NCBI RefSeq assembly: GCF_002261355.1
Contig: NZ_NEVU01000003.1
Location: 1,736,001 to 1,800,000 of the forward strand
Source: Bordetella genomosp. 12
Lineage (GTDB): Bacteria > Pseudomonadota > Gammaproteobacteria > Burkholderiales > Burkholderiaceae_B
DNA: 64,000 bases
Direction: 5' to 3'
A program made the position numbers and the translations under genes. Within the stretch, counting starts at the first letter, position 1, and every line of letters begins with the position of its first letter. The notes beneath the pieces are model-generated. The model was not told where the DNA came from and searched no databases. It saw only the letters and a list, made by a program, of their open reading frames with translations. Positions 1 to 64,000 of this stretch are shown in pieces.

Positions 1-1107
1 GACATCGACACCTTCCGCCTCATCGCCCTGGCCGTCGCCATTCTGGTGGCCGCGGGCAGCGCGCTGGCCGTGGCGCGGGGCAAGACCGAGGCGCGCCGTG
101 TCGCCGTGCCGGTGGTGGGCACCATCGCCCTGGCGGTGTTCGCCTACTGGCTGGACGTCGTCACCGACTGGCGCTTGAGCATTTTCGGCGTGATGATTCT
201 GTTTGTCGTCTATTACCTGCCAGACGGCATCGTGGGTTTCGTGCGCAACCTGTTCTTCTCCACACGCCGCAAAGCGCTGTCGGTCCGCTCGGAACTGGCC
301 GACCGCGCCGACGCCGTCCCGACGGCGGCGGCCGGGCCGGCCGAAACGCTGCTGCAGGCGCAAAGCATCCTGATGCAGTTCGGGGGCTTGAAGGCGCTGA
401 ACAACGTCGACCTTACCGTCAAGCGCGGCACCATCCACGGCCTGATCGGCCCGAATGGGTCGGGCAAGAGCACCATGATGAACGTGCTCACGGGCATCTA
501 TGTGCCCACGGCCGGCAGCGTCACGTTTGCAGGCCGCTCGCTGGTGGGCCTGACGCCGGCCGAGATTGCGGCCAACGGCGTGGCGCGAACCTTCCAGAAC
601 GTGCAGCTCTTTGGCGAGATGACGGCGCTGGAGAACGTGCTGGTGGGGCTGCATCACAGCTTCACGACCGGCCTGGGCAATATCGCGCTGCGCACCCCGC
701 GCTGGAAAAACGAAGAACAACAGGCGCGCGCCCGGGCCCTGGCGCTGCTGGAGTTCGTTGGCCTGGCCGATTATGCCGGCGAAGAGGCGCGCAACCTGCC
801 CTATGGCAAGCAACGTCTGCTGGAGATCGCCCGTGCGCTGGCGCTCGACCCGCAACTGCTGCTGCTCGATGAGCCGGCCGCAGGCCTGACCGCCCCGGAC
901 ATCGCCGAGCTGCTGGTCATTATCCGCAAAGTGCGCGACCACGGCATCACCCTCATCCTGATCGAGCATCACATGGACGTGGTCATGAGCGTGTGCGACA
1001 CGGTATCGGTGCTGGACTTCGGGCAGAAGATCGCCGAAGGCCTGCCTGCCGAGATCCAGCAGAACGCCAAAGTCATCGAAGCCTATCTGGGCGGCGCGAC
1101 CGCCTGA
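1..1107 (+). CDS. Branched-chain-type ABC transporter, permease-ATPase fusion (LivM-LivG), 5' end outside window
   Basis: The reading frame is open from base 1, so the gene begins upstream. The visible 368 residues start with the last membrane segments of a LivM-type permease, including a stretch FGVMILFVVYYLPDGIVGFV near visible residues 62-81. A linker follows, then a complete LivG-type nucleotide-binding domain. Its Walker A is GPNGSGKST near visible residue 150, the Walker B ends in LLLLDEPAAGL, and it has the LivG-style LPYGKQRLLEIA in place of the usual LSGGQ. Such fusions are known in this family. Substrate is unknown; members carry branched-chain amino acids, amides, urea or aromatic acids. 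It is followed 18 bases later by livF. Confidence 0.9.
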   Translation, partial: DIDTFRLIALAVAILVAAGSALAVARGKTEARRVAVPVVGTIALAVFAYWLDVVTDWRLSIFGVMILFVVYYLPDGIVGFVRNLFFSTRRKALSVRSELADRADAVPTAAAGPAETLLQAQSILMQFGGLKALNNVDLTVKRGTIHGLIGPNGSGKSTMMNVLTGIYVPTAGSVTFAGRSLVGLTPAEIAANGVARTFQNVQLFGEMTALENVLVGLHHSFTTGLGNIALRTPRWKNEEQQARARALALLEFVGLADYAGEEARNLPYGKQRLLEIARALALDPQLLLLDEPAAGLTAPDIAELLVIIRKVRDHGITLILIEHHMDVVMSVCDTVSVLDFGQKIAEGLPAEIQQNAKVIEAYLGGATA

Positions 1108-1125
1108 CGCCCCGGAGACACCCCT

Positions 1126-1848
1126 ATGCTTACTGTGAAGAATCTCGAAGCGGGCTACGGCAAGGTCAAGGTGCTGCACGGCATCAGCCTGGATGTCCCC
1201 AAGGCCAAGGTCGTCACCCTGATCGGCTCCAATGGCGCCGGCAAGACCACCACCATGCGCGCCCTGTCGGGCATGATCCGGCCGTCGGCCGGCGAGATCA
1301 CGCTCGACGGCCGATCGATCGCCGGTCAGGAGTCCTTTCGCATCGCGCGCATGGGACTGGCGCACTCGCCCGAAGGGCGACGCGTCTTTCCGACGCTGTC
1401 GGTCACCGACAACTTGCTGCTCGGCGCTTTTCCGCGCCTGACCGGCAGCCGCCCGCGCGGCGATGTGCAGGCCGATCTGGCGCGGGCAATGGATCTGTTT
1501 CCGCGCCTCAAAGAGCGGCGCGATCAGCTGGCCGGCACCCTGTCAGGCGGCGAGCAGCAAATGCTGGCCATGGCGCGCGCCATCATGCTCAACCCGCAGC
1601 TCGTGCTGCTGGACGAGCCGTCCATGGGGCTGGCGCCGATTCTGGTCGAAGAAGTGTTTCGCATCATCGCCCGCCTCAAGGAACAGGGCGTGACGATGCT
1701 GCTCGTCGAACAGTTCGCCGCGGCGGCGCTCAACGTGGCCGACTACGGCTATGTGCTGGAAAACGGTCGCATCTCGGTACACGGGCCGGCCGAGCAGCTC
1801 AAGCATGACCCGGCCGTGGTCGCCGCGTATCTGGGCGGCGGGCACTGA
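1126..1848 (+). CDS. livF: Branched-chain-type ABC transporter ATPase LivF
   Basis: A 240-residue ATP-binding subunit of a high-affinity (Liv-type) importer, acting at the cytoplasmic face of the inner membrane. It has Walker A GSNGAGKTT near residue 37, signature LSGGEQQML near residue 139, Walker B LVLLDEPSMGLAP and the LivF-typical ending ILVEEVFRIIARLKEQG. It follows the permease-ATPase fusion with an 18-base gap, so both are one operon and probably form one transporter with a binding protein encoded to the left. A 10-bp hairpin lies just past the stop. Confidence 0.93.
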   Translation: MLTVKNLEAGYGKVKVLHGISLDVPKAKVVTLIGSNGAGKTTTMRALSGMIRPSAGEITLDGRSIAGQESFRIARMGLAHSPEGRRVFPTLSVTDNLLLGAFPRLTGSRPRGDVQADLARAMDLFPRLKERRDQLAGTLSGGEQQMLAMARAIMLNPQLVLLDEPSMGLAPILVEEVFRIIARLKEQGVTMLLVEQFAAAALNVADYGYVLENGRISVHGPAEQLKHDPAVVAAYLGGGH

Positions 1849-1864
1849 CTGCTGACATGGCATA

Positions 1865-1888
1865 GCGCGCCGCAAGCCTGCGGCGCGC
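1865..1888. terminator. Hairpin between convergent livF and Crp/Fnr gene
   Basis: A perfect 10-bp stem (GCGCGCCGCA / TGCGGCGCGC) with an AGCC loop sits between the two converging stops. There is no T-run on either side, so it may be a weak bidirectional terminator or an RNA end-protecting stem. Confidence 0.55.
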
Positions 1889-1895
1889 GGCCGCG

Positions 1896-2594
1896 TCAGT
1901 CTTCGTCCAGCGCCGCGCCATCGGCGCCATAGCGCTTGAGGCCGTCGAGATCCATGACGCGCACCGCGCCATACTCCACTTTGAGCAGGCCGGCCTCTTC
2001 GAGTTTGCGCAAGGCCTGGTTGGCGCGCTGGCGCGAGACGCGCGCCAGATAGCCCACCTCTTCCTGCGTGATCGTCAGGCGCATGCCCATGCCCGGGTAG
2101 AGCAAGGGATTGAACAGCTCGGCCAGGCAACGCGCCACGCGCGCGTCCGGATCGAGCAGGCGGTCATGCTCGGCCTTGCCAATGAACTGCGCCACACGCT
2201 CATTGAGCTGATGCAGCAAATAGCGATTGAACGGAATGCTGGTGTCGAGCAACCACTCGAAGGTCGCCGCGGGCAGGCGCGCCACCACGGAGTCGCGCAG
2301 GGCCACCACGTCGTATTTGCGCACTTCGCGCTTGAGCAACGATCCCTCACCGATCCAGCCGCCTGCGGGCACGCCGGTCAAGGACGCCACCTTGCCCTCG
2401 GCATTACCGACCGACACTTTCACCAGGCCGGACAACACGCCTATCCATGCCTGGGCGAGTTGACCTTTGCGCTCTATGATCGTGCCAGCCAAGGCATGCT
2501 GCACCGAGATGTCGCGCTCGACACGCGCGCGCTGTTCGCTGTCGAGCACGCGGAACCAGGCTGCGGCAAGGTGTAGCGAATCAGCTAGCTGCAT
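1896..2594 (-). CDS. Crp/Fnr-family transcriptional regulator
   Basis: A 232-residue protein with an N-terminal cyclic-nucleotide-binding-like beta barrel (about residues 20-140) and a C-terminal winged helix-turn-helix around residues 170-215, including TQEEVGYLARVSRQRANQAL. There is no N-terminal cysteine cluster, so it is not an Fe-S FNR; the ligand is not evident. It is transcribed away from the acyl-CoA synthetase/Liv operon at 2760. The 165-base divergent region makes it a candidate regulator of that operon, which is inference from position. Confidence 0.88.
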   Translation of the reverse strand: MQLADSLHLAAAWFRVLDSEQRARVERDISVQHALAGTIIERKGQLAQAWIGVLSGLVKVSVGNAEGKVASLTGVPAGGWIGEGSLLKREVRKYDVVALRDSVVARLPAATFEWLLDTSIPFNRYLLHQLNERVAQFIGKAEHDRLLDPDARVARCLAELFNPLLYPGMGMRLTITQEEVGYLARVSRQRANQALRKLEEAGLLKVEYGAVRVMDLDGLKRYGADGAALDED

Positions 2595-2759
2595 CGGGAA
2601 TACCCTAAATAAACCTTGAATGTCGTGATGGTGACAGTTGGAGGCGACCCAACCTTATACCTTAAGTCCTGCCGTAAATCTAAAACGAACTGGTCAAGCG
2701 CACGCCGGGATATCTAGCTCACCAGGCTACCCGTATCCGCCCAAACCGGAGGAGACAAC

Positions 2760-4730
2760 GTGGCACATCCCCAGCCCCCGGCGCGACCGGTGGTAGCGCA
2801 GACTTTCCCCGCGCTTCTGCTCGAACACGCCAGCGTGCGCCCAACGCGCCCCGCCATCCGCGAAAAAGATCTGGGTATCTGGCAAACCCTGACCTGGGCC
2901 GAAGTGGCCGAGCGCGTGCGCCTGTTCGCTCATGGCCTGGCCGACCAGGGCATCGGCCCGGGCAAACACATCGCGGTCATCGGCGAAAACCGGCCGCGTC
3001 TTTACATCGCCATGATGGCCGCTCAGGCCCTTGGGGCCATTCCGGTGCCGCTCTACCAGGACGCCGTGGCTCAAGAGATGGTCTACGTTCTGCAGGACGC
3101 GCAGATCAGCGTGGTGGTCGTCGAAGACCAGGAGCAGGTCGACAAGATGCTCGAGGTACGCGCGCAATGCCCGGATCTCAAAACGGTGGTCTACGACGAC
3201 CCGCGCGGCATGCGCCACTATCACGATGACATGTTGCAGTCCTACGAGGCGCTGGAAGACGCGGGCCGCCGCCATGCGCAAGCCCATCCGGACTTCTATC
3301 TGCAAGCTGCCCGTGCCGTGCAGCCCCAAGACACCGCGGCGATGTTCTATACCTCGGGCACCACGGGCAAACCCAAGGGCGTGGTGCTCACCCATCACGC
3401 CCTCATCGACCGCGCGCAAGCCGTGGCCCGGATGGAGGCGCTGACCGACCAGGAAGATGTGCTGGCCTATCTGCCGCCCGCCTGGATCGGCCAGAACATG
3501 TTCTCGTACACGCAGCTGCTGGTGTCCGGTTTTACGGTCAACCATCCGGAGTCGCCCGATACGGTGGCTATCGACATGCGCGACATCGGCCCGACCTACT
3601 ACTTCGCGCCGCCGCGTGTGCTCGAAGGGCTGCTGACCCATGTGATGATCCGCATGGAAGACGCCGGGCTGATCAAACGCAAGCTGTTTCAAGCCTGCAT
3701 GAATCTTGCCCGCCGGGTAGGCGCGCGCATTCTCGACGGCGAAGCGGTATCGGCCTGGGACGCGCTGCGCTACCGATTGGGCGACCTGATGATCTACGGC
3801 CCCCTGCGCAATGCCTTGGGGATGAGCCGGGTGCGCGTGGCCTATACCGCGGGCGAGGCCATCGGGCCGGATCTGTTCGTGTTCTATCGCTCCATCGGCA
3901 TCAACCTCAAGCAACTGTATGGTTCGACGGAGACCTCGGTCTTTGTCTGTGTGCAACCCGACGGTCAGGTGCGCGACGACACCGTGGGGCCGCCGGTCGA
4001 GGGCGTCCAGATTCGCGTGGCCGACAACGGCGAGATCCTGGTCAAAAGCCCTGGGCTGTTCAAGGAGTACTACCGCAACCCGGCCGCCACGCAAGAAGCG
4101 CGCGATGCCGAGGGGTGGTTTCGCACCGGCGACGCCGGCTATCTGGACGGCGATGGCCAATTGAAGATCATCGATCGCGCCAAGGACGTGGGCAAGTTGG
4201 CCGACGGCAGCCTCTTCGCTCCCAAGTACATCGAGAACAAGCTCAAGTTCTTCCCGCATATCAAGGAAGCCGTGGCCTTCGGCGCGGACCGCGATCAGGC
4301 CTGCGCCTTCATCAATATCGACCTCGAGGCCGTCGGCAACTGGGCCGAGCGGCGTGGACTGGCTTATGCGGGCTATACCGACCTGGCGGGCAAGGACGAG
4401 GTCTACGCCCTGATCCGCGAGTGCCTGGAAAAGGTCAATGCCGACCTGGCCCACGATCCGCGCCTGGCCGCCTCCCAGATCCACCGCTTTCTCATTCTGC
4501 ACAAGGAGCTGGATCCGGACGATGACGAACTCACGCGCACCCGCAAAGTGCGGCGCGCCTTCATCGCGCAGAAGTACGGCGTACTGATCGACGCCCTGTA
4601 CAGCGGCAAGGACAGTCAGTTCATCGAAACCGAGGTCAAGTTCGAGGACGGTCGCAGCGGCAGCATTTCTGCCGACCTGCGCATCAGCCCGGCCAAGACT
4701 TATCCCGCCATCACCGCCAAGGCCGCTTGA
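2760..4730 (+). CDS. AMP-dependent acyl-CoA synthetase (long-chain fatty-acid--CoA ligase type)
   Basis: A 656-residue member of the ANL superfamily, which adenylates a carboxylic acid and transfers it to CoA. It shows the P-loop-like motif YTSGTTGKPKGVVLTH (residues about 197-212), YGSTET (near 386) and the hinge region WFRTGDAGYLDGDGQLKIID (near 452). The GTG start is chosen because GGAGGAG lies 7-10 bases upstream. The gene ends 2 bases before the livG ATG and heads a transporter operon, so it probably activates the acid imported by that system. Fatty versus aromatic substrate cannot be told from sequence. Confidence 0.9.
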   Translation: MAHPQPPARPVVAQTFPALLLEHASVRPTRPAIREKDLGIWQTLTWAEVAERVRLFAHGLADQGIGPGKHIAVIGENRPRLYIAMMAAQALGAIPVPLYQDAVAQEMVYVLQDAQISVVVVEDQEQVDKMLEVRAQCPDLKTVVYDDPRGMRHYHDDMLQSYEALEDAGRRHAQAHPDFYLQAARAVQPQDTAAMFYTSGTTGKPKGVVLTHHALIDRAQAVARMEALTDQEDVLAYLPPAWIGQNMFSYTQLLVSGFTVNHPESPDTVAIDMRDIGPTYYFAPPRVLEGLLTHVMIRMEDAGLIKRKLFQACMNLARRVGARILDGEAVSAWDALRYRLGDLMIYGPLRNALGMSRVRVAYTAGEAIGPDLFVFYRSIGINLKQLYGSTETSVFVCVQPDGQVRDDTVGPPVEGVQIRVADNGEILVKSPGLFKEYYRNPAATQEARDAEGWFRTGDAGYLDGDGQLKIIDRAKDVGKLADGSLFAPKYIENKLKFFPHIKEAVAFGADRDQACAFINIDLEAVGNWAERRGLAYAGYTDLAGKDEVYALIRECLEKVNADLAHDPRLAASQIHRFLILHKELDPDDDELTRTRKVRRAFIAQKYGVLIDALYSGKDSQFIETEVKFEDGRSGSISADLRISPAKTYPAITAKAA

Positions 4731-4732
4731 TC

Positions 4733-5533
4733 ATGAGCACCTCTCCCCGCGACCAGCAGATCGGCGACGTCCTGCTGGACATGCAGAACATCTCGCTGTC
4801 TTTCGGCGGCGTCAAAGCGCTCACGGATATCTCCTTTAACGTGCGCGAGCACGAGATCCGCGCCATCATCGGGCCCAATGGCGCGGGCAAGAGCTCCATG
4901 CTCAATGTCATCAACGGCGTCTACACCCCGCAGCAAGGCAGCATCACGCTGCGCGGCGAACGCTTCTCGCGCATGAATCCGCGCCGCGCGGCCGAGATGG
5001 GCATCGCCCGCACCTTCCAGAACCTCGCGCTGTTCAAGGGCATGAGCGTCCTGGACAACATCATGACCGGCCGCAACCTGCGCATGAAGTGCGGGCTGCT
5101 GTCGCAGGCGCTGCGCCTGGGGCCGGCCGAACGCGAGGAGATCGCGCACCGCAAGTTCGTCGAGAACATCATCGACTTCCTGGAAATCCAGGCCTATCGC
5201 AAAGTGCCTGTCGGCCGTCTGCCCTATGGCCTGCAAAAGCGCGTCGACCTGGGCCGGGCGCTGGCCATGGAGCCGCGCCTGTTGCTGCTCGATGAACCGA
5301 TGGCCGGCATGAATATCGAGGAGAAGCAGGACATGAGCCGCTTCATCCTCGATGTGAACGATGAATTCGGCACCACCATCGTGCTGATCGAGCACGATAT
5401 GGGCGTGGTGATGGATATTTCCGATCGCGTCGTGGTGCTGGACTACGGCAAGAAGATCGGCGATGGCACACCCGACGAAGTGCGGGGCAATCCTGATGTG
5501 ATCCGCGCCTATCTCGGCGTGGACCACGGCTGA
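4733..5533 (+). CDS. livG: Branched-chain-type ABC transporter ATPase LivG
   Basis: A 266-residue ATPase subunit. Walker A GPNGAGKSS is near residue 42, the LivG-type signature is LPYGLQKRVDLGRALA, and Walker B is LLLLDEPMAGMN, followed by the C-terminal extension ending DVIRAYLGVDHG typical of LivG. The ATG at 4733 is preferred over the in-frame TTG at 4727, which overlaps the synthetase stop. It belongs to the operon of synthetase, livG, livH and livM. Confidence 0.92.
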   Translation: MSTSPRDQQIGDVLLDMQNISLSFGGVKALTDISFNVREHEIRAIIGPNGAGKSSMLNVINGVYTPQQGSITLRGERFSRMNPRRAAEMGIARTFQNLALFKGMSVLDNIMTGRNLRMKCGLLSQALRLGPAEREEIAHRKFVENIIDFLEIQAYRKVPVGRLPYGLQKRVDLGRALAMEPRLLLLDEPMAGMNIEEKQDMSRFILDVNDEFGTTIVLIEHDMGVVMDISDRVVVLDYGKKIGDGTPDEVRGNPDVIRAYLGVDHG

Positions 5534-5549
5534 AGGGACGGGATACAAA

Positions 5550-6479
5550 ATGGGATTCTTTCTGGAAACCTTTCTGGGCGGCCTGATGAGCGGGATGATG
5601 TACTCGCTCATCGGCCTGGGCTTTGTGCTCATCTTCAAGGCGTCGGGCGTCTTCAACTTTGCCCAGGGCGCCATGGTGCTGGTGGCCGCCCTGTCGATGG
5701 CGCGCTTTTCCGAGTGGATACCGCGCTGGCTGGGCTTTGACAATCTGCTGCTGGCCAATGTGCTGGCCTTTATCGTCAGCGCGGCGGTCATGTTCCTGCT
5801 GGCGGTGGTGATCGAGCGGCTGGTGCTGCGCCATCTCGTCAATCAGGACCTGACGACCTTGCTCATGGCCACGCTGGGCATCAGCTACTTTCTCGACGGC
5901 CTGGGACAGATCACCTTCGGCAGTTCCGTCTACTCCATCAATGTGGGCATGCCCAAAGAGCCCTGGCTGGTGCTCGACTCGGTCTTCGAGGGCGGCGTGC
6001 TCATCAACCTGGAGGATCTGACCGCCGCGCTCATCGCCGCGCTGCTGGTCGCCGCGCTGGCCCTGTTCTTCCAGTTCACGTCCACGGGCCGGGCGCTGCG
6101 CGCGGTGGCCGACGACCACCAGGCCGCGCAATCGATCGGCATTCCGCTCAATCGCATCTGGGTCATCGTCTGGAGCGTCGCGGGACTGGTCGCGCTGGTG
6201 GCCGGCATCATCTGGGGTTCGAAATTCGGGGTGCAGTTCACGCTGTCGACGGCCGCGCTACGGGCCTTGCCCGTGGTGATCCTGGGCGGGTTGACGTCGG
6301 TGCCGGGCGCCATTCTGGGCGGCCTGATCATCGGCGTGGGCGAGAAGCTGTCGGAGGTCTATCTGGGTTCGCTGGTCGGCGGAGGCATTGAAATCTGGTT
6401 TGCCTACGTGTTGGCACTGGTCTTCCTGCTGTTCCGTCCGCAAGGATTGTTCGGCGAAAAAATCATCGACCGGGTCTAG
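5550..6479 (+). CDS. livH: Branched-chain-type ABC transporter permease LivH
   Basis: A 309-residue inner-membrane permease with about eight hydrophobic segments. The N-terminal LMSGMMYSLIGLGFVLIFKA and the segment VFNFAQGAMVLVAALSMA are typical of LivH, and the cytoplasmic loop with FTSTGRALRAVADDHQAAQS carries the EAA-like contact for the ATPases. It lies 16 bases after livG and 20 bases before livM. Confidence 0.93.
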   Translation: MGFFLETFLGGLMSGMMYSLIGLGFVLIFKASGVFNFAQGAMVLVAALSMARFSEWIPRWLGFDNLLLANVLAFIVSAAVMFLLAVVIERLVLRHLVNQDLTTLLMATLGISYFLDGLGQITFGSSVYSINVGMPKEPWLVLDSVFEGGVLINLEDLTAALIAALLVAALALFFQFTSTGRALRAVADDHQAAQSIGIPLNRIWVIVWSVAGLVALVAGIIWGSKFGVQFTLSTAALRALPVVILGGLTSVPGAILGGLIIGVGEKLSEVYLGSLVGGGIEIWFAYVLALVFLLFRPQGLFGEKIIDRV

Positions 6480-6499
6480 CACCCTGGATTGGAGACACC

Positions 6500-7564
6500 A
6501 TGTTCTACCGCGAAAACGGCCAGTTCAAGACCAGCTATCGCGCCGATCAACAGATATTCCCCATCCGGCAGGACCGTATCGTGTTCGGCCTGCTGATGGC
6601 GGTCGCCTTCGTGGCGGTGCCGCTGCTGGCCAGCGACTATCTGATGCGCGCCATCCTCATTCCTTTTCTCATCCTCGCCCTGGCGGCGGTGGGCCTGAAT
6701 ATTCTCGTGGGCTATTGCGGCCAGATCTCGCTCGGAACGGGGGCCTTCATGGCCGTGGGCGCCTATGCGGCCTGGAACATCGGAGTCCGCTTTCCCGGGT
6801 CTCCGCTGCTGCTGCAGATTCTGATCGGCGGGGGCTTCGCCACCCTGGTGGGCGTGATCTTCGGCATCCCCAGCCTGCGCATTCGCGGGCTGTATCTGGC
6901 CGTGGCCACGCTGGCCGCGCAGTTCTTCGTGGACTGGGCCTTTCTGCGCATCCCCTACTTCACCAACTACTCCTCCTCGGGCAACGTTTCGGTCCCGCCC
7001 CTCACGGCCTTCGGCCTGCCGGTGCAAAGTGCCCTGCAGAAGTACCTGTTCGTGCTCATCCTGGTCGTGGTCTTCACGCTGCTGGCGAAAAACCTCGTGC
7101 GCGGCGCCATCGGACGCCAATGGATGGCCATCCGCGACATGGACGTGGCCGCCGCGGTGATCGGTATCCGCCCCATGTACGCCAAGCTGTCGGCCTTCGC
7201 GGTCAGCTCGTTCATCGTCGGCGTGGCCGGCGCGCTCTGGGGCTACATCCATCTGGGCTCCTGGGAGCCGCTGGCCTTCGACCTGAGCCGCTCTTTCCAG
7301 CTGCTGTTCATGATCATCATCGGCGGGCTGGGCTCGATCCTGGGCAGCTTTTTCGGCGCGGCATTCATCGTGCTGGTACCCGTGGCCCTGACCAATATCC
7401 CCCATCTCTTCGGGCTGTCGCTGTCGGTGGACACGGCCGCCCACGTCGAACACATGGTGTTTGGCGCGCTCATCGTGTTCTTCCTGATCGCCGAGCCGCA
7501 TGGTCTGGCGCGTCTGTGGAGCATAGGCAAGGAAAAGCTGCGTATCTGGCCGTTCCCGCATTGA
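6500..7564 (+). CDS. livM: Branched-chain-type ABC transporter permease LivM
   Basis: A 354-residue permease that pairs with LivH. It has the family segments VGLNILVGYCGQISLGTGAF near residues 75-95, SLRIRGLYLAVATLAAQFF, and GRQWMAIRDMDVAAAVIGI as the coupling loop. Unlike the protein at the left edge, it is not fused to an ATPase. A strong intrinsic terminator follows its stop, before the binding-protein gene. Confidence 0.92.
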   Translation: MFYRENGQFKTSYRADQQIFPIRQDRIVFGLLMAVAFVAVPLLASDYLMRAILIPFLILALAAVGLNILVGYCGQISLGTGAFMAVGAYAAWNIGVRFPGSPLLLQILIGGGFATLVGVIFGIPSLRIRGLYLAVATLAAQFFVDWAFLRIPYFTNYSSSGNVSVPPLTAFGLPVQSALQKYLFVLILVVVFTLLAKNLVRGAIGRQWMAIRDMDVAAAVIGIRPMYAKLSAFAVSSFIVGVAGALWGYIHLGSWEPLAFDLSRSFQLLFMIIIGGLGSILGSFFGAAFIVLVPVALTNIPHLFGLSLSVDTAAHVEHMVFGALIVFFLIAEPHGLARLWSIGKEKLRIWPFPH

Positions 7565-7568
7565 AATG

Positions 7569-7597
7569 GCGCGGGCCCACCCGGCCCGTGCTTTTTT
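7569..7597 (+). terminator. Intrinsic terminator between livM and livK
   Basis: A 9-bp GC-rich stem (one G-U pair) with a 5-base loop, GCGCGGGCC / GGCCCGTGC, is followed directly by six T residues at 7592-7597. It lies inside the transporter cluster, so it may be partial or the binding-protein gene may have its own promoter. Confidence 0.85.
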
Positions 7598-7667
7598 ACA
7601 CAACCCGGCTGCAGACCGGGCCAACCCCGGTGTTCGATAGCAAGCACCACGCAGGAGGTAAATGGAG

Positions 7668-8999
7668 ATGAAGCGTCTTAACCTGAAATTGGCCGCCACC
7701 CTGATGGCCGCCACCGGCGCGCTCAGCGCCCTCGCCACGCCCGCGGCGGCCGCCGAGGAGCAGTTCGTGCCGCTGCTGGTCTACCGCACCGGCTCGTTCG
7801 CGCCGCTGGGCATCCCCTGGGCCGACGGCAAGCTGGACTATCTCAAGCTGGTCAACGAGCGCGACGGCGGCGTCAATGGCGTGAAAATCGCCTATGAAGA
7901 ATGTGAAACCGCCTATGCCACCGATCGCGGCGTGGAGTGCTACGAACGGCTGAAGAACAAAGGCACCGGCGCCTCGGGCTTCGACTCGCAGTCCACCGGT
8001 ATTACCTTCGCCGTGACCGACAAGGCCATGGTGGACAAAGTGCCGGTCGAAACCGTGGGATATGGCTTGTCGCAGTCGGTCGACGGCAGCGTCTTCGAAT
8101 GGAACTTCCCGCTGCTGGGCACCTACTGGACGGCAGCCGACGTGATGATCCAGGACATCGCCAAGAAAGAAGGCGGCATGGACAAGCTCAAGGGCAAGAA
8201 GATCGCCCTGGTCTATCACGACTCGCCCTATGGCAAGGAACCCATCCAGCTGCTGCAAAAGCGCGCCGCCAAAGAGGGATTCGAGCTGCTGCTCTACCCG
8301 GTGACCGCGCCCGGCGTGGAACAGAAATCCACGTGGCTGCAGATCCGCCAGCAGCGCCCCAATTATGTGCTGCTCTGGAGCGCCGGCATCATGACGCCCA
8401 CGGCCATCCGCGAAGCGCAGGCCAGCGGCTATCCGCGCGACAAGATGTACGCCATCTGGTGGGCCGGCTCCGAGGGGGACGTCAAGGATCTGGGCGACGT
8501 GGCCAAGGGCTATAACGCCATCACCATCCACAACAGCGCCGGCAGCGGCAAGGTCTACGACGATCTCAAAAAGTACGTCTATGACAAGGGCCAGGGCGCC
8601 GACAAATCCGGCAACACCACCCTGGGCACCATCGCGCACACGCGCGGCATGATGATCTCGATGCTGCAGGTCGAGGCCATCCGCACCGCGCAGGAAAAGT
8701 TCGGCAAGGGCAAGACCCTCACGCCCGAACAGGTGCGTTGGGGCTTCGAGCATCTGAACCTGACGCAGGAGCGTCTGAACGAGCTGGGCTTCGGCGAGAT
8801 CATGCGCCCGGTCAAGACCAGCTGCAGCAACCATATGGGCGATGACTGGGCCCGCATCGTGCAGTGGGATGGCAAGAAGTTCAACGTCGTCTCCGACTGG
8901 TACCAGGCCGACAAGGCGCTGGTGGACCCGCTGGTCAAGGAAGGCGCCGCCAAGTACGCCCAGGAGAAGAAAATCACGCCGCGCAAGTGCGAAGACTGA
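7668..8999 (+). CDS. livK: Periplasmic substrate-binding protein of branched-chain-type ABC transporter
   Basis: A 443-residue periplasmic binding protein of the Leu/Ile/Val-binding class. A Sec signal peptide (MKRLNLKLAATLMA... cleaved after an AAA motif near residue 26) is followed by QFVPLLVYRTGSFAPLGIPW. AGGAGG is 9 bases before the ATG at 7668 but only 3 before the ATG at 7662, so 7668 is chosen. Binding proteins of this longer subclass often serve aromatic or other organic acids rather than amino acids, which fits the two CoA ligases nearby; the ligand is not known. Confidence 0.9.
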   Translation: MKRLNLKLAATLMAATGALSALATPAAAAEEQFVPLLVYRTGSFAPLGIPWADGKLDYLKLVNERDGGVNGVKIAYEECETAYATDRGVECYERLKNKGTGASGFDSQSTGITFAVTDKAMVDKVPVETVGYGLSQSVDGSVFEWNFPLLGTYWTAADVMIQDIAKKEGGMDKLKGKKIALVYHDSPYGKEPIQLLQKRAAKEGFELLLYPVTAPGVEQKSTWLQIRQQRPNYVLLWSAGIMTPTAIREAQASGYPRDKMYAIWWAGSEGDVKDLGDVAKGYNAITIHNSAGSGKVYDDLKKYVYDKGQGADKSGNTTLGTIAHTRGMMISMLQVEAIRTAQEKFGKGKTLTPEQVRWGFEHLNLTQERLNELGFGEIMRPVKTSCSNHMGDDWARIVQWDGKKFNVVSDWYQADKALVDPLVKEGAAKYAQEKKITPRKCED

Positions 9000-9007
9000 T
9001 GAGCACC

Positions 9008-9037
9008 GGCCGCCGGTTCAGGCCGGCGGCCTTTCTT
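9008..9037 (+). terminator. Intrinsic terminator after livK
   Basis: A perfect 9-bp stem, GGCCGCCGG / CCGGCGGCC, with a 6-base loop is followed by TTTCTT. It separates livK from the downstream livF, perhaps giving excess binding-protein transcript. Confidence 0.75.
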
Positions 9038-9054
9038 ATCCCGCAGGAACTGCC

Positions 9055-9885
9055 ATGACTGTCGCTTCTTCCCCTCCGCCGACCAAAGTGCTGCTCGATG
9101 TCAATGGCATCGAAGTCATCTACAACCACGTCATCCTGGTGCTCAAGGGCGTATCGCTGCGCGTGCCGGAAGGCAAGATCGTGGCCTTGCTGGGCGCCAA
9201 TGGCGCCGGCAAGACCACCACCTTGCGTGCCGTCTCCAACCTGCTCAAGGGCGAGCGCGGCGATGTCACCAAAGGCTATATCCAGTACCGCGACGAACGC
9301 ATCGAACGGCTGTCCCCCGCCGAGCTGGTCAAACGCGGCGTGGTGCAGGTCATGGAGGGCCGCCACTGCTTCGCCCATCTGACCATCGAAGAAAACCTGC
9401 TGACTGGCGCCTACACGCGCGATCTGTCCCGCGCGGATGTCAACGCGGCCCTCGAACGCGTTTATCAGTACTTCCCGCGGCTCAAACAACGGCGCGGCAG
9501 CCAGGCGGGCTACACCTCCGGCGGCGAGCAGCAGATGACCGCCATCGGACGCGCGCTGATGGCCAGCCCCAACATGATCCTGCTGGACGAACCCTCCATG
9601 GGGCTGGCGCCGCAGATCGTCGAGGAAATCTTCGAGATCGTGCGCGACCTGAACCAGCGCGAAGCCGTGAGCTTTCTGCTGGCCGAACAGAACACCAATA
9701 TCGCGCTGCGCTATGCCGATTACGGCTACATCCTGGAGAACGGCCGCGTCATGATGGACGGCGCGGCCAGCGACCTGGCACAGAACGAAGACGTCAAAGA
9801 GTTCTACCTCGGCATCTCCAGCGGAGAGCGCAAGAGTTTCCGCGACCAGAAGTTTTATCGCCGCCGCAAGCGTTGGCTGGCCTGA
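9055..9885 (+). CDS. livF: Branched-chain-type ABC transporter ATPase LivF
   Basis: A 276-residue ATPase, the second nucleotide-binding subunit of this transporter. Walker A GANGAGKTT, signature TSGGEQQMT and Walker B ILLDEPSMGLAP are present. The frame is open further upstream into livK, but the ATG at 9055 begins a normal LivF N-terminus (LLDVNGIEVIYNHVILVLKG) and is preceded by GCAGGAAC. The C-terminal tail after EFYLGISSGERKSF is basic and longer than usual. Confidence 0.92.
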   Translation: MTVASSPPPTKVLLDVNGIEVIYNHVILVLKGVSLRVPEGKIVALLGANGAGKTTTLRAVSNLLKGERGDVTKGYIQYRDERIERLSPAELVKRGVVQVMEGRHCFAHLTIEENLLTGAYTRDLSRADVNAALERVYQYFPRLKQRRGSQAGYTSGGEQQMTAIGRALMASPNMILLDEPSMGLAPQIVEEIFEIVRDLNQREAVSFLLAEQNTNIALRYADYGYILENGRVMMDGAASDLAQNEDVKEFYLGISSGERKSFRDQKFYRRRKRWLA

Positions 9886-9915
9886 TCCGATTCCCTACAG
9901 CAAGGGTGCCAACCC

Positions 9916-11181
9916 ATGTCCCAGTTTTTCGATACCCTGGAAACCCGCGAGCCTGCCGCGCGCGAACGTGCCCTGATGCAAGCCCTGCCAGGTGCGATCG
10001 CCCACGCGCAGGCGCGCGCGCCTGCCATCGCGGCGCAGTTGCAAGGGGTGGACGCCGCGCGCATCAACAGCCGTCAGGCCCTGGCCGAGCTGCCCGTGCT
10101 GCGCAAGCACGAACTGCTGGAACTGCAGCAGCAACGCCGCGCCAGCGCCGGCCCCGACAACGCGCAGAAAAGCCTGGGCGGCTTCGCCGCCGTGGGCTGG
10201 GGCCAGGCAGTGCGCGTGTTTGCCTCGCCCGGCCCCATTTATGAGCCGGAAACCGCAAGGCCGGATTATTGGCGTTTTGCCCGCGCCCTCTACGCCGCGG
10301 GCTTTCGCGCCGGCGAACTGGCCTACAACTGCTTCTCCTATCACTTCACGCCCGCCGGCTCCATGATGGAGACGGCCGCGCATGCCGTGGGCTGCACGGT
10401 GTTTCCCGGCGGCACCGGGCAGACCGAGCAGCAGGTTCACGCCATCCGCGATCTGGCGCCTTCGGGTTACACCGGCACGCCCAGCTTCCTGAAGATCATC
10501 CTGGAGAAAGCCGACGAACTGGGCCTGCCGCTGACCTCGCTCAAGCGCGCCCTGGTCTCGGGTGAAGCCTTTCCGCCCTCCCTACGCGAGTGGCTGGCCG
10601 CGCGCGGCATTGCCGGCTATCAGGCCTATGGCAGCGCGGATCTGGGCATGATCGCCTTCGAAACGAGCGCACGTGAAGGCCTGGTCCTGGGCGAAGACCT
10701 GATTCTGGAAATCGTGCGTCCCGGCACGGGCGAGCCGGTGCCCGAGGGTGAGGTCGGCGAAGTGGTCATCACCACCCTGAATCCCGACTATCCGCTGGTG
10801 CGCTTCGGCACGGGCGACCTCTCGGCAATACTGCCCGGCGCCTCACCGTGCGGCCGCAGCAATACCCGCATCCGGGGTTGGTTGGGACGCGCCGATCAGA
10901 CGACCAAGGTGCGCGGCATGTTCGTCCACCCCTCCCAAGTCGCCGAGGTCTTGCGCCGCCACCCTGAACTGGGGCGCGCCCGGCTGGTGATCTCCGGCAC
11001 GACGGGCGCCGAGCAGATGGTGCTGCATGTCGAAGCGGCGCACCTTGCCCCCGAGGTGTCGCGGCGCCTGACCGAATCGGTGCGCGACATCACCAAATTG
11101 CGCGCCGACATCGTGCGCGCCGAGCCCGGCGGCCTGCCCAACGACGGCAAAGTGATCGAAGATCTGCGCACCTACGACTGA
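9916..11181 (+). CDS. Phenylacetate-CoA ligase-like AMP-binding protein
   Basis: A 421-residue ANL enzyme of the PaaK family, which forms aryl- or acyl-CoA from ATP, CoA and a carboxylate. It has SGYTGTPSFLKII, the A5-like AYGSADLG and the hinge FGTGDLS, with the short PaaK-type C-terminal domain after GRADQTTKVRGMFVHPSQV. It follows livF by 30 bases, so the operon carries a CoA ligase at each end. The substrate is unknown; an aromatic acid is plausible from family membership. Confidence 0.87.
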   Translation: MSQFFDTLETREPAARERALMQALPGAIAHAQARAPAIAAQLQGVDAARINSRQALAELPVLRKHELLELQQQRRASAGPDNAQKSLGGFAAVGWGQAVRVFASPGPIYEPETARPDYWRFARALYAAGFRAGELAYNCFSYHFTPAGSMMETAAHAVGCTVFPGGTGQTEQQVHAIRDLAPSGYTGTPSFLKIILEKADELGLPLTSLKRALVSGEAFPPSLREWLAARGIAGYQAYGSADLGMIAFETSAREGLVLGEDLILEIVRPGTGEPVPEGEVGEVVITTLNPDYPLVRFGTGDLSAILPGASPCGRSNTRIRGWLGRADQTTKVRGMFVHPSQVAEVLRRHPELGRARLVISGTTGAEQMVLHVEAAHLAPEVSRRLTESVRDITKLRADIVRAEPGGLPNDGKVIEDLRTYD

Positions 11182-11188
11182 GACGGAC

Positions 11189-11216
11189 GTGCGCGCGCCC
11201 GGCCGGGCGTGCGCAC
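11189..11216. terminator. Palindromic hairpin after the PaaK-like gene
   Basis: A 14-bp near-perfect inverted repeat from GTGCGCGCGCCCGG to CCGGGCGTGCGCAC, with one G-U pair and no spacer, lies between converging genes. It has no T-run and may act as a bidirectional transcript end. Confidence 0.5.
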
Positions 11217-11227
11217 CGCAACTGCCC

Positions 11228-11659
11228 TCAGCGATGCCGGTCGGAAGTCGGCTTCTGCCAGAACGAGAACGCCCCCATGCCGACCAGCATCGCCAGCGCG
11301 AACGTCAGGGCATCTTCGTAACCCTGGGCGGCGTTCAGAACCGCCGAGACCGGGCTCATGCCCGCCAGCCCCCAGCCCAATCCGAAGATCAGGGCGCCAG
11401 CCAGCAAACGCTTGTCGATCTTCCAGGCGGTCGGCCATTGCAGCGGCGCGCCGGCCGTCAGCGTCCTGCCGCGACGTTTGAGCCGGGCATAAAGCGGCGC
11501 CGTGACGGCAATCGCCGCGGCGAACACCAGGAGGAGGGAGGGATCCCACTGCCCGCCGATATCCAGAAACGCCAGTACCTTGGCCGGATTGGTCAGCCCG
11601 GACAAGACCAGACCCAAGCCCATCAGCAGGCCGCACACGCACGCAAAGACCAAGTGCAT
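11228..11659 (-). CDS. YeeE/YedE-like (DUF6691) membrane protein, sulfur-related
   Basis: A 143-residue membrane protein with about four hydrophobic helices. MHLVFACVCGLLMGLGLVLS and GALIFGLGWGLAGMSPVSAV carry the glycine-rich YeeE/YedE repeat. The ATG at 11659 is chosen because it begins this conserved segment. It is one base downstream of the partner half at 11661, and such two-gene sets correspond to one split YeeE-type channel (PmpA/PmpB in bigR operons). The role is probably transport of a sulfur species such as thiosulfate, sulfite or sulfide; the direction is not known. Confidence 0.85.
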   Translation of the reverse strand: MHLVFACVCGLLMGLGLVLSGLTNPAKVLAFLDIGGQWDPSLLLVFAAAIAVTAPLYARLKRRGRTLTAGAPLQWPTAWKIDKRLLAGALIFGLGWGLAGMSPVSAVLNAAQGYEDALTFALAMLVGMGAFSFWQKPTSDRHR

Positions 11660-11660
11660 A

Positions 11661-12092
11661 TCAGTTCCCCGCCAGGTAGCGCACGATCGCAACCACCGCC
11701 ATGGCGGTCAGCATGAAGACCAGCACCGCGGCGACCGAGCGCGGTGCGCCGCGCGCCAGCCCGCACACGCCATGCCCGGTGGTGCAGCCCGATCCCAGCC
11801 GCGTGCCGAAACCGACCAGCAGCCCGGCGAGAATCAGCCAGGGTGTGCTGGAGATAAAACGCGGCGCGGCCTGCTCGGCAAACAGGCCGTAGATCCAGGG
11901 CGCCAGCACCAGGCCGCCGAGGAATGCTACCCGCCAGGCCGAACCCGCTGCCGGCGGCACCAGCGCGCCCAGGATGCCGCTGACGCCCGCGATGCGGCCC
12001 AGGGTGGCCATCAGCAACGCGGCGCCCACGCCGATCAACACACCGCCGGCCAGGGCGCTGCCGGGCGTGAAGGATTGCCATGCAATGCTCAT
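11661..12092 (-). CDS. YeeE/YedE family membrane protein, sulfur-related
   Basis: A 143-residue inner-membrane protein with about four helices and the family motif [15 protein letters not shown] near residues 103-117, whose cysteines line the pore in characterised YeeE proteins. It overlaps the upstream regulator by 4 bases (ATGA), showing translational coupling, and is one base before the second half-channel gene. The set regulator, YeeE half and second half is the standard bigR/pmpAB arrangement. Confidence 0.88.
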
Positions 12093-12424
12093 TGCGTTCG
12101 CTCCTGGGCCTGGCCGCAATACAGGCCGGAAAGGGTGTGCATGACCTGCCGGCCTTCGGCGCTGGCCATGCTGTAGTAAATATATTTGCCCGCGCGCCGG
12201 GTGGCTACCAGCCCTTCGTCGCGCAGCACCGCCAATTGCTGCGACAGGGTCGGCTGCCGTATGCCGGTGCGCGCTTCGAGCTGGCCCACGTTCAGCTCGC
12301 CTTCGACCAGTTGGCACAGCAGCAGCAGGCGATCGGTATTGGCCAGCGCTTTCAACAGCGCGCAGCAATGGTCGGCCGAGGCCCGCAAGGCCGGCAGATC
12401 CATATCGATGACAGTAGCGGGCAT
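12089..12424 (-). CDS. bigR: ArsR-family persulfide-responsive repressor (BigR/SqrR type)
   Basis: A 111-residue ArsR-type winged-helix repressor; the recognition helix region is RQPTLSQQLAVLRDEGLVA near residues 56-74. Cysteines at positions 37 (LLLLCQLV) and 103 (GLYCGQ) are 66 residues apart, the same spacing as the two sensing cysteines of BigR/SqrR, which form an intramolecular polysulfide link and release DNA. Two more cysteines (20, 21) lie in the first helix. It is coupled to the YeeE genes and diverges from the blh hydrolase; an AT-rich inverted repeat sits between. Confidence 0.88.
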   Translation of the reverse strand: MPATVIDMDLPALRASADHCCALLKALANTDRLLLLCQLVEGELNVGQLEARTGIRQPTLSQQLAVLRDEGLVATRRAGKYIYYSMASAEGRQVMHTLSGLYCGQAQERTQ

Positions 12425-12447
12425 GGCAGGGGCGTGCGGTCCATTGA

Positions 12448-12463
12448 TCTATGTTTTTATAGA
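12448..12463. promoter_or_regulatory. Candidate BigR operator (inverted repeat)
   Basis: TCTAT-N6-ATAGA forms a perfect inverted repeat in an unusually AT-rich stretch (about 12440-12485), between the regulator start at 12424 and the blh start at 12503. ArsR repressors bind AT-rich palindromes in such divergent regions; identity as the operator is inferred from position. Confidence 0.55.
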
Positions 12464-12502
12464 ATATCATTGAGTAGATTATCTGTTTTGCCGGGAGCCG
12501 CC

Positions 12503-13345
12503 ATGCAACTCCAAGCTTTTTACGACCCCACGACCGGCACCATCAGCTACGTCGTGCATGACGGGCATGCATGCGCCGTGATCGATCCGGTGCTGGACTA
12601 TGACCCGAAGTCCGGGCGCACCAGCACGGCCGGCGCGGATGCCATCGCGGCCTTCGTCCAGGCAGCCGGCCTGCGCTGCCAGTGGATACTGGAGACGCAT
12701 GCGCATGCCGATCACCTGTCGGCGGCGCGCCACCTGCAAGGCCAGCTGGGCGGCAAACTGGCCATCGGCCGGCCGATCCGCGAGGTGCAGCGGGCCTTCA
12801 AGCCCATTTTCAATCTGGCGCTCCAGGCCGATGGCAGCCAGTTCGACCATTTGTTTGCACCCGACGAGGTTTTCACCATCGGCCGCCTGCAGGCCCGCGC
12901 CCTGCATGTGCCAGGCCATACGCCGGCCGACATGGCCTATCAGATCGGCGACGCGGTGTTTGTCGGCGATACGCTCTTCATGCCCGACGTCGGCACGGCG
13001 CGCTGCGATTTCCCCGGCGGCGATGCGGCCCAGCTCTACCGCTCCATCCAGCGGCTGCTGGCCTTGCCACCCGCCACGCGCCTGTTCATGTGCCATGACT
13101 ATCCGCCCGCCGGGCGCGCGCCGGCCTGGCAGACCACCGTGGCCGCGCAACGCGCCGGCAATATCCATGTGCGCGAGGGCATCAGCGAGGCCGAGTTCGT
13201 CGCCATGCGCGAAAAGCGCGATGCCACGCTGGCCATGCCGACCCTGATCCTGCCCGCCATCCAGGTCAACATCCGCGCCAGCGAACTGCCCGAGCCCGAG
13301 GACAACGGCGTGCGCTACCTCAAGATCCCCTTGAACCGGCTCTAG
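12503..13345 (+). CDS. blh: Blh-type MBL-fold hydrolase / persulfide dioxygenase-like
   Basis: A 280-residue metallo-beta-lactamase-fold protein. It has the metal motif THAHADHLSA (about residues 65-74), a second ligand region HVPGHTPADM and FVGDTLFMPDVGTARCDFP, as in persulfide dioxygenases (ETHE1/Blh). These enzymes oxidise glutathione persulfide to sulfite with a mononuclear iron. The ATG at 12503 has GGGAG 6 bases upstream; the frame is open further left into the regulator, which is not coding. The ending with EDNGVRYLKIPLN is typical of Blh. Confidence 0.9.
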   Translation: MQLQAFYDPTTGTISYVVHDGHACAVIDPVLDYDPKSGRTSTAGADAIAAFVQAAGLRCQWILETHAHADHLSAARHLQGQLGGKLAIGRPIREVQRAFKPIFNLALQADGSQFDHLFAPDEVFTIGRLQARALHVPGHTPADMAYQIGDAVFVGDTLFMPDVGTARCDFPGGDAAQLYRSIQRLLALPPATRLFMCHDYPPAGRAPAWQTTVAAQRAGNIHVREGISEAEFVAMREKRDATLAMPTLILPAIQVNIRASELPEPEDNGVRYLKIPLNRL

Positions 13346-13414
13346 GCAGGCCTTGCGCGGGCCGGCAATATCCCGCAACATCGACCGGTCGATAGTCAGA
13401 CCGGAGCCGGAAAC

Positions 13415-14881
13415 ATGTTCATGGAAGCGCAGGCCGACCCCGTCCTCTCCAAAGAGGATTTCAAGGCGCGCGAACGCCAGTTGCGCACGGCTTTGCTCAA
13501 GGCCCAATACGACCGGCTCAACCGCGCCGACCGGACCTTGCTGATCGTCGTGGCCGGCATCGATGGCGCCGGCAAGGGGCAGACCATCAACCTGCTCAAT
13601 GATTGGATGGATCCGCGCCACATCCACACCCTGGCCTTCGGCGAGCCGGATGACATCGAAGCCGAGTTTCCGCCCTATTGGCGCTACTGGAACGCCATGC
13701 CGGCCAAGGGTGAGACGGGCATCGTGTTCGGTTCCTGGTATGTCCGCCTGCTGCGTGAGTGCTATCGCAAAAAATCCAGCCCGGAGCGCATCGAAGCGCT
13801 GGCCGCGCAGATCCGCCGCTTCGAAGGCATGCTCACCACCGAAGGCGTGCAGATCGTCAAACTCTGGTATCACCTGTCGGCCAAGGCGCAGACCGAGCGC
13901 CTCAAGCGCCTGAAAGCCAGTCCGGAAACCTCCTGGCAGGTCTCGCCCGATGATTACCGGGTGGCCAAAAAGTACGACCGTCTGTGCGACGCCGCGCACA
14001 TCGCGCTGGCGCATACCGACGCCGATCATGCCCCCTGGGTGGTCATCCCCAGCGCCGATGATCATCTGCGCGTGGTTCGCACCGCCGAGACGGTGCTGGC
14101 CACCATGAAACGACGCGCCATCCCGCTGGTCGCGCATGCCGGTCTGGACCGCCCCCGCCTGGGCCCGGTGGCCGACCGCCTGGGCGACCTCGACTACGCG
14201 GCGCGCGAAGACAAACATGACTACGACAGCGAGCTGGGCCTGCTGCAAGGCCGCCTGGCGCGCGCCGTGCGCAGCGAGAAATTCCGCGAGCGTTCGCTCA
14301 TCCTGGCCTTCGAAGGACAGGACGCGGCCGGCAAGGGCGGCGCCATCCAACGCGTGGTGCAGGCGCTCGACGCCCGGCAATATGACATCACGCCCATCGC
14401 CGCGCCGCTGGCCCACGAACTGGCCCGGCCTTATCTGTGGCGCTTCTGGCGTCACGTCCCGCGCCAGAACCGCATCGCCATCTTCGATCGCAGCTGGTAT
14501 GGCCGGGTGTTGGTCGAGCGGGTCGAAAAACTGACGCCGCCGGGCCTGTGGCGCCGCGCCTATGCGGAGATCAACGATTTCGAGCGCCAGCTCACCGACA
14601 ATGGCGCCATCGTGATCAAGTTCTGGATGGCCATCACCGAAGACGTGCAGCTCGAGCGGTTCCAGGAACGCGAGAAAACACCCTTCAAACGCTACAAAAT
14701 CACCCCTGACGATTGGCGCAACCGCAAGAAATGGCAGGAATATGCCCAGGCCGCCAACGAAATGCTGGCGCGCACCGACCTGCCGCATGCGCCCTGGTAT
14801 CCGATACCCGCCAACGACAAACGCTATGCGCGCCTGCAGGTGCTGCGCCATATCGTCGAAACCCTCGAACAGCACGTCTAG
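13415..14881 (+). CDS. pap: Polyphosphate:AMP phosphotransferase (two PPK2 domains)
   Basis: A 488-residue protein made of two PPK2 modules. The first has GIDGAGKGQTINLLNDWMD near residues 49-67 and the second FEGQDAAGKGGAIQRVVQAL near 299-318, each with a Walker A loop; DRSWYGRVLVERVE marks the second lid region. The two-domain length matches class II PPK2, which phosphorylates AMP to ADP with polyphosphate. In that class the C-terminal domain is the active one. It stands alone between blh and an acetyltransferase. Confidence 0.9.
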   Translation: MFMEAQADPVLSKEDFKARERQLRTALLKAQYDRLNRADRTLLIVVAGIDGAGKGQTINLLNDWMDPRHIHTLAFGEPDDIEAEFPPYWRYWNAMPAKGETGIVFGSWYVRLLRECYRKKSSPERIEALAAQIRRFEGMLTTEGVQIVKLWYHLSAKAQTERLKRLKASPETSWQVSPDDYRVAKKYDRLCDAAHIALAHTDADHAPWVVIPSADDHLRVVRTAETVLATMKRRAIPLVAHAGLDRPRLGPVADRLGDLDYAAREDKHDYDSELGLLQGRLARAVRSEKFRERSLILAFEGQDAAGKGGAIQRVVQALDARQYDITPIAAPLAHELARPYLWRFWRHVPRQNRIAIFDRSWYGRVLVERVEKLTPPGLWRRAYAEINDFERQLTDNGAIVIKFWMAITEDVQLERFQEREKTPFKRYKITPDDWRNRKKWQEYAQAANEMLARTDLPHAPWYPIPANDKRYARLQVLRHIVETLEQHV

Positions 14882-14915
14882 CCCCAACCCCCCGGCCCCA
14901 AAGGAAAAGACACCC

Positions 14916-15365
14916 ATGAGCACGCTAGATATCCGTCCCGTCTCCCAGGCCGACTTCGACGTCTGGCTGCCGCTATGGAAGGGCTACCAGGCCTTCTACA
15001 ACGTCAGCATCGAAGAGGCGGTGACCCGCCTGACCTGGGAACGCTTGCTGGACCCGGCCCAGCCCATGCACGCCGCGCTCGCCTACGACCAGGGCCGCGC
15101 CATCGGCGTGGTGCATTGGATCTACCATCGCTCCACCTGGACGGCGGGCGACTACGTCTATCTGCAGGACCTCTTCGTGGCGCAGGACGTCCGTGGCAAA
15201 GGCGCCGGCCGCGCGCTGATCGAACATGTGTACCGCGACGCCGAGGCCAACAACGCGGCGCGCGTGTACTGGCTCACGCACGAAACCAATCACACCGCCA
15301 TCCAGCTCTATGACCGCATCGCGGACCGCCCGGGCTTCATTCAGTATCGCAAGGTGATGGCTTGA
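14916..15365 (+). CDS. GNAT-family N-acetyltransferase
   Basis: A 149-residue GNAT protein. The acetyl-CoA-binding motif A is DLFVAQDVRGKGAGRALIEH near residues 86-105, followed by VYWLTHETNHTAIQLYDRIA, as in the spermidine/aminoacid acetyltransferase branch. The ATG at 14916 has AAAGGAAAAG upstream. The acceptor is not known. Its stop overlaps the TTG start of the HIT gene. Confidence 0.87.
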   Translation: MSTLDIRPVSQADFDVWLPLWKGYQAFYNVSIEEAVTRLTWERLLDPAQPMHAALAYDQGRAIGVVHWIYHRSTWTAGDYVYLQDLFVAQDVRGKGAGRALIEHVYRDAEANNAARVYWLTHETNHTAIQLYDRIADRPGFIQYRKVMA

Positions 15366-15826
15366 GCACGCGCGACCCGCATTGCCCGCTGTGCCAGACC
15401 ACGGGCGGCGAGCTGCTCTGGCAAGGCCCGCACCTGCGCATCATCGATGCGCAGGAGTCAGACTACCCGGGCTTTACCCGTGTCATCTGGAATGCGCACC
15501 TGCCTGAGATGACCAGTCTTTCCTTGCATGGCCGCGATCTGATCATGCGCGCGGTCTATGCCATAGAACAGGCGCAACGAGACACCCTCGCGCCGGACAA
15601 GATCAACCTTGCGGCACTGGGCAACATGGTGCCCCATCTGCATTGGCACGTGATCCCGCGCTGGCGCGAAGATCGCCATTTCCCCAATGCGGTCTGGGCG
15701 GCGCCGCGCTTTGCCGCCGGCCAGGAGCCGGAGGCTTTCCTGGCCCGCCAGCAAGCGATCCAGGCGCGGGTGCAGCGTTACCGGGACCGCGTGACCGAGG
15801 TCATGAACGCGCTGCTCTGGCACTGA
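15362..15826 (+). CDS. HIT-family nucleotide-binding protein
   Basis: A 154-residue histidine-triad protein with the motif HLHWHVIPRW near residues 93-102, matching HxHxHxx. Such proteins hydrolyse or transfer nucleotidyl groups. The N-terminus DPHCPLCQTTGGELLW has a CxxC pair common in bacterial HIT proteins. No ATG or GTG is available before the domain; the TTG at 15362 overlaps the acetyltransferase stop, indicating coupled translation. Confidence 0.88.
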   Translation: MSTRDPHCPLCQTTGGELLWQGPHLRIIDAQESDYPGFTRVIWNAHLPEMTSLSLHGRDLIMRAVYAIEQAQRDTLAPDKINLAALGNMVPHLHWHVIPRWREDRHFPNAVWAAPRFAAGQEPEAFLARQQAIQARVQRYRDRVTEVMNALLWH

Positions 15827-15897
15827 CGGCGCCGCGCACAGGTAAACCCATCCCATTTGGCGCGGCCTCTCATTCCGTCTGACTTGTTCAGCTAAAA

Positions 15898-15948
15898 TTC
15901 AGCTCATGATCCGCTGACCCGAAGGTGGCCCTGGCAGGCCGCCTTTTT
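15898..15948 (+). ncRNA. Leader RNA with terminator before nhaA (candidate Li+/nhaA-I riboswitch)
   Basis: A stem GGTGGCC / GGCCGCC (15924-15943) with a 6-base loop and five T residues ends 18 bases before the nhaA GTG. Just upstream, AGCT-N7-AGCT and the segment CATGATCCGCTGACCCGAAG could form a competing structure. A terminator this close to the start codon is an attenuator layout. The nhaA-I (lithium) riboswitch family has this position, but I cannot confirm its consensus by eye. Confidence 0.5.
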
Positions 15949-15965
15949 CATTTGACTCCGCCGCC

Positions 15966-17162
15966 GTGCCTCAGTCCCACCCGCGTTCCCCCTCCTTTCT
16001 GCAGGCGTTTCTTGCTTCCGAAGCCCTGGGCGGCTACATCCTGATGCTGGCCGCCCTGCTGGCGCTCGGGCTGGCCAACTCGGCCTGGGCCGGCAACTAC
16101 TTCGACTGGCTGGGCATCAAGCTGGGCTTTCATATCGGCCCGGTCATGTTGCGCGAAACCGTGCAGCATTGGATCAACGACGGCCTGATGGCGGTTTTCT
16201 TCTTGCTGGTCGGGCTGGAGATCAAACGCGAAATCCTCGACGGCCAATTGCGCGGCGCGGCGCGCGTGGTGCTGCCGGGCGTGGCGGCGGCAGGCGGCAT
16301 GCTGGTCCCGGCCCTGATCTATCTGGCCATCAATGCCGGCAATCCGGCGGGGCTGCGAGGCTGGGCGATCCCCGCGGCCACCGACATCGCCTTCGCACTG
16401 GGCATCCTGGCGTTGTTGGGCAGCCGGGTGCCCACCTCGCTGAAGATTTTTCTCACCGCGCTGGCCATTCTGGATGACCTGGGCGCCATCCTCATCATCG
16501 CCTTCTTCTATACCGCCGATCTCAACCACTTTGCGCTGGCGATGGCCGGCGCGCTGCTGCTGTGCCTGATCATTCTCAACCGCCTGGGCGTATTGAGCGT
16601 ACTGCCCTATCTCGCCCTGGGTGTGCTGCTGTGGTTTTTCGTGCTGAAATCGGGCGTGCATGCCACGCTGGCCGGCGTGGCCCTGGCGCTGACCATCCCC
16701 TTGCGCCGCCACGGCGCGGCGTCCCCGCTGCACCGGCTCGAGCATGCCCTGCATCGGCCGGTCGCCCTGCTCGTGCTTCCCCTCTTCGGCTTTGCCAACG
16801 CCGGGGTGTCGTTTCAGGGGTTGGGACTGGACGCCCTGACCGCCCCCGTCCCGCTGGGGATCGCCGCCGGCCTGTTTCTGGGCAAGCAGCTGGGCGTATT
16901 CGGCTTTGCCTGGCTGGCCATCCGCCTGGGCATCGCCAGCCTGCCGCGCCAGGCCAGCTATCTGCAGCTCTACGGCGTGGCCTTGCTATGCGGCATCGGC
17001 TTTACCATGAGTCTGTTCATCGGCGCGCTGGCCTTCGACAGCCAGGCCGCCAGAGATGCCACCAAGATCGGGGTGCTGGCGGGCACCGTGTGCTCGGCCC
17101 TGGCCGGCTATCTGCTGCTCAGATCAAGCCGCCGCGCCGTGCGCATCCAGGCCGGCCATTAG
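15966..17162 (+). CDS. nhaA: Na+/H+ antiporter NhaA
   Basis: A 398-residue inner-membrane antiporter with about 12 helices, exchanging two protons in for one Na+ or Li+ out. The ion-binding aspartate pair is in [15 protein letters not shown] near residues 167-181, and the discontinuous helix IV region has [13 protein letters not shown]. Length matches the family. The GTG start gives the normal cytoplasmic N-terminus ending before [20 protein letters not shown]. Its 3' end overlaps the converging gene at 17124 by 39 bases. A leader terminator suggests ion-responsive control. Confidence 0.95.
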
Positions 17163-17540
17163 GCGGTGCGCCGCCTGGCGCGCCTCGACCATGCTGCCCA
17201 CCACCACGAACGGGAAGTCAAAGGCGCGCGTCATTTTCTCGGCTTGCTTGCTGGCGCGCTCATAACCCGAGATATCCGGCTTGACGGCCACATAACCACG
17301 GCTGGCCTGCCGGATGCGGTGCATGTTTTCGGTTTGCCACTGCACCATCTGTTTGCGATCCTCATGCGCGATCGGCGCGCCCAGATCCTGGGTCACCAGC
17401 ACGAAAGGCTCGGGGCTGGCCATCAATTGCTCCATCTCCGCAATCCAGGCTTGGGCATACCCTTGCGGCGCGCCGAGATGACGGGTCAGCACCAGCGGAA
17501 ACTGCGACAGATCGTGGTATTGAAAAAGCGCGGGATTCAT
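17124..17540 (-). CDS. Conserved protein of unknown function (138 aa)
   Basis: I do not recognise the family. The protein is soluble, without signal peptide or membrane helix, rich in aromatic and methionine residues, with [39 protein letters not shown] and [19 protein letters not shown] as the most ordered parts. It starts inside the Fur-like gene by a 4-base ATGA overlap, so it is co-translated with that regulator. Its 3' end runs 39 bases antisense into nhaA. A link to metal or oxidative stress is only suggested by the regulator. Confidence 0.75.
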
Positions 17541-17968
17541 TCGAACACTCCTTTGATCGCCTTGCGGCAGCTCGTACAGCGTCCGTAGAGCGCCAGGCTG
17601 TAGCTTTGCAACGTGAAACCGTGGCGTTCGGCGATGCGCGCGGCCTGCCCGGCGATGCTCGCGCCGCTGGTCTCGGCCACGGCGCCGCACCCGGTGCACA
17701 CGAGATGATCATGGCGGCCCTTGGCGGCCAGCTCGAACACACTGGTCTGCGCGTCGAACTGGTTGCGCGCCAGCAAGCCGGCATGCGCCAACTGGCCCAG
17801 CACGCGATAGACCGTCGCCAGGCCGATGTCGACCTGTTCGCCCAGCAATTGCCGATAGACATCGGCGGCACTCATATGGCGCTCCGGATAGCGCTGAAAC
17901 ATATCCAGGATCTTCAGCCGCGGATAGGTCGCTTTCATGCCGGCGCCCTGCAACGGTGTCTGGTCCAT
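17537..17968 (-). CDS. Fur-family metalloregulator
   Basis: A 143-residue Fur-family protein with the DNA-binding region VDIGLATVYRVLGQLAHAGLL near residues 53-73, HDHLVCTGCG as the metal/zinc site near 92-101, and a second Cys pair GRCTSC close to the C-terminus for structural zinc. It could be Fur itself or a paralogue (PerR- or FurB-like); sequence alone does not decide. The ATG at 17968 begins MDQTPLQGAGMKATYPR. A Fur-box-like palindrome lies 28 bases upstream. Confidence 0.85.
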   Translation of the reverse strand: MDQTPLQGAGMKATYPRLKILDMFQRYPERHMSAADVYRQLLGEQVDIGLATVYRVLGQLAHAGLLARNQFDAQTSVFELAAKGRHDHLVCTGCGAVAETSGASIAGQAARIAERHGFTLQSYSLALYGRCTSCRKAIKGVFE

Positions 17969-17995
17969 CCGATTCTCCCGAGAAAACCAACACAA

Positions 17996-18016
17996 TGAGA
18001 ATGATGTACATTTTCA
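17996..18016. promoter_or_regulatory. Candidate Fur box
   Basis: TGAGAAT-N7-ATTTTCA is an inverted repeat in an AT-rich island resembling Fur operators. It lies between the Fur-like gene (start 17968) and the divergent AraC-type gene (start 18049), so it could control both. Confidence 0.6.
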
Positions 18017-18048
18017 TCACCGAGCACTAACGAAAAGCCGTCAACAAC

Positions 18049-18825
18049 TTGCGCAAAACTGCCAACCTGCCATTGCCCGCCGATCCGCAATGGCTGCTCG
18101 AATCCCATCAGCTCCTGAGCGAACGCCAGCCGCAGGGCATGGAAGTGCTGCCGCACTCCCATATCGACGGGATGTTTCTGCTGGTGCAGGAAGGGCAGAT
18201 GGTGCTGCACAGCGGCGGGGCATTCAGCTCCCTGACGCCGGGCCTGCTGGCCTGGATCCCGCCTGGCGTGCAAGTGCAGGCGCGCTGGTTCGGGCGTGCG
18301 CGCGGCACCGCCATGTTCGTGCGGGCGCACGCTTGCGCCACGCTGCCGGCGCTGTCTTGCAGTTGGCGCGCCACGGCCCTCATCGAGGCGCTGTTTGTGC
18401 GGCTCACGCAAGGCGTTGCGCTGGCCGACAGCCATGCGCACCGCCTGTTCGAGGTCATGATCGCGGAGCTGGGCCTGCTCGAAACCGAGCGTCTGTCGCT
18501 GCCGCTGCCGCACGACGAACGCCTGCTCAACCTCGCCTACGCCTTGCTGGCCGCGCCCGACGATGGGCGCGGCATCGACGCCTGGGCGCGCGCCTGCAAT
18601 ATGTCCGAGCGCACGCTCATGCGGCGGTTTCGCGCCGAAACGGGCGTAACGCTGGGGCAATGGCGCGTGCAGGCGCGCATGCTGCGCGCGCTGGAGCTGC
18701 TGGCTCAAGGCGAAGCCGTCACGCAGGTGGCCCTGGCCGTCGGCTATGAAAGCATCAGCGCTTTCATCGGCATTTTCCGCGAGCAGTTCGGCGTCACGCC
18801 CAGCCGCTACGTCTCCAGCGGCTGA
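18049..18825 (+). CDS. AraC-family transcriptional regulator
   Basis: A 258-residue regulator with an N-terminal cupin-type sensor (VLPHSHIDGMFLLVQEGQMV near residues 33-52) and a C-terminal double helix-turn-helix. The second half carries AVGYESISAFIGIFREQFGV and the closing TPSRYVSSG typical of AraC proteins. No ATG precedes the cupin region; the TTG at 18049 is the best start. It sits 33 bases from a Fur-like operator. Its target is not evident. Confidence 0.85.
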   Translation: MRKTANLPLPADPQWLLESHQLLSERQPQGMEVLPHSHIDGMFLLVQEGQMVLHSGGAFSSLTPGLLAWIPPGVQVQARWFGRARGTAMFVRAHACATLPALSCSWRATALIEALFVRLTQGVALADSHAHRLFEVMIAELGLLETERLSLPLPHDERLLNLAYALLAAPDDGRGIDAWARACNMSERTLMRRFRAETGVTLGQWRVQARMLRALELLAQGEAVTQVALAVGYESISAFIGIFREQFGVTPSRYVSSG

Positions 18826-18879
18826 TGCAAAGAATGGCCAGCATGGCTATGCTCTGCCCCGGAACCGAAGGAGAGCATC

Positions 18880-19599
18880 ATCGCTATAGGCATTCTGGCC
18901 GCCCTGGCCGACGAAATCCGAGACCTCATCGCCGCCATGGAGCCGGGCGCCAGACTGCATCGCATCGGCATGCGTGACTACCATCACGGCCGGCTGCACG
19001 GCCACGAATGCGTAATCGCACTGACCCGCGTGGGCAAAGTCGCCGCGGCGGCCACCACGGCCACGCTGCTGCAGCGCTTTGACGTCGAACAGGTCATTTT
19101 CACCGGCGTGGCCGGCGGCATCCATGCCGAGGTCAACGTCGGCGACGTCGTGATCGGCAACCAGGCGCTGCAGCACGATATGGACGCCCGGCCGCTCTTT
19201 GCCCGCTACGAAATCCCGCTCTTGGGCGTGACGCGGCTGCAGGCAGACCCTGCCCTGAGCCAGCAACTGGCCGCGTGCGCCGCGCACTTCGTGCAAGGCC
19301 GGCAAAGCCGCGTGCATTGCGGCCTGATCGCCACCGGAGACCGCTTCGTCGGCGACGCCGATACCGGCCGCGATCTGCGCGCCAGCCTGCCCGATGCCTT
19401 GTGCGTCGAAATGGAAGGCGCCGCCGTGGCCCAGATCTGTCATGAGTTCGGCGTGCCCTGGGCCCTGCTGCGCACCATCTCCGACCATGCCGATTCGCAT
19501 GCCGACATCGATTTCCTGCAGTTTCTGCGCGAAGTCGCCAGCGTCTATTCCAGCGGCATCCTGCGCCGCTATCTGCAATCGCGGCCGCAGCCGGCCTGA
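18880..19599 (+). CDS. mtnN: 5'-methylthioadenosine/S-adenosylhomocysteine nucleosidase, apparent AUC start
   Basis: About 239 residues of a PNP/UDP-family nucleosidase that removes adenine from MTA and SAH. Motifs are VIFTGVAGGIH, VGDVVIGNQ, LCVEMEGAAVAQ (catalytic Glu region) and RTISDHADSHAD (catalytic Asp). The first ATG, at 18937, would delete the conserved N-terminus AIGILAALADEI with the first catalytic glutamate at position 12. AAGGAG at 18868-18873 lies 6 bases before an ATC at 18880, which aligns with Met1 of E. coli MtnN, and no ATG, GTG or TTG exists in frame back to the previous stop. I therefore place the start at ATC; a base error is the alternative. Confidence 0.82.
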   Translation: MAIGILAALADEIRDLIAAMEPGARLHRIGMRDYHHGRLHGHECVIALTRVGKVAAAATTATLLQRFDVEQVIFTGVAGGIHAEVNVGDVVIGNQALQHDMDARPLFARYEIPLLGVTRLQADPALSQQLAACAAHFVQGRQSRVHCGLIATGDRFVGDADTGRDLRASLPDALCVEMEGAAVAQICHEFGVPWALLRTISDHADSHADIDFLQFLREVASVYSSGILRRYLQSRPQPA

Positions 19600-19621
19600 G
19601 GCTTGTGCCACAATCGCCGCC

Positions 19622-20380
19622 ATGGCTATCGACAATCGCTTGCTTCCTCATACTCTGGCCGCCCAGGCGGCCGGCCTGCCCGCCGATTGGGCCCAGGCAC
19701 TGGCCAAGCCGCGCGTGGCGCTGGCGCTGGAGAGCATCATCGGGCATGTGGAGGCCCGGCTGGCCGAAGGCGCCACCGTCTATCCGGCCACGCCGCTGCG
19801 CGCGCTCGAAGCGCTTGCGCCCTCGGCCGTGCGCGTCGTGATCCTCGGCCAGGATCCCTACCACGGCCCTGGCCAGGCGCAGGGCCTGGCCTTCTCGGTG
19901 CCCGAAGACTGCAAGTGCCCGCCCAGCTTGCGCAATATGTTCAAGGAAATCGGGCGCGACTACGCGCTGACGGGCACGCCGGGCCACGACCTGAGCGCCT
20001 GGGTCGATCAGGGAGTGTTGCTTTTAAACACCTCGCTGACAGTCGAAGACGGCCAGCCCGGCTCGCATGCCAAAAAGGGCTGGGAAACCGTCACCGACGC
20101 GCTCTTCACCCGCGTGGCCGAAGACCCCGCTCCCAAGGCTTTCCTGCTCTGGGGCGCCCACGCCCAGGCCAAGGCGGGGCTTTTGCCTGCCGGACACCCC
20201 CATCTCGTGCTGACCGCCAACCATCCCTCGCCGCTGTCGGCCACGCGTCCGCCGGCGCCCTTCATCGGTTGCGGCCACTTCCGCCTGACCAATGACTGGC
20301 TGCAAAAACAAGGTCAAACCCTGATTGACTGGACGGTAACTTTCAAAAAAAACCCCAAGCAAGCGGAATTTGGGTTATGA
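19622..20380 (+). CDS. ung: Uracil-DNA glycosylase
   Basis: A 252-residue family-1 UDG that excises uracil from DNA. It shows the water-activating motif GQDPYHGPGQAQGLAFS near residues 77-93, LLLNTSLTVEDGQPGSH, and the minor-groove loop HPSPLSATR. The start at 19622 lies 22 bases after the nucleosidase stop, so the two may be co-transcribed. The N-terminal 35 residues before the domain are normal for proteobacterial Ung. Confidence 0.95.
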   Translation: MAIDNRLLPHTLAAQAAGLPADWAQALAKPRVALALESIIGHVEARLAEGATVYPATPLRALEALAPSAVRVVILGQDPYHGPGQAQGLAFSVPEDCKCPPSLRNMFKEIGRDYALTGTPGHDLSAWVDQGVLLLNTSLTVEDGQPGSHAKKGWETVTDALFTRVAEDPAPKAFLLWGAHAQAKAGLLPAGHPHLVLTANHPSPLSATRPPAPFIGCGHFRLTNDWLQKQGQTLIDWTVTFKKNPKQAEFGL

Positions 20381-20401
20381 TCGCCGCACTGCACCAATAG
20401 A

Positions 20402-20569
20402 TTCGGCATTTTTCCTCGCCTCAAGGCGCTATGCAGTCGATGCCCGTAACGGGCCCCATGCCGAACTTCATCGATTCCTGACCTCTTTCCTTTCGCCCCG
20501 CAGGCCGTTACTGGTTGCCTGCATTACGCGCACGGTTGATTCGGTCGGCACGATGCTTCCATCAACCGT
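20402..20569 (+). promoter_or_regulatory. Structured 5' leader of the DEAD-box helicase gene
   Basis: The 263-base gap before the helicase holds two long-range inverted repeats. TTCGGCAT (20402) pairs with ATGCCGAA (20458) and encloses a small CCCG/CGGG hairpin; ACGGTTGAT (20532) pairs perfectly with ATCAACCGT (20561). Long structured leaders are common on cold-inducible RNA helicase genes; this role is inferred. Confidence 0.45.
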
Positions 20570-20643
20570 TGCCTGGTCCCGGGGCTGATTCATGCTGCCC
20601 GCTGCCCATGCATCTGCGCCGCCCTGTGCGGCAAGGAAAAGTT

Positions 20644-22446
20644 ATGTCTTTCGAAGACTTGGGCTTGTCGCCCAGCATTCTCTCCGCCCTGCAAACCGCT
20701 GGTTTCACCGAGCCCACCCCTGTGCAGGCCGCCGCGATTCCGCGTGCCCTGGCTGGCGCTGACCTCATGGTGTCCTCGCAGACGGGTAGCGGCAAGACCG
20801 CCGCCTTCATGCTGCCGGCCCTGAACCGCGTTGCCGGCATGTCGCCCAACAAGGGCGTGGGCGTGCAGATCCTGGTGCTGACCCCGACTCGCGAACTGGC
20901 CCTGCAAGTGGCCGACGCCACGACGGCCTATGGCGCCAATCTGCCCGGCCTGCGCGCCACCACCGTGGTCGGCGGCGTGCCTTACGGCGCCCAGCTCAAG
21001 GCGCTGTCGCGCCGCGTTGACGTGCTCGTGGCCACGCCGGGCCGCCTGATCGACCACCTCAAGGCTGGCCGCGTCAAGCTGAACACCGTCCACACCCTGG
21101 TGCTCGACGAAGCCGACCGCATGCTGGACATGGGCTTCATCGAAGATATCGAAACCATCATCGAACGCCTGCCGGAAAGCCGCCAGACCCTGCTGTTCTC
21201 GGCCACGCTGGACGGCAGCGTCGCTCGCCTGGCCGAAAAGATGATGCGCGCACCCGAGCGCATCGAAATCGCCGGCCACCGCGACAAGCACGCCAACATC
21301 ACGCAAAGCCTGCTGTACGCCGACGACTCCTCGCACAAGCTGCGTCTGCTGGATCACCTGCTGCGCGACACGCGCCTGGATCAGGCCATCGTCTTCACCG
21401 CCACCAAGCGCGGCGCCGATGACCTGGCCGACCGCCTGGCCGAACAAGGCTTTGCCGCCGCTGCCCTGCATGGCGACATGAACCAACGCCAACGCACCCG
21501 CACCCTGACCCAACTGCAACGCGGCCAGGTCCGTGTGCTGGTGGCCACCGACGTGGCTGCCCGCGGTATCGACGTCCAGGGCATCAGCCACGCCGTGAAC
21601 TTCGACCTGCCGCTGCAGGCCGAAGACTACGTGCACCGCATCGGCCGTACCGGCCGTGCTGGCCGCGACGGCCTGGCCTACACGCTGGCCGTGCACTCCG
21701 AGCGCCACAAGGTCCGCCGTATCGAGCATTACATCGGCCAGACCATCACGCCCGAAACCATTGCCGGCCTGGAACCCCAGCGCACCGCGCGTCCCAGCAG
21801 CGGCCCGCGCTTCGGCGGCAACAAGCGTCCTGGCGAGCGCCGCTTCGGTGACCGTCCGCAAGGCGACCGTCCTCAGGGCGACCGTCCGCAACGGGATTTC
21901 GGTGATCGTCCCCAGCGCAGCTTTGGTGATCGTCCCCAACGCGACTTCGGCGACCGCCCGCAGCGCAGCTTCGGCGACCGTCCCCAGCGCGACTTCGGTG
22001 ATCGTCCCCAGCGCAGCTTCGGCGACCGCCCCCAGCGTGACTTCGGTGACCGTCCCCAGCGCAGCTTCGGCGACCGCCCCCAGCGCGACTTCGGTGACCG
22101 CCCGCAGCGCCCCTTCGGCGACCGTCCCCAACGCGATGCCGGCGACCGTCCGCAGCGCAGCTTTGGCGACCGGCCCCAGCGCAGCTTCGGTGATCGCCCC
22201 CAGCGCGATTTCGGCGACCGCCCCCAGCGCCCCTTCGGCGATCGCCCGCAGCGCGACTTCGGTGACCGCCCGCAACGCAGCTTCGGCGACCGCCCCCAGC
22301 GCGATGCCGGCGACCGTCCGCAGCGCAGCTTCGGCGACCGCCCGCAGCGTGACTTCGGCGATCGTGCCCAGCCGCGCAGCTTCGACAAGCGCGCCGCCCC
22401 GGGGGGCAAGCGTTTCGGCAAACCCGCCGGCGACCGCCGCGGCTAA
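20644..22446 (+). CDS. DEAD-box ATP-dependent RNA helicase (RhlE type) with GDRPQ repeat tail
   Basis: A 600-residue helicase. The core (residues 1-375) has the Q motif [26 protein letters not shown] region, Walker [19 protein letters not shown] in [12 protein letters not shown] in LLFSATLDG and [11 protein letters not shown]. The C-terminus from residue 402 is a low-complexity tail of 22 GDRPQ units plus one GDRAQ, mostly in an 8-residue repeat with RDF, RSF or RPF. Such basic, Arg-rich tails bind RNA and can drive condensates. It probably acts in ribosome assembly or RNA turnover. Confidence 0.93.
21847..22371 (+). repeat. In-frame 24-bp tandem repeat coding the helicase tail
   Basis: After two 15-base units, about 20 units of 24 bases follow, each coding GDRPQR plus two variable residues. 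Alternation of RDF and RSF units gives a 48-base higher-order period. Units differ mainly at third codon positions. Slippage would lengthen or shorten the tail without a frameshift. Confidence 0.9.
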
Positions 22447-22461
22447 GCACCCGCAGTCATG

Positions 22462-22495
22462 AAAACCGGGCCCTTATCGGGCCCGGTTTTTTTTT
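22462..22495 (+). terminator. Intrinsic terminator after the helicase
   Basis: AACCGGGCCC-TTATC-GGGCCCGGTT forms a perfect stem with an A/T extension, followed by a run of nine T residues. Confidence 0.93.
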
Positions 22496-22533
22496 CGTCC
22501 TGCGCCGGCCCGGCCCGCGTGGGAAAATAACGC

Positions 22534-23712
22534 ATGCAATCGACCCGCCCTTCTTCCCTGCCCGCCCTGGATGCCGAGGCCCAAGCGCACAGCGCCGCCG
22601 TCGTCGACCACCTGCGTCAGCACATTGCCGCCTCGGGCGGTTGGCTGTCTTTCGACCACTGGATGGCCCAGGCCCTCTATGCCCCCGGCCTGGGTTATTA
22701 CACCGCCGGCTCGGTAAAGCTGGCTTCCGATCCCGGCAGCGCGCGCCACCCCGGCGGCGATTTCGTTACCGCGCCCGAACTTACGCCGCTGTATGCCGCC
22801 ACCCTGGCGCGGCAAGCCGCGCAATGGCTGCAGGCCACCGGCACCCGGCAGGTGCTCGAATTCGGCGCCGGGTCCGGGGCGCTGGCCGAAGGCGTGCTGG
22901 CTGAGCTCGATCGGCTTGGTGTCCCGGCCGACTATGCCATCGTCGAAGTCTCGGCAGACCTGCGCGCACGCCAGCAAACCCGGCTCGCGCCCCTGGGCGC
23001 GCGGGTGCAATGGCGGGATCGCCTGCCGACAAGCTTTGAAGGCGTGGTGTTGGCCAATGAGGTGCTCGACGCCATGCCCGTGCGCCTGTTCGGCTTTACC
23101 GAAGATGGGCAGGCCTTCGAGCGCGGCGTGAGCTGGCAGGACGGCTTCGTCTGGCAGGATCGGCCCGCCGATCCTGCTCTGGCAGCCACACTGGCCACAC
23201 GCCTGCCCGCCCTGCCGGGCTATGTCTCCGAAATCAATCTGCAAGGCGAGGCTTGGGTGCGCGAAATGGGCCTTTGGCTCAAGCGCGGCGCGGCGCTGCT
23301 CGTGGACTATGGTTTTCCGCGGCGCGAGTATTACCATCCCCAGCGGGCCGCGGGCACCCTCATGTGTCATCTGCGCCATCACGCGCATGCCGATCCTTTC
23401 GTCGCCCCGGGCATGCAGGACATCACGGCCCATGTCGACTTCACCGCCATGGCCGATGCCGCCCTCGAAGGCGGCCTGGATGTGATCGGCTTTACCTCGC
23501 AGGCGCGCTTTCTGATGAATGCCGGCCTGCTGGATCTGTTGGGCGGCCTGGATCCGACGGACACCCGCGCCTATGCGCAGGCAACTGCGCCGGTGCAGAA
23601 ACTGCTCTCCGAAGCCGAAATGGGCGAACTATTCAAAGTGTTGGCCATCGGCCGCGATGTGCCCGTGGCATCGATGGGCTTTGCGCGCGGCGACCGGCGC
23701 GATCATCTCTAG
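22534..23712 (+). CDS. SAM-dependent methyltransferase, MidA/NDUFAF7 family
   Basis: A 392-residue protein of COG1565 (DUF185). It has [20 protein letters not shown], the SAM site [16 protein letters not shown] near residues 107-122 and [16 protein letters not shown], all typical. The mitochondrial homologue methylates an arginine of a complex I subunit; the bacterial substrate is not known. The stop overlaps the end of the converging cca gene by 4 bases. Confidence 0.88.
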
Positions 23713-24818
23713 CCCGGGGCATCGGCCTGGGCGGCTTGCAGCGCCGCCAGGCGCGCCTGACGCAAGCCCGCCTTGATACGTGCCGGCTCGCCCGCGCACT
23801 GCCTGGCGATGGCGCCGGCGTCCACGCCACGCACGGCAGATAGCGCACGCGCCCACAGGCCGGCATCGATCTGGGCCACCACGCCCGCGGCCTCGATCAA
23901 GGCGGCAAAGCGATCCGGTTTGCGCAGGCCGTCGCAACGCTCGATGGCGTCCAGGCGTTGCGCCGCCAAAGACGCCGGCAAGGCCTGCAACAGCACCGGC
24001 AACAGGCGCGCCTGATCGGCGCATTCGGCAGGCACCCGCAAGCGCGCGGCCAAGGCGTCGCGCTCGGGGCTCAGGCGTACCAGCAACGCGTAGCGGCCGG
24101 GCAAAGCCAGCCCGCGCCGCGCGGCCGCATCCAGATCCTCGGCCACGGCCTGCCACTGATGCAACTGCGGCATCACGCGCGCCAGCGCGCCGCACGCATC
24201 CCACACTTGCAGCATGCGCGAGGGCCTGGCCTCCATCAACCCCCGTGACAACTCCTTCCACACGCGCTCCGGCACCAAGGCATCGACTTCACCGTCTTCC
24301 ACCATCTTGCGGCACAGCGCCTGCGTTTCGGCGGCCACGCTGAAATCGGTAAACCGCGCGGAAAAGCGCCCCAGGCGGAGAATGCGCACCGGATCTTCGG
24401 CAAAGGCGGCGCCCACATGCCGAAAGCAACGCGCGCGCAGATCGGCCTGACCGTCAAGCGGATCGATCAGCTCGCCTTGCGGCGTCCGCGCCATGGCATT
24501 GACCGTGAAATCCCGGCGCCGCAGATCCTGCTCCAGGCTCACATCGGCGCCGGTATAAAAGGTGAAACCCTTGTATCCCCGCCCCGACTTGCGCTCGGTC
24601 CGCGCCAGCGCGTACTCCTCTTTGCTCGCGGGATGCAGAAAGACGGGGAAATCTCCGCCCACCGGAATGAAGCCGCGCCGCGCCATCTCTTCCGGCGTGG
24701 CCCCGACCACCACCCAATCACGATCACCGGCAGGCAGCCCCAGCAGGGCATCGCGCACGGCTCCGCCCACGATATAGACACGCAGGCCCGCCACGGCCGG
24801 GTCCGCCGCCGCGCTCAT
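23709..24818 (-). CDS. cca: CCA tRNA nucleotidyltransferase
   Basis: A 369-residue class II nucleotidyltransferase that adds or repairs the 3' CCA of tRNA. It has [13 protein letters not shown] near residues 15-27, DRDWVVVG with the catalytic Asp pair, [11 protein letters not shown], and [16 protein letters not shown]. It is shorter than E. coli Cca (412 aa) and I see no HD phosphohydrolase motif in the C-terminal part, so it lacks the extra phosphatase domain. The upstream slt stop overlaps its start by 4 bases (ATGA). Confidence 0.93.
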
Positions 24819-26929
24819 GGCGACTTGGCCATGACGGCGGCCGGCGGCACCACATTACCCAAGCGTTCCTTGAGCGACTGCGGCTGGCCGGTGAACATGG
24901 CCGCGTAATAGACGGCATTGGACATCACGTGCTTGACGTACAAGCGCGTCTCGGTAAACGGGATCGTCTCGGCAAACACCGCGCCTTCGACGGGGTAGGT
25001 AAACGTCGCGCGCCAATTGCGCGGCCGCCCCGGGCCGGCGTTGTAGCCCGCACTGGCCAGCATCTGCGAGCCATCCAGGTCGCGCAGCACGATGTTCAGA
25101 TACTGCGTGCCCAGCTCGGTGTTGACGTCGAAATCATTGACGCTGGCAGGCGTGAAATCGGTCATGCCGATCTTGCCCGCCACCCACTTGGCCGTCGAGG
25201 GCATGAGCTGCATCAGGCCGGAAGCACCCACATGCGAGCGCGCATCCATGATGAAGCGCGACTCCTGGCGGATCAGGCCGTAGACCCAGGCCGGATCCAC
25301 GTCCAGCGCACGCGCCTTGGCCGACACGCGGCCCTCGAACGGCGCGATATAGCGCTGCGAAAAATCGAACTCGCGTTCGGTGCGTTCCGACGTATTGACC
25401 ACCCGGTCGTAGATGCCTTCGGCGCGGGCCAGCTCGGCGGCCGCCAGCAGTTGCCGGTCGCTCATGCCCCGCAGGGCGAAATTCCATTCGGGCACCGCTT
25501 CGGCGCGCCATCCCAGGCGGAACATATGTATCGCTCGCACCAGCGCCGGATTGGCGCGGGCCTCGCGGATCTCCGCGTCGTTGACCGGCGCGGCCTGCGG
25601 CGGCACCTGGATGCGCTGCCCGAGTTCTTCGGTGGCCAGTTGGCCATAGAAGTTGAACTGGTCGGCGATGCGCGCATAGGCCCGGCGCGCCTCCGCTTGC
25701 TGGCCCAGCGCCGCCTGGCCCCGCGCCTTCCAGTAGACCCAGACCTCTTCGTTGCGTTGCGCGGGCGACATCTCGTCCACCGAGGCAACCACCCACTTCC
25801 AGTCCACCCGCTGCTGCCGCAGCGCGGCGCGGACTTTCCAGGCGTGATTGTTATCCGTCATGCGGATGTGCCCGGCCTCGCGGTACCAGTCATTGGCGCG
25901 CGGATCGAGCGAAATGGCGGCAGCCAGCGCATATTGCCCGCGTATCCAGGCCAGATGCGCGCGCGGCAGATGGCGCGCCCATTCCCGTTCGAGATAGGAG
26001 TCGGCCACGTTGACGTCCGAGCGCGCCAGGCGAGCCAAGGCCAGCGCCACCAGCTCTTTCTCGTTGCGGCCCACGGGTGTCTTGCTCTGGCGCACCAGCC
26101 ATTTCATGGGATCGCGCATCATCAGGTCGTAGGTCTTGACGTCCTGCGGCTCGAAGAGATACTGCACCAGCTTGCGCGCATCGGTGGTCCGGTTGCTTTC
26201 GACGGCGTCACGCAGCTGCGGCAAAAGCTCATCCCAGCCCAATATGCGGTCGGCCACCAGCTGGTCATAAAGCGTCCAGCAGGCCGAGCCTGCGCCAAAG
26301 GCCTTCATGGCCTCGTCGGCCGAGACCCGCTGGCCGGTCATGTGGCGGGCATTCAGCACGGCGCAATTGACCTGGGCGTTACCCGATTTGACCGGCGCCA
26401 GGCGGCGCACCGTTTCAAAATCGCCGCTGCGCGCGGCGGCCAGTATCCAATCGGCGCGCAGCCGGTCTTCGAGGTAGCTGCCGGCATTGGCCGCCAGGAA
26501 ACGCTCCAGCTGGCCGTCCGGCCGCACGCCGTTGGGCGGCGCGGCCAATTGATAGCGCAGCAGCCAATATTGCGGATACGCGCCCAGAACGTCGGATTCA
26601 GCCTGAGGCGCCAGCGCGCCGAGCACCGACCATTGCTTGCGCGTCATGGCGTCGCGCGCCGACACGACAGCCTGCCGCGCGGTGGAGTCGGGCGAGACCG
26701 GCAAGCCCGCCAGCACGGCGCGCGGCACGGCAATCGAGCGCGCGCCCTGATCGGGGCTGAGCGAGGCCTGCAGGCCCGGCGTCTGCGACGCGGCGCGCTG
26801 CTGCGCATCGACGGGCGCGCAACCGACGGCCAGCAAGGCCAAAAGCGGCAGCATGCGCGGCAAGCCGCCCGCTGCCAGTGAATTCTGATACCGTTGGGAT
26901 TGACGCCCCGCTATGACTCTAGGCTTCAT
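24815..26929 (-). CDS. slt: Soluble-type lytic murein transglycosylase
   Basis: A 704-residue periplasmic enzyme that cleaves peptidoglycan with 1,6-anhydro product. The N-terminus has a signal segment with a lipobox-like LLAVGC near residue 40. A long alpha-superhelical region follows, then the GH23 domain with [20 protein letters not shown] (catalytic Glu) and [16 protein letters not shown] near residues 535-570, and [14 protein letters not shown]. The ATG at 26929 is preferred to the upstream GTG. It is coupled to cca by a 4-base overlap and diverges from the cyclo-ligase with 45 bases between. Confidence 0.92.
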
Positions 26930-26974
26930 CGTCCGCCCCTTCACGTCTCACAACGCTAGACCAGGCCCGCTCGC

Positions 26975-27652
26975 ATGCAGACCCAAAATACTGGAGAGAA
27001 TACCGCAGTCACGCTGCGCGCGCGATTGCGCCGCCTGCGCGCCGAACTGCCCGAAAGCCAACGCAGCAGAGGCGCGCTGATGATGCGCGGCCGCCTGTTT
27101 ACCTGGCTGAATGTCGCGCGCGAGCGCGGCGCCATCCTGGGGCGGCCGCTGCAAAGCGTGGCCGCCTTCTGGCCCATGGCCGAAGAGCCCGACCTACGCC
27201 CGTTGTTACAACAATGGGCCGCCAACGGCATCACCGTCAGCTTGCCCGTGGTGAACGACGCCGGCAGCCCGCTGGCGTTTCATGTCTGGACCCCGGACAC
27301 CCCCATGCGCACGGGCGCCTACGGGATTGCCGAGCCCGAGTCGGGGCAAGCCGTGCTGCCTGATGTCGTGCTGGTGCCCACGCTGGGATATACCGCCCGC
27401 GCCGAGCGGCTGGGCTACGGTGGCGGTTATTACGACCGCACCCTGGCAGCCCTGACCGAGGCCGGTCACCCGCACACGGCCATCGGCATCGCCTGGGACG
27501 AGGGCCTGCTGCCCCACGACTACACCCCGGCCGCGCACGATATGCCGCTGGCCGCGGTGCTCACGCCCTCGGGCTGGGTGCCCGAAGCGCCGCTGGAAAC
27601 CGGGGGCCTGGCCGCCGGCCGCGGCACCGTGTTTTCGCGCACGCTGCGCTGA
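26975..27652 (+). CDS. 5-formyltetrahydrofolate cyclo-ligase
   Basis: A 225-residue enzyme of the YgfA/MTHFS family that converts 5-formyl-THF to 5,10-methenyl-THF with ATP. The nucleotide- and folate-binding motif RLGYGGGYYDRTL is near residues 148-160, and the basic N-terminus TLRARLRRLRAELPESQR is typical. A 6S RNA gene often precedes this gene in gammaproteobacteria, but only 45 bases separate it from slt here, so none fits. Confidence 0.92.
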   Translation: MQTQNTGENTAVTLRARLRRLRAELPESQRSRGALMMRGRLFTWLNVARERGAILGRPLQSVAAFWPMAEEPDLRPLLQQWAANGITVSLPVVNDAGSPLAFHVWTPDTPMRTGAYGIAEPESGQAVLPDVVLVPTLGYTARAERLGYGGGYYDRTLAALTEAGHPHTAIGIAWDEGLLPHDYTPAAHDMPLAAVLTPSGWVPEAPLETGGLAAGRGTVFSRTLR

Positions 27653-27796
27653 GCGCACCATTCTGAAGCGCCGGCCGCCACCTCTTGTGGTGCGCGCCGG
27701 CGTGCGCCGCCGCCGCGCTGCCGCGTTTGCGGCCCGCGCGGGGCGATTTGGCAGGCGGCAGCACCTGCACCGCGCCTGCGGCACGCCTGTCAGAGT

Positions 27797-27812
27797 TGGC
27801 ATGAGGCTTGCT
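27797..27812 (+). promoter_or_regulatory. Sigma-54 promoter for the ATP-grasp/Anbu operon
   Basis: TGGCATGAGGCTTGCT has the -24 GG and -12 GC exactly 10 bases apart, matching TGGCAY-N5-TTGCW at nearly every conserved base. It lies 53 bases before the first ATG. Sigma-54 promoters need an enhancer-binding activator such as NtrC; I found no clear enhancer site, though GCGCACC/GGTGCGC repeats occur at 27653-27695. Confidence 0.85.
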
Positions 27813-27864
27813 ACTGCTTCTGTAAAACGCGTGGCCGCCTTGGCCGCGTACTGCAGGAGACGCC

Positions 27865-29289
27865 ATGAAGGACGGCCTGGCCATTGCTTTTGACGAGATG
27901 TTCGACGCCCAGGGTCGCGTCCGTCCCCATTACGAAGGCTATGCCTATTGGCTCGACAGCCAGGCGGCTGACACCATGGCGGCGCGGCGCATCGAAGCCG
28001 ACCTGAATTTCCGCCGCGTGGGTATCACCTTCTCGATGGCGGGCGACGCGGCCGGCACCGAACGGCTCATCCCCTTCGATCTCATTCCCCGCATCATCGC
28101 CGCGCAAGAGTGGCAGCGCCTGGATGCGGGCCTGAAGCAGCGCGTGCGCGCCCTCAACCGCTTCATCCACGACATCTATCACGACCACGACATCGTGCGC
28201 GCCGGCATCGTCCCAGCCGAACAGGTATTTCTCAATGCGCAGTACCGGCCCGAGATGCAGGATATCGACGTGGCCGAGGACATCTACTGCCATGTCGCGG
28301 GGGTGGATATCGTGCGCGCCGGCCCGGGCGATTTCTATGTCCTGGAAGACAACCTGCGCGTGCCCTCGGGCGTCTCCTACATGCTGGAGAACCGCAAGAT
28401 GTCCATGCGCTTGATGCCGGAGGCCTTTGCCGGCAACAAGGTGCGCCCCGTGGCGCATTACCCGGATCTGTTGCTGGACAATCTGCGCGAGGTCGCCCCG
28501 GGCGGCAACGTGGATCCCACGGTCGTGGTGCTCACCCCCGGCATGTACAACTCGGCCTATTTCGAACACGCTTTCCTGGCGCAGCAAATGGGCGTAGAAC
28601 TGGTCGAAGGCCAGGATCTGTTCGTCGAGCAGAACACCGTCTACATGCGCACCACGCGCGGGCCGCGCCGGGTGGATGTGATCTACCGGCGGCTGGATGA
28701 CGATTTTCTCGATCCGCTGTCCTTTCGCGCCGACTCCGCGCTAGGCGTGCCGGGCCTGCTGTCGGCCTACCGCGCCGGACGCGTGACCCTGGCCAACGCC
28801 ATCGGCACGGGCATCGCCGACGACAAGTCCACCTACCTCTACGTGCCGGAGATGATCCGGTTTTATCTGGGAGAAGAGCCTATCCTGTCCAACGTGCCGA
28901 CCTGGCAGTGCGCGCGGCCCGACGAGTGCTCGCACGTGCTGGCGAACATGCATGAGCTGGTCGTCAAGGAAGTGCATGGCGCCGGCGGCTACGGCATGCT
29001 GGTCGGCCCCTGCTCCACGCGCCAGGAAATCGACGATTTCAAGCAAAGGGTGCGCGCCCATCCGGCCAACTACATCGCGCAGCCCACGCTGTCGTTGTCG
29101 ACCATTCCGACGTATGTGGCATCCGGCGTGGCCCCGCGCCACGTCGATCTGCGCCCCTATGTGCTGTGCGGCAAGGACATCCGCACGGTGCCGGGCGGAT
29201 TGTGCCGCGTCGCGCTGACCGAAGGATCGCTGGTGGTCAACAGCAGCCAGGGCGGCGGCACCAAGGACACCTGGGTACTGGAAGACTGA
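27865..29289 (+). CDS. Circularly permuted ATP-grasp protein (DUF404/DUF407)
   Basis: A 474-residue member of the type-2 circularly permuted ATP-grasp family, predicted to form amide or peptide bonds. Recognisable segments are YEGYAYWLDSQAADTMAARR, RPEMQDIDVAEDIYCHVAGV, DFYVLEDNLRVPSGVSYMLE and KEVHGAGGYGMLVGP, the last an ATP-binding loop. It is the first gene of a four-gene set (ATP-grasp, alpha-E, transglutaminase, Anbu) seen in many proteobacteria. Substrates are unknown. The ATG at 27865 has a CAGGAGA Shine-Dalgarno. Confidence 0.9.
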   Translation: MKDGLAIAFDEMFDAQGRVRPHYEGYAYWLDSQAADTMAARRIEADLNFRRVGITFSMAGDAAGTERLIPFDLIPRIIAAQEWQRLDAGLKQRVRALNRFIHDIYHDHDIVRAGIVPAEQVFLNAQYRPEMQDIDVAEDIYCHVAGVDIVRAGPGDFYVLEDNLRVPSGVSYMLENRKMSMRLMPEAFAGNKVRPVAHYPDLLLDNLREVAPGGNVDPTVVVLTPGMYNSAYFEHAFLAQQMGVELVEGQDLFVEQNTVYMRTTRGPRRVDVIYRRLDDDFLDPLSFRADSALGVPGLLSAYRAGRVTLANAIGTGIADDKSTYLYVPEMIRFYLGEEPILSNVPTWQCARPDECSHVLANMHELVVKEVHGAGGYGMLVGPCSTRQEIDDFKQRVRAHPANYIAQPTLSLSTIPTYVASGVAPRHVDLRPYVLCGKDIRTVPGGLCRVALTEGSLVVNSSQGGGTKDTWVLED

Positions 29290-29291
29290 CC

Positions 29292-30224
29292 ATGCTGAGC
29301 CGAACCGCCGACCACCTTTTCTGGATGTGCCGCTACATCGAACGCGCCGAAAGCACCGCGCGCATGCTCGATGTCAATCTGCAGATGTCGCTGCTGCCGC
29401 AGGATGCGCTGAGCCGCGAAAACTCCTGGCGTGCGCTGCTGCGTATCTCCGAGCTGCACCGCCACTTCGAATCCCGGCACGATGCGCTCACGCCGGCCAG
29501 CGTCCTGCACTACATGGTGCGCGACTCGGACAACCCCTCGTCCATTTACGCCTGCCTGCGCGCCGCGCGCGAAAACGCCCGGGCCGTGCGCGGCAGCCTC
29601 ACCACCGAACTCTGGGAAACCCACAACAGCACCTGGCTCGAACTGCAAAAGCATCTCGAATCCGGCCTGCTGGAGCGCAATCCGGGCGAGTTCTTCGAGT
29701 GGGTGAAATTCCGTTCCCATGTCGCGCGCGGCGTCACCCAAGGCACCATGCTGGAAGACGAAGCACTGTGCTTTCTGCGCCTGGGCATGCATCTGGAGCG
29801 CGCCGACAATACCGCACGCCTGCTGGACGTGAAGTTCCACGAAGGCGAGCATGGCCCGCAGAACGAGTTCTACCGCTGGTCAGCCATCCTCAGTTCGGTC
29901 TCCGGCCTGGAGGTCTACCGCAAGGTCTACCGTGACGTCGTCACCCCGGAGCGCGTGGCCGAACTGCTCATCCTGCGGGGCGACATGCCCCGTTCGCTTC
30001 TGGCGTCGACACAGGCCGTGGCCGACAACCTCAGCCGCGTGGCCAATCAGCGTTCAGCCGAAACCGAACGCCGCGCCGGCATGCTCAGCGCGGAGCTGCG
30101 CTTTGGCCGCGTCGAGGACATCCTGCGCGGCGGGCTGCACGGCTTTCTGGAAGCCTTCCTCGAACGCATCAATGACCTGGGCAACCGCATCAGCCAGGAC
30201 TTCCTGTTGCCGCTGTCGACCTGA
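29292..30224 (+). CDS. Alpha-E domain protein (DUF403)
   Basis: A 310-residue all-helical protein. MLSRTADHLFWMCRYIERAE at the N-terminus and LRLGMHLERADNTARLLDVK near residues 165-184 are the duplicated RxxE-containing helices that define the alpha-E domain. Its biochemical role is not established; it nearly always accompanies the ATP-grasp partner. It begins 2 bases after that gene ends. Confidence 0.9.
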   Translation: MLSRTADHLFWMCRYIERAESTARMLDVNLQMSLLPQDALSRENSWRALLRISELHRHFESRHDALTPASVLHYMVRDSDNPSSIYACLRAARENARAVRGSLTTELWETHNSTWLELQKHLESGLLERNPGEFFEWVKFRSHVARGVTQGTMLEDEALCFLRLGMHLERADNTARLLDVKFHEGEHGPQNEFYRWSAILSSVSGLEVYRKVYRDVVTPERVAELLILRGDMPRSLLASTQAVADNLSRVANQRSAETERRAGMLSAELRFGRVEDILRGGLHGFLEAFLERINDLGNRISQDFLLPLST

Positions 30225-30237
30225 ATCCGGAGCCTGC

Positions 30238-31041
30238 ATGAAACACCTCATCCGCCACGTCACCCACTATCGCTACACCGCGCCGGTCAGCTACAGCATC
30301 CAGGTGCTGCGCCTGACGCCACGGCAGGACGACCATCAACGCGCCCTGCGCTGGTTCATCGACGCGCCCGCCCCCCTGCAAGAGCAGGTCGATGCTTTCG
30401 GCAACATTACCCATACGCTGACCATGACGCGGCCCCACGAAGAGATCGAGCTGCGCGTCACCGGCCACATCGAAATCGACACGCTGGCGCAGGGGCGTCT
30501 GCCCGCCGAAGACCACCGTTTGCCGCTGCAGGCCTTTTGCGTGCCCACCGCACTGACGCAGCCGGATGCGGCGGTGCGCGACCTCAGCCGCAGCGCGCTG
30601 GCACAGGGCCTGAAGACCGCCGACGATGCCCTCACCCTGGCCGAAGCCATCTGCGACCGCGTCAAGTACGAGCCTGGCACGACCGATGTGACCACCGCCG
30701 CCGGCGAGGTACTGCGCCTGGGCCACGGGGTCTGCCAGGACCATGCGCATCTGTTTCTGGCCTGCGCGCGCGGGCTGGGTGTGCCGGCCCGTTATGTCAG
30801 CGGTTACCTCTATACTGAGGCCGCGCATGCCGCCAGCCATGCCTGGGCCGACGTCTGGCTCGACGGCCTGGGCTGGGTCAGCGTAGACATCACCAACCGG
30901 CAGTTCGCCTCGGATTGCCACTGCCGCCTGGCCGTGGCCCGGGACTACGACTCGGCCTCGCCGGTGCGCGGCGTGCGCAATGGCGGCGGCGGTGAAGTCA
31001 TGAGCGTTTCGGTTCAGGTTCAGGCCGCCTACCAACAATAA
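30238..31041 (+). CDS. Transglutaminase-like cysteine protease/amidase
   Basis: A 267-residue protein with an N-terminal beta domain (MKHLIRHVTHYRYTAPVSYS) and a transglutaminase core. The catalytic triad is visible as GHGVCQDHAH (Cys, residues about 162-171), ASHAWADVWLDGLGW (His) and VDITNRQ (Asp). There is no signal peptide, so it acts in the cytoplasm. In this gene set it may cleave or rearrange an amide bond made by the ATP-grasp enzyme, which is inference. Confidence 0.9.
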   Translation: MKHLIRHVTHYRYTAPVSYSIQVLRLTPRQDDHQRALRWFIDAPAPLQEQVDAFGNITHTLTMTRPHEEIELRVTGHIEIDTLAQGRLPAEDHRLPLQAFCVPTALTQPDAAVRDLSRSALAQGLKTADDALTLAEAICDRVKYEPGTTDVTTAAGEVLRLGHGVCQDHAHLFLACARGLGVPARYVSGYLYTEAAHAASHAWADVWLDGLGWVSVDITNRQFASDCHCRLAVARDYDSASPVRGVRNGGGGEVMSVSVQVQAAYQQ

Positions 31042-31074
31042 GCCCGCCCCACCCCTCTTTCGCGTCCTTGCCCC

Positions 31075-31938
31075 ATGACCTACTGCATCGCGGCCCAGCT
31101 CAACCAGGGCCTGGTCTTTCTCTCCGATTCCCGCACCAATGCCGGGGTGGATCAGATCAGCATCTTCCGCAAGCTGCATGTCTTCGAGCTGCCCGGCGAC
31201 CGCGTCATGGTGCTGATGACCTCCGGCAACCTGGCCATCAGCCAGGCCGTGCTCAATGTGCTCGCAGAAGAAAATGCGCGCCGGCCGGATTCGATATGGC
31301 GCGTGCCGAATATGGTCGAGGCCGCCCGCCGCGTGGGGCAGGCGGTGCGGCGGGTCTACGAGCGCGACGCCGAGGCCTTGCGCGAACAAGGGGTGGAGTT
31401 CAATATCAATCTGATTTTTGGCGGCCAGATCGGTACGGCGCCCTGCCGCCTGTTTCAGGTGTATGCCGCCGGCAATTTCATCGAGGCCACGCCCGAGTGC
31501 CCCTATTTCCAGATCGGTGAGGCCAAGTACGGCAAACCCATCCTGGATCGGGTCTTGCAGCCCGACACCCCGCTCGATGAGGCCGCCAAATGCGCCCTCA
31601 TTTCCATGGACTCCACCTTGCGCTCGAATATCTCGGTCGGGCTGCCCCTGGATCTGCTGGTCTATGAGGCCGCCACGCTGCAGGTCACGCATTTCGCCAG
31701 CATCGACGAGCAGAACGAGTATTTCGCCATGATTCGCGGCAGTTGGGGCGAACGGCTGCGTCAGGTGTTCGCGGAGATCCCGGATCCCCTCTGGAGCCGG
31801 CCGGAAGATCCGGATTCACTGGTGCCCGCGCATCGGGTGCATCAACCCATGCGCATCCGGCCCACGGGCCTGGCCGACCAACCCTATGCCGCCCCCCAAC
31901 TGCTGGCGCAGGGCGCGAGTCCCCAGCAAACCGGCTAA
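31075..31938 (+). CDS. Anbu-type proteasome-like peptidase
   Basis: A 287-residue Ntn-hydrolase of the bacterial Anbu (COG3484) family, related to HslV and 20S beta subunits. Thr2 follows Met1 directly (MTYCIAAQLNQGLVFLSDSR) and would become the N-terminal nucleophile after Met removal; FNINLIFGGQIG and ALISMDSTLRSNISVGLPLD are family segments. Characterised Anbu forms open helical rings and no ATPase partner is known. About 50 C-terminal residues past GSWGERLRQVF look disordered. It is the last gene of the sigma-54 operon. hslV is a separate locus at 55390. Confidence 0.92.
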   Translation: MTYCIAAQLNQGLVFLSDSRTNAGVDQISIFRKLHVFELPGDRVMVLMTSGNLAISQAVLNVLAEENARRPDSIWRVPNMVEAARRVGQAVRRVYERDAEALREQGVEFNINLIFGGQIGTAPCRLFQVYAAGNFIEATPECPYFQIGEAKYGKPILDRVLQPDTPLDEAAKCALISMDSTLRSNISVGLPLDLLVYEAATLQVTHFASIDEQNEYFAMIRGSWGERLRQVFAEIPDPLWSRPEDPDSLVPAHRVHQPMRIRPTGLADQPYAAPQLLAQGASPQQTG

Positions 31939-32414
31939 ACGCCGCAGCGCCGCCGGCGGCCTGCCAGCAAACGATCCAGCGAGCAGCCGGCGGCCCCGCA
32001 AGCAAAGAGCGCAAAGAGCATCAGGGCCAGCATCAAGGGAACCTTAAAGCCCAAGCCGTCGGCGGTCTCGATCTGGTTCCAGCCGGCCCAGCCCAGATCA
32101 AAGTGCACCGCATAGACCGCCACGAACACAATGTAGAGCAGCACACCCGCCGCCCAACGCGTGCCCAGCCCCACGATCAGGGCCAGCCCCAGGGTCAGCT
32201 CGAGCACGCCGGCGGTGACCCAGTTCACGTCGGCGGGCAGCCAGAGTTGCGGCACCGGCATATCCAGCCCACGAAACCAGGCCGGGGCCTGCAACCCGCC
32301 GCTGAGTTTGGTCCAGCCCGCGCGCGCAAACTCCAGGCCGGTCCACACGCGCAACAGCAACAAGGCCACCGCGGGTTCAAGCCGACGCGCGCGCGAGAAA
32401 ATCTCGAAATTCAT
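31935..32414 (-). CDS. DoxX-family membrane protein of MNIO RiPP locus
   Basis: A 159-residue membrane protein with four helices. LLLLRVWTGLEFARAGWTKLSGG is the DoxX N-terminal segment, followed by VTAGVLELTLGLALIVGLGTRWAAG. DoxX proteins are the usual fourth gene of bufferin/Hvf operons, with unknown role, perhaps redox or export. The start at 32414 lies 38 bases inside the end of the DUF2063 gene. The stop region meets the Anbu stop tail-to-tail with a 4-base overlap. Confidence 0.87.
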   Translation of the reverse strand: MNFEIFSRARRLEPAVALLLLRVWTGLEFARAGWTKLSGGLQAPAWFRGLDMPVPQLWLPADVNWVTAGVLELTLGLALIVGLGTRWAAGVLLYIVFVAVYAVHFDLGWAGWNQIETADGLGFKVPLMLALMLFALFACGAAGCSLDRLLAGRRRRCGV

Positions 32415-32649
32415 GCTGTAGGTCTCCGTAGAAAGGTGAGGTCCAGGCCGACTGGCGCACAAACTCCTCGATGAGCACGCGCCAGGCCGACTCACCCAGG
32501 CCGTCGCGCAAGCCGGGGAAGCTCGCATCCACCATCTGGCTGGCGCCCAGGTAGACCAGATAGCGATAGACGCGCATGCCCGCCGCGCTATAGCCCGGCG
32601 GAATCTGATCGCTCAGGCCTCTGACATAGTCATAAAACGCTGCAGACAC
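32377..32649 (-). CDS. bufC: Short DUF2063 (BufC/HvfC-like) partner protein, 90 aa
   Basis: Ninety residues match the N-terminal DUF2063 domain: MRVYRYLVYLGASQMVDASF and LRDGLGESAWRVLIEEFVRQ correspond to the helices that contact the MNIO enzyme and the precursor. Full-length HvfC/BufC/MbnC-type partners are about 200-260 residues, so the C-terminal half is absent. The GTG at 32649 is the only start before the domain and lies 37 bases inside the DUF692 gene. Overlaps on both sides imply tight translational coupling. Confidence 0.75.
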   Translation of the reverse strand: MSAAFYDYVRGLSDQIPPGYSAAGMRVYRYLVYLGASQMVDASFPGLRDGLGESAWRVLIEEFVRQSAWTSPFYGDLQHEFRDFLARASA

Positions 32650-33428
32650 GCCAGCTCCTGGTTGATCTCTTGCGGCCCGGGCAGGTCGTTGTCCCACTCG
32701 AGCAGGATGGCAAAGCCGTATTGCTCGTGCAGTTGCCGCGCCCAATGCGCGGTGCCCTCGGACACGCCGCGGCTATGCGTGTCGATATACATCCCAAAGC
32801 GCGGATCGAATTCGTGCCCGGCCACATGCATATAACTGACGCGTGCCAGATCGATGCGCGACAGAAAACGCGCGATGTCATCGCCGCCATGGTTTTTGTG
32901 ATTGACGTCGATATTGTTCAGGTCGAGAAGGATGGCGCAATCGGCCCGATCCGCCACCTCGGCCAGAAACTCCGCTTCGCGCAGTTCGCCGACATTGGTG
33001 TACCAGGTGCTGTTTTCGATACCCAGGGTCAGGCCCAGGATGTCCTGCGCCTGCCGGATCCGGTCGGCCACACGGCGGGCCTCGGCGCGCGTGAAGGGAA
33101 TGGGAAACAGGTCGTAAAGCTGATGAGCATCGCCGCTGGCGGCCAGGTGGTCGGAGTAATGACAGCTGCCCAGCTCACGCATCAGCGCGGCGACGGCCCG
33201 CAGAAAGCCGCCATCCAAGGCCGCGTGGCCGCCCAGATTGAGCGACACGCCGTGCAAAGCGAGGCTGCGGCCGCTGGCAAGCAGGCGATGCAACGGCGCG
33301 CGATCACGCCGCAACCAGTTTTCTGGCACCACCTCAAAAAAATCCGCCTTGACGGCGGACATATCCCAAGTGGACATCTCACGCCGGTAACCCAGACCGA
33401 CGTGAGGCGTCGCTAACGCTTGGCGCAC
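32613..33428 (-). CDS. bufB: MNIO (DUF692) multinuclear iron oxidative enzyme, BufB/HvfB-like
   Basis: A 271-residue TIM-barrel enzyme of the DUF692 family, which modifies cysteines of ribosomally made peptides with a di- or tri-iron site. Ligand-bearing segments are GVSLNLGGH, SCHYSDHLAASG, LGIENSTWYTN, LLDLNNIDVNHKNHG, VSYMHVAGHEFD, YIDTHSRGV and LLEWDND, spread along the barrel as in MbnB and BufB. The GTG at 33428 overlaps the precursor gene end by 16 bases and starts directly before TPHVGLGYRREM, the normal N-terminus. The frame is open further up but only through the precursor gene. Confidence 0.9.
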   Translation of the reverse strand: MRQALATPHVGLGYRREMSTWDMSAVKADFFEVVPENWLRRDRAPLHRLLASGRSLALHGVSLNLGGHAALDGGFLRAVAALMRELGSCHYSDHLAASGDAHQLYDLFPIPFTRAEARRVADRIRQAQDILGLTLGIENSTWYTNVGELREAEFLAEVADRADCAILLDLNNIDVNHKNHGGDDIARFLSRIDLARVSYMHVAGHEFDPRFGMYIDTHSRGVSEGTAHWARQLHEQYGFAILLEWDNDLPGPQEINQELACLQRFMTMSEA

Positions 33429-33670
33429 GAGGCGTCCTTTTTGCCGCAGCCTGCATCGGGCTGCTCTTTTGTCGAGGACGTTTTGCTGCCGGCCGCGGCT
33501 TTGTCTTGATTGTCTTTGCCGCCGTGCTCGCCTTTGGGTTGCGAGCTTTCTTTCTTGCCGCAAGCGCCGGCGCCGCAGGACTGATCGGCGCCCTCGGCCG
33601 CGGCGACCGACGCCACCAGCGTCGTGGCCAAGGCTGCAATGGTTTTGAGGTAGGCAGCGGAGTGGGACAT
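33413..33670 (-). CDS. bufA: Cys-containing secreted precursor peptide (bufferin/HvfA-like)
   Basis: An 85-residue small protein with a Sec signal peptide (MSHSAAYLKTIAALATTLVA, cleavage near residue 25) and four cysteines at 32, 37, 75 and 82 in SCGAGACGKK and AGCGKKDASC. The middle is hydrophilic and rich in Lys, Gly, Ser and Gln. CG motifs of this kind are converted by DUF692 enzymes to thio-heterocycles that bind copper in bufferins and HvfA. AAGGAG lies 7 bases before the ATG. I assign it as the substrate from position, signal peptide and Cys pattern; no close homologue was checked. Confidence 0.82.
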   Translation of the reverse strand: MSHSAAYLKTIAALATTLVASVAAAEGADQSCGAGACGKKESSQPKGEHGGKDNQDKAAAGSKTSSTKEQPDAGCGKKDASCAKR

Positions 33671-33945
33671 GGAGGGGCTCCTTGCAGGGGCTATGCCGGG
33701 TTGGCGTTTTACTGACGTCTCAATGACACACTCATGCTCTCACCCACGCCCCGGCGATGGCAGCGCCCACCCGCAATATCGGACGTACAACCGGAGCCGG
33801 CGGTTTCGCCGCGCCAAAGAGGGCTTTCCGGAATCACGAATACCCAGGGTGGCCGCCCTCGCGCACACTAGGCAGTTACCGTCACCGCCAGCGCGCTCAC
33901 AAGGATCGCCGCCAGTGACGGCCAGAACAAATGGAGTGAGACTTG

Positions 33946-34935
33946 ATGACGCGTATCCCCGTTGGCCGCCGCGCGGCCCTGATGGCCCTGGGTGGGCTGC
34001 TGACCCTCAGCGCCCAGGCCCAGGACAAAAACTTCCCCACGCATGCACTCACCCTGGTGGTGCCGTTCGCCGCGGGCGGGCCGACCGACGTGGTGGCCCG
34101 TTCGCTGGGCGCATCCATGAGCAAAACGCTGGGCCAGCCCATCGTGGTCGAGAACCGCACCGGCGCCGGCGGCACGCTGGGCCCGTCATTCGTCTCGCGC
34201 GCCCAGCCCGATGGCTACACGCTGCTCATCCACCACAATGGCATGGCAACGGCGCCGGCGCTCTACAAGAAGCTGCCCTATGACCCGCTGAAGGATTTCG
34301 AGTATGTCGGCCAGGTCGCCGACGTGCCCATGACGCTGATGGGCCGCAAGACCCTGCCGCCTGGCGACATGCCCGCCTTCATTGCCTATGCACGCGCCAA
34401 TGGCAACAAGATCAACCTGGCCAATGCCGGGCCGGGCGCGGTCTCGCAACTGTGCGGCACCCTGTTGCAGGATGCGCTGGGCACCCAGTTCACCGAAATC
34501 CCCTACGCCGGCACCGCCCCGGCCATGAGCGCCTTGCTGGGCGGTCAGGTGGATGTGCTGTGCGACCAGACCACGCAAACCCTGCCGCAGATCAAAGGCG
34601 GCGCCGTCAAGCTCTACGGCGTGACCACGCTCGACCGCATCAAAGCCCTGCCCGACGCACCGACCCTGCAGGAAAGCGGCCTGAAGGGCTTTGAAGTCAT
34701 GGTGTGGCATGGCATCTATGCCCCCAAAGGCACGCCCAAGGCCGCCATCGACCGCATCAACGAAGCCTTGCGGATCGCGCTCAAGGATCCGGGCTTTGCC
34801 ACCAAGATGAATGAACTGGGCGCCGAGATCGTCCCGCCTGCCAAACAGACGCCCGAGGGCCTGCACAGCTGGCTGCAGTCGGAGACGACCAAGTGGGGCG
34901 GCATGATGAAAAAGGCCGGCATCGAACCTCAATGA
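33946..34935 (+). CDS. Bug/TctC-family tripartite tricarboxylate binding protein
   Basis: A 329-residue periplasmic binding protein. An N-terminal twin-arginine-like RRAALMALGGLLTLSAQAQ signal is followed by LTLVVPFAAGGPTDVVARSL, the hallmark of Bug proteins, and PYAGTAPAMSALLGGQVDVL. No membrane partner genes (TctA, TctB) adjoin, as is common for the many orphan Bug proteins in Bordetella-type genomes. The ligand, usually a small organic acid or amide, is not predictable. The ATG at 33946 is preferred to the adjacent TTG. Confidence 0.92.
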   Translation: MTRIPVGRRAALMALGGLLTLSAQAQDKNFPTHALTLVVPFAAGGPTDVVARSLGASMSKTLGQPIVVENRTGAGGTLGPSFVSRAQPDGYTLLIHHNGMATAPALYKKLPYDPLKDFEYVGQVADVPMTLMGRKTLPPGDMPAFIAYARANGNKINLANAGPGAVSQLCGTLLQDALGTQFTEIPYAGTAPAMSALLGGQVDVLCDQTTQTLPQIKGGAVKLYGVTTLDRIKALPDAPTLQESGLKGFEVMVWHGIYAPKGTPKAAIDRINEALRIALKDPGFATKMNELGAEIVPPAKQTPEGLHSWLQSETTKWGGMMKKAGIEPQ

Positions 34936-34956
34936 GGTTGCGCGCCGGCCCGGAGG

Positions 34957-34984
34957 CGGCACCCATGCGGGTGCCGTTTTTTTT
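34957..34984 (+). terminator. Intrinsic terminator after the Bug gene
   Basis: CGGCACCC-ATGC-GGGTGCCG is an 8-bp perfect stem followed by eight T residues, just before the converging metF stop. Confidence 0.93.
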
Positions 34985-34986
34985 GC

Positions 34987-35829
34987 CTAGCGTTGCAGGT
35001 TCTTCCAGATGCCCAGAATCGCTTCCGATTGATTCAGGGTATAGAAGTGCAGCCCCGGCACGCCGTTGTCCAGCAAGGTCTGGCACAACTCGGTCACCAC
35101 GTCCTGCCCGAAGGCACGGATAGATGCCTTGTCGTCGCCAAACTCGGCCAGCCGCAGACGGATCCAGCGCGGCAGTTCCGCGCCGCACATTTCCGAGAAA
35201 CGCGAAAGCTGGCTGTAGTTCGTGATGGGCATGATGCCCGGCACGATGGGAATGCTCACGCCGCGCGCCTGCGCCCGATCGACGAAGTCGAAATAGGCGT
35301 CGGCATTGAAGAAATACTGCGTGATCGCCGCATCCGCGCCGGCCTGGACCTTGGCCACGAAATGGTCGAGGTCGACCGACGGGCTGGTGGCCTGCGGATG
35401 CATCTCGGGATAGGCCGCCACTTCGATGTGGAACCAGTCGCCGGTTTCTTCGCGGATGAAGCGCACAAGCTCGCTGGCATAACGCAGCTCGCCGGCATCG
35501 CCTCCCATGCCCGAGGGCAGATCGCCGCGCAGCGCCACGACGCGATGCACGCCGGCCTGCCGGTAGTTGTTGAGGATCTCGCGCAATTGCTCGCGCGAAG
35601 CCCCGATGCACGACAGATGCGGCGCCGCATCGCAACCGAGGTTGGTCAAGGTCCGCACCGTGTCTTCCGTACCGGCGCGGGTGGAGCCGCCCGCGCCGAA
35701 GGTCACGCTCACATAACGCGGCTGAATGGCCAGCATCTGCTTGGCCGCGCGCACCAGCCTTTCCTGGGCCGCGATATCTCGCGGCGGAAAGAACTCCAGG
35801 CTGAACGCGGGAGAGGTTGAGTCGGTCAT
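34987..35829 (-). CDS. metF: 5,10-methylenetetrahydrofolate reductase
   Basis: A 280-residue FAD-dependent reductase making 5-methyl-THF for methionine synthesis. It has FSLEFFPPRD (catalytic Glu), VSVTFGAGGSTRAGTEDTV, ALRGDLP, and ITQYFFNADAYFDFVDRA. The ATG at 35829 shares its A with the upstream TGA, so translation is coupled. It is the third gene after ahcY and the holin-like gene, all presumably under the SAH riboswitch at 37750. Confidence 0.95.
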   Translation of the reverse strand: MTDSTSPAFSLEFFPPRDIAAQERLVRAAKQMLAIQPRYVSVTFGAGGSTRAGTEDTVRTLTNLGCDAAPHLSCIGASREQLREILNNYRQAGVHRVVALRGDLPSGMGGDAGELRYASELVRFIREETGDWFHIEVAAYPEMHPQATSPSVDLDHFVAKVQAGADAAITQYFFNADAYFDFVDRAQARGVSIPIVPGIMPITNYSQLSRFSEMCGAELPRWIRLRLAEFGDDKASIRAFGQDVVTELCQTLLDNGVPGLHFYTLNQSEAILGIWKNLQR

Positions 35830-36164
35830 CAAGGTATCAGGTAGGACAGCAGGCCCGAGATGATGCTGTACAGAATCGCACCCGCCACGGCCCACCAGAA
35901 GCCGTTGACCTGGAAGCCGCGCAGAATCGAGCCGGCCAGCCAGAACAACAAGGCGTTCAGGATAATCAGGAAGAGGCCGAGCGTGACGATGGTGATGGGC
36001 AACGTCAGCACGACCAGGACAGGCTTGACCAGCATATTCAACAGACCCAGCACCAGCGCGGCCACCAGTGCCGAACCGAAACTGGCCACCGCGATGCCAG
36101 GCAAAAGATAGGCTACGGCCAACAGCGCCACAGCATTCAGAACCCAGACCAGAATCAAAGCCAT
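35829..36164 (-). CDS. Small phage-holin-family (DUF360-like) membrane protein
   Basis: A 111-residue protein with four hydrophobic helices (MALILVWVLNAVALLAVAYL and the conserved GLLNMLVKPVLVVLTLPITI). Family PF04020 is called phage holin but there is no phage context; its function is unknown. It lies between ahcY and metF, 61 bases after ahcY, and its stop overlaps the metF start by one base. This placement in a methyl-cycle operon is shared among betaproteobacteria. Confidence 0.88.
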   Translation of the reverse strand: MALILVWVLNAVALLAVAYLLPGIAVASFGSALVAALVLGLLNMLVKPVLVVLTLPITIVTLGLFLIILNALLFWLAGSILRGFQVNGFWWAVAGAILYSIISGLLSYLIP

Positions 36165-36225
36165 ATCGATCTCCTGTAGGAAAGGTGGCCCCAAGGGCCA
36201 CCCCTATTGTGCTACATCCCTCGGA

Positions 36226-37647
36226 TTAGTAGCGATAATGACCCGGTTTGAAGGGGCCTTGGACCGGCACGCCGATGTATTGCGCCTGCGCGTCCGACAA
36301 GGTCGTGAGTTTGACGCCGAGTTTCTTCAGGTGCAGGCGGGCGACTTTCTCGTCCAGATGCTTGGGCAGCACATAGACCTGCCCGCTGGTGTACTGGTCG
36401 TTGCGCGTGAACAGCTCGATCTGAGCGATCGTCTGGTTGGCAAACGAGGAAGACATCACGAACGAGGGATGGCCGGTGGCGCAACCCAGGTTGACCAGAC
36501 GGCCCTTGGCCAGCAGGATGATGCGCTTGCCATCCGGGAAGATCACGTGATCGACCTGGGGCTTGATCTCTTCCCACTTGCAATCCTTCTCGATTGCCGC
36601 GACGTCGATTTCGTTGTCGAAGTGGCCGATATTGCAGACGATGGCCTGATCCTTCATGGCGTCCATGTGGGCGCGGGTGATCACATGGTAGTTGCCGGTG
36701 GCCGTCACGAAGATATCCGCGTGGGCCGCCGCTTCTTCCATGGTCACGACCTTGAAGCCTTCCATGGCGGCCTGCAGGGCGCAGATCGGGTCGATTTCGG
36801 TGACCCACACCTGAGCGCGCAGCGCGGCCAGCGCCTGGGCGCAACCCTTGCCCACGTCGCCATAACCGGCGACCACAGCGATCTTGCCGGCCACCATCAC
36901 ATCGGTGGCGCGCTTGATGCCGTCGACCAGCGACTCACGGCAACCATAGAGGTTGTCGAACTTGGACTTGGTGACCGAGTCATTGACGTTGATGGCGGCA
37001 AAGGCCAGCTCGCCCTTTTGCGACATCTGATAGAGACGATGCACGCCCGTGGTGGTTTCTTCGGTCACGCCCTTGATCTGCGCCAGGCGGGTCGAGTACC
37101 ACTTGGGATCGCGCGCCAGGGTTTCCTTGATGGCCGCAAACAGCACACGCTCTTCTTCGCTGCTGGGCTTGTCCAGCACCGAAATATCGCTCTCGGCCTT
37201 GGTGCCCAGATGCAGCAGCAGGGTGGCGTCGCCGCCATCGTCCAGAATCATGTTGGCGTGACGGTCTTGCGGCCACTCGAAGATCTTGTGGGTGTACTGC
37301 CAGTACTCTTGCAGGGTCTCGCCCTTGATGGCGAACACCGGCGTGCCGGTCGCGGCGATGGCGGCGGCGGCGTGATCCTGCGTCGAGAAGATATTGCACG
37401 AGGCCCAGCGCACTTCGGCGCCCAGCGCGACCAAGGTTTCGATCAGCACCCCGGTCTGGATGGTCATGTGCAGGCTGCCGGCGATGCGCGCGCCCTTGAG
37501 CGGCTGGGCGGCGGCGTACTCTTCGCGGATGGCCATCAGCCCCGGCATTTCGGTCTCGGCGATGGCCAGCTCGCGGCGGCCCCAGCCGGCCAGACCCATG
37601 TCGGCGACGAGATAATCGGAAAAGCCTTTGTCGGACACTGCGTTCAC
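36226..37647 (-). CDS. ahcY: S-adenosylhomocysteine hydrolase
   Basis: A 473-residue NAD-dependent enzyme that splits SAH into adenosine and homocysteine. It shows [36 protein letters not shown], the NAD-binding [13 protein letters not shown] near residues 260-272, and the C-terminal KPGHYRY with the Lys-Tyr pair. It includes the insert found in proteobacterial SahH. The GTG at 37647 has GGAG 9 bases upstream; the frame continues into the leader. An SAH riboswitch precedes it. Confidence 0.95.
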
Positions 37648-37749
37648 GGTGTAGATCTCCACGTAAAGATGATGAACGGCGCGCACTGGCCGACCGACGT
37701 GAAGAACCATGAAGCCATGGCGCCCTCACCTTGCCGGCCTAGCGGCTAA

Positions 37750-37868
37750 GGTGAGCGCCGTTGCAAAACGCCGCGCAAGGCGCGGCGCCTGGACAATGAT
37801 TCCTGAGCCTGGCGAGCCGTACCAGCCGGCTTTCGTCGCAGCGCTCCTCAGGGATGAGCGGCATTGTA
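37750..37868 (-). ncRNA. SAH riboswitch and promoter upstream of ahcY
   Basis: On the minus strand CCTGAGGAGCGCTGCGAC (37852-37835), GCCAGGCTCAGGAA (37813-37800) and AACGGCGCTCACC (37762-37750) occur in the order and form of the SAH riboswitch. CCTGAG pairs with CTCAGG as P1, and GAGCGC pairs with GCGCTC as the pseudoknot. A further GC-rich hairpin lies between the last two blocks. A -10 box TACAAT (37868-37863) sits just upstream. SAH binding turns expression on in this class, so the ahcY-holin-metF operon should respond to SAH. Confidence 0.93.
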
Positions 37869-37907
37869 GCGGGTCGGACAAGCTGGCGGGAAGCCCCGGC
37901 CCGGGGA

Positions 37908-38951
37908 TCAGACACCCAGTGCCTGGCGGGGCGCACTCTGCGCGGCCATGCCGTCGATGGGCACCAGCGCCGCCAACAGGTCGTGCGCCACGGCATCCCA
38001 GCTGCGCGTCACGGCCCAGTCGCGCACGGCGCGCCGGTCGAGGTGGCGCGCGGCCAGGCAAGCGCGCGCCAGATCGTCGTCCAGCACCCCGGTCTGCCCT
38101 TCGCGCACCACGGCCATCGGCGCCTCACTGCGAAACGCGGCCACGGGCGTGCCGCAGGCCATGGCCTCGAGCATGACCAGCCCAAAGGTGTCGGTCAGGC
38201 TGGGAAAGACAAATACGTCCGCCGCGCTGTAGAGCGCCGGCAATTGCGCATCGCCCTGCGCGCCGAGGAAATGCGCTTCGGGAAACTGGCGCCGCAGCCG
38301 GGCCAGATCGGGGCCCGCGCCGGCCACCACCTTGCTGCCCGGCAGTGTCAGCGACAAAAAAGCGTCCAGATTCTTCTCCCGCGCCACGCGGCCGACCGAC
38401 AGCCAGATGGGGCGGGGCAGATGGGCCAGCAGTTCGGAGGCCAGCGGCTGAAAATGCGTGGCGTCCACGCCGCGCGTCCAGATCTTCAGATTGCCGATCC
38501 CGCGTGCGGCAACGACGTCGGCCACGGTGGGGGTGGGCACCAGCACCCGCTGGGACGGCCGGTGAAACCAGCGCATATAGCGCCAGGGCAAGCCGGCGGG
38601 GATGCCCATGCGGGCCTGGAGGTAATCGGGGAACAGCGTATGAAACGAGGTCGTGAATCGCCAGCCGCGCTTGAGCGCCATGCGGCGCGCGGCCAGGCCC
38701 AGCGGGCCTTCGGTGGCGATATGCAGGGCGTCGGGCACCCATTCGCCCATGAGGCGCCGCACCTGGCGCCGGGGCGTCAGGCACAGCCTGAGTTCAGGCT
38801 CGGAAGGCGCCGGCACGGTGCGGCTGCCCTCGGGGCTGATCACCCGGACTTCATGGCCCCAGGCATGCAGCAGCGCACACATGGCCGTCCAGGTGCGGAC
38901 CACGCCGTTGACCTGCGGATGCCAGGCATCCGTTACAAGAGCGATACGCAT
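37908..38951 (-). CDS. Glycosyltransferase family 1/4 (GT-B fold)
   Basis: A 347-residue GT-B glycosyltransferase. The N-terminal domain begins IALVTDAWHPQVNGVVRTW with the GG/NG nucleotide loop, and the C-terminal domain has LSVGRVAREKNLDAFLSL and the donor-binding FVFPSLTDTFGLVMLEAMAC with the EX7E glutamates. It is similar to SqdX/MgtA-like lipid glycosyltransferases (alpha-mannosyl or sulfoquinovosyl); acceptor unknown. It stands upstream of the ahcY riboswitch in the same direction. Confidence 0.88.
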   Translation of the reverse strand: MRIALVTDAWHPQVNGVVRTWTAMCALLHAWGHEVRVISPEGSRTVPAPSEPELRLCLTPRRQVRRLMGEWVPDALHIATEGPLGLAARRMALKRGWRFTTSFHTLFPDYLQARMGIPAGLPWRYMRWFHRPSQRVLVPTPTVADVVAARGIGNLKIWTRGVDATHFQPLASELLAHLPRPIWLSVGRVAREKNLDAFLSLTLPGSKVVAGAGPDLARLRRQFPEAHFLGAQGDAQLPALYSAADVFVFPSLTDTFGLVMLEAMACGTPVAAFRSEAPMAVVREGQTGVLDDDLARACLAARHLDRRAVRDWAVTRSWDAVAHDLLAALVPIDGMAAQSAPRQALGV

Positions 38952-39020
38952 GCCACAACTCCAAGGAGTGAATGGCGTCGATTAGGCCCGCAGCGTATGA
39001 CAGGGCCAAGACAGCATGGC

Positions 39021-39242
39021 TCAGTTGTTGCGGCGCGGGTAGCCCTGGGCACGGATACGCACCCAGACCTCGCGTTTTTCTTCCTCGCTCATGAAGACCC
39101 AGTTGGCGACTTCCATGGCCGTACGGCCGCAACCCCGGCAGATATCGTCAAACAGCGTGGAGCACACGGCCACGCAGGGCGAATCGCTGGCGGTAAAAGC
39201 GCCAGGCTGGGCGGGTTCGGTGGGGTCTTCACGGCTACTCAT
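39021..39242 (-). CDS. DUF1289 family small protein
   Basis: A 73-residue protein with the DUF1289 cysteine motif SPCVAVCSTLFDDICRGCGR, followed by EVANWVFMSEEEKREVWVRI. The four cysteines suggest a metal or Fe-S site; no function is established. The ATG at 39242 starts a short polar N-terminus; the open frame further upstream crosses the promoter region of the ParD-like gene and is not coding. Confidence 0.85.
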   Translation of the reverse strand: MSSREDPTEPAQPGAFTASDSPCVAVCSTLFDDICRGCGRTAMEVANWVFMSEEEKREVWVRIRAQGYPRRNN

Positions 39243-39358
39243 GGCCGCAAGCTTAGCACCGGGCCTGCGTCCCTTTTTGCATAGCCCTATCGTCGACCGG
39301 CCCTTGCTTGACAGCAGAAAACCCCCGGCGCAGCACCTGCCGCGCCGGGCCGAGAATG

Positions 39359-39382
39359 ATATGATCCATATATGAATCATAT
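39359..39382. promoter_or_regulatory. 24-bp palindromic operator before the ParD-like gene
   Basis: ATATGATCCATA followed by TATGAATCATAT is a 24-base palindrome with 11 of 12 matching positions, ending 12 bases before the ATG at 39395. It overlaps a likely -10 (TATGAT, 39360). This is the typical site for autoregulation by an antitoxin-like protein; binding is inferred. Confidence 0.6.
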
Positions 39383-39394
39383 ATTGGCAATCTC

Positions 39395-39607
39395 ATGGGC
39401 ATCGTAAATATCGACGACGAGTTGCACGACCAGCTCCGCAAAGCCAGCGCCGTGGCCTGCCGCTCCATCAATGCGCAGGCCGCCTTCTGGATCAAGATCG
39501 GCATGCTGTGCGAACTGAACCCCAACCTGTCTTTCAACGAGGTGCTCGCGGGCGAGTTGCGCGCCGCGGGCGTCCAGGCGCCGGCCCTCAGAGAGGCAGC
39601 GGCATGA
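39395..39607 (+). CDS. ParD-like antitoxin-family protein
   Basis: A 70-residue protein beginning GIVNIDDELHDQLRKASAVACRSINAQ, a ribbon-helix-helix type sequence of the ParD_like family. No ParE-type toxin follows; instead the next gene is methionine aminopeptidase, overlapping it by 4 bases (ATGA). The pair recurs in proteobacteria. It may only regulate the aminopeptidase gene through the palindrome upstream. Confidence 0.82.
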   Translation: MGIVNIDDELHDQLRKASAVACRSINAQAAFWIKIGMLCELNPNLSFNEVLAGELRAAGVQAPALREAAA

Positions 39608-40368
39608 TCAAGCGGCCAGATGAAATCGCCTTGATGGCCGAATCGGGCCGACTGCTGGCGGCGGTGTTCGCTCGCCTGGATCAGTTGTCACTGGCCGGCA
39701 TGTCCACCATGCAGGTCAATGACCTGGCCGAACAAGTCATCGTCCAGGAGCTGCAGGCGCGGCCGGCCAGCAAAGGCCAATATGGCTATGCCTACGCCCT
39801 GAATGCCTCGCCCAACCAGGTGGTCTGCCACGGCATGCCCTCCCATGACGACATCCTGCGCAATGGCGACATCGTCAACTTCGACATCACCCTGGAGAAA
39901 AACGGCTACATCGCCGACTCCAGCAAGACCTACCTGGTGGGCGAGGTCAAGCCCGCCGCCCGGCGTCTGGTGCAAGTGACCTACGAAGCCATGTGGCGCG
40001 GCATTCTGGCCGTGCGGCCGGGCGCGCGGCTCGGAGATGTCGGGCACGCCATCGAACAGCATGCGCGGCAACATGGTTACTCCGTGGTGCGCGAATACTG
40101 CGGCCACGGCATCGGCCGCAAGATGCACGAAGAACCGGAAGTGCTGCACTGGGGCCGGCCACGCACCGGCCTGGTGTTGCGCGAAGGCATGGTGTTCACC
40201 ATCGAACCCATGATCAATCAGGGCGGCGCGGACGTGCGCACGGAAGACGACGGCTGGACCGTCGTGACCGAAGACGGCAAGCTATCGGCTCAGTTCGAGC
40301 ACACGGTCGCCGTCACGGCCCACGGAGTGCGGGTGCTGACACTGCGCGCCGACGAAAAACGCAAATAA
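39604..40368 (+). CDS. map: Type I methionine aminopeptidase
   Basis: A 254-residue metallopeptidase that removes N-terminal Met. Metal ligands are visible in NFDITLEKNGYIADSSKTYL (two Asp), YCGHGIGRKMHEEPEVLHWG (His), VFTIEPMIN (Glu) and SAQFEHTVAVT (Glu). It is coupled to the ParD-like gene. Because this copy lies outside the usual rpsB/tsf neighbourhood it is probably a second, accessory map; that cannot be tested from this window. Confidence 0.93.
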   Translation: MIKRPDEIALMAESGRLLAAVFARLDQLSLAGMSTMQVNDLAEQVIVQELQARPASKGQYGYAYALNASPNQVVCHGMPSHDDILRNGDIVNFDITLEKNGYIADSSKTYLVGEVKPAARRLVQVTYEAMWRGILAVRPGARLGDVGHAIEQHARQHGYSVVREYCGHGIGRKMHEEPEVLHWGRPRTGLVLREGMVFTIEPMINQGGADVRTEDDGWTVVTEDGKLSAQFEHTVAVTAHGVRVLTLRADEKRK

Positions 40369-40375
40369 CGCGCAT

Positions 40376-40404
40376 AAAAAAACCCTGGCGCAAAGCCAGG
40401 GTTT
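40376..40404. terminator. Terminator between convergent map and metK
   Basis: AAACCCTGGC-GCAAA-GCCAGGGTTT is a perfect 10-bp stem. Read from metK (minus strand) it is followed by seven T residues; read from map it is followed by only a short T stretch. Confidence 0.92.
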
Positions 40405-40420
40405 CTCGGCGCTCAAGACC

Positions 40421-41584
40421 TCAAACGGCCTTTTTGAGCGTCTGCACCTTGTCGGTGGCTTCCCAGGAGAACTCCGGCTCGGAACGGCCGAAGTGGCCAT
40501 AGGCGGCCGTCTTGGTGTAGATCGGGCGCAGCAGATCCAGCATGTTGACGATGCCCTTGGGACGCAGATCGAAGTGCTCGCGCACCAGCTTGGCGATCTG
40601 GTCGTCGGGGATGACGCCCGTGCCTTCGGTATAGACCGTGATGTTGATGGGCTCGGCCACGCCGATGGCGTAGCTCACCTGCACCTGGCACTGACGCGCC
40701 AGGCCGGCGGCCACTACGTTCTTGGCCACATAGCGGGCCGCATAGGCGGCCGAGCGGTCGACCTTGGACGGATCCTTGCCCGAGAAGGCGCCGCCACCGT
40801 GAGGGCATGCGCCGCCATAGGTGTCGACGATGATCTTGCGGCCGGTCAGGCCGCAATCGCCTTGCGGGCCGCCGATGACGAAGCGGCCGGTCGGGTTGAC
40901 CAGGAACTTGGTCTTGGGCGTGATCAGGCCATCGGGAAAGCACGGCTTGATGATGTCTTCGATGACCGCTTCGTGAATGGCCGATTGCTCGATTTCGGGC
41001 GCGTGCTGCGTCGACAGCACCACGGTGTCGACTTCGACCGGGCGGCCGTCGACATAGCGGAAGGTAACTTGCGACTTGGCGTCCGGACGCAGCCAGGGCA
41101 GACGGCCATCCTTGCGCAGTTCGCTCTGGCGCTGCACCAGGCGGTGGGCGTACCAGATCGGCGCGGGCATCAGATCCGGGGTTTCATCGCACGCATAGCC
41201 GAACATCAGGCCCTGGTCGCCAGCGCCTTGATTGAGATAGTCCTCGGAGCTGCGGTCCACGCCCTGGGCGATATCGGGCGATTGCTTGTCGTAGGCGACC
41301 AGCACCGCGCAACCCTTGTAGTCGATACCGTAATCGGTGTTGTCGTAGCCAATGCGGCGGATCGTGTCACGCGCCACCTGGATGTAATCGACGTTGGCGC
41401 TGGTGGTGATTTCTCCGGCCAGCACGACCAGGCCCGTATTGCACAGCGTCTCGGCCGCGACGCGGGCGTTGGGATCCTGCGTGAAGATGGCGTCGAGAAT
41501 GGCGTCGGAGATCTGGTCGGCGACCTTGTCGGGGTGGCCTTCCGAGACCGACTCGGAGGTGAAGAGAAAATCGTTATTAGCCAC
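40421..41584 (-). CDS. metK: S-adenosylmethionine synthetase
   Basis: A 387-residue enzyme making SAM from ATP and methionine. It has [20 protein letters not shown] at the N-terminus, the loop [12 protein letters not shown] near residues 120-131, [20 protein letters not shown] and [20 protein letters not shown], the phosphate-binding P-loop. A SAM-II-like riboswitch lies about 100 bases upstream on the same strand, indicating product feedback. Confidence 0.97.
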
Positions 41585-41684
41585 GATGCGTCCTTACGTA
41601 CATGTCCGGCCGAAAGCCGGCCCTCAAGTTGAACGAGGCGCGTTGCGCCCCGGATCTTCCTGGCAAGAAGGGCATCTGGGCGCG

Positions 41685-41766
41685 ACGCTTTAGCGGATTT
41701 GAAGCAGCATGCGCTGCAACGTCGCTCCGCAAGTTGTCGGTTAACTCAGCGACTTCGGGCATTTTA
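41685..41766 (-). ncRNA. SAM-II-like (SAM_alpha) riboswitch upstream of metK
   Basis: On the minus strand GTCGCT (41753-41748) pairs with AGCGAC (41726-41721) as P1 around a loop containing GTTAACC and CTTGCGG. The loop GCGGA pairs with TCCGC (41697-41693) as a pseudoknot, followed by the conserved CTAAA. This is the fold and key sequence of SAM-II (UUAACC, UUGC, GCUAAA). A hairpin GCAGC-GCAT-GCTGC (41717-41704) is inserted after P1. A possible -10 TAAAAT is at 41766-41761. Confidence 0.8.
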
Positions 41767-41862
41767 GGCGAAAATGAGTGTCCGGGCGAAGCAACCCTGT
41801 TGGCCGTAGCGTTTTTGCGGACGGACCCACGGCCCTGCCGCGCCATTTTTGACCACGACCAC

Positions 41863-42717
41863 ATGCTGCTCGCCTTTTTCCGCTTCATTGCCCTGTTGCC
41901 CCTGCCCGTCCTGCAGGCGTTGGGGCGAGGCCTGGGCAAGCTGGCCTATGCCTGGCCGGGCAAATACCGCCAGCGCCTGCAGGCCAATGCTGCGCAGGCC
42001 GGCTATCCCCAGCCGGCCTTCGCGCGCCGCGCGGCCGGCCAGATCGGCGCCACCATGCTCGAGTCGCCCTGGATCTGGTTCCGCGAGCAAGACAGCCTGC
42101 GCCGGATCCATCTGGATGACGCCAACCGCGCGGTGCTCGAGACCACGCTGGCCGAGCAGCGCGGCACGGTATTTCTGACGCCCCATCTGGGCTGCTTTGA
42201 AGTCATGGCGCGCTACCTGGCGCACAAAATCCCGCTGACGGTCATGTTCCGCCCGCCGCGCAAGGCCATCCTGGCCCCGCTGCTGGAGACGGCCCGCAAC
42301 AACTCGGCCGTGCGCGCCGTGCCCGCCAACATGCAAGGGGTGCGTGAATTCGTTCGTGCCCTGCGCCGCGGCGAAGCCGTGGGCCTGCTGCCCGACCAGG
42401 CGCCAGGCGTGGGCGATGGGGTCTGGGCGCCCTTCTTCGGGCGCATGGCCTACACCGTCACCCTGCCGGGCAAGCTCGCCGGGCAGACACGCGTGCCCAT
42501 CATCCTGTGCGCGGCTCAACGCCTGCCGCGCGGCCAGGGCTGGCAACTGCATTTCGTGCGCGTGCCCGAACCGCTGCCCGAAGACCCGCAGGCCCAGGCG
42601 GCCTTGCTCAATCAAAGCATGGAAGCGCTGATCCGCCGCTGCCCCGACCAGTATCTCTGGGGCTACAACCGCTACAAAACCCCGCGCGGCGCGCCGCCCG
42701 CGCCCACCTCGATATGA
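41863..42717 (+). CDS. lpxL: Lipid A late acyltransferase (LpxL/HtrB family)
   Basis: A 284-residue inner-membrane enzyme that adds a secondary acyl chain to lipid A. It has an N-terminal hydrophobic helix (LLAFFRFIALLPLPVLQALG), the catalytic HX4E box in FLTPHLGCFEVMARY, MFRPPRKAILAPLLE, and GLLPDQAPGVGDGVWAPFFG. The ATG at 41863 is chosen because the longer frame crosses the metK leader. Its stop overlaps the second lpxL-like gene by 4 bases. Bordetella is known to have two such adjacent genes with different chain specificities. Confidence 0.9.
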   Translation: MLLAFFRFIALLPLPVLQALGRGLGKLAYAWPGKYRQRLQANAAQAGYPQPAFARRAAGQIGATMLESPWIWFREQDSLRRIHLDDANRAVLETTLAEQRGTVFLTPHLGCFEVMARYLAHKIPLTVMFRPPRKAILAPLLETARNNSAVRAVPANMQGVREFVRALRRGEAVGLLPDQAPGVGDGVWAPFFGRMAYTVTLPGKLAGQTRVPIILCAAQRLPRGQGWQLHFVRVPEPLPEDPQAQAALLNQSMEALIRRCPDQYLWGYNRYKTPRGAPPAPTSI

Positions 42718-43607
42718 GTTCCGACTTCAAGACCCGCGCCCTGACCGGGCTGCTGCGCTGGTTTGGCCGCATGAGTCCGCGCGCGCGCCAGCGCGCCGGC
42801 GCCTGCGTGGGCTGGCTGGCGCTGCATCTGGCCAAGTCACGCGCCCGCATCGTCAGGCGCAACCTCGAGATCTGCTTTCCCGACGAGAGCCCGCAAACCC
42901 GCGAACGCTGGGCCCGCGAACACTTCCGTGCGCTGGGCCAGTCCATCGTCGACCGCGGCGTGCTCTGGTATGGCAGCCCCGAGGCCATACGCGAGATGGC
43001 CAGCGTCAGTGGCGCCGACACCATCAACGCCCTGACCGCCACCGGGCGCCCCGTCATCCTGCTGGCGCCGCATTTCATCGGCCTGGACGTGGCGGCCACA
43101 CGCCTGACCATGGAAGTCCCCAGCGGGGCGACCATGTACACGCCGCAACGCGACCCGGCCGTCGACGCCATCGTGCGCGCCGGCCGCATGCGTTTTAACG
43201 AGGTCTTTCTCGTCAGCCGCAAGGAAGGCGTGCGCGACCTGATCCGCCATTTCCGCCAGGCCCGGCCGGTCTATTACCTGCCCGACATGGATTTCGGGCG
43301 CAATGGCTCGGCTTTCGTGCCGTTTTTCGGCGTACCCGCCGCCACGCTGGTCGCCACGGCGCAACTGGCGCGCAAATGGAACGCGGCCGTCCTGCCCATT
43401 CTCGACTTCTGGGATCCCGCCACCGGCCGCTATCACGTGGAAGTCCTGCCCGCCTTGGCTGACTTCCCAGGCGAGGCCAGCCTGGAAGAGGCCACGGCGC
43501 GCCTGAACCGCGAGCTCGAAAGCTGGATCCGCCGCTGCCCCAGCCAGTACTACTGGGTCCATCGCCGCTTCAAGACCCGCCCGGAAGGCGCGCCCAAGCT
43601 GTACTGA
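42714..43607 (+). CDS. Lipid A late acyltransferase, second LpxL/MsbB-type
   Basis: A 297-residue paralogue of the preceding enzyme. It has [20 protein letters not shown], the catalytic HX4D box in [35 protein letters not shown] and [20 protein letters not shown]. The two copies differ in the box residue (E versus D) and probably act at different positions or with different acyl chains. It overlaps the first gene by 4 bases and precedes dapF by 43. Confidence 0.9.
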
Positions 43608-43650
43608 CCGCCCGGCTGCCATGCGGGGAGGAATGGGTGATAATCCCAGC

Positions 43651-44529
43651 ATGATCTGGAACTTCACCAAAATGCATGGCGCGGGCAACGACTTTGTCGT
43701 GCTCGACGGCGTGCGTCAAACCATCGACATGACCCCGGAGCGCGCGCGCGCCCTGGGCGACAGGCATTTCGGCGTGGGCGCTGACCAAATCCTGCTGGTC
43801 GAGCGCGCCACACGCCCGGACGCCGATTTCCGCTACCGCATTTTCAACAATGACGGCAGCGAGGTCGAACATTGCGGCAACGGCGCGCGCTGCTTCGTGC
43901 GCTTCGTACACGAGCAAGGGCTGAGCGACAAGAACCCGCTGCGCGCCGAGATCGTCAGCGGCGTGATCCTGCTCGACGAAAGCGCGGACGGCCAAGTCAC
44001 CGTGGACATGGGCGTCACGCGCTTTGACCCGGCGGCGCTGCCCTTCGATGCCACCGGCCTGGCCACGCGCCAGCAAGGTCAGGACACGCTCTACACCTTG
44101 CCGCTTGACGGCGCCGAGGCGGACCTCTCGGCCGTGGCCATCTCCAACCCCCACGCCGTGCAAGTGGTGCCCGACGTGGCCACCGCCGCCGTCGCCCGCC
44201 TGGGTCCGCAGATCGAATCGCACCCGCGCTTTGCACGCCGCGTCAACGCCGGCTTCATGCAGATCATCGACCGCCACACGATCGCGCTGCGTGTCTACGA
44301 ACGCGGCGCCGGCGAGACGCTCGCCTGCGGCACGGGGGCTTGCGCCGCCGTCGCGGCCGGCATCCGCCGCGGCCTGCTCGACAGCCCCGTGCGGGTGCAG
44401 ACGCGGGGCGGGGTACTGACCATCGCCTGGGACGGCGCGCAACTGCGCATGACCGGCCCGGCCCAGTCCGTCTTCCATGGCCAGATCGATATCGACAAGC
44501 TGGTCTTTTCCATGGCGCTGAACCGCTGA
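43651..44529 (+). CDS. dapF: Diaminopimelate epimerase
   Basis: A 292-residue cofactor-free epimerase turning LL- into meso-diaminopimelate for lysine and peptidoglycan. [16 protein letters not shown] opens the protein; the two catalytic cysteines are in [12 protein letters not shown] near residues 72-83 and [13 protein letters not shown] near 222-234. The ATG at 43651 gives the family N-terminus; upstream in-frame ATGs at 43621 and 43633 would add non-conserved residues. Confidence 0.95.
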
Positions 44530-44553
44530 GCGCGCCGCATCCATCAGGGCGAC

Positions 44554-45222
44554 ATGACCACCAACGATCCAAGCGCGCAGGATATTGCGCACTACCTGCA
44601 GGAACACCCTGCCTTCTTCGATGAGCATGCGGCGGTGTTCGCCACGCTGCATATTCCCAATCCTCACGGCGGGCGCGCGATTTCGCTGGCCGAGCGCCAG
44701 ATTCTCACGCTGCGCGAGCGCAACCGCAGCCTCGAATGGCGGCTGAACGAACTGGTCCGCAATGCGGGCGACAACGAAACCATCAGCCAACAGGTCACGG
44801 CATGGTCCGAACGCCTGCTGCGCGAAACCGATGCGGCCCGCATCCCGGCCGAGATCACCCTGGGCCTGGCCCAGCAGTTCAACCTCGACCACGCCGGCCT
44901 GCGCCTGTGGAATCTGACCGGCCTGCAAAGTGATGGCGAACATGGCTACGGCGCTGCCGTGTCGGATGACGTGCGCACCTTCGCCGACAGCCTGAAAGCC
45001 CCGTATTGCGGCAACGACACCGGCTTCGAGGCCGTGCGCTGGCTCGATGGAACGCCCAAGTCGCTGGCCCTGGTGGCCTTGCGGCTGCAAGCCGATGCCC
45101 CCAGCGTAGGGCTGCTGATCCTCGGCTCGGATGACGCGGCACGCTTTACGCCCGACATGGGCACGGCGTTTCTCGACACCATCGGCCGGCTGGCTTCGGC
45201 CGCGCTGCACCGCCTGGCCTGA
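44554..45222 (+). CDS. DUF484 family protein
   Basis: A 222-residue protein with the DUF484 N-terminal helix DIAHYLQEHPAFFDEHAAVF, a coiled linker ISLAERQILTLRERNRSLEW and a GAF-like C-terminal domain. It is regularly encoded between dapF and xerC in proteobacteria, but its function is not established. The spacing of 24 bases after dapF and 6 before xerC indicates one operon. Confidence 0.9.
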   Translation: MTTNDPSAQDIAHYLQEHPAFFDEHAAVFATLHIPNPHGGRAISLAERQILTLRERNRSLEWRLNELVRNAGDNETISQQVTAWSERLLRETDAARIPAEITLGLAQQFNLDHAGLRLWNLTGLQSDGEHGYGAAVSDDVRTFADSLKAPYCGNDTGFEAVRWLDGTPKSLALVALRLQADAPSVGLLILGSDDAARFTPDMGTAFLDTIGRLASAALHRLA

Positions 45223-45228
45223 TCGCCC

Positions 45229-46197
45229 ATGAGCGAGGCGGACGCGCCGCTACAAGCCTGGCTGCGGCATCTGCAGACCCAGCGGCGCTATGCCGACCAT
45301 ACGATCGCGGCGTATCGCCGCGACCTCGACGCGCTGGCCGCCCTCGCACAGAGCGCCGGGCTGCCGCTCCAAGCCTTGTCCACCGGCCACATCCGGCAGG
45401 CCATCGCGCGGCTCCACGCACAAGGCCTGGGGCCGCGCAGTCTGGCGCGGCGCCTGGCGGCCTGGCGGGGTTTTTATCACTGGTGGGCGCCCCAAGCGGG
45501 CCTGGCCAGCAACCCCGTGGCAGGCGTGCGCGCCCCCAAGGCGCCCCGGACCCTGCCCAAAGCCTTGTCGGTCGACCAGGCTCAGGCGCTGCTGGACCAT
45601 GCCCCGGCCCGACTGGCCAACGAGCCCGCAGGACTGCGCGATCACGCCATGTTCGAACTCTTCTACTCCAGCGGCCTGCGGCTCTCGGAGCTGATCGGCC
45701 TGGATACGCACTACCAGCGCGACGCCGGCATCGAGCCGCGCGGCTGGCTCAATCGCGGCGAAGCGGAAGTCATCGTGCTAGGCAAAGGCGGCAAGCGGCG
45801 CAGCGTCCCCGTGGGATCGGCCGCGCTGACCGCGCTGGACGCCTGGCTGGCGGCCCGCCCTGCCCTGCTCGCCGCGACCACGCCGCCCGCGGATCGGCAT
45901 GCCCTGTTTCTCGGGGCGCGCGGCGCCCGCATCTCGCCGCGCGTGGTGCAGCAGCAACTGGCCCGGCTCGCGCAGGCCGCCGGCATGCCCGCGCATGTCC
46001 ACCCGCACGTCCTGCGCCACAGTTTCGCCAGCCACGTACTGCAATCGGCCCAGGATCTGCGCGCCGTGCAGGAACTCCTGGGCCACGCCAATATCGCCAC
46101 GACGCAGATCTACACGCGGCTGGACTTCCAGCACCTGGCCAAGGTCTACGACCAGGCCCACCCGCGCGCCAATCGCAAACCCGGCAGCAAGGACTGA
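45229..46197 (+). CDS. xerC: Tyrosine recombinase XerC
   Basis: A 322-residue site-specific recombinase that resolves chromosome dimers with XerD at dif. The SAM-like N-terminal domain (QTQRRYADHTIAAYRRDLDA) precedes a catalytic domain with Arg in YSSGLRLSELIG, Lys in LGKGGKRRSVPVG, HxxR in VLRHSFASH, His in LLGHANIATT and Tyr in IYTRLDFQHLAK. There are no mobile-element signs around it, so it is the housekeeping enzyme. Confidence 0.93.
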   Translation: MSEADAPLQAWLRHLQTQRRYADHTIAAYRRDLDALAALAQSAGLPLQALSTGHIRQAIARLHAQGLGPRSLARRLAAWRGFYHWWAPQAGLASNPVAGVRAPKAPRTLPKALSVDQAQALLDHAPARLANEPAGLRDHAMFELFYSSGLRLSELIGLDTHYQRDAGIEPRGWLNRGEAEVIVLGKGGKRRSVPVGSAALTALDAWLAARPALLAATTPPADRHALFLGARGARISPRVVQQQLARLAQAAGMPAHVHPHVLRHSFASHVLQSAQDLRAVQELLGHANIATTQIYTRLDFQHLAKVYDQAHPRANRKPGSKD

Positions 46198-46207
46198 GGC
46201 CCGCGCG

Positions 46208-48253
46208 TCAGTACGTCATGCGCACGCCCAGCAGGACCGAGCGCCCCGGCAAAGGCGCCGACGTCGCCAGGAAAGAGGCGTGGTTATAGGCCAGCTTATC
46301 GAGCAGATTGTTGCCGCGCAGATAGACGTCGTACTGGGCGCCTGCCGCCTTGAAGCGATAGCTCACCATGGCATTGACCAGGGCATAGCCCGGCGTCTCG
46401 CTTTCGTAGCTGGCGATGTCCTTCTGACGGAAGACATAGGCGTACTCCAGCCCGCCGGACCATTGCTGCCACTTGAGGTTGGCGCGCGCGCCCAGCCGCG
46501 CGGCCGGAATGCGCGGCAGATTCCCCTGCCCGCCGGTCAGCTTGCCGCGCACATAGTCGCCGAACACACCCGCTGAGAACAGCGGCGAGAACTGATGCGT
46601 GACCTGGCCTTCGACACCGGTGAACTCGGCGTCTTGCTGGGTGTATTCGATGAGGCGGAAGTCCTCGAAGCGGTCCAGCGTGTTGGCGTAGATGTAGTTC
46701 TTCACGCGATTGTGAAACGCGCTCAGGCTGAAGGTCGTGTCGCCCTCATGCTTGCGCAAGGTCAGGTCGATATTGCGCGAGGTCTCGCGGTCGAGTTTGG
46801 CATTGCCGATCTCGTAGGTATTGGTCGCCAGATGCACGCCATCGGCATAGAGCTCCTGCGCCGAAGGCAGGCGTTGCGACCGCGACACCGACAGGGCCAG
46901 CGCATAGCGCGGCGCAAAATCCCAGATCGCGGCAGCCGACAGCGAAGTGCCCGACAGGCTGGACTTTTCTCGCGGCCCGGCCGGCGAGACACTCTGCCAA
47001 TCCTGCCGCGCCCCGGCCTCGAAGCGCCAGTCCGCGAGACGGTACGATTCGAGCAGGAAGATACCGTTGGCGCGGGTCTTGCTGCGGGGCAGGAAAGCTT
47101 CCTCGCCATCGGCCCTGAAGTCGCTGAAGGCCGTCTGCACACCCATGACACCACGCAGGCCCATCCAGGGTTGATGCTCCAGCTCCAGGCGCGCATCGAA
47201 ACCTTCGTTGCGAAAGCGCGTGCCCACCGTACCGCCTTCGATTTCATCGTGCTGGTAGTCTGTCAGCCCGCTGCGCAACCGCAGCTTGCTGAAGCCGGGC
47301 AGCGGATCGAGATACTCCGCGCGCAGATCGACGCGATTGCTGCGCAGCTTCACGTAGGGGATATCTCCGCCTTCACCATGATCGTGATCATGGTCGTGCC
47401 CATCGTCATCGTCGTGATCATGCCCCCCGCAATGCAGGTGGTCGCCATGGGGGTGGCAGCTCTCATACTCATGATTGTGCCCGGGCAGGCCGTACTTGCT
47501 GTCGATGTGCGTGAACGCCACACCGATATAGCCGCGCGGACCGATCCATGACAGCCCGACGGAACCCTGAGTGGATTCGCTATATGAGCCGGCCAGTTTT
47601 CCGCCTGGCCAATCCGGCACGTCGTAATCGCTGGTGCGGCGCTTGAGGCCTTCGACGCGCACCACGAAATCGTCCGTGCCGCCAGTGATGCCGATCACCC
47701 CCGCGCGTTCTTTGGTGCCTGTGGCGCCGCGCAGTTCCGCTTCCGCAGCCAGGCCGGACTCGGGCTTTTCAGTGGGCACGCGTTTGTCGAGCACGTTGAC
47801 CACGCCGCCTATCGCGCCCCCGCCATAGCGCAGCGTGGCCGGGCCGCGCAACACTTCGATGCGGTCGGCCAGCAAAGGCTCGATCGTGGTGGCGTGGTCG
47901 GGCGAAATCGACGAGGCATCCATCAACTGCGAGCCATCGGACAACACACTCACGCGCGGCGCAGTCTGGCCGCGAATGACGGGCCGGCTGGCGCCACCCC
48001 CGAAGGTATCGGCATGCACCCCGGGCAGACCGTTGAGCGTATCGCCCAGCGTGCCTTGGCGGCGCTGCACCAACTCCTGGCCCTCCAGGACCGAGGCCGG
48101 CAAGGCCGTGCTGTTCAGATCCTGCCCGAGCGGATCGGCGGAGACGGCGATGGGGGTCAGCGTGGCGGCCGGGGCGGTGCTCTGCGCCAGGGCGGCGGGT
48201 GAGGCGAACACCATGGCAAGCGCGACATGGCAAGGGCGCGGCGAGAACTTCAT
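46208..48253 (-). CDS. znuD: TonB-dependent outer-membrane receptor, ZnuD-like zinc importer
   Basis: A 681-residue receptor with a signal peptide ending ALAQ, a plug domain (VRGQ-type RPVIRGQTAPRVSVLSDGSQ, LRYGGGAIGGVVNVLD) and a 22-strand barrel closing with VLLGVRMTY. An extracellular loop near residues 280-310 is dense in His and Asp (HDHDDDDGHDHDHDHGEGGD) as in ZnuD, where it captures zinc. Two copies of the Zur word flank its promoter. It converges with xerC and is transcribed toward it. Confidence 0.9.
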   Translation of the reverse strand: MKFSPRPCHVALAMVFASPAALAQSTAPAATLTPIAVSADPLGQDLNSTALPASVLEGQELVQRRQGTLGDTLNGLPGVHADTFGGGASRPVIRGQTAPRVSVLSDGSQLMDASSISPDHATTIEPLLADRIEVLRGPATLRYGGGAIGGVVNVLDKRVPTEKPESGLAAEAELRGATGTKERAGVIGITGGTDDFVVRVEGLKRRTSDYDVPDWPGGKLAGSYSESTQGSVGLSWIGPRGYIGVAFTHIDSKYGLPGHNHEYESCHPHGDHLHCGGHDHDDDDGHDHDHDHGEGGDIPYVKLRSNRVDLRAEYLDPLPGFSKLRLRSGLTDYQHDEIEGGTVGTRFRNEGFDARLELEHQPWMGLRGVMGVQTAFSDFRADGEEAFLPRSKTRANGIFLLESYRLADWRFEAGARQDWQSVSPAGPREKSSLSGTSLSAAAIWDFAPRYALALSVSRSQRLPSAQELYADGVHLATNTYEIGNAKLDRETSRNIDLTLRKHEGDTTFSLSAFHNRVKNYIYANTLDRFEDFRLIEYTQQDAEFTGVEGQVTHQFSPLFSAGVFGDYVRGKLTGGQGNLPRIPAARLGARANLKWQQWSGGLEYAYVFRQKDIASYESETPGYALVNAMVSYRFKAAGAQYDVYLRGNNLLDKLAYNHASFLATSAPLPGRSVLLGVRMTY

Positions 48254-48265
48254 CCTCTTTTCCTA

Positions 48266-48306
48266 ATGTTATATCATTTCAGTTCGGAGTCAGAATGATA
48301 TAACAT
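48266..48306. promoter_or_regulatory. Double Zur box upstream of znuD
   Basis: ATGTTATATCAT (48266-48277) and its exact reverse complement ATGATATAACAT (48295-48306) lie 13-53 bases before the znuD ATG. Their centres are 29 bases apart, close to three helical turns. The same 12-base word recurs before znuC/zur at 52576, which identifies it as the shared operator; binding by Zur is inferred. Confidence 0.85.
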
Positions 48307-48339
48307 TCTAAAAGTGAAGCAAGTCAAAGCGGGACGAAT

Positions 48340-49281
48340 TCAGCCCCCACCGGCGAGCTGCCCGCCCAGCAACAGGAGCCCCAACACCAAAACCGCCAGC
48401 GCCGCGAGCGATTCGATCGCGTAACGCAGCCGGGCCGCCAGCCGCGGCGACTGGCGCGCCTGGCGCGTGAGCGCATCGCGAGACCACACGGCCAGCATGG
48501 CCAGCACGGCCACCGTCAGTCCGGTGCCCAGCCCCATGGCCAGCGCCGCCACCACGCCCGCGCCAAAAATGTCCTGCGACAGCGCAAACACCAGCACGAT
48601 CAAGGCGCCGCTGCAGGGCCGCACCCCCACGGCGGCCACCGCGGCCCCGGCGCGCCGCCAATCCAGCCGGCCACTCATCATGGCCAGCGGCGGCACATGG
48701 CCACAGCCGCAGGCCGCGTGATGCAGATGGCGCCGGCCGCCCGCGCGGGCGCCGATCCAGGGACGGACGGCCTTGGCCCACAGCAACCACGCGCCCAACA
48801 CCACGATCAACCCATGCGAAGCCAGCTCCAGCCATTGCGTGCCGGCGTTCATGACGTGGGCGGTCACGTTAAAGAGCCCGGCCAGCAGCGCCACCATGAC
48901 AATGGCCACCAGTGCCTGCAGCAAGGCCGACAGCAAGGCCAGGACCGCGCCGTTACGCGCGCTTTGATGATTGGCCAGCACAAAAGCGGAGATCACGGCC
49001 TTGCCATGGCCCGGCCCCAGGGCATGAAACACGCCATAGGCAAAGGACAGGCCGACCAGCAACCAGGAGCCTTCGTGCTGCCAGGCCCGCACGGCGCCGG
49101 TCAGCTGGCGATAGAAATGCGACTGCCAGACCGAGATCTGGGCAAACCATTGCGCCAGCCAGCCGCTCGACGGTGGCGCGCTCTCGGGGACGGCAAAGGG
49201 ATGGGATTGCGCCCAGGACGCCCCGCTCACCCACCACAACGCCGCCGCCAACAGGACGGCCGGCCAGAGCGCACGCTTCAT
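48340..49281 (-). CDS. NicO/RcnA-type nickel/cobalt (metal) permease
   Basis: A 313-residue membrane protein with a signal-like N-terminus and about six helices. The family motif is GVFHALGPGHGKAVISAFVL near residues 83-102, with VGVRPCSGALIVLVFALSQD as the second conserved segment, and a His/Cys stretch RRHLHHAACGCGH between. NicO proteins move Ni, Co or related divalent ions. It overlaps the DUF1007 gene by 4 bases and is the last gene of the znu transcript, so a zinc-linked role is possible. Confidence 0.87.
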   Translation of the reverse strand: MKRALWPAVLLAAALWWVSGASWAQSHPFAVPESAPPSSGWLAQWFAQISVWQSHFYRQLTGAVRAWQHEGSWLLVGLSFAYGVFHALGPGHGKAVISAFVLANHQSARNGAVLALLSALLQALVAIVMVALLAGLFNVTAHVMNAGTQWLELASHGLIVVLGAWLLWAKAVRPWIGARAGGRRHLHHAACGCGHVPPLAMMSGRLDWRRAGAAVAAVGVRPCSGALIVLVFALSQDIFGAGVVAALAMGLGTGLTVAVLAMLAVWSRDALTRQARQSPRLAARLRYAIESLAALAVLVLGLLLLGGQLAGGG

Positions 49282-49903
49282 GAGCAGCGCAGCTCGTTGC
49301 GATGCGTCAGGCCCTTGGTGATGGCGAACAGCTCATCGGGCAGGGTATCGACATCGGACGGGATGGCGGCCAATTGCTGCATGGTTTTCCAATCCAGTGC
49401 CTGGGGCGGCCGGTAACTCTGGCGACAGTTGGCCGGCGCGTTGCTCAGCCGCCAGGCCTGCGGCGCATCGAAGGCATAGGCCACGAAATAGGTCGGATCG
49501 AAAACGTCGATACTCAATCCGCTGGCGCCGGGCGCGACGGGCTGTTTAAGCGGCAACGTAAACGACAGCGCCAGGCGTTGGCCATCCCAACGCACCTCGC
49601 TGTCGACCGGGGCGGCAAACGGCAAGGTCGCGCCGTTCTGCGTGACCCGTGTGAAATAGTGCGAGATCGGCTCGCCAAGCGCCTTCATCCAATCCTGCGC
49701 CATGCTTTTGCGCGTGCTCTCGGCCAGGCCGCCATCGGCCTGCCGGGGCAGGCCCTGGGTGGCATAGGCGCCGAACATCTCGTCGAACTGCCAGGTCTGC
49801 CGCAAGGCGCTCACCCGCCCCTGCGGATCGAAGATGACCTCGGCCTGGGCGTCCACCCACATATGCGGGTGAGCCCAGCCGGCCAGCGGCAACCCCGCCA
49901 GCA

Positions 49904-50863
<960 letters not shown>

Positions 50864-50865
50864 AC

Positions 50866-51741
50866 TCAGACCTCTTTGGAAAAAGCCGGCCCCTGCCTGC
50901 GGCGCAACAAGCCGCCTTGCGGGCCCAGCATCAAGGAAAGGAGATAGATCAGGCCGGCAGCCAGAATGATGGCCGGCGACGCAGCCAGGTCGAACTGAAA
51001 GGACGCCACCAGACCGGCCCAGGACGCCAGCGCGGCCAATGCCACGGCCAGCGGCATCTGCGTGGCCACGCGCTGGGCCCAGAAGCGGGCGGCCAGCGCG
51101 GGCAGCATCATCATGCCCACCACCATCAAGGTGCCCAATATCTGGAACCCGGCCACCAGGTTGATGACCACCAGCGCCAGAAAACCGAAATGGGCGAGCC
51201 AGCCGCGTCCGCCAGCGGCACGCAGAAATCCCGGATCAAAACATTCGGCCACCAACAGGCGGTAGAGCAGCGCCAGGCCGAACAAGGTCAGCGTACTGAC
51301 GGCGCCGGCCAGCAAGAGCGCATCGTCGTCCAGACCCAGCACGGTACCGAACAGCACGTGCAGCAAGTCGACGTTCGAGCCGCGCAGAGACACCAGCAAC
51401 ACGCCAAGCGCCAGCGATATCAGGTAGAACGCCGCGAAACTGGCGTCCTCGCGCAAGGGCGTCAGCCGCGTCACCAGGCCCGAGAGCAGCGCGACGGCCA
51501 GCCCGGTGGCGATACCGCCCGCCATCATGGCCCCGAGCGACAAACCGGCCAAGAGATAGCCTGCGGCCACGCCCGGCAGGATGGCGTGCGACATGGCGTC
51601 TCCCATCAGGCTCATGCGGCGCAAGACGAGAAACACCCCCAGCGGCGCGGCGCCGAATGCCAATGCCACCGCCCCGGCCAGGGCACGGCGCATGAAGCCG
51701 AAATCGAAAAAGGGCGCGGCCAGCGCCTGCCACAGACTCAT
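50866..51741 (-). CDS. znuB: Zinc ABC transporter permease ZnuB
   Basis: A 291-residue permease of the metal (ABC-3) family with about eight helices. LALGVLLVSLRGSNVDLLHVLFG and LVVINLVAGFQILGTLMVVGM are typical, and LRRMSLMGDAMSHAILPGVA near residues 46-65 is the conserved first cytoplasmic segment. The ATG at 51741 overlaps the znuC stop by 4 bases; the frame is open further up only through znuC. Confidence 0.94.
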   Translation of the reverse strand: MSLWQALAAPFFDFGFMRRALAGAVALAFGAAPLGVFLVLRRMSLMGDAMSHAILPGVAAGYLLAGLSLGAMMAGGIATGLAVALLSGLVTRLTPLREDASFAAFYLISLALGVLLVSLRGSNVDLLHVLFGTVLGLDDDALLLAGAVSTLTLFGLALLYRLLVAECFDPGFLRAAGGRGWLAHFGFLALVVINLVAGFQILGTLMVVGMMMLPALAARFWAQRVATQMPLAVALAALASWAGLVASFQFDLAASPAIILAAGLIYLLSLMLGPQGGLLRRRQGPAFSKEV

Positions 51742-52451
51742 GCGTACCCCAGATGCAACTGACCATGCGCCAGGCGCTCGGGCGCCAGCACCTCGGCCGT
51801 GGGGCCCCAGTCCAGCACCCGCCCCGACAGCAGCAGGGTCTGGCTGAAATATTCTTTGACCAGCGCCATGTCGTGCAGCACGGCGATGATGCTGCGGCCC
51901 TCCGCATTCAGGGCGCACAACAAGGCCATGAGCACCCGTGTGGTCTGCCCGTCCACGGCGGCGAACGGCTCATCGAGCACCAGAATGGGCGCATCCTGCA
52001 TCAGCAGGCGGGCAAACAGCACCCGCTGCAATTGCCCACCCGACAGCGCCTGCAATGGCCGCGCCGCCAATTGCTCCAGCCCCACCCGGCGCAAGGCCTG
52101 ATGCGCCCGCGCCGTCTCGCTGCCGCCCACCGCCCGCCAGGCGCCGATGCGACGCCAGCCGCCCAGCACGACGGCATCGAGCACGGAAATGGGGAAATCC
52201 CGGTCCAGCTCGGCGGCCTGGGGCAGCCAGGCAACGGCCTCGGGATCGCGCCGCAGCTGCCCGGCCATGGGCGCCAGCACCCCGGCCAGCCCCTTGACCA
52301 GCGTGGACTTTCCCGCCCCGTTGGGCCCGACGATGGCCGTCATGCAACCCGGCGCGAACCTGCCGCTCACGTCGCGCACGGCGGCATGGCCGCGCCAGCC
52401 GAAGGTCGCGCCCGTCAGCTCGATGGCCGCCGGCTTCAGCACATGGCCCAT
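51738..52451 (-). CDS. znuC: Zinc ABC transporter ATPase ZnuC
   Basis: A 237-residue ATPase. Walker A GPNGAGKSTLVKGLAG, signature LSGGQLQRVLFARLL and Walker B LVLDEPFAAVD are present, with the H-loop in IAVLHDMALV. The ATG at 52451 is chosen because it begins the conserved IELTGATFGW domain. It is the first gene of the minus-strand zinc operon, about 125 bases from the Zur word. Confidence 0.94.
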   Translation of the reverse strand: MGHVLKPAAIELTGATFGWRGHAAVRDVSGRFAPGCMTAIVGPNGAGKSTLVKGLAGVLAPMAGQLRRDPEAVAWLPQAAELDRDFPISVLDAVVLGGWRRIGAWRAVGGSETARAHQALRRVGLEQLAARPLQALSGGQLQRVLFARLLMQDAPILVLDEPFAAVDGQTTRVLMALLCALNAEGRSIIAVLHDMALVKEYFSQTLLLSGRVLDWGPTAEVLAPERLAHGQLHLGYA

Positions 52452-52575
52452 GCGAGCAGGCTCCAGATAAGCAGGCTGGCCGCCACGGCCCACCTCATGC
52501 GCCAGATAAAGCCATGGCGCAACAGCGACGATGAAGAAAACAGGGACATGGGGAGAAGGCGGTCACAATTCCATT

Positions 52576-52587
52576 ATGTTATATCAT
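52576..52587. promoter_or_regulatory. Zur box in the znuC/zur divergent region
   Basis: ATGTTATATCAT, identical to the words at znuD, lies in the 217-base divergent space between znuC and zur. It probably serves both promoters. Confidence 0.82.
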
Positions 52588-52668
52588 ACCAAACAGGAAG
52601 ACGGACCCCGCGGTGCGAGGTTTTCTGATACCTTCGCCTCATTCCTGAACCGCCCCGAACCCTCTTAT

Positions 52669-53172
52669 ATGTCAGCCCCTGCCCGCAACAGCCGCGCCGA
52701 CGACGTCGGCGAGCAACTACGCCTGGCCGAATCGCTCTGCGCCGAGCGCGGCCGCCGGTTGACCCCCATCCGCCGCAAAGTCCTCGAACTGCTGCTCACC
52801 CACGGACGCAGCCTCAAGGCCTACGAATTGCTCGACGCCATGCGCGCCGTGCATCCGGGCGCCGCGCCGCCGACGGTTTACCGCGCCCTGGATTTCCTCA
52901 TGGACGAAGGCCTCATCCACCGCCTTGACGCCGTCAATGCCTGGACGGCCTGCCATGACGCAGCGGGTGCCCCGCACGATCTGCTGGTGGTCTGTACCGG
53001 CTGCGGCGCCGTCGCCGAAGTCAGCGATCCGGCCATGAGCCGGCAGTTGGCCGAGCGCGTGGCCCAGACCGGCTTTGCCCTGGCCACGCACGAGACCGAA
53101 ATCCGGGCGCTCTGCCCCCAGTGCCAGAAAACCGCGCCCGCCGGCCACGCCCATCAGCACCATCACCACTAG
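52669..53172 (+). CDS. zur: Zinc uptake regulator Zur (Fur family)
   Basis: A 167-residue Fur-family repressor. DNA-binding helix region APPTVYRALDFLMDEGLIHR; HDLLVVCTGCGAVAEV and ALCPQCQKTAP carry the structural zinc cysteines. The natural C-terminus is AGHAHQHHHH, a short poly-His tail. The ATG at 52669 is chosen over the in-frame start at 52531 because the longer frame would run through the Zur box. It diverges from znuCBA with a shared operator. Confidence 0.92.
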   Translation: MSAPARNSRADDVGEQLRLAESLCAERGRRLTPIRRKVLELLLTHGRSLKAYELLDAMRAVHPGAAPPTVYRALDFLMDEGLIHRLDAVNAWTACHDAAGAPHDLLVVCTGCGAVAEVSDPAMSRQLAERVAQTGFALATHETEIRALCPQCQKTAPAGHAHQHHHH

Positions 53173-53530
53173 CCTGCCCCCTTGCAAAGGCCGGATTTGC
53201 CCCCATTTGCGGGAATTACCCGAGATTGGCTGGCTAAGGGCCGCGATCTGCGCCAAAAATGACGCTAGGGCTGTTACGGGGTTTGCCCCTGACAGCCGAC
53301 TGTGCTGTAATCCTGCGTCCGGTCGCGATTGGCTGCCCTTGTGCAGACCATCTCGGCAGCCCCAACTCAAGCCGCGAGTTGTCGCATTCACGTCGCAGGC
53401 GAGGGCTGGCAGCGCGCAGGGGTAGCCCCTTGCACCAGCCAGCCGCAGGCGGCGGCTCTTCCGATAGGCACCCGCCCGTCGGGCCAGCACTTTGCCCATC
53501 CCGCAGCCGTTTTAAGCATCCAGCATCGCC
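53173..53530. other. 358-base gap between zur and the COG0523 gene
   Basis: No convincing gene is seen. One hairpin (53270-53296) combines GCTGT/ACAGC and GGGG/CCCC stems with a small internal loop and could be the end of the zur transcript or a leader element. No Zur word occurs here, so zinc control of the following GTPase is not shown by sequence. Confidence 0.6.
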
Positions 53531-54643
53531 ATGAACACCTCGCGCAGTTTGGACAAAATGGTTCCCGTCACCATCCTCACCGGCTTTCTCGGTGCAGGCA
53601 AGACCACCCTGCTCAAGCGCATTCTTACCGAGTTTCACGGTCGCCGCGTTGCGGTCATCGAAAACGAATTCGGGCCCGAGAGCATCGACAACGATCTTCT
53701 GGTGCAAGACAGCGATGAGGAAATCATCGAACTGTCCAACGGTTGCGTCTGCTGCACCGTGCGCGGCGATCTGATGCGCACGCTCAACGAGTTGCGCGTC
53801 AAGCGCGAAGCGGGCCAGCTGACCTTCGAACGCGTCATCATCGAGACCACGGGCATGGCCAACCCCGGCCCGGTCTGCCAGACCTTCTTCATGGACGACG
53901 ACATCGCCGAGTACTACCGCCTGGATGCGGTGGTCACGGTGGTCGACGCCAAGCATGGCATGGCCACGCTGGACGCGCAGCCCGAAGCCCAGAAGCAGGT
54001 CGGCTTTGCCGATCGCATCCTGGTCTCCAAGCGCGATCTGGTCAATGACGCCGACTACGAAGCCCTGCGTGCCCGCCTGCTGCGCATCAACCCGCGCGCG
54101 CCCATCACGCCGGTGCACTTCGGCGAAGTCGAGCTGAAGTCCATCATCGACATCAGCGGCTTCAACCTGAACTCCATCCTGGACATCGACCCGGACTTCC
54201 TGGCCGACGAGCATCCGGATGCCAAGCACGACCACGATCATCATGATCACGGCCATGGCCACGACCATGACCATGATCACGACGGTGACTGCGGCGCGCA
54301 TTGCAATCACGCCCACCATCATCATCATCATCACCAGCACGACGACGAAATCGGCGCCTTCGTGTTCCGCTCCAACAAGCCCTTCGACCCGGCCCGCCTG
54401 GAAGAATTCCTCGGCGGCGTGGTGCAGGTATACGGCCCGGACCTGATGCGCTACAAGGGCATCCTGTACATGAAGGGCATCAACCGCCGCATGCTGTTTC
54501 AGGGCGTGCACATGATGATGGGCGCCGAGCCCGGCAAACCCTGGACGGCGGCCGAAAAGCCGTCGACCAAGATGGTCTTCATCGGCCGCAAACTGCCGCA
54601 GGAGATTTTCACCCGCGGCCTCGAACAGTGCCTGGTGGGCTGA
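53531..54643 (+). CDS. COG0523 (CobW/ZNG1-type) metallochaperone GTPase with His-rich insert
   Basis: A 370-residue G3E GTPase. Walker A GFLGAGKTTLLKRIL is near residues 18-32, the metal motif CVCC in LSNGCVCCTVRGD near 69-81, and guanine-specificity SKRD in ILVSKRDLVND. A 50-residue insert (about 230-275) holds more than 20 His with two Cys, then the CobW_C domain follows. COG0523 proteins hand zinc to client enzymes. Position next to zur and dksA supports a zinc role over cobalamin. Confidence 0.9.
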   Translation: MNTSRSLDKMVPVTILTGFLGAGKTTLLKRILTEFHGRRVAVIENEFGPESIDNDLLVQDSDEEIIELSNGCVCCTVRGDLMRTLNELRVKREAGQLTFERVIIETTGMANPGPVCQTFFMDDDIAEYYRLDAVVTVVDAKHGMATLDAQPEAQKQVGFADRILVSKRDLVNDADYEALRARLLRINPRAPITPVHFGEVELKSIIDISGFNLNSILDIDPDFLADEHPDAKHDHDHHDHGHGHDHDHDHDGDCGAHCNHAHHHHHHHQHDDEIGAFVFRSNKPFDPARLEEFLGGVVQVYGPDLMRYKGILYMKGINRRMLFQGVHMMMGAEPGKPWTAAEKPSTKMVFIGRKLPQEIFTRGLEQCLVG

Positions 54644-54764
54644 AGCCCATCCCGGCCCCGACCCGAAACGTACTGCAAGGAAAACCTTAGCGCCAGTACA
54701 CAACAGGCCTGCCGGGCGGCATCTCAGGGTGCCGCCACGGATCGATTCATAGTGGAGTGTTTTC

Positions 54765-55229
54765 ATGGCTACGAAGGCAGCAACCAAGAAATCAAGCAAG
54801 TCGACGAGCGATACGGCGATTGATCTGCCCAGCGAAGAAGAATTGCTGGCCATGCCCGAGTCCGACTACATGAACGAGCGTCAACTGGCGTTCTTCAAAG
54901 AGCGGCTCAAACAACTCGAACAGGACATCCTGGCCAACGCCGGGGAAACCACCGAGCACTTGCGCGAAACCCAATTCGTGCCGGACCCGGCCGACCGCGC
55001 GACCATCGAAGAAGAACACGCCCTGGAATTGCGTACGCGCGACCGTGAGCGCAAGCTGCTCAAGAAGGTGCAACAAGCCATCGCCCGCATCGACAGCGGC
55101 GAGTACGGCTGGTGCGAAGAAACCGGCGAACCCATCGGCGTGCCGCGTCTGCTGGCCCGTCCGACCGCCACGCTGTCCCTGGAGGCGCAAGAGCGCCGCG
55201 AAATGCGTCAGAAGCTTTACGGCGACTGA
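54765..55229 (+). CDS. dksA: RNA polymerase-binding regulator DksA, zinc-finger cysteines largely absent
   Basis: A 154-residue DksA. The coiled-coil region RLKQLEQDILANAGETTEHL and the tip DPADRATIEEEHALELRTRD retain the acidic DxxDxA-type tip that enters the RNAP secondary channel. The zinc-finger region reads GWCEETGEPIGVPRLLARPT, with only one of the four cysteines of E. coli DksA. This is the common form in alpha- and betaproteobacteria and folds without zinc. It works with ppGpp in the stringent response. Confidence 0.93.
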   Translation: MATKAATKKSSKSTSDTAIDLPSEEELLAMPESDYMNERQLAFFKERLKQLEQDILANAGETTEHLRETQFVPDPADRATIEEEHALELRTRDRERKLLKKVQQAIARIDSGEYGWCEETGEPIGVPRLLARPTATLSLEAQERREMRQKLYGD

Positions 55230-55337
55230 GCCTTTTACCCAGGCTGACTCAGGGGCTATGCGGGTGCAAACCGGCATGGCCCTTTTTCTTTACCCCCGAC
55301 ATTTGCCTGCAAAAAAGGACCACATCACGGGGGCAGC

Positions 55338-55366
55338 CTTGAAAAGCAGGACGCGCGCCCCCAGAT
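55338..55366 (+). promoter_or_regulatory. Sigma-32 heat-shock promoter for hslVU
   Basis: CTTGAAA (55338-55344), a 14-base spacer and CCCCAGAT (55359-55366) match the heat-shock consensus CTTGAAA-N11-16-CCCCATNT at all but one or two bases. The hslV ATG follows 24 bases later. Confidence 0.88.
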
Positions 55367-55389
55367 AGGTCCTTCAAAGGAAGGAAAGC

Positions 55390-55944
55390 ATGGAACAATT
55401 TCACGCCACCACCATTGTGTGCGTCCGCCGCGGCAACCATGTCGCCCTGGGCGGAGACGGCCAGGTGACCCTGGGCAATATCGTCATCAAAGGCACGGCC
55501 CGCAAGATCCGCCGCCTCTACCACGACAAGGTCCTGGCGGGCTTTGCCGGCGCCACGGCCGATGCCTTCACGCTGCAAGAGCGTTTCGAAGCCAAACTGG
55601 AAAAACACCAAGGCCATCTGATGCGCGCGGCCGTCGAGCTCACGCGCGACTGGCGCACCGACCGTGTGCTGCGCCGCCTGGAAGCCATGCTGATCGTGGC
55701 CGACGTCGAACATACGCTGGTGCTCACCGGCAATGGCGATGTGCTCGAACCCGAGCATGGCTTAGCGGCCATCGGTTCCGGCGGTGCCTATGCGCAATCG
55801 GCGGCGCTGGCCCTGCTGCGCAACACTGAGTTGCCGCCCGAAGCCATCGTCAAGCAGTCGCTGGAGATCGCAGGCGACCTGTGCATCTACACGAATCAGA
55901 ATCACGTGATTGAGACGCTGGGCGGCCAGACCCGCTCCGCCTGA
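55390..55944 (+). CDS. hslV: ATP-dependent protease subunit HslV
   Basis: A 184-residue Ntn-hydrolase forming the proteolytic double hexamer. The N-terminus [15 protein letters not shown] shows a short propeptide before the catalytic Thr; in E. coli the Thr follows Met directly. [14 protein letters not shown] and [19 protein letters not shown] are typical. It is 11 bases before hslU and behind a sigma-32 promoter. Confidence 0.96.
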
Positions 55945-55955
55945 GGATCCAAGCC

Positions 55956-57290
55956 ATGTCCGCATCGAACATGACCCCCGGAGAGATCGTCTCCGAGCTC
56001 GACAAATTCATCATCGGCCAGAACCGCGCCAAGCGCGCGGTCGCCGTGGCCTTGCGCAACCGCTGGCGCCGCCAGCAGGTCGCCGAGCCCCTGCGCCACG
56101 AGATCCATCCCAAGAACATCCTGATGATCGGCCCCACGGGCGTGGGCAAGACGGAGATCGCGCGCCGCCTGGCCAAACTGGCCAACGCGCCCTTCATCAA
56201 GATCGAAGCCACCAAGTTCACTGAAGTGGGCTACGTGGGCCGCGACGTCGACACCATCATCCGCGACCTGACCGAGTACTCGATCAAGCAGACGCGCGAA
56301 ATCGAAATGCGCCGCGTGCGCAGCCATGCCCAGGATGCCGCCGAAGACCGCATCCTCGATGTCCTGGTGCCGCCGGCGCGCAACGCCATGGGCGAACCGC
56401 AGCGCGACGAAAGCAACACCACGCGGCAGACCTTCCGCAAGCGGCTGCGCGAAGGCTCGCTCGACGATCTCGAAATCGAAATCGACATCGCCCAGCCCAT
56501 GCCGCAGATGGATGTCATGACCCCGCCCGGCATGGAAGAAATGGCCGAGCAGTTGCGCGGCATGTTTGCCGGCCTGTCACGCGACAAGACCAAGCCGAAG
56601 AAGATCAAGGTCAAAGAGGCCTTCAAGCTCATCATCGACGAAGAGGCGGGCAAGCGCGTCAATGAAGACGACCTGCGTGCCGCGGCCATCGCCAACGTCG
56701 AGCAGAACGGCATTGTGTTCCTGGACGAAATCGACAAGATTGCCGCGCGCCAGGAAAGCGGCGGCGCTGACGTCTCGCGCCAGGGCGTACAGCGCGATCT
56801 GCTGCCCCTGGTCGAAGGCACGACGGTCAACACCCGCTACGGCATGGTGCGCACCGACCACATCCTTTTCATCGCCTCGGGGGCTTTTCATCTGTCCCGT
56901 CCGTCGGACCTGATTCCCGAGTTGCAAGGCCGCTTCCCCATCCGCGTCGAGCTCGACTCGCTGTCGGCCGAGGATTTCGTGCGGATTCTGTCGGAGACCG
57001 ACGCCTCGCTGGTCAAGCAGTACACGGCGTTGCTGGCCACCGAAGACGTGCAACTGGCGTTCACCGAGGACGGCATCAAGCGCCTGGCCGAACTGGCATT
57101 CTCGGTCAATGAGCGCACCGAAAACATCGGCGCGCGCAGGCTGTACACCGTGATGGAAAAACTGCTCGAAGAGCTGTCTTTCGATGCCGCCGCCAATGGC
57201 GGGCAGGCCGTGAAGATCGATGCCGCCTATGTGGAGTCGCAGCTTTCGGAGGCCGCCGCAAGCCAGGACCTGGCCCGCTACGTGCTCTGA
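55956..57290 (+). CDS. hslU: HslU unfoldase ATPase subunit
   Basis: A 444-residue AAA+ ATPase that feeds Hsl[21 protein letters not shown] opens the protein; Walker [16 protein letters not shown] near residues 58-72, pore loop GYVGRDV, the I-domain insert (about 110-240), Walker [21 protein letters not shown], and the C-terminal [14 protein letters not shown] that activates HslV. Confidence 0.97.
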
Positions 57291-57309
57291 GGCGCCGCGC
57301 CGCCTACCC

Positions 57310-57342
57310 ACCCTGCCCCAGCCATGGGGCAGGGTTTTTTTT
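57310..57342 (+). terminator. Intrinsic terminator after hslU
   Basis: ACCCTGCCCC-AGCCAT-GGGGCAGGGT is a 10-bp perfect stem followed by a run of eight T residues. Confidence 0.95.
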
Positions 57343-57351
57343 GGCCCGTGT

Positions 57352-57657
57352 TTACTTGGAAATCTCGGTCACGACGTATTTGCCATCCTTGCGGCTTGCC
57401 GTGAACTTGACCTTATCCCCGGGCTTGAGATGGTTCAGCAAGGCAGGGGCTGCCTGATAAACCAGCGTCATGGCGGGCAGATCGAGCGCGCTGATCGCGT
57501 CATGCTTGAGCGTGACCGTGCCGGCCGATGCGTCGACGCGCCGGACCTCGCCACTGGCCTGGGCCGATTGCGCCAGCACCTGCGGACTGGCCAGGCTGAC
57601 AAAGGCCATGGCCGTCGTCATGGCCATGGACATGGTGTATTTGCGTGAAAACGCCAT
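57352..57657 (-). CDS. CusF-like periplasmic protein (CusF_Ec family)
   Basis: A 101-residue exported protein with a Met-rich signal peptide (KYTMSMAMTTAMAFVSLASP) and an OB-fold of the CusF type: SGEVRRVDASAGTVTLKHDA then LDLPAMTLVYQ. CusF binds Cu(I) through one His, two Met and a Trp; here the His and first Met are present, but the Trp position is Leu and the second Met is Leu. Metal binding may be weaker or different. It stands alone, without CusABC. Confidence 0.82.
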   Translation of the reverse strand: MAFSRKYTMSMAMTTAMAFVSLASPQVLAQSAQASGEVRRVDASAGTVTLKHDAISALDLPAMTLVYQAAPALLNHLKPGDKVKFTASRKDGKYVVTEISK

Positions 57658-57841
57658 CGTGATTCCTCCTGCCGGGCCCAACTGGACCCTCAACTACAGA
57701 ATACCGCGAGCGTGGCACCGCCAATCCGCTCGAAACGCTGCCAAGCACTGCGAATCGCAACAGTGATGACAATCCGCTGCAAGCCCTAGAATAGCGGACT
57801 TCGGGGGACACTCCCCCCGCCTTCAGACCCCAAGGATATTC

Positions 57842-58405
57842 ATGGCAAACCGCCTCTCCGTCATTGCCACCCGCACCGGTGACGACGGCACCACCGGCCT
57901 GGGCGATGGCAGCCGCGTCGCCAAAGACGATGCCCGCGTCATTGCGCTGGGCGATGTGGACGAATTCAACAGCACGCTGGGCCTGCTGCGCTGCGAGCCG
58001 CTGCCCGAGGTGGTCGCGGCCGATCTGCTGACGCTGCAGCATGACCTGTTCGATATGGGTGCCGAGCTGTGCATTCCGGGGCATGTAGCGCTGTCCGAAG
58101 CGCAGGTGGCTTTTCTCGACGCGCGCCTGGCCTTCTACAACGCGGCCCTGCCCCCCTTGCGGGAGTTCATTCTGCCCGGCGGCTCGCGCGCCTCGGCGCT
58201 GGCGCATCTGGCCCGCACCGCCGCCCGGCGTGCCGAACGCTCGGTCATCACGCTCGGCGCCCAGGCCCCGGTCAATGCGCCGCTGCGGCAATACCTGAAC
58301 CGCAGCTCCGATCTGATGTTCGTGCTGGCCCGCTATCTCAATCAGGCGGCAGGCCAGGCCGATGTGTACTGGAGCAGCCGCCACTCGCGCGTCAGCGCGG
58401 ACTGA
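57842..58405 (+). CDS. Cob(I)alamin adenosyltransferase, PduO type
   Basis: A 187-residue four-helix enzyme that attaches 5'-deoxyadenosine to cobalamin. It has the ATP loop TRTGDDGTTGLGDGSR at residues 11-26, VDEFNSTLGLL, and the C-terminal signature HLARTAARRAERSV with VNAPLRQYLNRSSDLMFVLA. No cobalamin synthesis genes adjoin. The stop meets the lipA end across a 12-bp hairpin. Confidence 0.93.
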   Translation: MANRLSVIATRTGDDGTTGLGDGSRVAKDDARVIALGDVDEFNSTLGLLRCEPLPEVVAADLLTLQHDLFDMGAELCIPGHVALSEAQVAFLDARLAFYNAALPPLREFILPGGSRASALAHLARTAARRAERSVITLGAQAPVNAPLRQYLNRSSDLMFVLARYLNQAAGQADVYWSSRHSRVSAD

Positions 58406-58408
58406 AAC

Positions 58409-58436
58409 GCAACATCGCCCCGAAGGGCGATGTTGC
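58409..58436. terminator. Hairpin between convergent adenosyltransferase and lipA
   Basis: GCAACATCGCCC-CGAA-GGGCGATGTTGC is a perfect 12-bp stem with a CGAA tetraloop. It lacks a T-run on either strand; probably a bidirectional transcript end. Confidence 0.65.
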
Positions 58437-58451
58437 CTGGGCCTTGCGCGG

Positions 58452-59453
58452 TCAGTTCACGCCGGCCGCGTGGGCCTGCTCATCCGCGTGGTAGGAAGAC
58501 CGCACCATGGCGCCCACCGCCGCGTGGCTAAAGCCCATGGCATAGGCTTCGCGCTCGAACATCGCGAAGGTATCGGGATGCACATAGCGCAGCACCGGCA
58601 AATGGTGCTCGGAAGGCTGCAGATACTGCCCGATGGTGAGCATGTCCACGTTGTGCGCGCGCATGTCGCGCATGACGTCGAGGATTTCTTCGTCCGTCTC
58701 GCCCAGGCCGAGCATGAGGCCGGACTTGGTGGGCACATCCGGATGCAGCAGCTTGAACTCGGCCAGCAATTTGAGCGAATGCAGGTAATCCGACCCCGGG
58801 CGCGCCTGCTTGTACAGGCGCGGCACGGTTTCGAGATTGTGATTCATCACATCCGGGGGGCCGGCGTTGAGAATGCCCAGCGCCCGATCGAGGCGGCCGC
58901 GGAAGTCCGGCACCAGCACTTCGATGCGGGTAGTGGGCGAGAGCTCGCGGATCCGGGTGATGCATTCGACGAAATGCGCCGCGCCGCCGTCGCGCAGGTC
59001 GTCGCGATCCACGGAGGTAATGACGACATAAGAAAGCTTGAGCGCGGCGATGGTGCGGGCCAGGTTTTCCGGCTCTTGCGCATCGAGGGGGTCGGGGCGG
59101 CCATGGCCCACATCACAGAAGGGACAGCGACGCGTGCACTTGTCGCCCATGATCATGAAGGTGGCCGTCCCCTTGCCGAAGCACTCGCCGATGTTGGGGC
59201 AGGAGGCTTCTTCGCAAACGGTGTGCAGATTATGCTCACGCAGGATGCGCTTGATGTCATAGAAGCGCGAACCTGGCGCCGCCGCACGCACGCGGATCCA
59301 TTCAGGCTTTTTCAGGCGTTCGGCCGGAATGATCTTGATCGGGATGCGAGCGGTCTTGGCCTGGGACTTTTGCTTTTGCGTGGGATCGTAAGCCGACGCA
59401 GCGGAGGCGCTGGTATCGGTCGTGGACTGGCTTGCATCAAGCGGCGTGGACAT
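58452..59453 (-). CDS. lipA: Lipoyl synthase
   Basis: A 333-residue radical-SAM enzyme inserting two sulfurs into octanoyl groups. The auxiliary cluster motif [12 protein letters not shown] is near residues 80-91 and the radical-SAM [13 protein letters not shown] near 106-118; the third region ends in the conserved RSSY. The 45-residue N-terminal extension rich in Ser and Thr is not conserved. It follows lipB by 56 bases. Confidence 0.96.
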
Positions 59454-59509
59454 GGAACACCCTCTGGGCCGCCGCGGGCGTGACGACCAGGAACAAAAAC
59501 GGCATTTTA

Positions 59510-60184
59510 CTACCCCAGCACCGGCGCGCCCGCCGCCGATGCATGCGCGCCGGCGCGGCTCAGGCGCGCTACCAGCTCGTCGGCCAGCGCCTGGCCCACT
59601 TCGCGCAGGCTACAGGACACGCCACAGGATGCCATATCCGTGGTGCGCAGCCCTTCATAGCCACAGGGGTTGATACCGGAAAAAGGCGCCAGATCCATGG
59701 CCACGTTCAAGGCCAGGCCATGGTAGGCGCATCCATTGCGAATCTTGATACCCAAGGCGGCGATCTTGGCCGTGCCGCCCCCGTCCTGGCGGACATAGAC
59801 GCCGGGTGCGCCGGGCTGACGCTCGGCCGGGATGCCGGCCTGGCGCAACACGGAGATGGCCGCCTCTTCGAGCAGGAACACGTAATCGCGCACGTACATG
59901 CCAGCGCGGCGCAGATCGAACAGACTGTAGGCGACGATTTGACCGGGCCCGTGATAGGTCACCTGGCCGCCGCGGTCACAGCGCACCACTTCGATTCCGC
60001 CGGGATTGAGGATGTGTTCCTCGCGCCCCGCCTGACCCAGGGTATAGACGGGCGCATGCTCGCACAGCCAGATTTCGTCTGGGGTGACCGGACTGCGACT
60101 GGAGGTAAAAACCTGCATGGCCTGCCAGACCTGGGAGTAAGCGACCCCCGCATCCAGCCAGGCCACGTTGACGTGCTTGCCCAC
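59510..60184 (-). CDS. lipB: Octanoyltransferase LipB
   Basis: A 224-residue enzyme moving octanoate from ACP to lipoyl domains. [20 protein letters not shown] near residues 71-90 is the signature, [17 protein letters not shown] contains the catalytic Lys, and [11 protein letters not shown] the catalytic Cys. The start is 2 bases after the DUF493 stop. Gene order DUF493-lipB-lipA is conserved from E. coli. Confidence 0.95.
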
Positions 60185-60186
60185 GC

Positions 60187-60462
60187 TTACAGAACGATGG
60201 ACACCATGGGGTGGCCATGCAACGCACGATACAGCGCGTCGAGCTGCTCGCGCGAGACGGCGCGCACGGTGAACGTCAGGCCGAGATAATTGCCGCCCTT
60301 GCTGGGCCGCATCTCGACCGAAGCCGGGTCGAACTCCGGGTCGAACTGCAGCACGACCTCGGTCAGCGTCTGGGCGAAATCCGGGTGTTGCTTGCCCATC
60401 ACTTTGATGGGAAAGTCAGACGGATATTCGATGAGGGAATCTTCGGGGGGAATATGCATCAT
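60187..60462 (-). CDS. DUF493 (YbeD) family protein
   Basis: A 91-residue alpha/beta (ACT-like) protein with [20 protein letters not shown] and [20 protein letters not shown], both typical of YbeD. Its function is unknown; it is nearly always next to lipB. The first of two adjacent ATGs (60462, 60459) is used because a weak AGG lies 9 bases before it. Confidence 0.88.
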
Positions 60463-60516
60463 GAGCGTTTGCCTAACCGCCGGATGGCACGCCGGCCATC
60501 CGGCCTGAGGCCGCAA

Positions 60517-61383
60517 TCAGAGCGCGGCGATACGGGCATCATAACCCGCGCGTAACAGGCGATAAACGGGGCCGGGCTTGCCGTCCCCCACAGGCTTGCC
60601 GTCGATGCGCGTGACGGGCAGGACTTCCTTGGTGGCCGAAGTCACCAGGACTTCATCGGCGCTTTCGACCTCGGCGCGCGGAATCGGCCGCGCCTCGAAG
60701 CTCACGCCGGCCTCTTCGGCCAGCTCGGCCATCAAACCGTAGCGTATCCCTTCGAGGATGAGGTTGTTCTTGGGCGGAGCCAGCAGCTTGCCGTCACGCA
60801 CGACCCAGATATTGCTGGACGAACCCTCGGTGAGCAAACCATCGCGGTATTGAATCACTTCGTCGACGCCGGCTTCGACCGCTTGCTGGCGCGCCAGCAC
60901 ATTGCCCAGCAGCGACACCGACTTGATCTCACAGTGCAGCCAGCGCTCGTCTTCGATGGACACGACGGCCACGCCCTGCTCGCGCTGCTTGGCCGAAGGC
61001 AGCACCAGCGGCGTCACCATGGCGAAGACCGTCGGCGTGATGGGCTGGGCAGGAAAGGCATGGTCGCGCTTGTAGACGCCGCGCGTGATCTGCAGATAGA
61101 CGATGCAAGCGGGACCGGCCGCGCTCGCGATGAGCCGGTCGATCACGGCGGTGAGCGCCGCGCGATCCATCGGCATGGGGATGCGGATGGCGGCCAGGCT
61201 GCGCTCCAGGCGCTTGAAGTGCTCGGCCATGCGGAAGGCCTTGCCCCGATAGGCCGGCACGACCTCGTAGATGCCATCGCCAAAAATGAAACCGCGATCC
61301 AGAACCGAAATCTTGGCCTGGTCGGCGCGGGTGAACTCGCCATTGAGATACACCAGGCTATCGCCCGGCATGCCCGGAATCAT
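60517..61383 (-). CDS. dat: D-amino acid aminotransferase (PLP class IV)
   Basis: A 288-residue fold-type IV aminotransferase making D-Glu or D-Ala for peptidoglycan. It has VLDRGFIFGDGIYEVVPAYR, the PLP lysine in CEIKSVSLLGNVLARQQA near residues 151-168, LTEGSSSNIWVV and ATKEVLPVTRIDG. Branched-chain aminotransferases are related, but the DRGFIFGDGIYEV form and location between dacA and lipB fit D-amino acid use. Confidence 0.9.
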   Translation of the reverse strand: MIPGMPGDSLVYLNGEFTRADQAKISVLDRGFIFGDGIYEVVPAYRGKAFRMAEHFKRLERSLAAIRIPMPMDRAALTAVIDRLIASAAGPACIVYLQITRGVYKRDHAFPAQPITPTVFAMVTPLVLPSAKQREQGVAVVSIEDERWLHCEIKSVSLLGNVLARQQAVEAGVDEVIQYRDGLLTEGSSSNIWVVRDGKLLAPPKNNLILEGIRYGLMAELAEEAGVSFEARPIPRAEVESADEVLVTSATKEVLPVTRIDGKPVGDGKPGPVYRLLRAGYDARIAAL

Positions 61384-61476
61384 GAACAGCTCCTAGAAGG
61401 AAAGTGGCCGAGGCAAACGGAGATTTCCGCTCGCCTCACATGCCGGACATAGCTTACACCCGCGCGCGTGGACTGC

Positions 61477-62739
61477 TTACTGGAACCAGCGCTTGACCGT
61501 GTCGGTCATGCGGCCGAAGAAACCGGCGCGCTCGACATCCTCTTGCACGACCAGCGGCTCGGAACGCAACACCTTGCCATCGAGGGTCAGTTGCAGCGTG
61601 CCGACCTGCTGGCCCTTGACCAAGGGCGCGACCAGCGGGTCGGTGCGCTGCGCCACGGGCTTGATCTCGCTGCCCTTGCCGCGCGGCACCGCCAGCCAGA
61701 TGGGGTTGGGCGGGCCCAGCTTGACGTTCTCGGCCTTGCCTTCCCAGACGCGCGCCTCCAGGCCCGGCTGACTCTTGTCGTAGAGCTTGACCGTGTCGAA
61801 GTTCTGGAAGCTCCAGTTCAGCAGCTTGAGGCTTTCCTCGGCGCGGGTGGATTCGCTGTCGGCGCCCACCAGCACGGTCAGCACGCGGCGATCACCGCGC
61901 AAGGCCGTCGACACCAGGCAAAAGCCGGCCGAATCGGTGTGGCCGGTTTTCATGCCATCCACGGAGGGATCGGCCCACAGCAGGCGGTTGCGGTTGGGCT
62001 GCGTGATCTTGTTGTAGGTGTAGCTCTTTTGTTTGTAGTAATGGAAGTATTCGGGATGGTCGGCCACCAGATGCGTGGCCAGCGTGGCCAGATCGCGCAC
62101 GGTCGTGATGTGCTGCGGATCAGGCAGGCCGGTCGCATTCATGAAGTGCGTGCCCTTCATGCCCAGGCGTTCGGCTTGTTCGTTCATGAGCGCGGCAAAG
62201 GCGGTTTCGCTGCCACCCACGGCCTCGGCCAGCGCGACCGAGGCGTCATTGCCCGATTGCACGATCATGCCCTGGATGAGCTCGTCGGCCGTGACCGGCT
62301 TGCGCGGCTCGATGAACATGCGCGAACCGCCGGTGCGCCAGGCGTGTTCGGAGACAGGCACCTGCTGCTCGAGCGTCAGGCGCTTCTCGTCGAGCGCATT
62401 GAACACGACGTAAGCCGTCATGATCTTGGTCAACGAGGCAGGTTCGACCTTCTGATCGGGATTGGACGCGGCCAGCACCTGGCCGCTGTTGACATCGACC
62501 GTGATCCAGGCGCGCGCGGCGACCGTGGGCGCCGGCACCGAGGCCAGGTCACCGACCGGCACCACGGAGTCCGCCGGGGCTGCCGTGGCCGCGGTGGACA
62601 TGGAGGCCGCGGGCGACACGGCGGCCGGCGTCTGTTGCTGGGCCAGGGCGGGCACGGAGCCGGCCAACATGACGGCCAGCACGGCACTCGAAATCACACG
62701 ACGGGAAAATACGGTAGGAGCGGGGGCAGATTGGGACAA
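61477..62739 (-). CDS. dacA: D-alanyl-D-alanine carboxypeptidase (PBP5/6 type)
   Basis: A 420-residue low-mass penicillin-binding protein. A signal peptide ends near ALAQQQ, then a Pro/Ala-rich linker, then the active-site motifs SLTK in EPASLTKIMTAYV, SGN in VQSGNDASVALAEA and KTG in DGMKTGHTDSAGF. The C-terminal VERAGFFGRMTDTVKRWFQ is an amphipathic membrane anchor as in DacA. Removes terminal D-Ala from peptidoglycan stems. Confidence 0.95.
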   Translation of the reverse strand: MSQSAPAPTVFSRRVISSAVLAVMLAGSVPALAQQQTPAAVSPAASMSTAATAAPADSVVPVGDLASVPAPTVAARAWITVDVNSGQVLAASNPDQKVEPASLTKIMTAYVVFNALDEKRLTLEQQVPVSEHAWRTGGSRMFIEPRKPVTADELIQGMIVQSGNDASVALAEAVGGSETAFAALMNEQAERLGMKGTHFMNATGLPDPQHITTVRDLATLATHLVADHPEYFHYYKQKSYTYNKITQPNRNRLLWADPSVDGMKTGHTDSAGFCLVSTALRGDRRVLTVLVGADSESTRAEESLKLLNWSFQNFDTVKLYDKSQPGLEARVWEGKAENVKLGPPNPIWLAVPRGKGSEIKPVAQRTDPLVAPLVKGQQVGTLQLTLDGKVLRSEPLVVQEDVERAGFFGRMTDTVKRWFQ

Positions 62740-62884
62740 GGTCTTTATCGGCTATGAAGTTCAAAGAGGGCCGGCCGCGCTCACGGCGGCCAGAACAATT
62801 ATAGGCAGCCTATCCGACTCTCTCGGCGGCGAAACGTTCCTCGTTGCCGCCGAACATGCAACCTGATGCAACGTCTGGAAAAAT

Positions 62885-63532
62885 TCAGCCCAATGCCAGC
62901 TTCAGGCGCTGCGCGACCAGATTGCGCAAGGTGATGAGCTTGCCGTGAAAGAAATGCGAGGCGCCCGGGATCACGACCAGGGGCAGATTGCGCGGCCGTA
63001 CCCAATCCAGCGCTTCGGCAAGCGGCACGACCTCGTCGCTCTCGCCATGCACGAGCAAGGTCTCTTCCGGCAGCTCGACGTCGCGGAACTGAAAGCGCCC
63101 CACGGCCGGACCCATCAACATGAGCGCGCCGGGTTGTGCCTGTTGTTCGGCCAGCGTGGCGTATACCTGCGCGGCCACGGCGGTGCCAAACGAAAAACCG
63201 CCCAACACCCAGGGCGCCTCGGCCAGTTCGGGCAAGGCCTGCCGGATCTGCGGAATCAGACCCAGCATGTCGGCGGTCTCGCCCACGGCATTGTCGAACT
63301 CGCCTTCGGACGCGCCCACGCCGCGGAAATTGGGCCGCACGACCACCAGGCCGGCGCTATTGCAGGCCCGAGCTATCGTGGTGACCACTTTGTTGTCGCG
63401 CGCGCCGCCGTGCAGAGGATGCGGATGCAGCACCAGCGCCCAGCCCCGGGGCTCGTCATCGGGATAATCCACGGCGCACTCGATGCGCCCGGCAGCGCCG
63501 GTGAAAGCCAGAATATCGGTGTGTGCAGCCAT
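62885..63532 (-). CDS. Alpha/beta hydrolase (dienelactone hydrolase-like)
   Basis: A 215-residue cytoplasmic hydrolase. The nucleophile elbow is GGFSFGTAVAAQ near residues 110-121, with HPHPLHGGARDNKVVTTIAR as the oxyanion region, LVHGESDEVVPL for the Asp and VIPGASHFFHG for the His. The family (COG2945) has no firm substrate. Confidence 0.87.
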   Translation of the reverse strand: MAAHTDILAFTGAAGRIECAVDYPDDEPRGWALVLHPHPLHGGARDNKVVTTIARACNSAGLVVVRPNFRGVGASEGEFDNAVGETADMLGLIPQIRQALPELAEAPWVLGGFSFGTAVAAQVYATLAEQQAQPGALMLMGPAVGRFQFRDVELPEETLLVHGESDEVVPLAEALDWVRPRNLPLVVIPGASHFFHGKLITLRNLVAQRLKLALG

Positions 63533-63564
63533 GAGTCGATCCGGACGGAAGCAAAACCGCGATG

Positions 63565-64000
63565 TTAACCGGCGCTCTGGGGCAGTACGGTGGGCAGCCA
63601 GGCGGCCAGTTGCTCCGCCGCGGCATCGGTGGCCTGGCGCAGCGCGGCCACACCGCCGGCGGCGTCCTGCGTGGGAGCGGCGGCCTGAGCGGCGAAACGC
63701 CGCTGACCCAGGATCTTGCCATCCTGGAGCAGCACGGCCTGCAGCACGACCTGCCCCTGGCTGGACGAGCCGTCCGCCGCGAAGACCTGCTCAAAGCGCG
63801 TGAGCGTGACGCGCAACTGCGGCGCGCCCGTGCCCGCGCCATCGGCCAGCACCGCGCCTTCCTGCGACAGCCTTTCCTGCAGCCGCTGCCGCACCAGGCT
63901 GGCGGGCGCTTCGCTCCAGCGGAAACCGGCATAGGCCTTGGGGGCCGTGCTGTCAGCCACCCGCCAGATCACGCCGGTATCGCTGAGCGACGGTGCGGCC
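63565..64000 (-). CDS. PqiC-like ABC-transport auxiliary lipoprotein, 5' end outside window
   Basis: The frame is open to the right edge, so the N-terminus is missing; 144 residues are visible, starting APSLSDTGVIWRVADSTAPK. FRWSEAPASLVRQRLQERLS and LRVTLTRFEQVFAADGSSSQ match the ABC-type transport auxiliary (PF03886/PqiC) fold, an outer-membrane lipoprotein that works with MlaD/PqiB-type lipid transport proteins. The partners would lie further right. Confidence 0.82.
   Translation of the reverse strand, partial: AAPSLSDTGVIWRVADSTAPKAYAGFRWSEAPASLVRQRLQERLSQEGAVLADGAGTGAPQLRVTLTRFEQVFAADGSSSQGQVVLQAVLLQDGKILGQRRFAAQAAAPTQDAAGGVAALRQATDAAAEQLAAWLPTVLPQSAG

Follow-up and report, generated by a model that had tools for sequence, protein, structure and literature searches.

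A putative reduced captophorin-type (bufferin/oxazolin-like) RiPP operon with a DUF2063-only partner in Bordetella genomosp. 12

The closest described systems are the oxazolin (Buf_EGKCG) operon hvfABCX of Haemophilus and the EGKCG captophorins (fontiphorin, gonophorin and bulbicupramide). Like the clade described below, they encode a Sec-type precursor, an MNIO and a DUF2063 partner, in many cases with a DoxX protein; a small residue follows each Cys, and the MNIO site residues are conserved. The Haemophilus and Neisseria operons are controlled by an ECF sigma factor and a ZAS anti-sigma factor, as seems to be so in relatives within our clade. Captophorins have been delimited by a Cys-rich precursor encoded beside the MNIO, by an adjacent PME1 partner with DUF2063 and a predicted RRE, and by copper binding and 5-thiooxazole groups on Cys (PMC12668002). 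According to the main text of PMC12452194, PME-type 1 partners are full-length proteins; many PME-type 2 partners are said there to comprise no more than a domain related to DUF2063, or this domain plus a short remnant of the RRE. As far as the consulted part of PMC13419390 goes, HvfC-type partners seem to have two jobs, substrate binding and bringing the MNIO iron cluster to its active state. The bufferins Buf1 (DUF2282) and Buf2 (Buf_6/12Cys) have the gene order and Sec export seen here, and the Caulobacter Buf1 operon carries a sigmaF-NrsF pair, as do seven loci of our clade.

The window analysed (the whole stretch of 64,000 nucleotides from Bordetella genomosp. 12) contains, on the minus strand, genes for a precursor, an MNIO (PF05114), a DUF2063 partner and a DoxX protein, with successive overlaps of 16, 37 and 38 nt. 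An earlier note on this DNA had described these four overlapping genes and taken them for a bufferin/Hvf-like MNIO RiPP operon. The genes are confirmed as described, and a place of the operon among the bufferin/oxazolin (captophorin) systems is well supported. The last gene (31935..32414) encodes a DoxX/HvfX-like membrane protein of 159 aa (PF07681, 1.3e-15), under the NCBIfam cut-off for HvfX (70.8 vs 80 bits). The arrangement is not due to chance, since Bordetella hinzii has the same four genes in the same order, the first two pairs likewise overlapping by 16 and 37 nt, and dN/dS (NG86) between the two is low for the MNIO (0.12), the partner (0.12) and DoxX (0.09) and reaches 0.38 for the precursor, at a dS of 0.8-1.4. 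The operon genes show purifying selection. A profile search of the operon's own genome gave a single PF05114 and a single PF09836 match at E<=0.001. A plasmid-borne family was considered and rejected: 37 plasmid records matched, all below 60% identity, and the 20 listed had 33-39%.

The MNIO (32613..33428, 271 aa, GTG start) belongs to the superfamily by its PF05114 match (1.8e-67; 227.8 bits, cut-off 25) and its conserved site residues, which include the presumed iron ligands. It stays below the NCBIfam cut-offs of HvfB (218.3 vs 360 bits), BufB and MbnB (TIGR04159; 48.3 vs 325 bits). In a tree with 81 comparators it falls in a discrete, rare clade of 51 loci forming one branch with support 100/100. 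The window itself is one of the 51 (L037), and 50 of them are different, L119 being identical to L077 in MNIO and precursor; a same-genus copy (G014) and duplicates were left out (L001-L003, L005, L006, L026, L032-L036, L118), and L009 and L136 denote one locus. MNIO matches below 120 bits (e.g., L024, L025, L031) were excluded as comparators, whose tree label "full_partner" was set by MNIO score and not by the partner observed. A class-wide sample of 369 yielded one clade member, in the genome of the window, with six to seven candidates scored in genomes that gave more. Several residues set the clade apart: position 247 is N in 47/51 loci and His in the other four (Phe in 59/81 comparators), W245 replaces the Arg of 71/81 comparators, and A97-S98-G99 stands where comparators mostly have Tyr, Cys and Ser. 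The candidate catalytic Asp and the remaining site residues are unchanged.

The partner (32377..32649, 90 aa, GTG start) is roughly the N-terminal third of the usual 250-aa protein, a feature that the earlier note had missed. It passes Pfam DUF2063 (PF09836, 1.2e-12; 48.3 bits, cut-off 27.2), the signature of PME-type 1, but has 90 aa where that type has ~250-260 aa and a complete RRE-type domain. Its alignment to the NCBIfam HvfC model covers positions 3-88 of 237 only (57.4 bits vs a cut-off of 142). The structural model (pLDDT 94.9) matches the N-terminal halves of MbnC and NGO1945, and a Foldseek search returned nothing at E<=0.001. In all 51 clade loci the partner is only the DUF2063 half, of about 90 aa, and the RRE half is missing. 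A truncation artefact of a single genome was discarded, the short partner being present in 47 of 47 relatives listed from a pattern scan that found at least 47 (L071 is interrupted). A substitute RRE carried by the MNIO as a fusion was likewise discarded, as the clade MNIOs measured run 257-292 aa from match to stop, save L084, which ends with its contig.

The precursor (33413..33670, 85 aa, Cys32/37/75/82) was already considered secreted in the earlier note, and by inspection it has a likely Sec-type signal peptide at residues 1-25 (33596..33670), with Lys, a hydrophobic stretch and Ala-x-Ala. A CGAGACGKK head (33551..33577; Cys32, Cys37) and a CGKKDASCAKR tail (33416..33448; Cys75, Cys82) are separated by a 34-residue linker. 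The note had singled out this Lys/Ser/Gln-rich middle as distinctive; it proved to be a linker that varies between relatives. Precursors of this type, Sec-type with a CGAG[TS]CGKK head and [DE]ASCSKK repeats, occur at 46/51 clade loci and 0/81 comparators; the strict head pattern is found in 41 of the 46 and C-x4-C in 43. The note had named relatives that keep the enzyme and lack the precursor as evidence against its reading; of the five clade loci other than these 46, three offer no upstream DNA that could be used and in two the frame is interrupted. The window precursor has few repeats relative to the clade, its two CxK[KR] tail units being an abbreviated repeat array and its four Cys the clade minimum, and these Cys are conserved in B. 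hinzii. EGKCG precursors have a leader segment, with a median of 32 aa before the first Cys and, in many cases, the motif NPF....L..GY. Clade precursors lack such a segment (1-12 aa), and the motif occurs in 0/46.

By inspection, the window precursor lacks EGKCG repeats. The clade differs from the EGKCG captophorins in its CxKK units, the missing leader segment, the 90-aa partner without RRE half and its separate MNIO branch (35-44% identity to comparators among the matches listed). The Cys-rich precursor beside the MNIO fits the captophorin definition (PMC12668002), and the partner departs from it by the absent RRE half. An ordinary hvf operon was rejected on the missed HvfB, HvfC and HvfX cut-offs and the short partner. 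A DUF2282 bufferin, the comparison that the note had proposed, was likewise dismissed: the precursor matched no Pfam family at E<=1, DUF2282 (PF10048) included, and NCBIfam gave only a chance-level match (E 0.34). Unlike Buf1 and Buf2, the window operon also has four Cys in its precursor and a 90-aa partner in place of one of ~254 aa, the size of the CC3256 partner (PMC3511200). PME-type 2 partners lack the Pfam DUF2063 signature and accompany signal-less precursors, whereas the window partner is above the cut-off and its precursor is Sec-type. The adjamnio-3 and CxxxxC families share, by their description, a Sec signal, a DUF2063-positive partner and small Cys peptides (PMC12452194). The clade may already be listed under one of these two labels. 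The same source describes adjamnio-3 peptides as unstructured and finds Lactamase_B_2 in 54% of CxxxxC operons. A crude motif scan (run without positive control) detected no [ST]HxHxDH ORF in the 51 clade loci, and in seven genomes the nearest Lactamase_B_2 match lies ~9 kb from the operon. Among the matches listed in literature searches (CSKK motif; short or RRE-independent DUF2063 partners; Bordetella bufferins), the clade family was not described by title and abstract. The possible "undescribed subtype" of the note is partly supported: the clade is distinct, but is defined by other features than those proposed, namely CGAGxCGKK at the head of the precursor, its CxKK repeat units, the absence of a leader and a partner without RRE half.

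As read from its sequence, the operon is composed of a Sec-type CxKK precursor, an MNIO with conserved site residues, a DUF2063-only partner and a DoxX protein, and its probable product is a small peptide that is exported and binds metal. We consider a reduced captophorin-type operon, chemistry and metal role included, the best explanation and a reasonably probable one; the thiooxazole chemistry and copper binding of the window product are what we infer. The 90-aa partner would dock on the MNIO as the MbnC N-terminal domain does on MbnB and support an active iron cluster. As there is neither RRE nor leader, we propose that the MNIO/partner pair would read the signal peptide and the Cys units directly. 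Each Cys followed by a small residue would then be oxidised, probably with loss of 4 H, to a putative 5-thiooxazole, and the modified peptide would be exported by Sec for putative periplasmic binding of copper or another thiophilic metal, with DoxX assisting in the membrane. RRE half and precursor leader were probably lost together. We give an even chance to the proposition that, within the largest MNIO RiPP class, the clade is a branch that naturally does without leader and RRE, the RRE half having gone with the leader segment (NPF....L..GY in many relatives), and that its 90-aa domain only supports the iron enzyme while CxKK units and Sec signal carry recognition.

Regulation bears on whether the Bordetella copies are decaying remnants giving little or no product. 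In most relatives the operon is probably induced by ECF sigma circuits in response to metal or oxidative stress of the envelope: 37/51 clade operons adjoin one of two such circuits, and NrsF is found in exactly the 7/51 loci with sigmaF (chosen by eye before the NrsF scan) and in 6/81 comparators. The window operon has neither, and no sigma or ZAS anti-sigma copy was found elsewhere in its genome. Together with B. hinzii (G005) and G002 it has only distant ECFs (best 29-35% identity) and no anti-sigma factor (best E 0.095, 0.136 and 0.15); in the window genome, control of the operon must therefore be of another kind. The promoter pattern, for which simple letter shuffling was the control, is absent upstream, and a sigma-70 scan of the upstream region gave nothing. 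Four aligned Bordetella upstream regions have little common sequence; some stretches are common to the window and B. hinzii, and TGAGAGCAT to these two and G002. The absent circuits, the minimal Cys number and the G014 MNIO, broken over two frames, would all suit decay, but the frames are open in four Bordetella operons, three genes show a dN/dS of 0.09-0.12 and B. hinzii has kept the Cys. The short partner is not a sign of decay because the whole clade has it. We regard a remnant as rather improbable.

Somewhat less improbable, though still unlikely, is a product other than a copper-binding thiooxazole peptide, with a different Cys modification or role (HOCl/oxidant scavenging, another metal). 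The differing residues near the active site (N247/His, W245, A97-S98-G99) would fit, as would the regulator type of most relatives, which resembles the oxidant-responsive RpoE2/SigE circuits treated in the part of PMC7907618 consulted. Against this, the candidate catalytic Asp and other site residues are unchanged, the FonB F250D variant still yielded the 5-thiooxazole product, and this group is reported to be installed in all characterised MNIO-PME1 cases (PMC12668002). The least probable of the three is conventional leader recognition with the RRE supplied in trans by an unrecognised protein. RREs can be discrete and very divergent proteins, as the consulted part of PMC12710340 has it, and the RRE profile used here is of limited reach; yet it found no HvfC-type RRE half in seven clade genomes, the sole extra operon gene seen comes from Comamonas and encodes DUF4148 in the single copy tested, and clade precursors keep little or no leader segment to bind.

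If the leader-free and RRE-free reading is right, NPF....L..GY would be the RRE recognition sequence for much of the EGKCG family. The clade appears to have dropped by evolution the leader-binding half of its partner, and hence offers a minimal enzyme pair for testing what DUF2063 does alone and by what means an MNIO recognises a substrate that has no leader. The pair would also serve to address a question posed in PMC12452194, namely what keeps premature export of a Sec precursor in check. For Bordetella genomosp. 12, the prediction is a small metal-buffering peptide.

The operon, encoded on the window's minus strand, consists of a small precursor gene (33670-33413, no Pfam family found), the MNIO (33428-32613, Pfam MbnB_TglH_ChrH, 1.8e-67), a partner with a DUF2063 domain (32649-32377, Pfam DUF2063, 1.2e-12) and a DoxX protein (32414-31935, Pfam DoxX, 1.3e-15), which overlap in this order by 16, 37 and 38 nt. 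Scores against NCBIfam models fell under the respective cut-offs for the MNIO (HvfB, 218 bits, cut-off 360; BufB, 189 bits, cut-off 310), for DoxX (HvfX, 71 bits, cut-off 80) and for the partner, which reached 57 bits (cut-off 142) with HvfC and covered model positions 3-88 of 237 only. The genome holds a single match to the MNIO and a single one to DUF2063. Between the window and B. hinzii, dN/dS was 0.12 for both MNIO and partner, 0.09 for DoxX and 0.38 for the precursor, and in this alignment the middle of the window precursor, between its Cys pairs, is a sequence-variable linker. Downstream, a plus-strand ORF (31075-31938) runs across the end of DoxX by 4 nt; its similarity to a proteasome-type family (PF00227, E 5e-4) is weak, at 20.2 bits under the cut-off of 22.4.

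In a tree of 132 MNIOs a single branch (support 100/100) separates 51 members, the window included, mostly from Betaproteobacteria (such as Comamonas, Methylophilus, Thauera and Aquabacterium) with a few Gammaproteobacteria. A profile scan of a species-genome collection found at least 47 loci at 57-82% identity, the next being at 44% or less among the 80 matches listed. The distribution is sparse: six of 268 genomes of the taxonomic family match the MNIO at E<=1e-50 and, taking the best candidates per genome, clade members were found in three of 399 genomes of the order, own genome included (437-464 bits, next best 229), while in the class sample of 369 genomes the own genome alone passed 1e-70. 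Among 15 genomes of the genus, including this one, the operon is open in four, the MNIO is split over two frames in one (G014), and no clade MNIO was found in the remaining 10. Interrupted frames were also seen in the partner and precursor of Pelistega (L032/L036/L071) and in the precursor of Methylobacillus glycogenes (L046), beside the MNIO of G014 (L006/L026); natural decay or assembly error may account for them. Distant MNIO relatives occur in plasmid records, Escherichia and Klebsiella among them, at 33-39% identity in the 20 records listed out of 37.

In 46 of the 51 clade loci the MNIO is preceded by a gene for a small peptide that starts with a hydrophobic segment and contains CxK[KR] units; in the same 900-nt interval, none of the 81 comparators (other MNIO loci) has one. 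The five exceptions either offer no usable upstream DNA (L043, L064, L084) or have an interrupted frame (L046, L071). The head CGAG[TS]CGKK or a close form occurs, by the strict pattern, in 41 of the 46 precursors, the consensus of 195 units is K[ED]ASCSKK[ED], and Ser, Gly or Ala follows 285 of 294 Cys. The window precursor, with four Cys, is at the clade minimum; none of eight clade precursors tested matched an NCBIfam or Pfam family above cut-off. Four Comamonas operons (L067, L068, L079 and L081, about 3612-3961) carry between precursor and MNIO an extra protein of ~107 aa with a hydrophobic N-terminus, identified as DUF4148 in the one copy tested.

With signal cleavage placed by one simple rule for both groups, the stretch from predicted cleavage to the first Cys has a median of 12 residues in the clade (range 1-12, n=46) and of 32 in comparators with EGKCG-type precursors (range 0-56, n=53). 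An L..GY motif, mostly as NPF....L..GY, lies between signal and core in 37 of these 53 and in none of the 46 clade precursors, so that leader and the leader-binding RRE half of the partner appear to have been lost together in the clade. From this co-loss we infer that the L..GY segment would be the binding target of the RRE in most of the EGKCG group. The 16 EGKCG precursors without the strict motif comprise seven near variants (such as NPFAAAELSMAY), eight members of family f44 and L008. The f44 precursors have a different stretch in its place, yet the full-length partner is kept in seven of eight; motif and RRE are therefore not strictly coupled outside the clade. Between signal peptide and core, EGKCG precursors (L085-L117, L124-L147) share a conserved NPF....L..GY.LA stretch, which the RRE joined to DUF2063 may recognize.

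In the enzyme, His59, His94, Glu138, Asp169, His201, Asp216, His218, Glu244 and Asp246 are kept in all 81 comparators and in all or all but one of the clade rows, one of which is incomplete at its start. The iron ligands are presumably among these residues, and Asp246 is a candidate for the catalytic base. Residues beside the site differ: position 245 is Trp in 51/51 clade members and Arg in 71/81 comparators, position 247 is Asn in 47 clade members (His in four) and Phe in 59/81 comparators, and Ala97, Ser98 and Gly99, each invariant in the clade, are most commonly Tyr, Cys and Ser in comparators. Alignment to 3bww suggests that Asp246 and Asn247 are equivalent to Asp249 and Phe250 of FonB; according to the available text on that enzyme, a small residue after Cys is preferred and Phe250 affects the residues around Cys (PMC12668002).

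The available text of PMC12452194 describes PME-type 1 partners as full length, narrowly distributed around it and tied to Sec precursors, with short forms reported for PME-type 2; the RRE-less PME-type 1 partner of the clade, accompanied by a Sec precursor, goes against this full-length rule. By description rather than alignment, two families of that text may include the clade precursors: adjamnio-3, unstructured peptides with a Sec signal and a DUF2063 partner, and the CxxxxC family. C-x4-C is present in 43/46 clade precursors. Lactamase_B_2 is given for 54% of CxxxxC operons (PMC12452194); a crude motif scan, run without a positive control, gave no candidate in the 51 clade loci, and the nearest match in seven genomes lay ~9 kb from an operon. 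In abstracts and main-text passages of open-access papers, we found no description of the missing RRE, the missing leader or the CxKK units.

A sigma factor (ECF in both tested) and an anti-sigma of ~70 aa follow DoxX in 30/51 clade loci. Two anti-sigmas scored 25.4 and 22.7 bits, under the NCBIfam anti-sigma cut-off of 50, and all 32 anti-sigma matches of clade loci contain Hx3Cx2C. The pattern TGTCAGG-N12..19-CGAC precedes the precursor in 27 of the 28 loci that have both the pair and upstream DNA, in five of 20 without the pair (two of these five contigs end at or before DoxX) and in 0.1% of letter-shuffled sequence. This circuit resembles the RpoE2/SigE circuits controlling an hvf-type operon in Haemophilus and Neisseria, as described in the accessible part of PMC7907618. 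A second arrangement, with NrsF (Pfam about 1e-64 in three tested) and a divergent ECF gene instead of this pair, was seen in seven further loci, from Thauera, Methylophilaceae and Oxalicibacterium. NrsF occurs in exactly these 7/51, and GTAACC-N16-CG[TA] precedes the precursor in all seven vs. 0/41 other clade loci, close to the Caulobacter sigmaF sequence GTAACC-N16-CGAA (PMC3511200, available text). A GTGCAC...GTGCAC-like inverted repeat was seen by eye after many promoters, near the expected transcript start (L039-L084); a narrow pattern caught four only.

Neither circuit is present in the window, B. hinzii or the related genome G002. With the sigma of B. trematum as query (100% identity in that source genome), the best matches in these three genomes reached 29-35% identity, no close anti-sigma copy was found (best E 0.095, 0.136 and 0.15, vs. 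8.6e-46), and the TGTCAGG-type promoter had no match in the own genome. Because of the tree, the circuit appears to have been lost in this Bordetella branch.

The mixed-valent iron state of HvfB requires HvfC, as stated in the accessible text of PMC13419390, which gives a reason to keep the DUF2063 domain despite the loss of the RRE. Captophorins carry 5-thiooxazole and bind copper (PMC12668002, available text), and bufferins provide a second source of functional analogy (PMC12452194, available text). By analogy to both groups, the Cys of the precursor would be converted to thiooxazoles and the peptide would bind copper or another soft metal in the periplasm.
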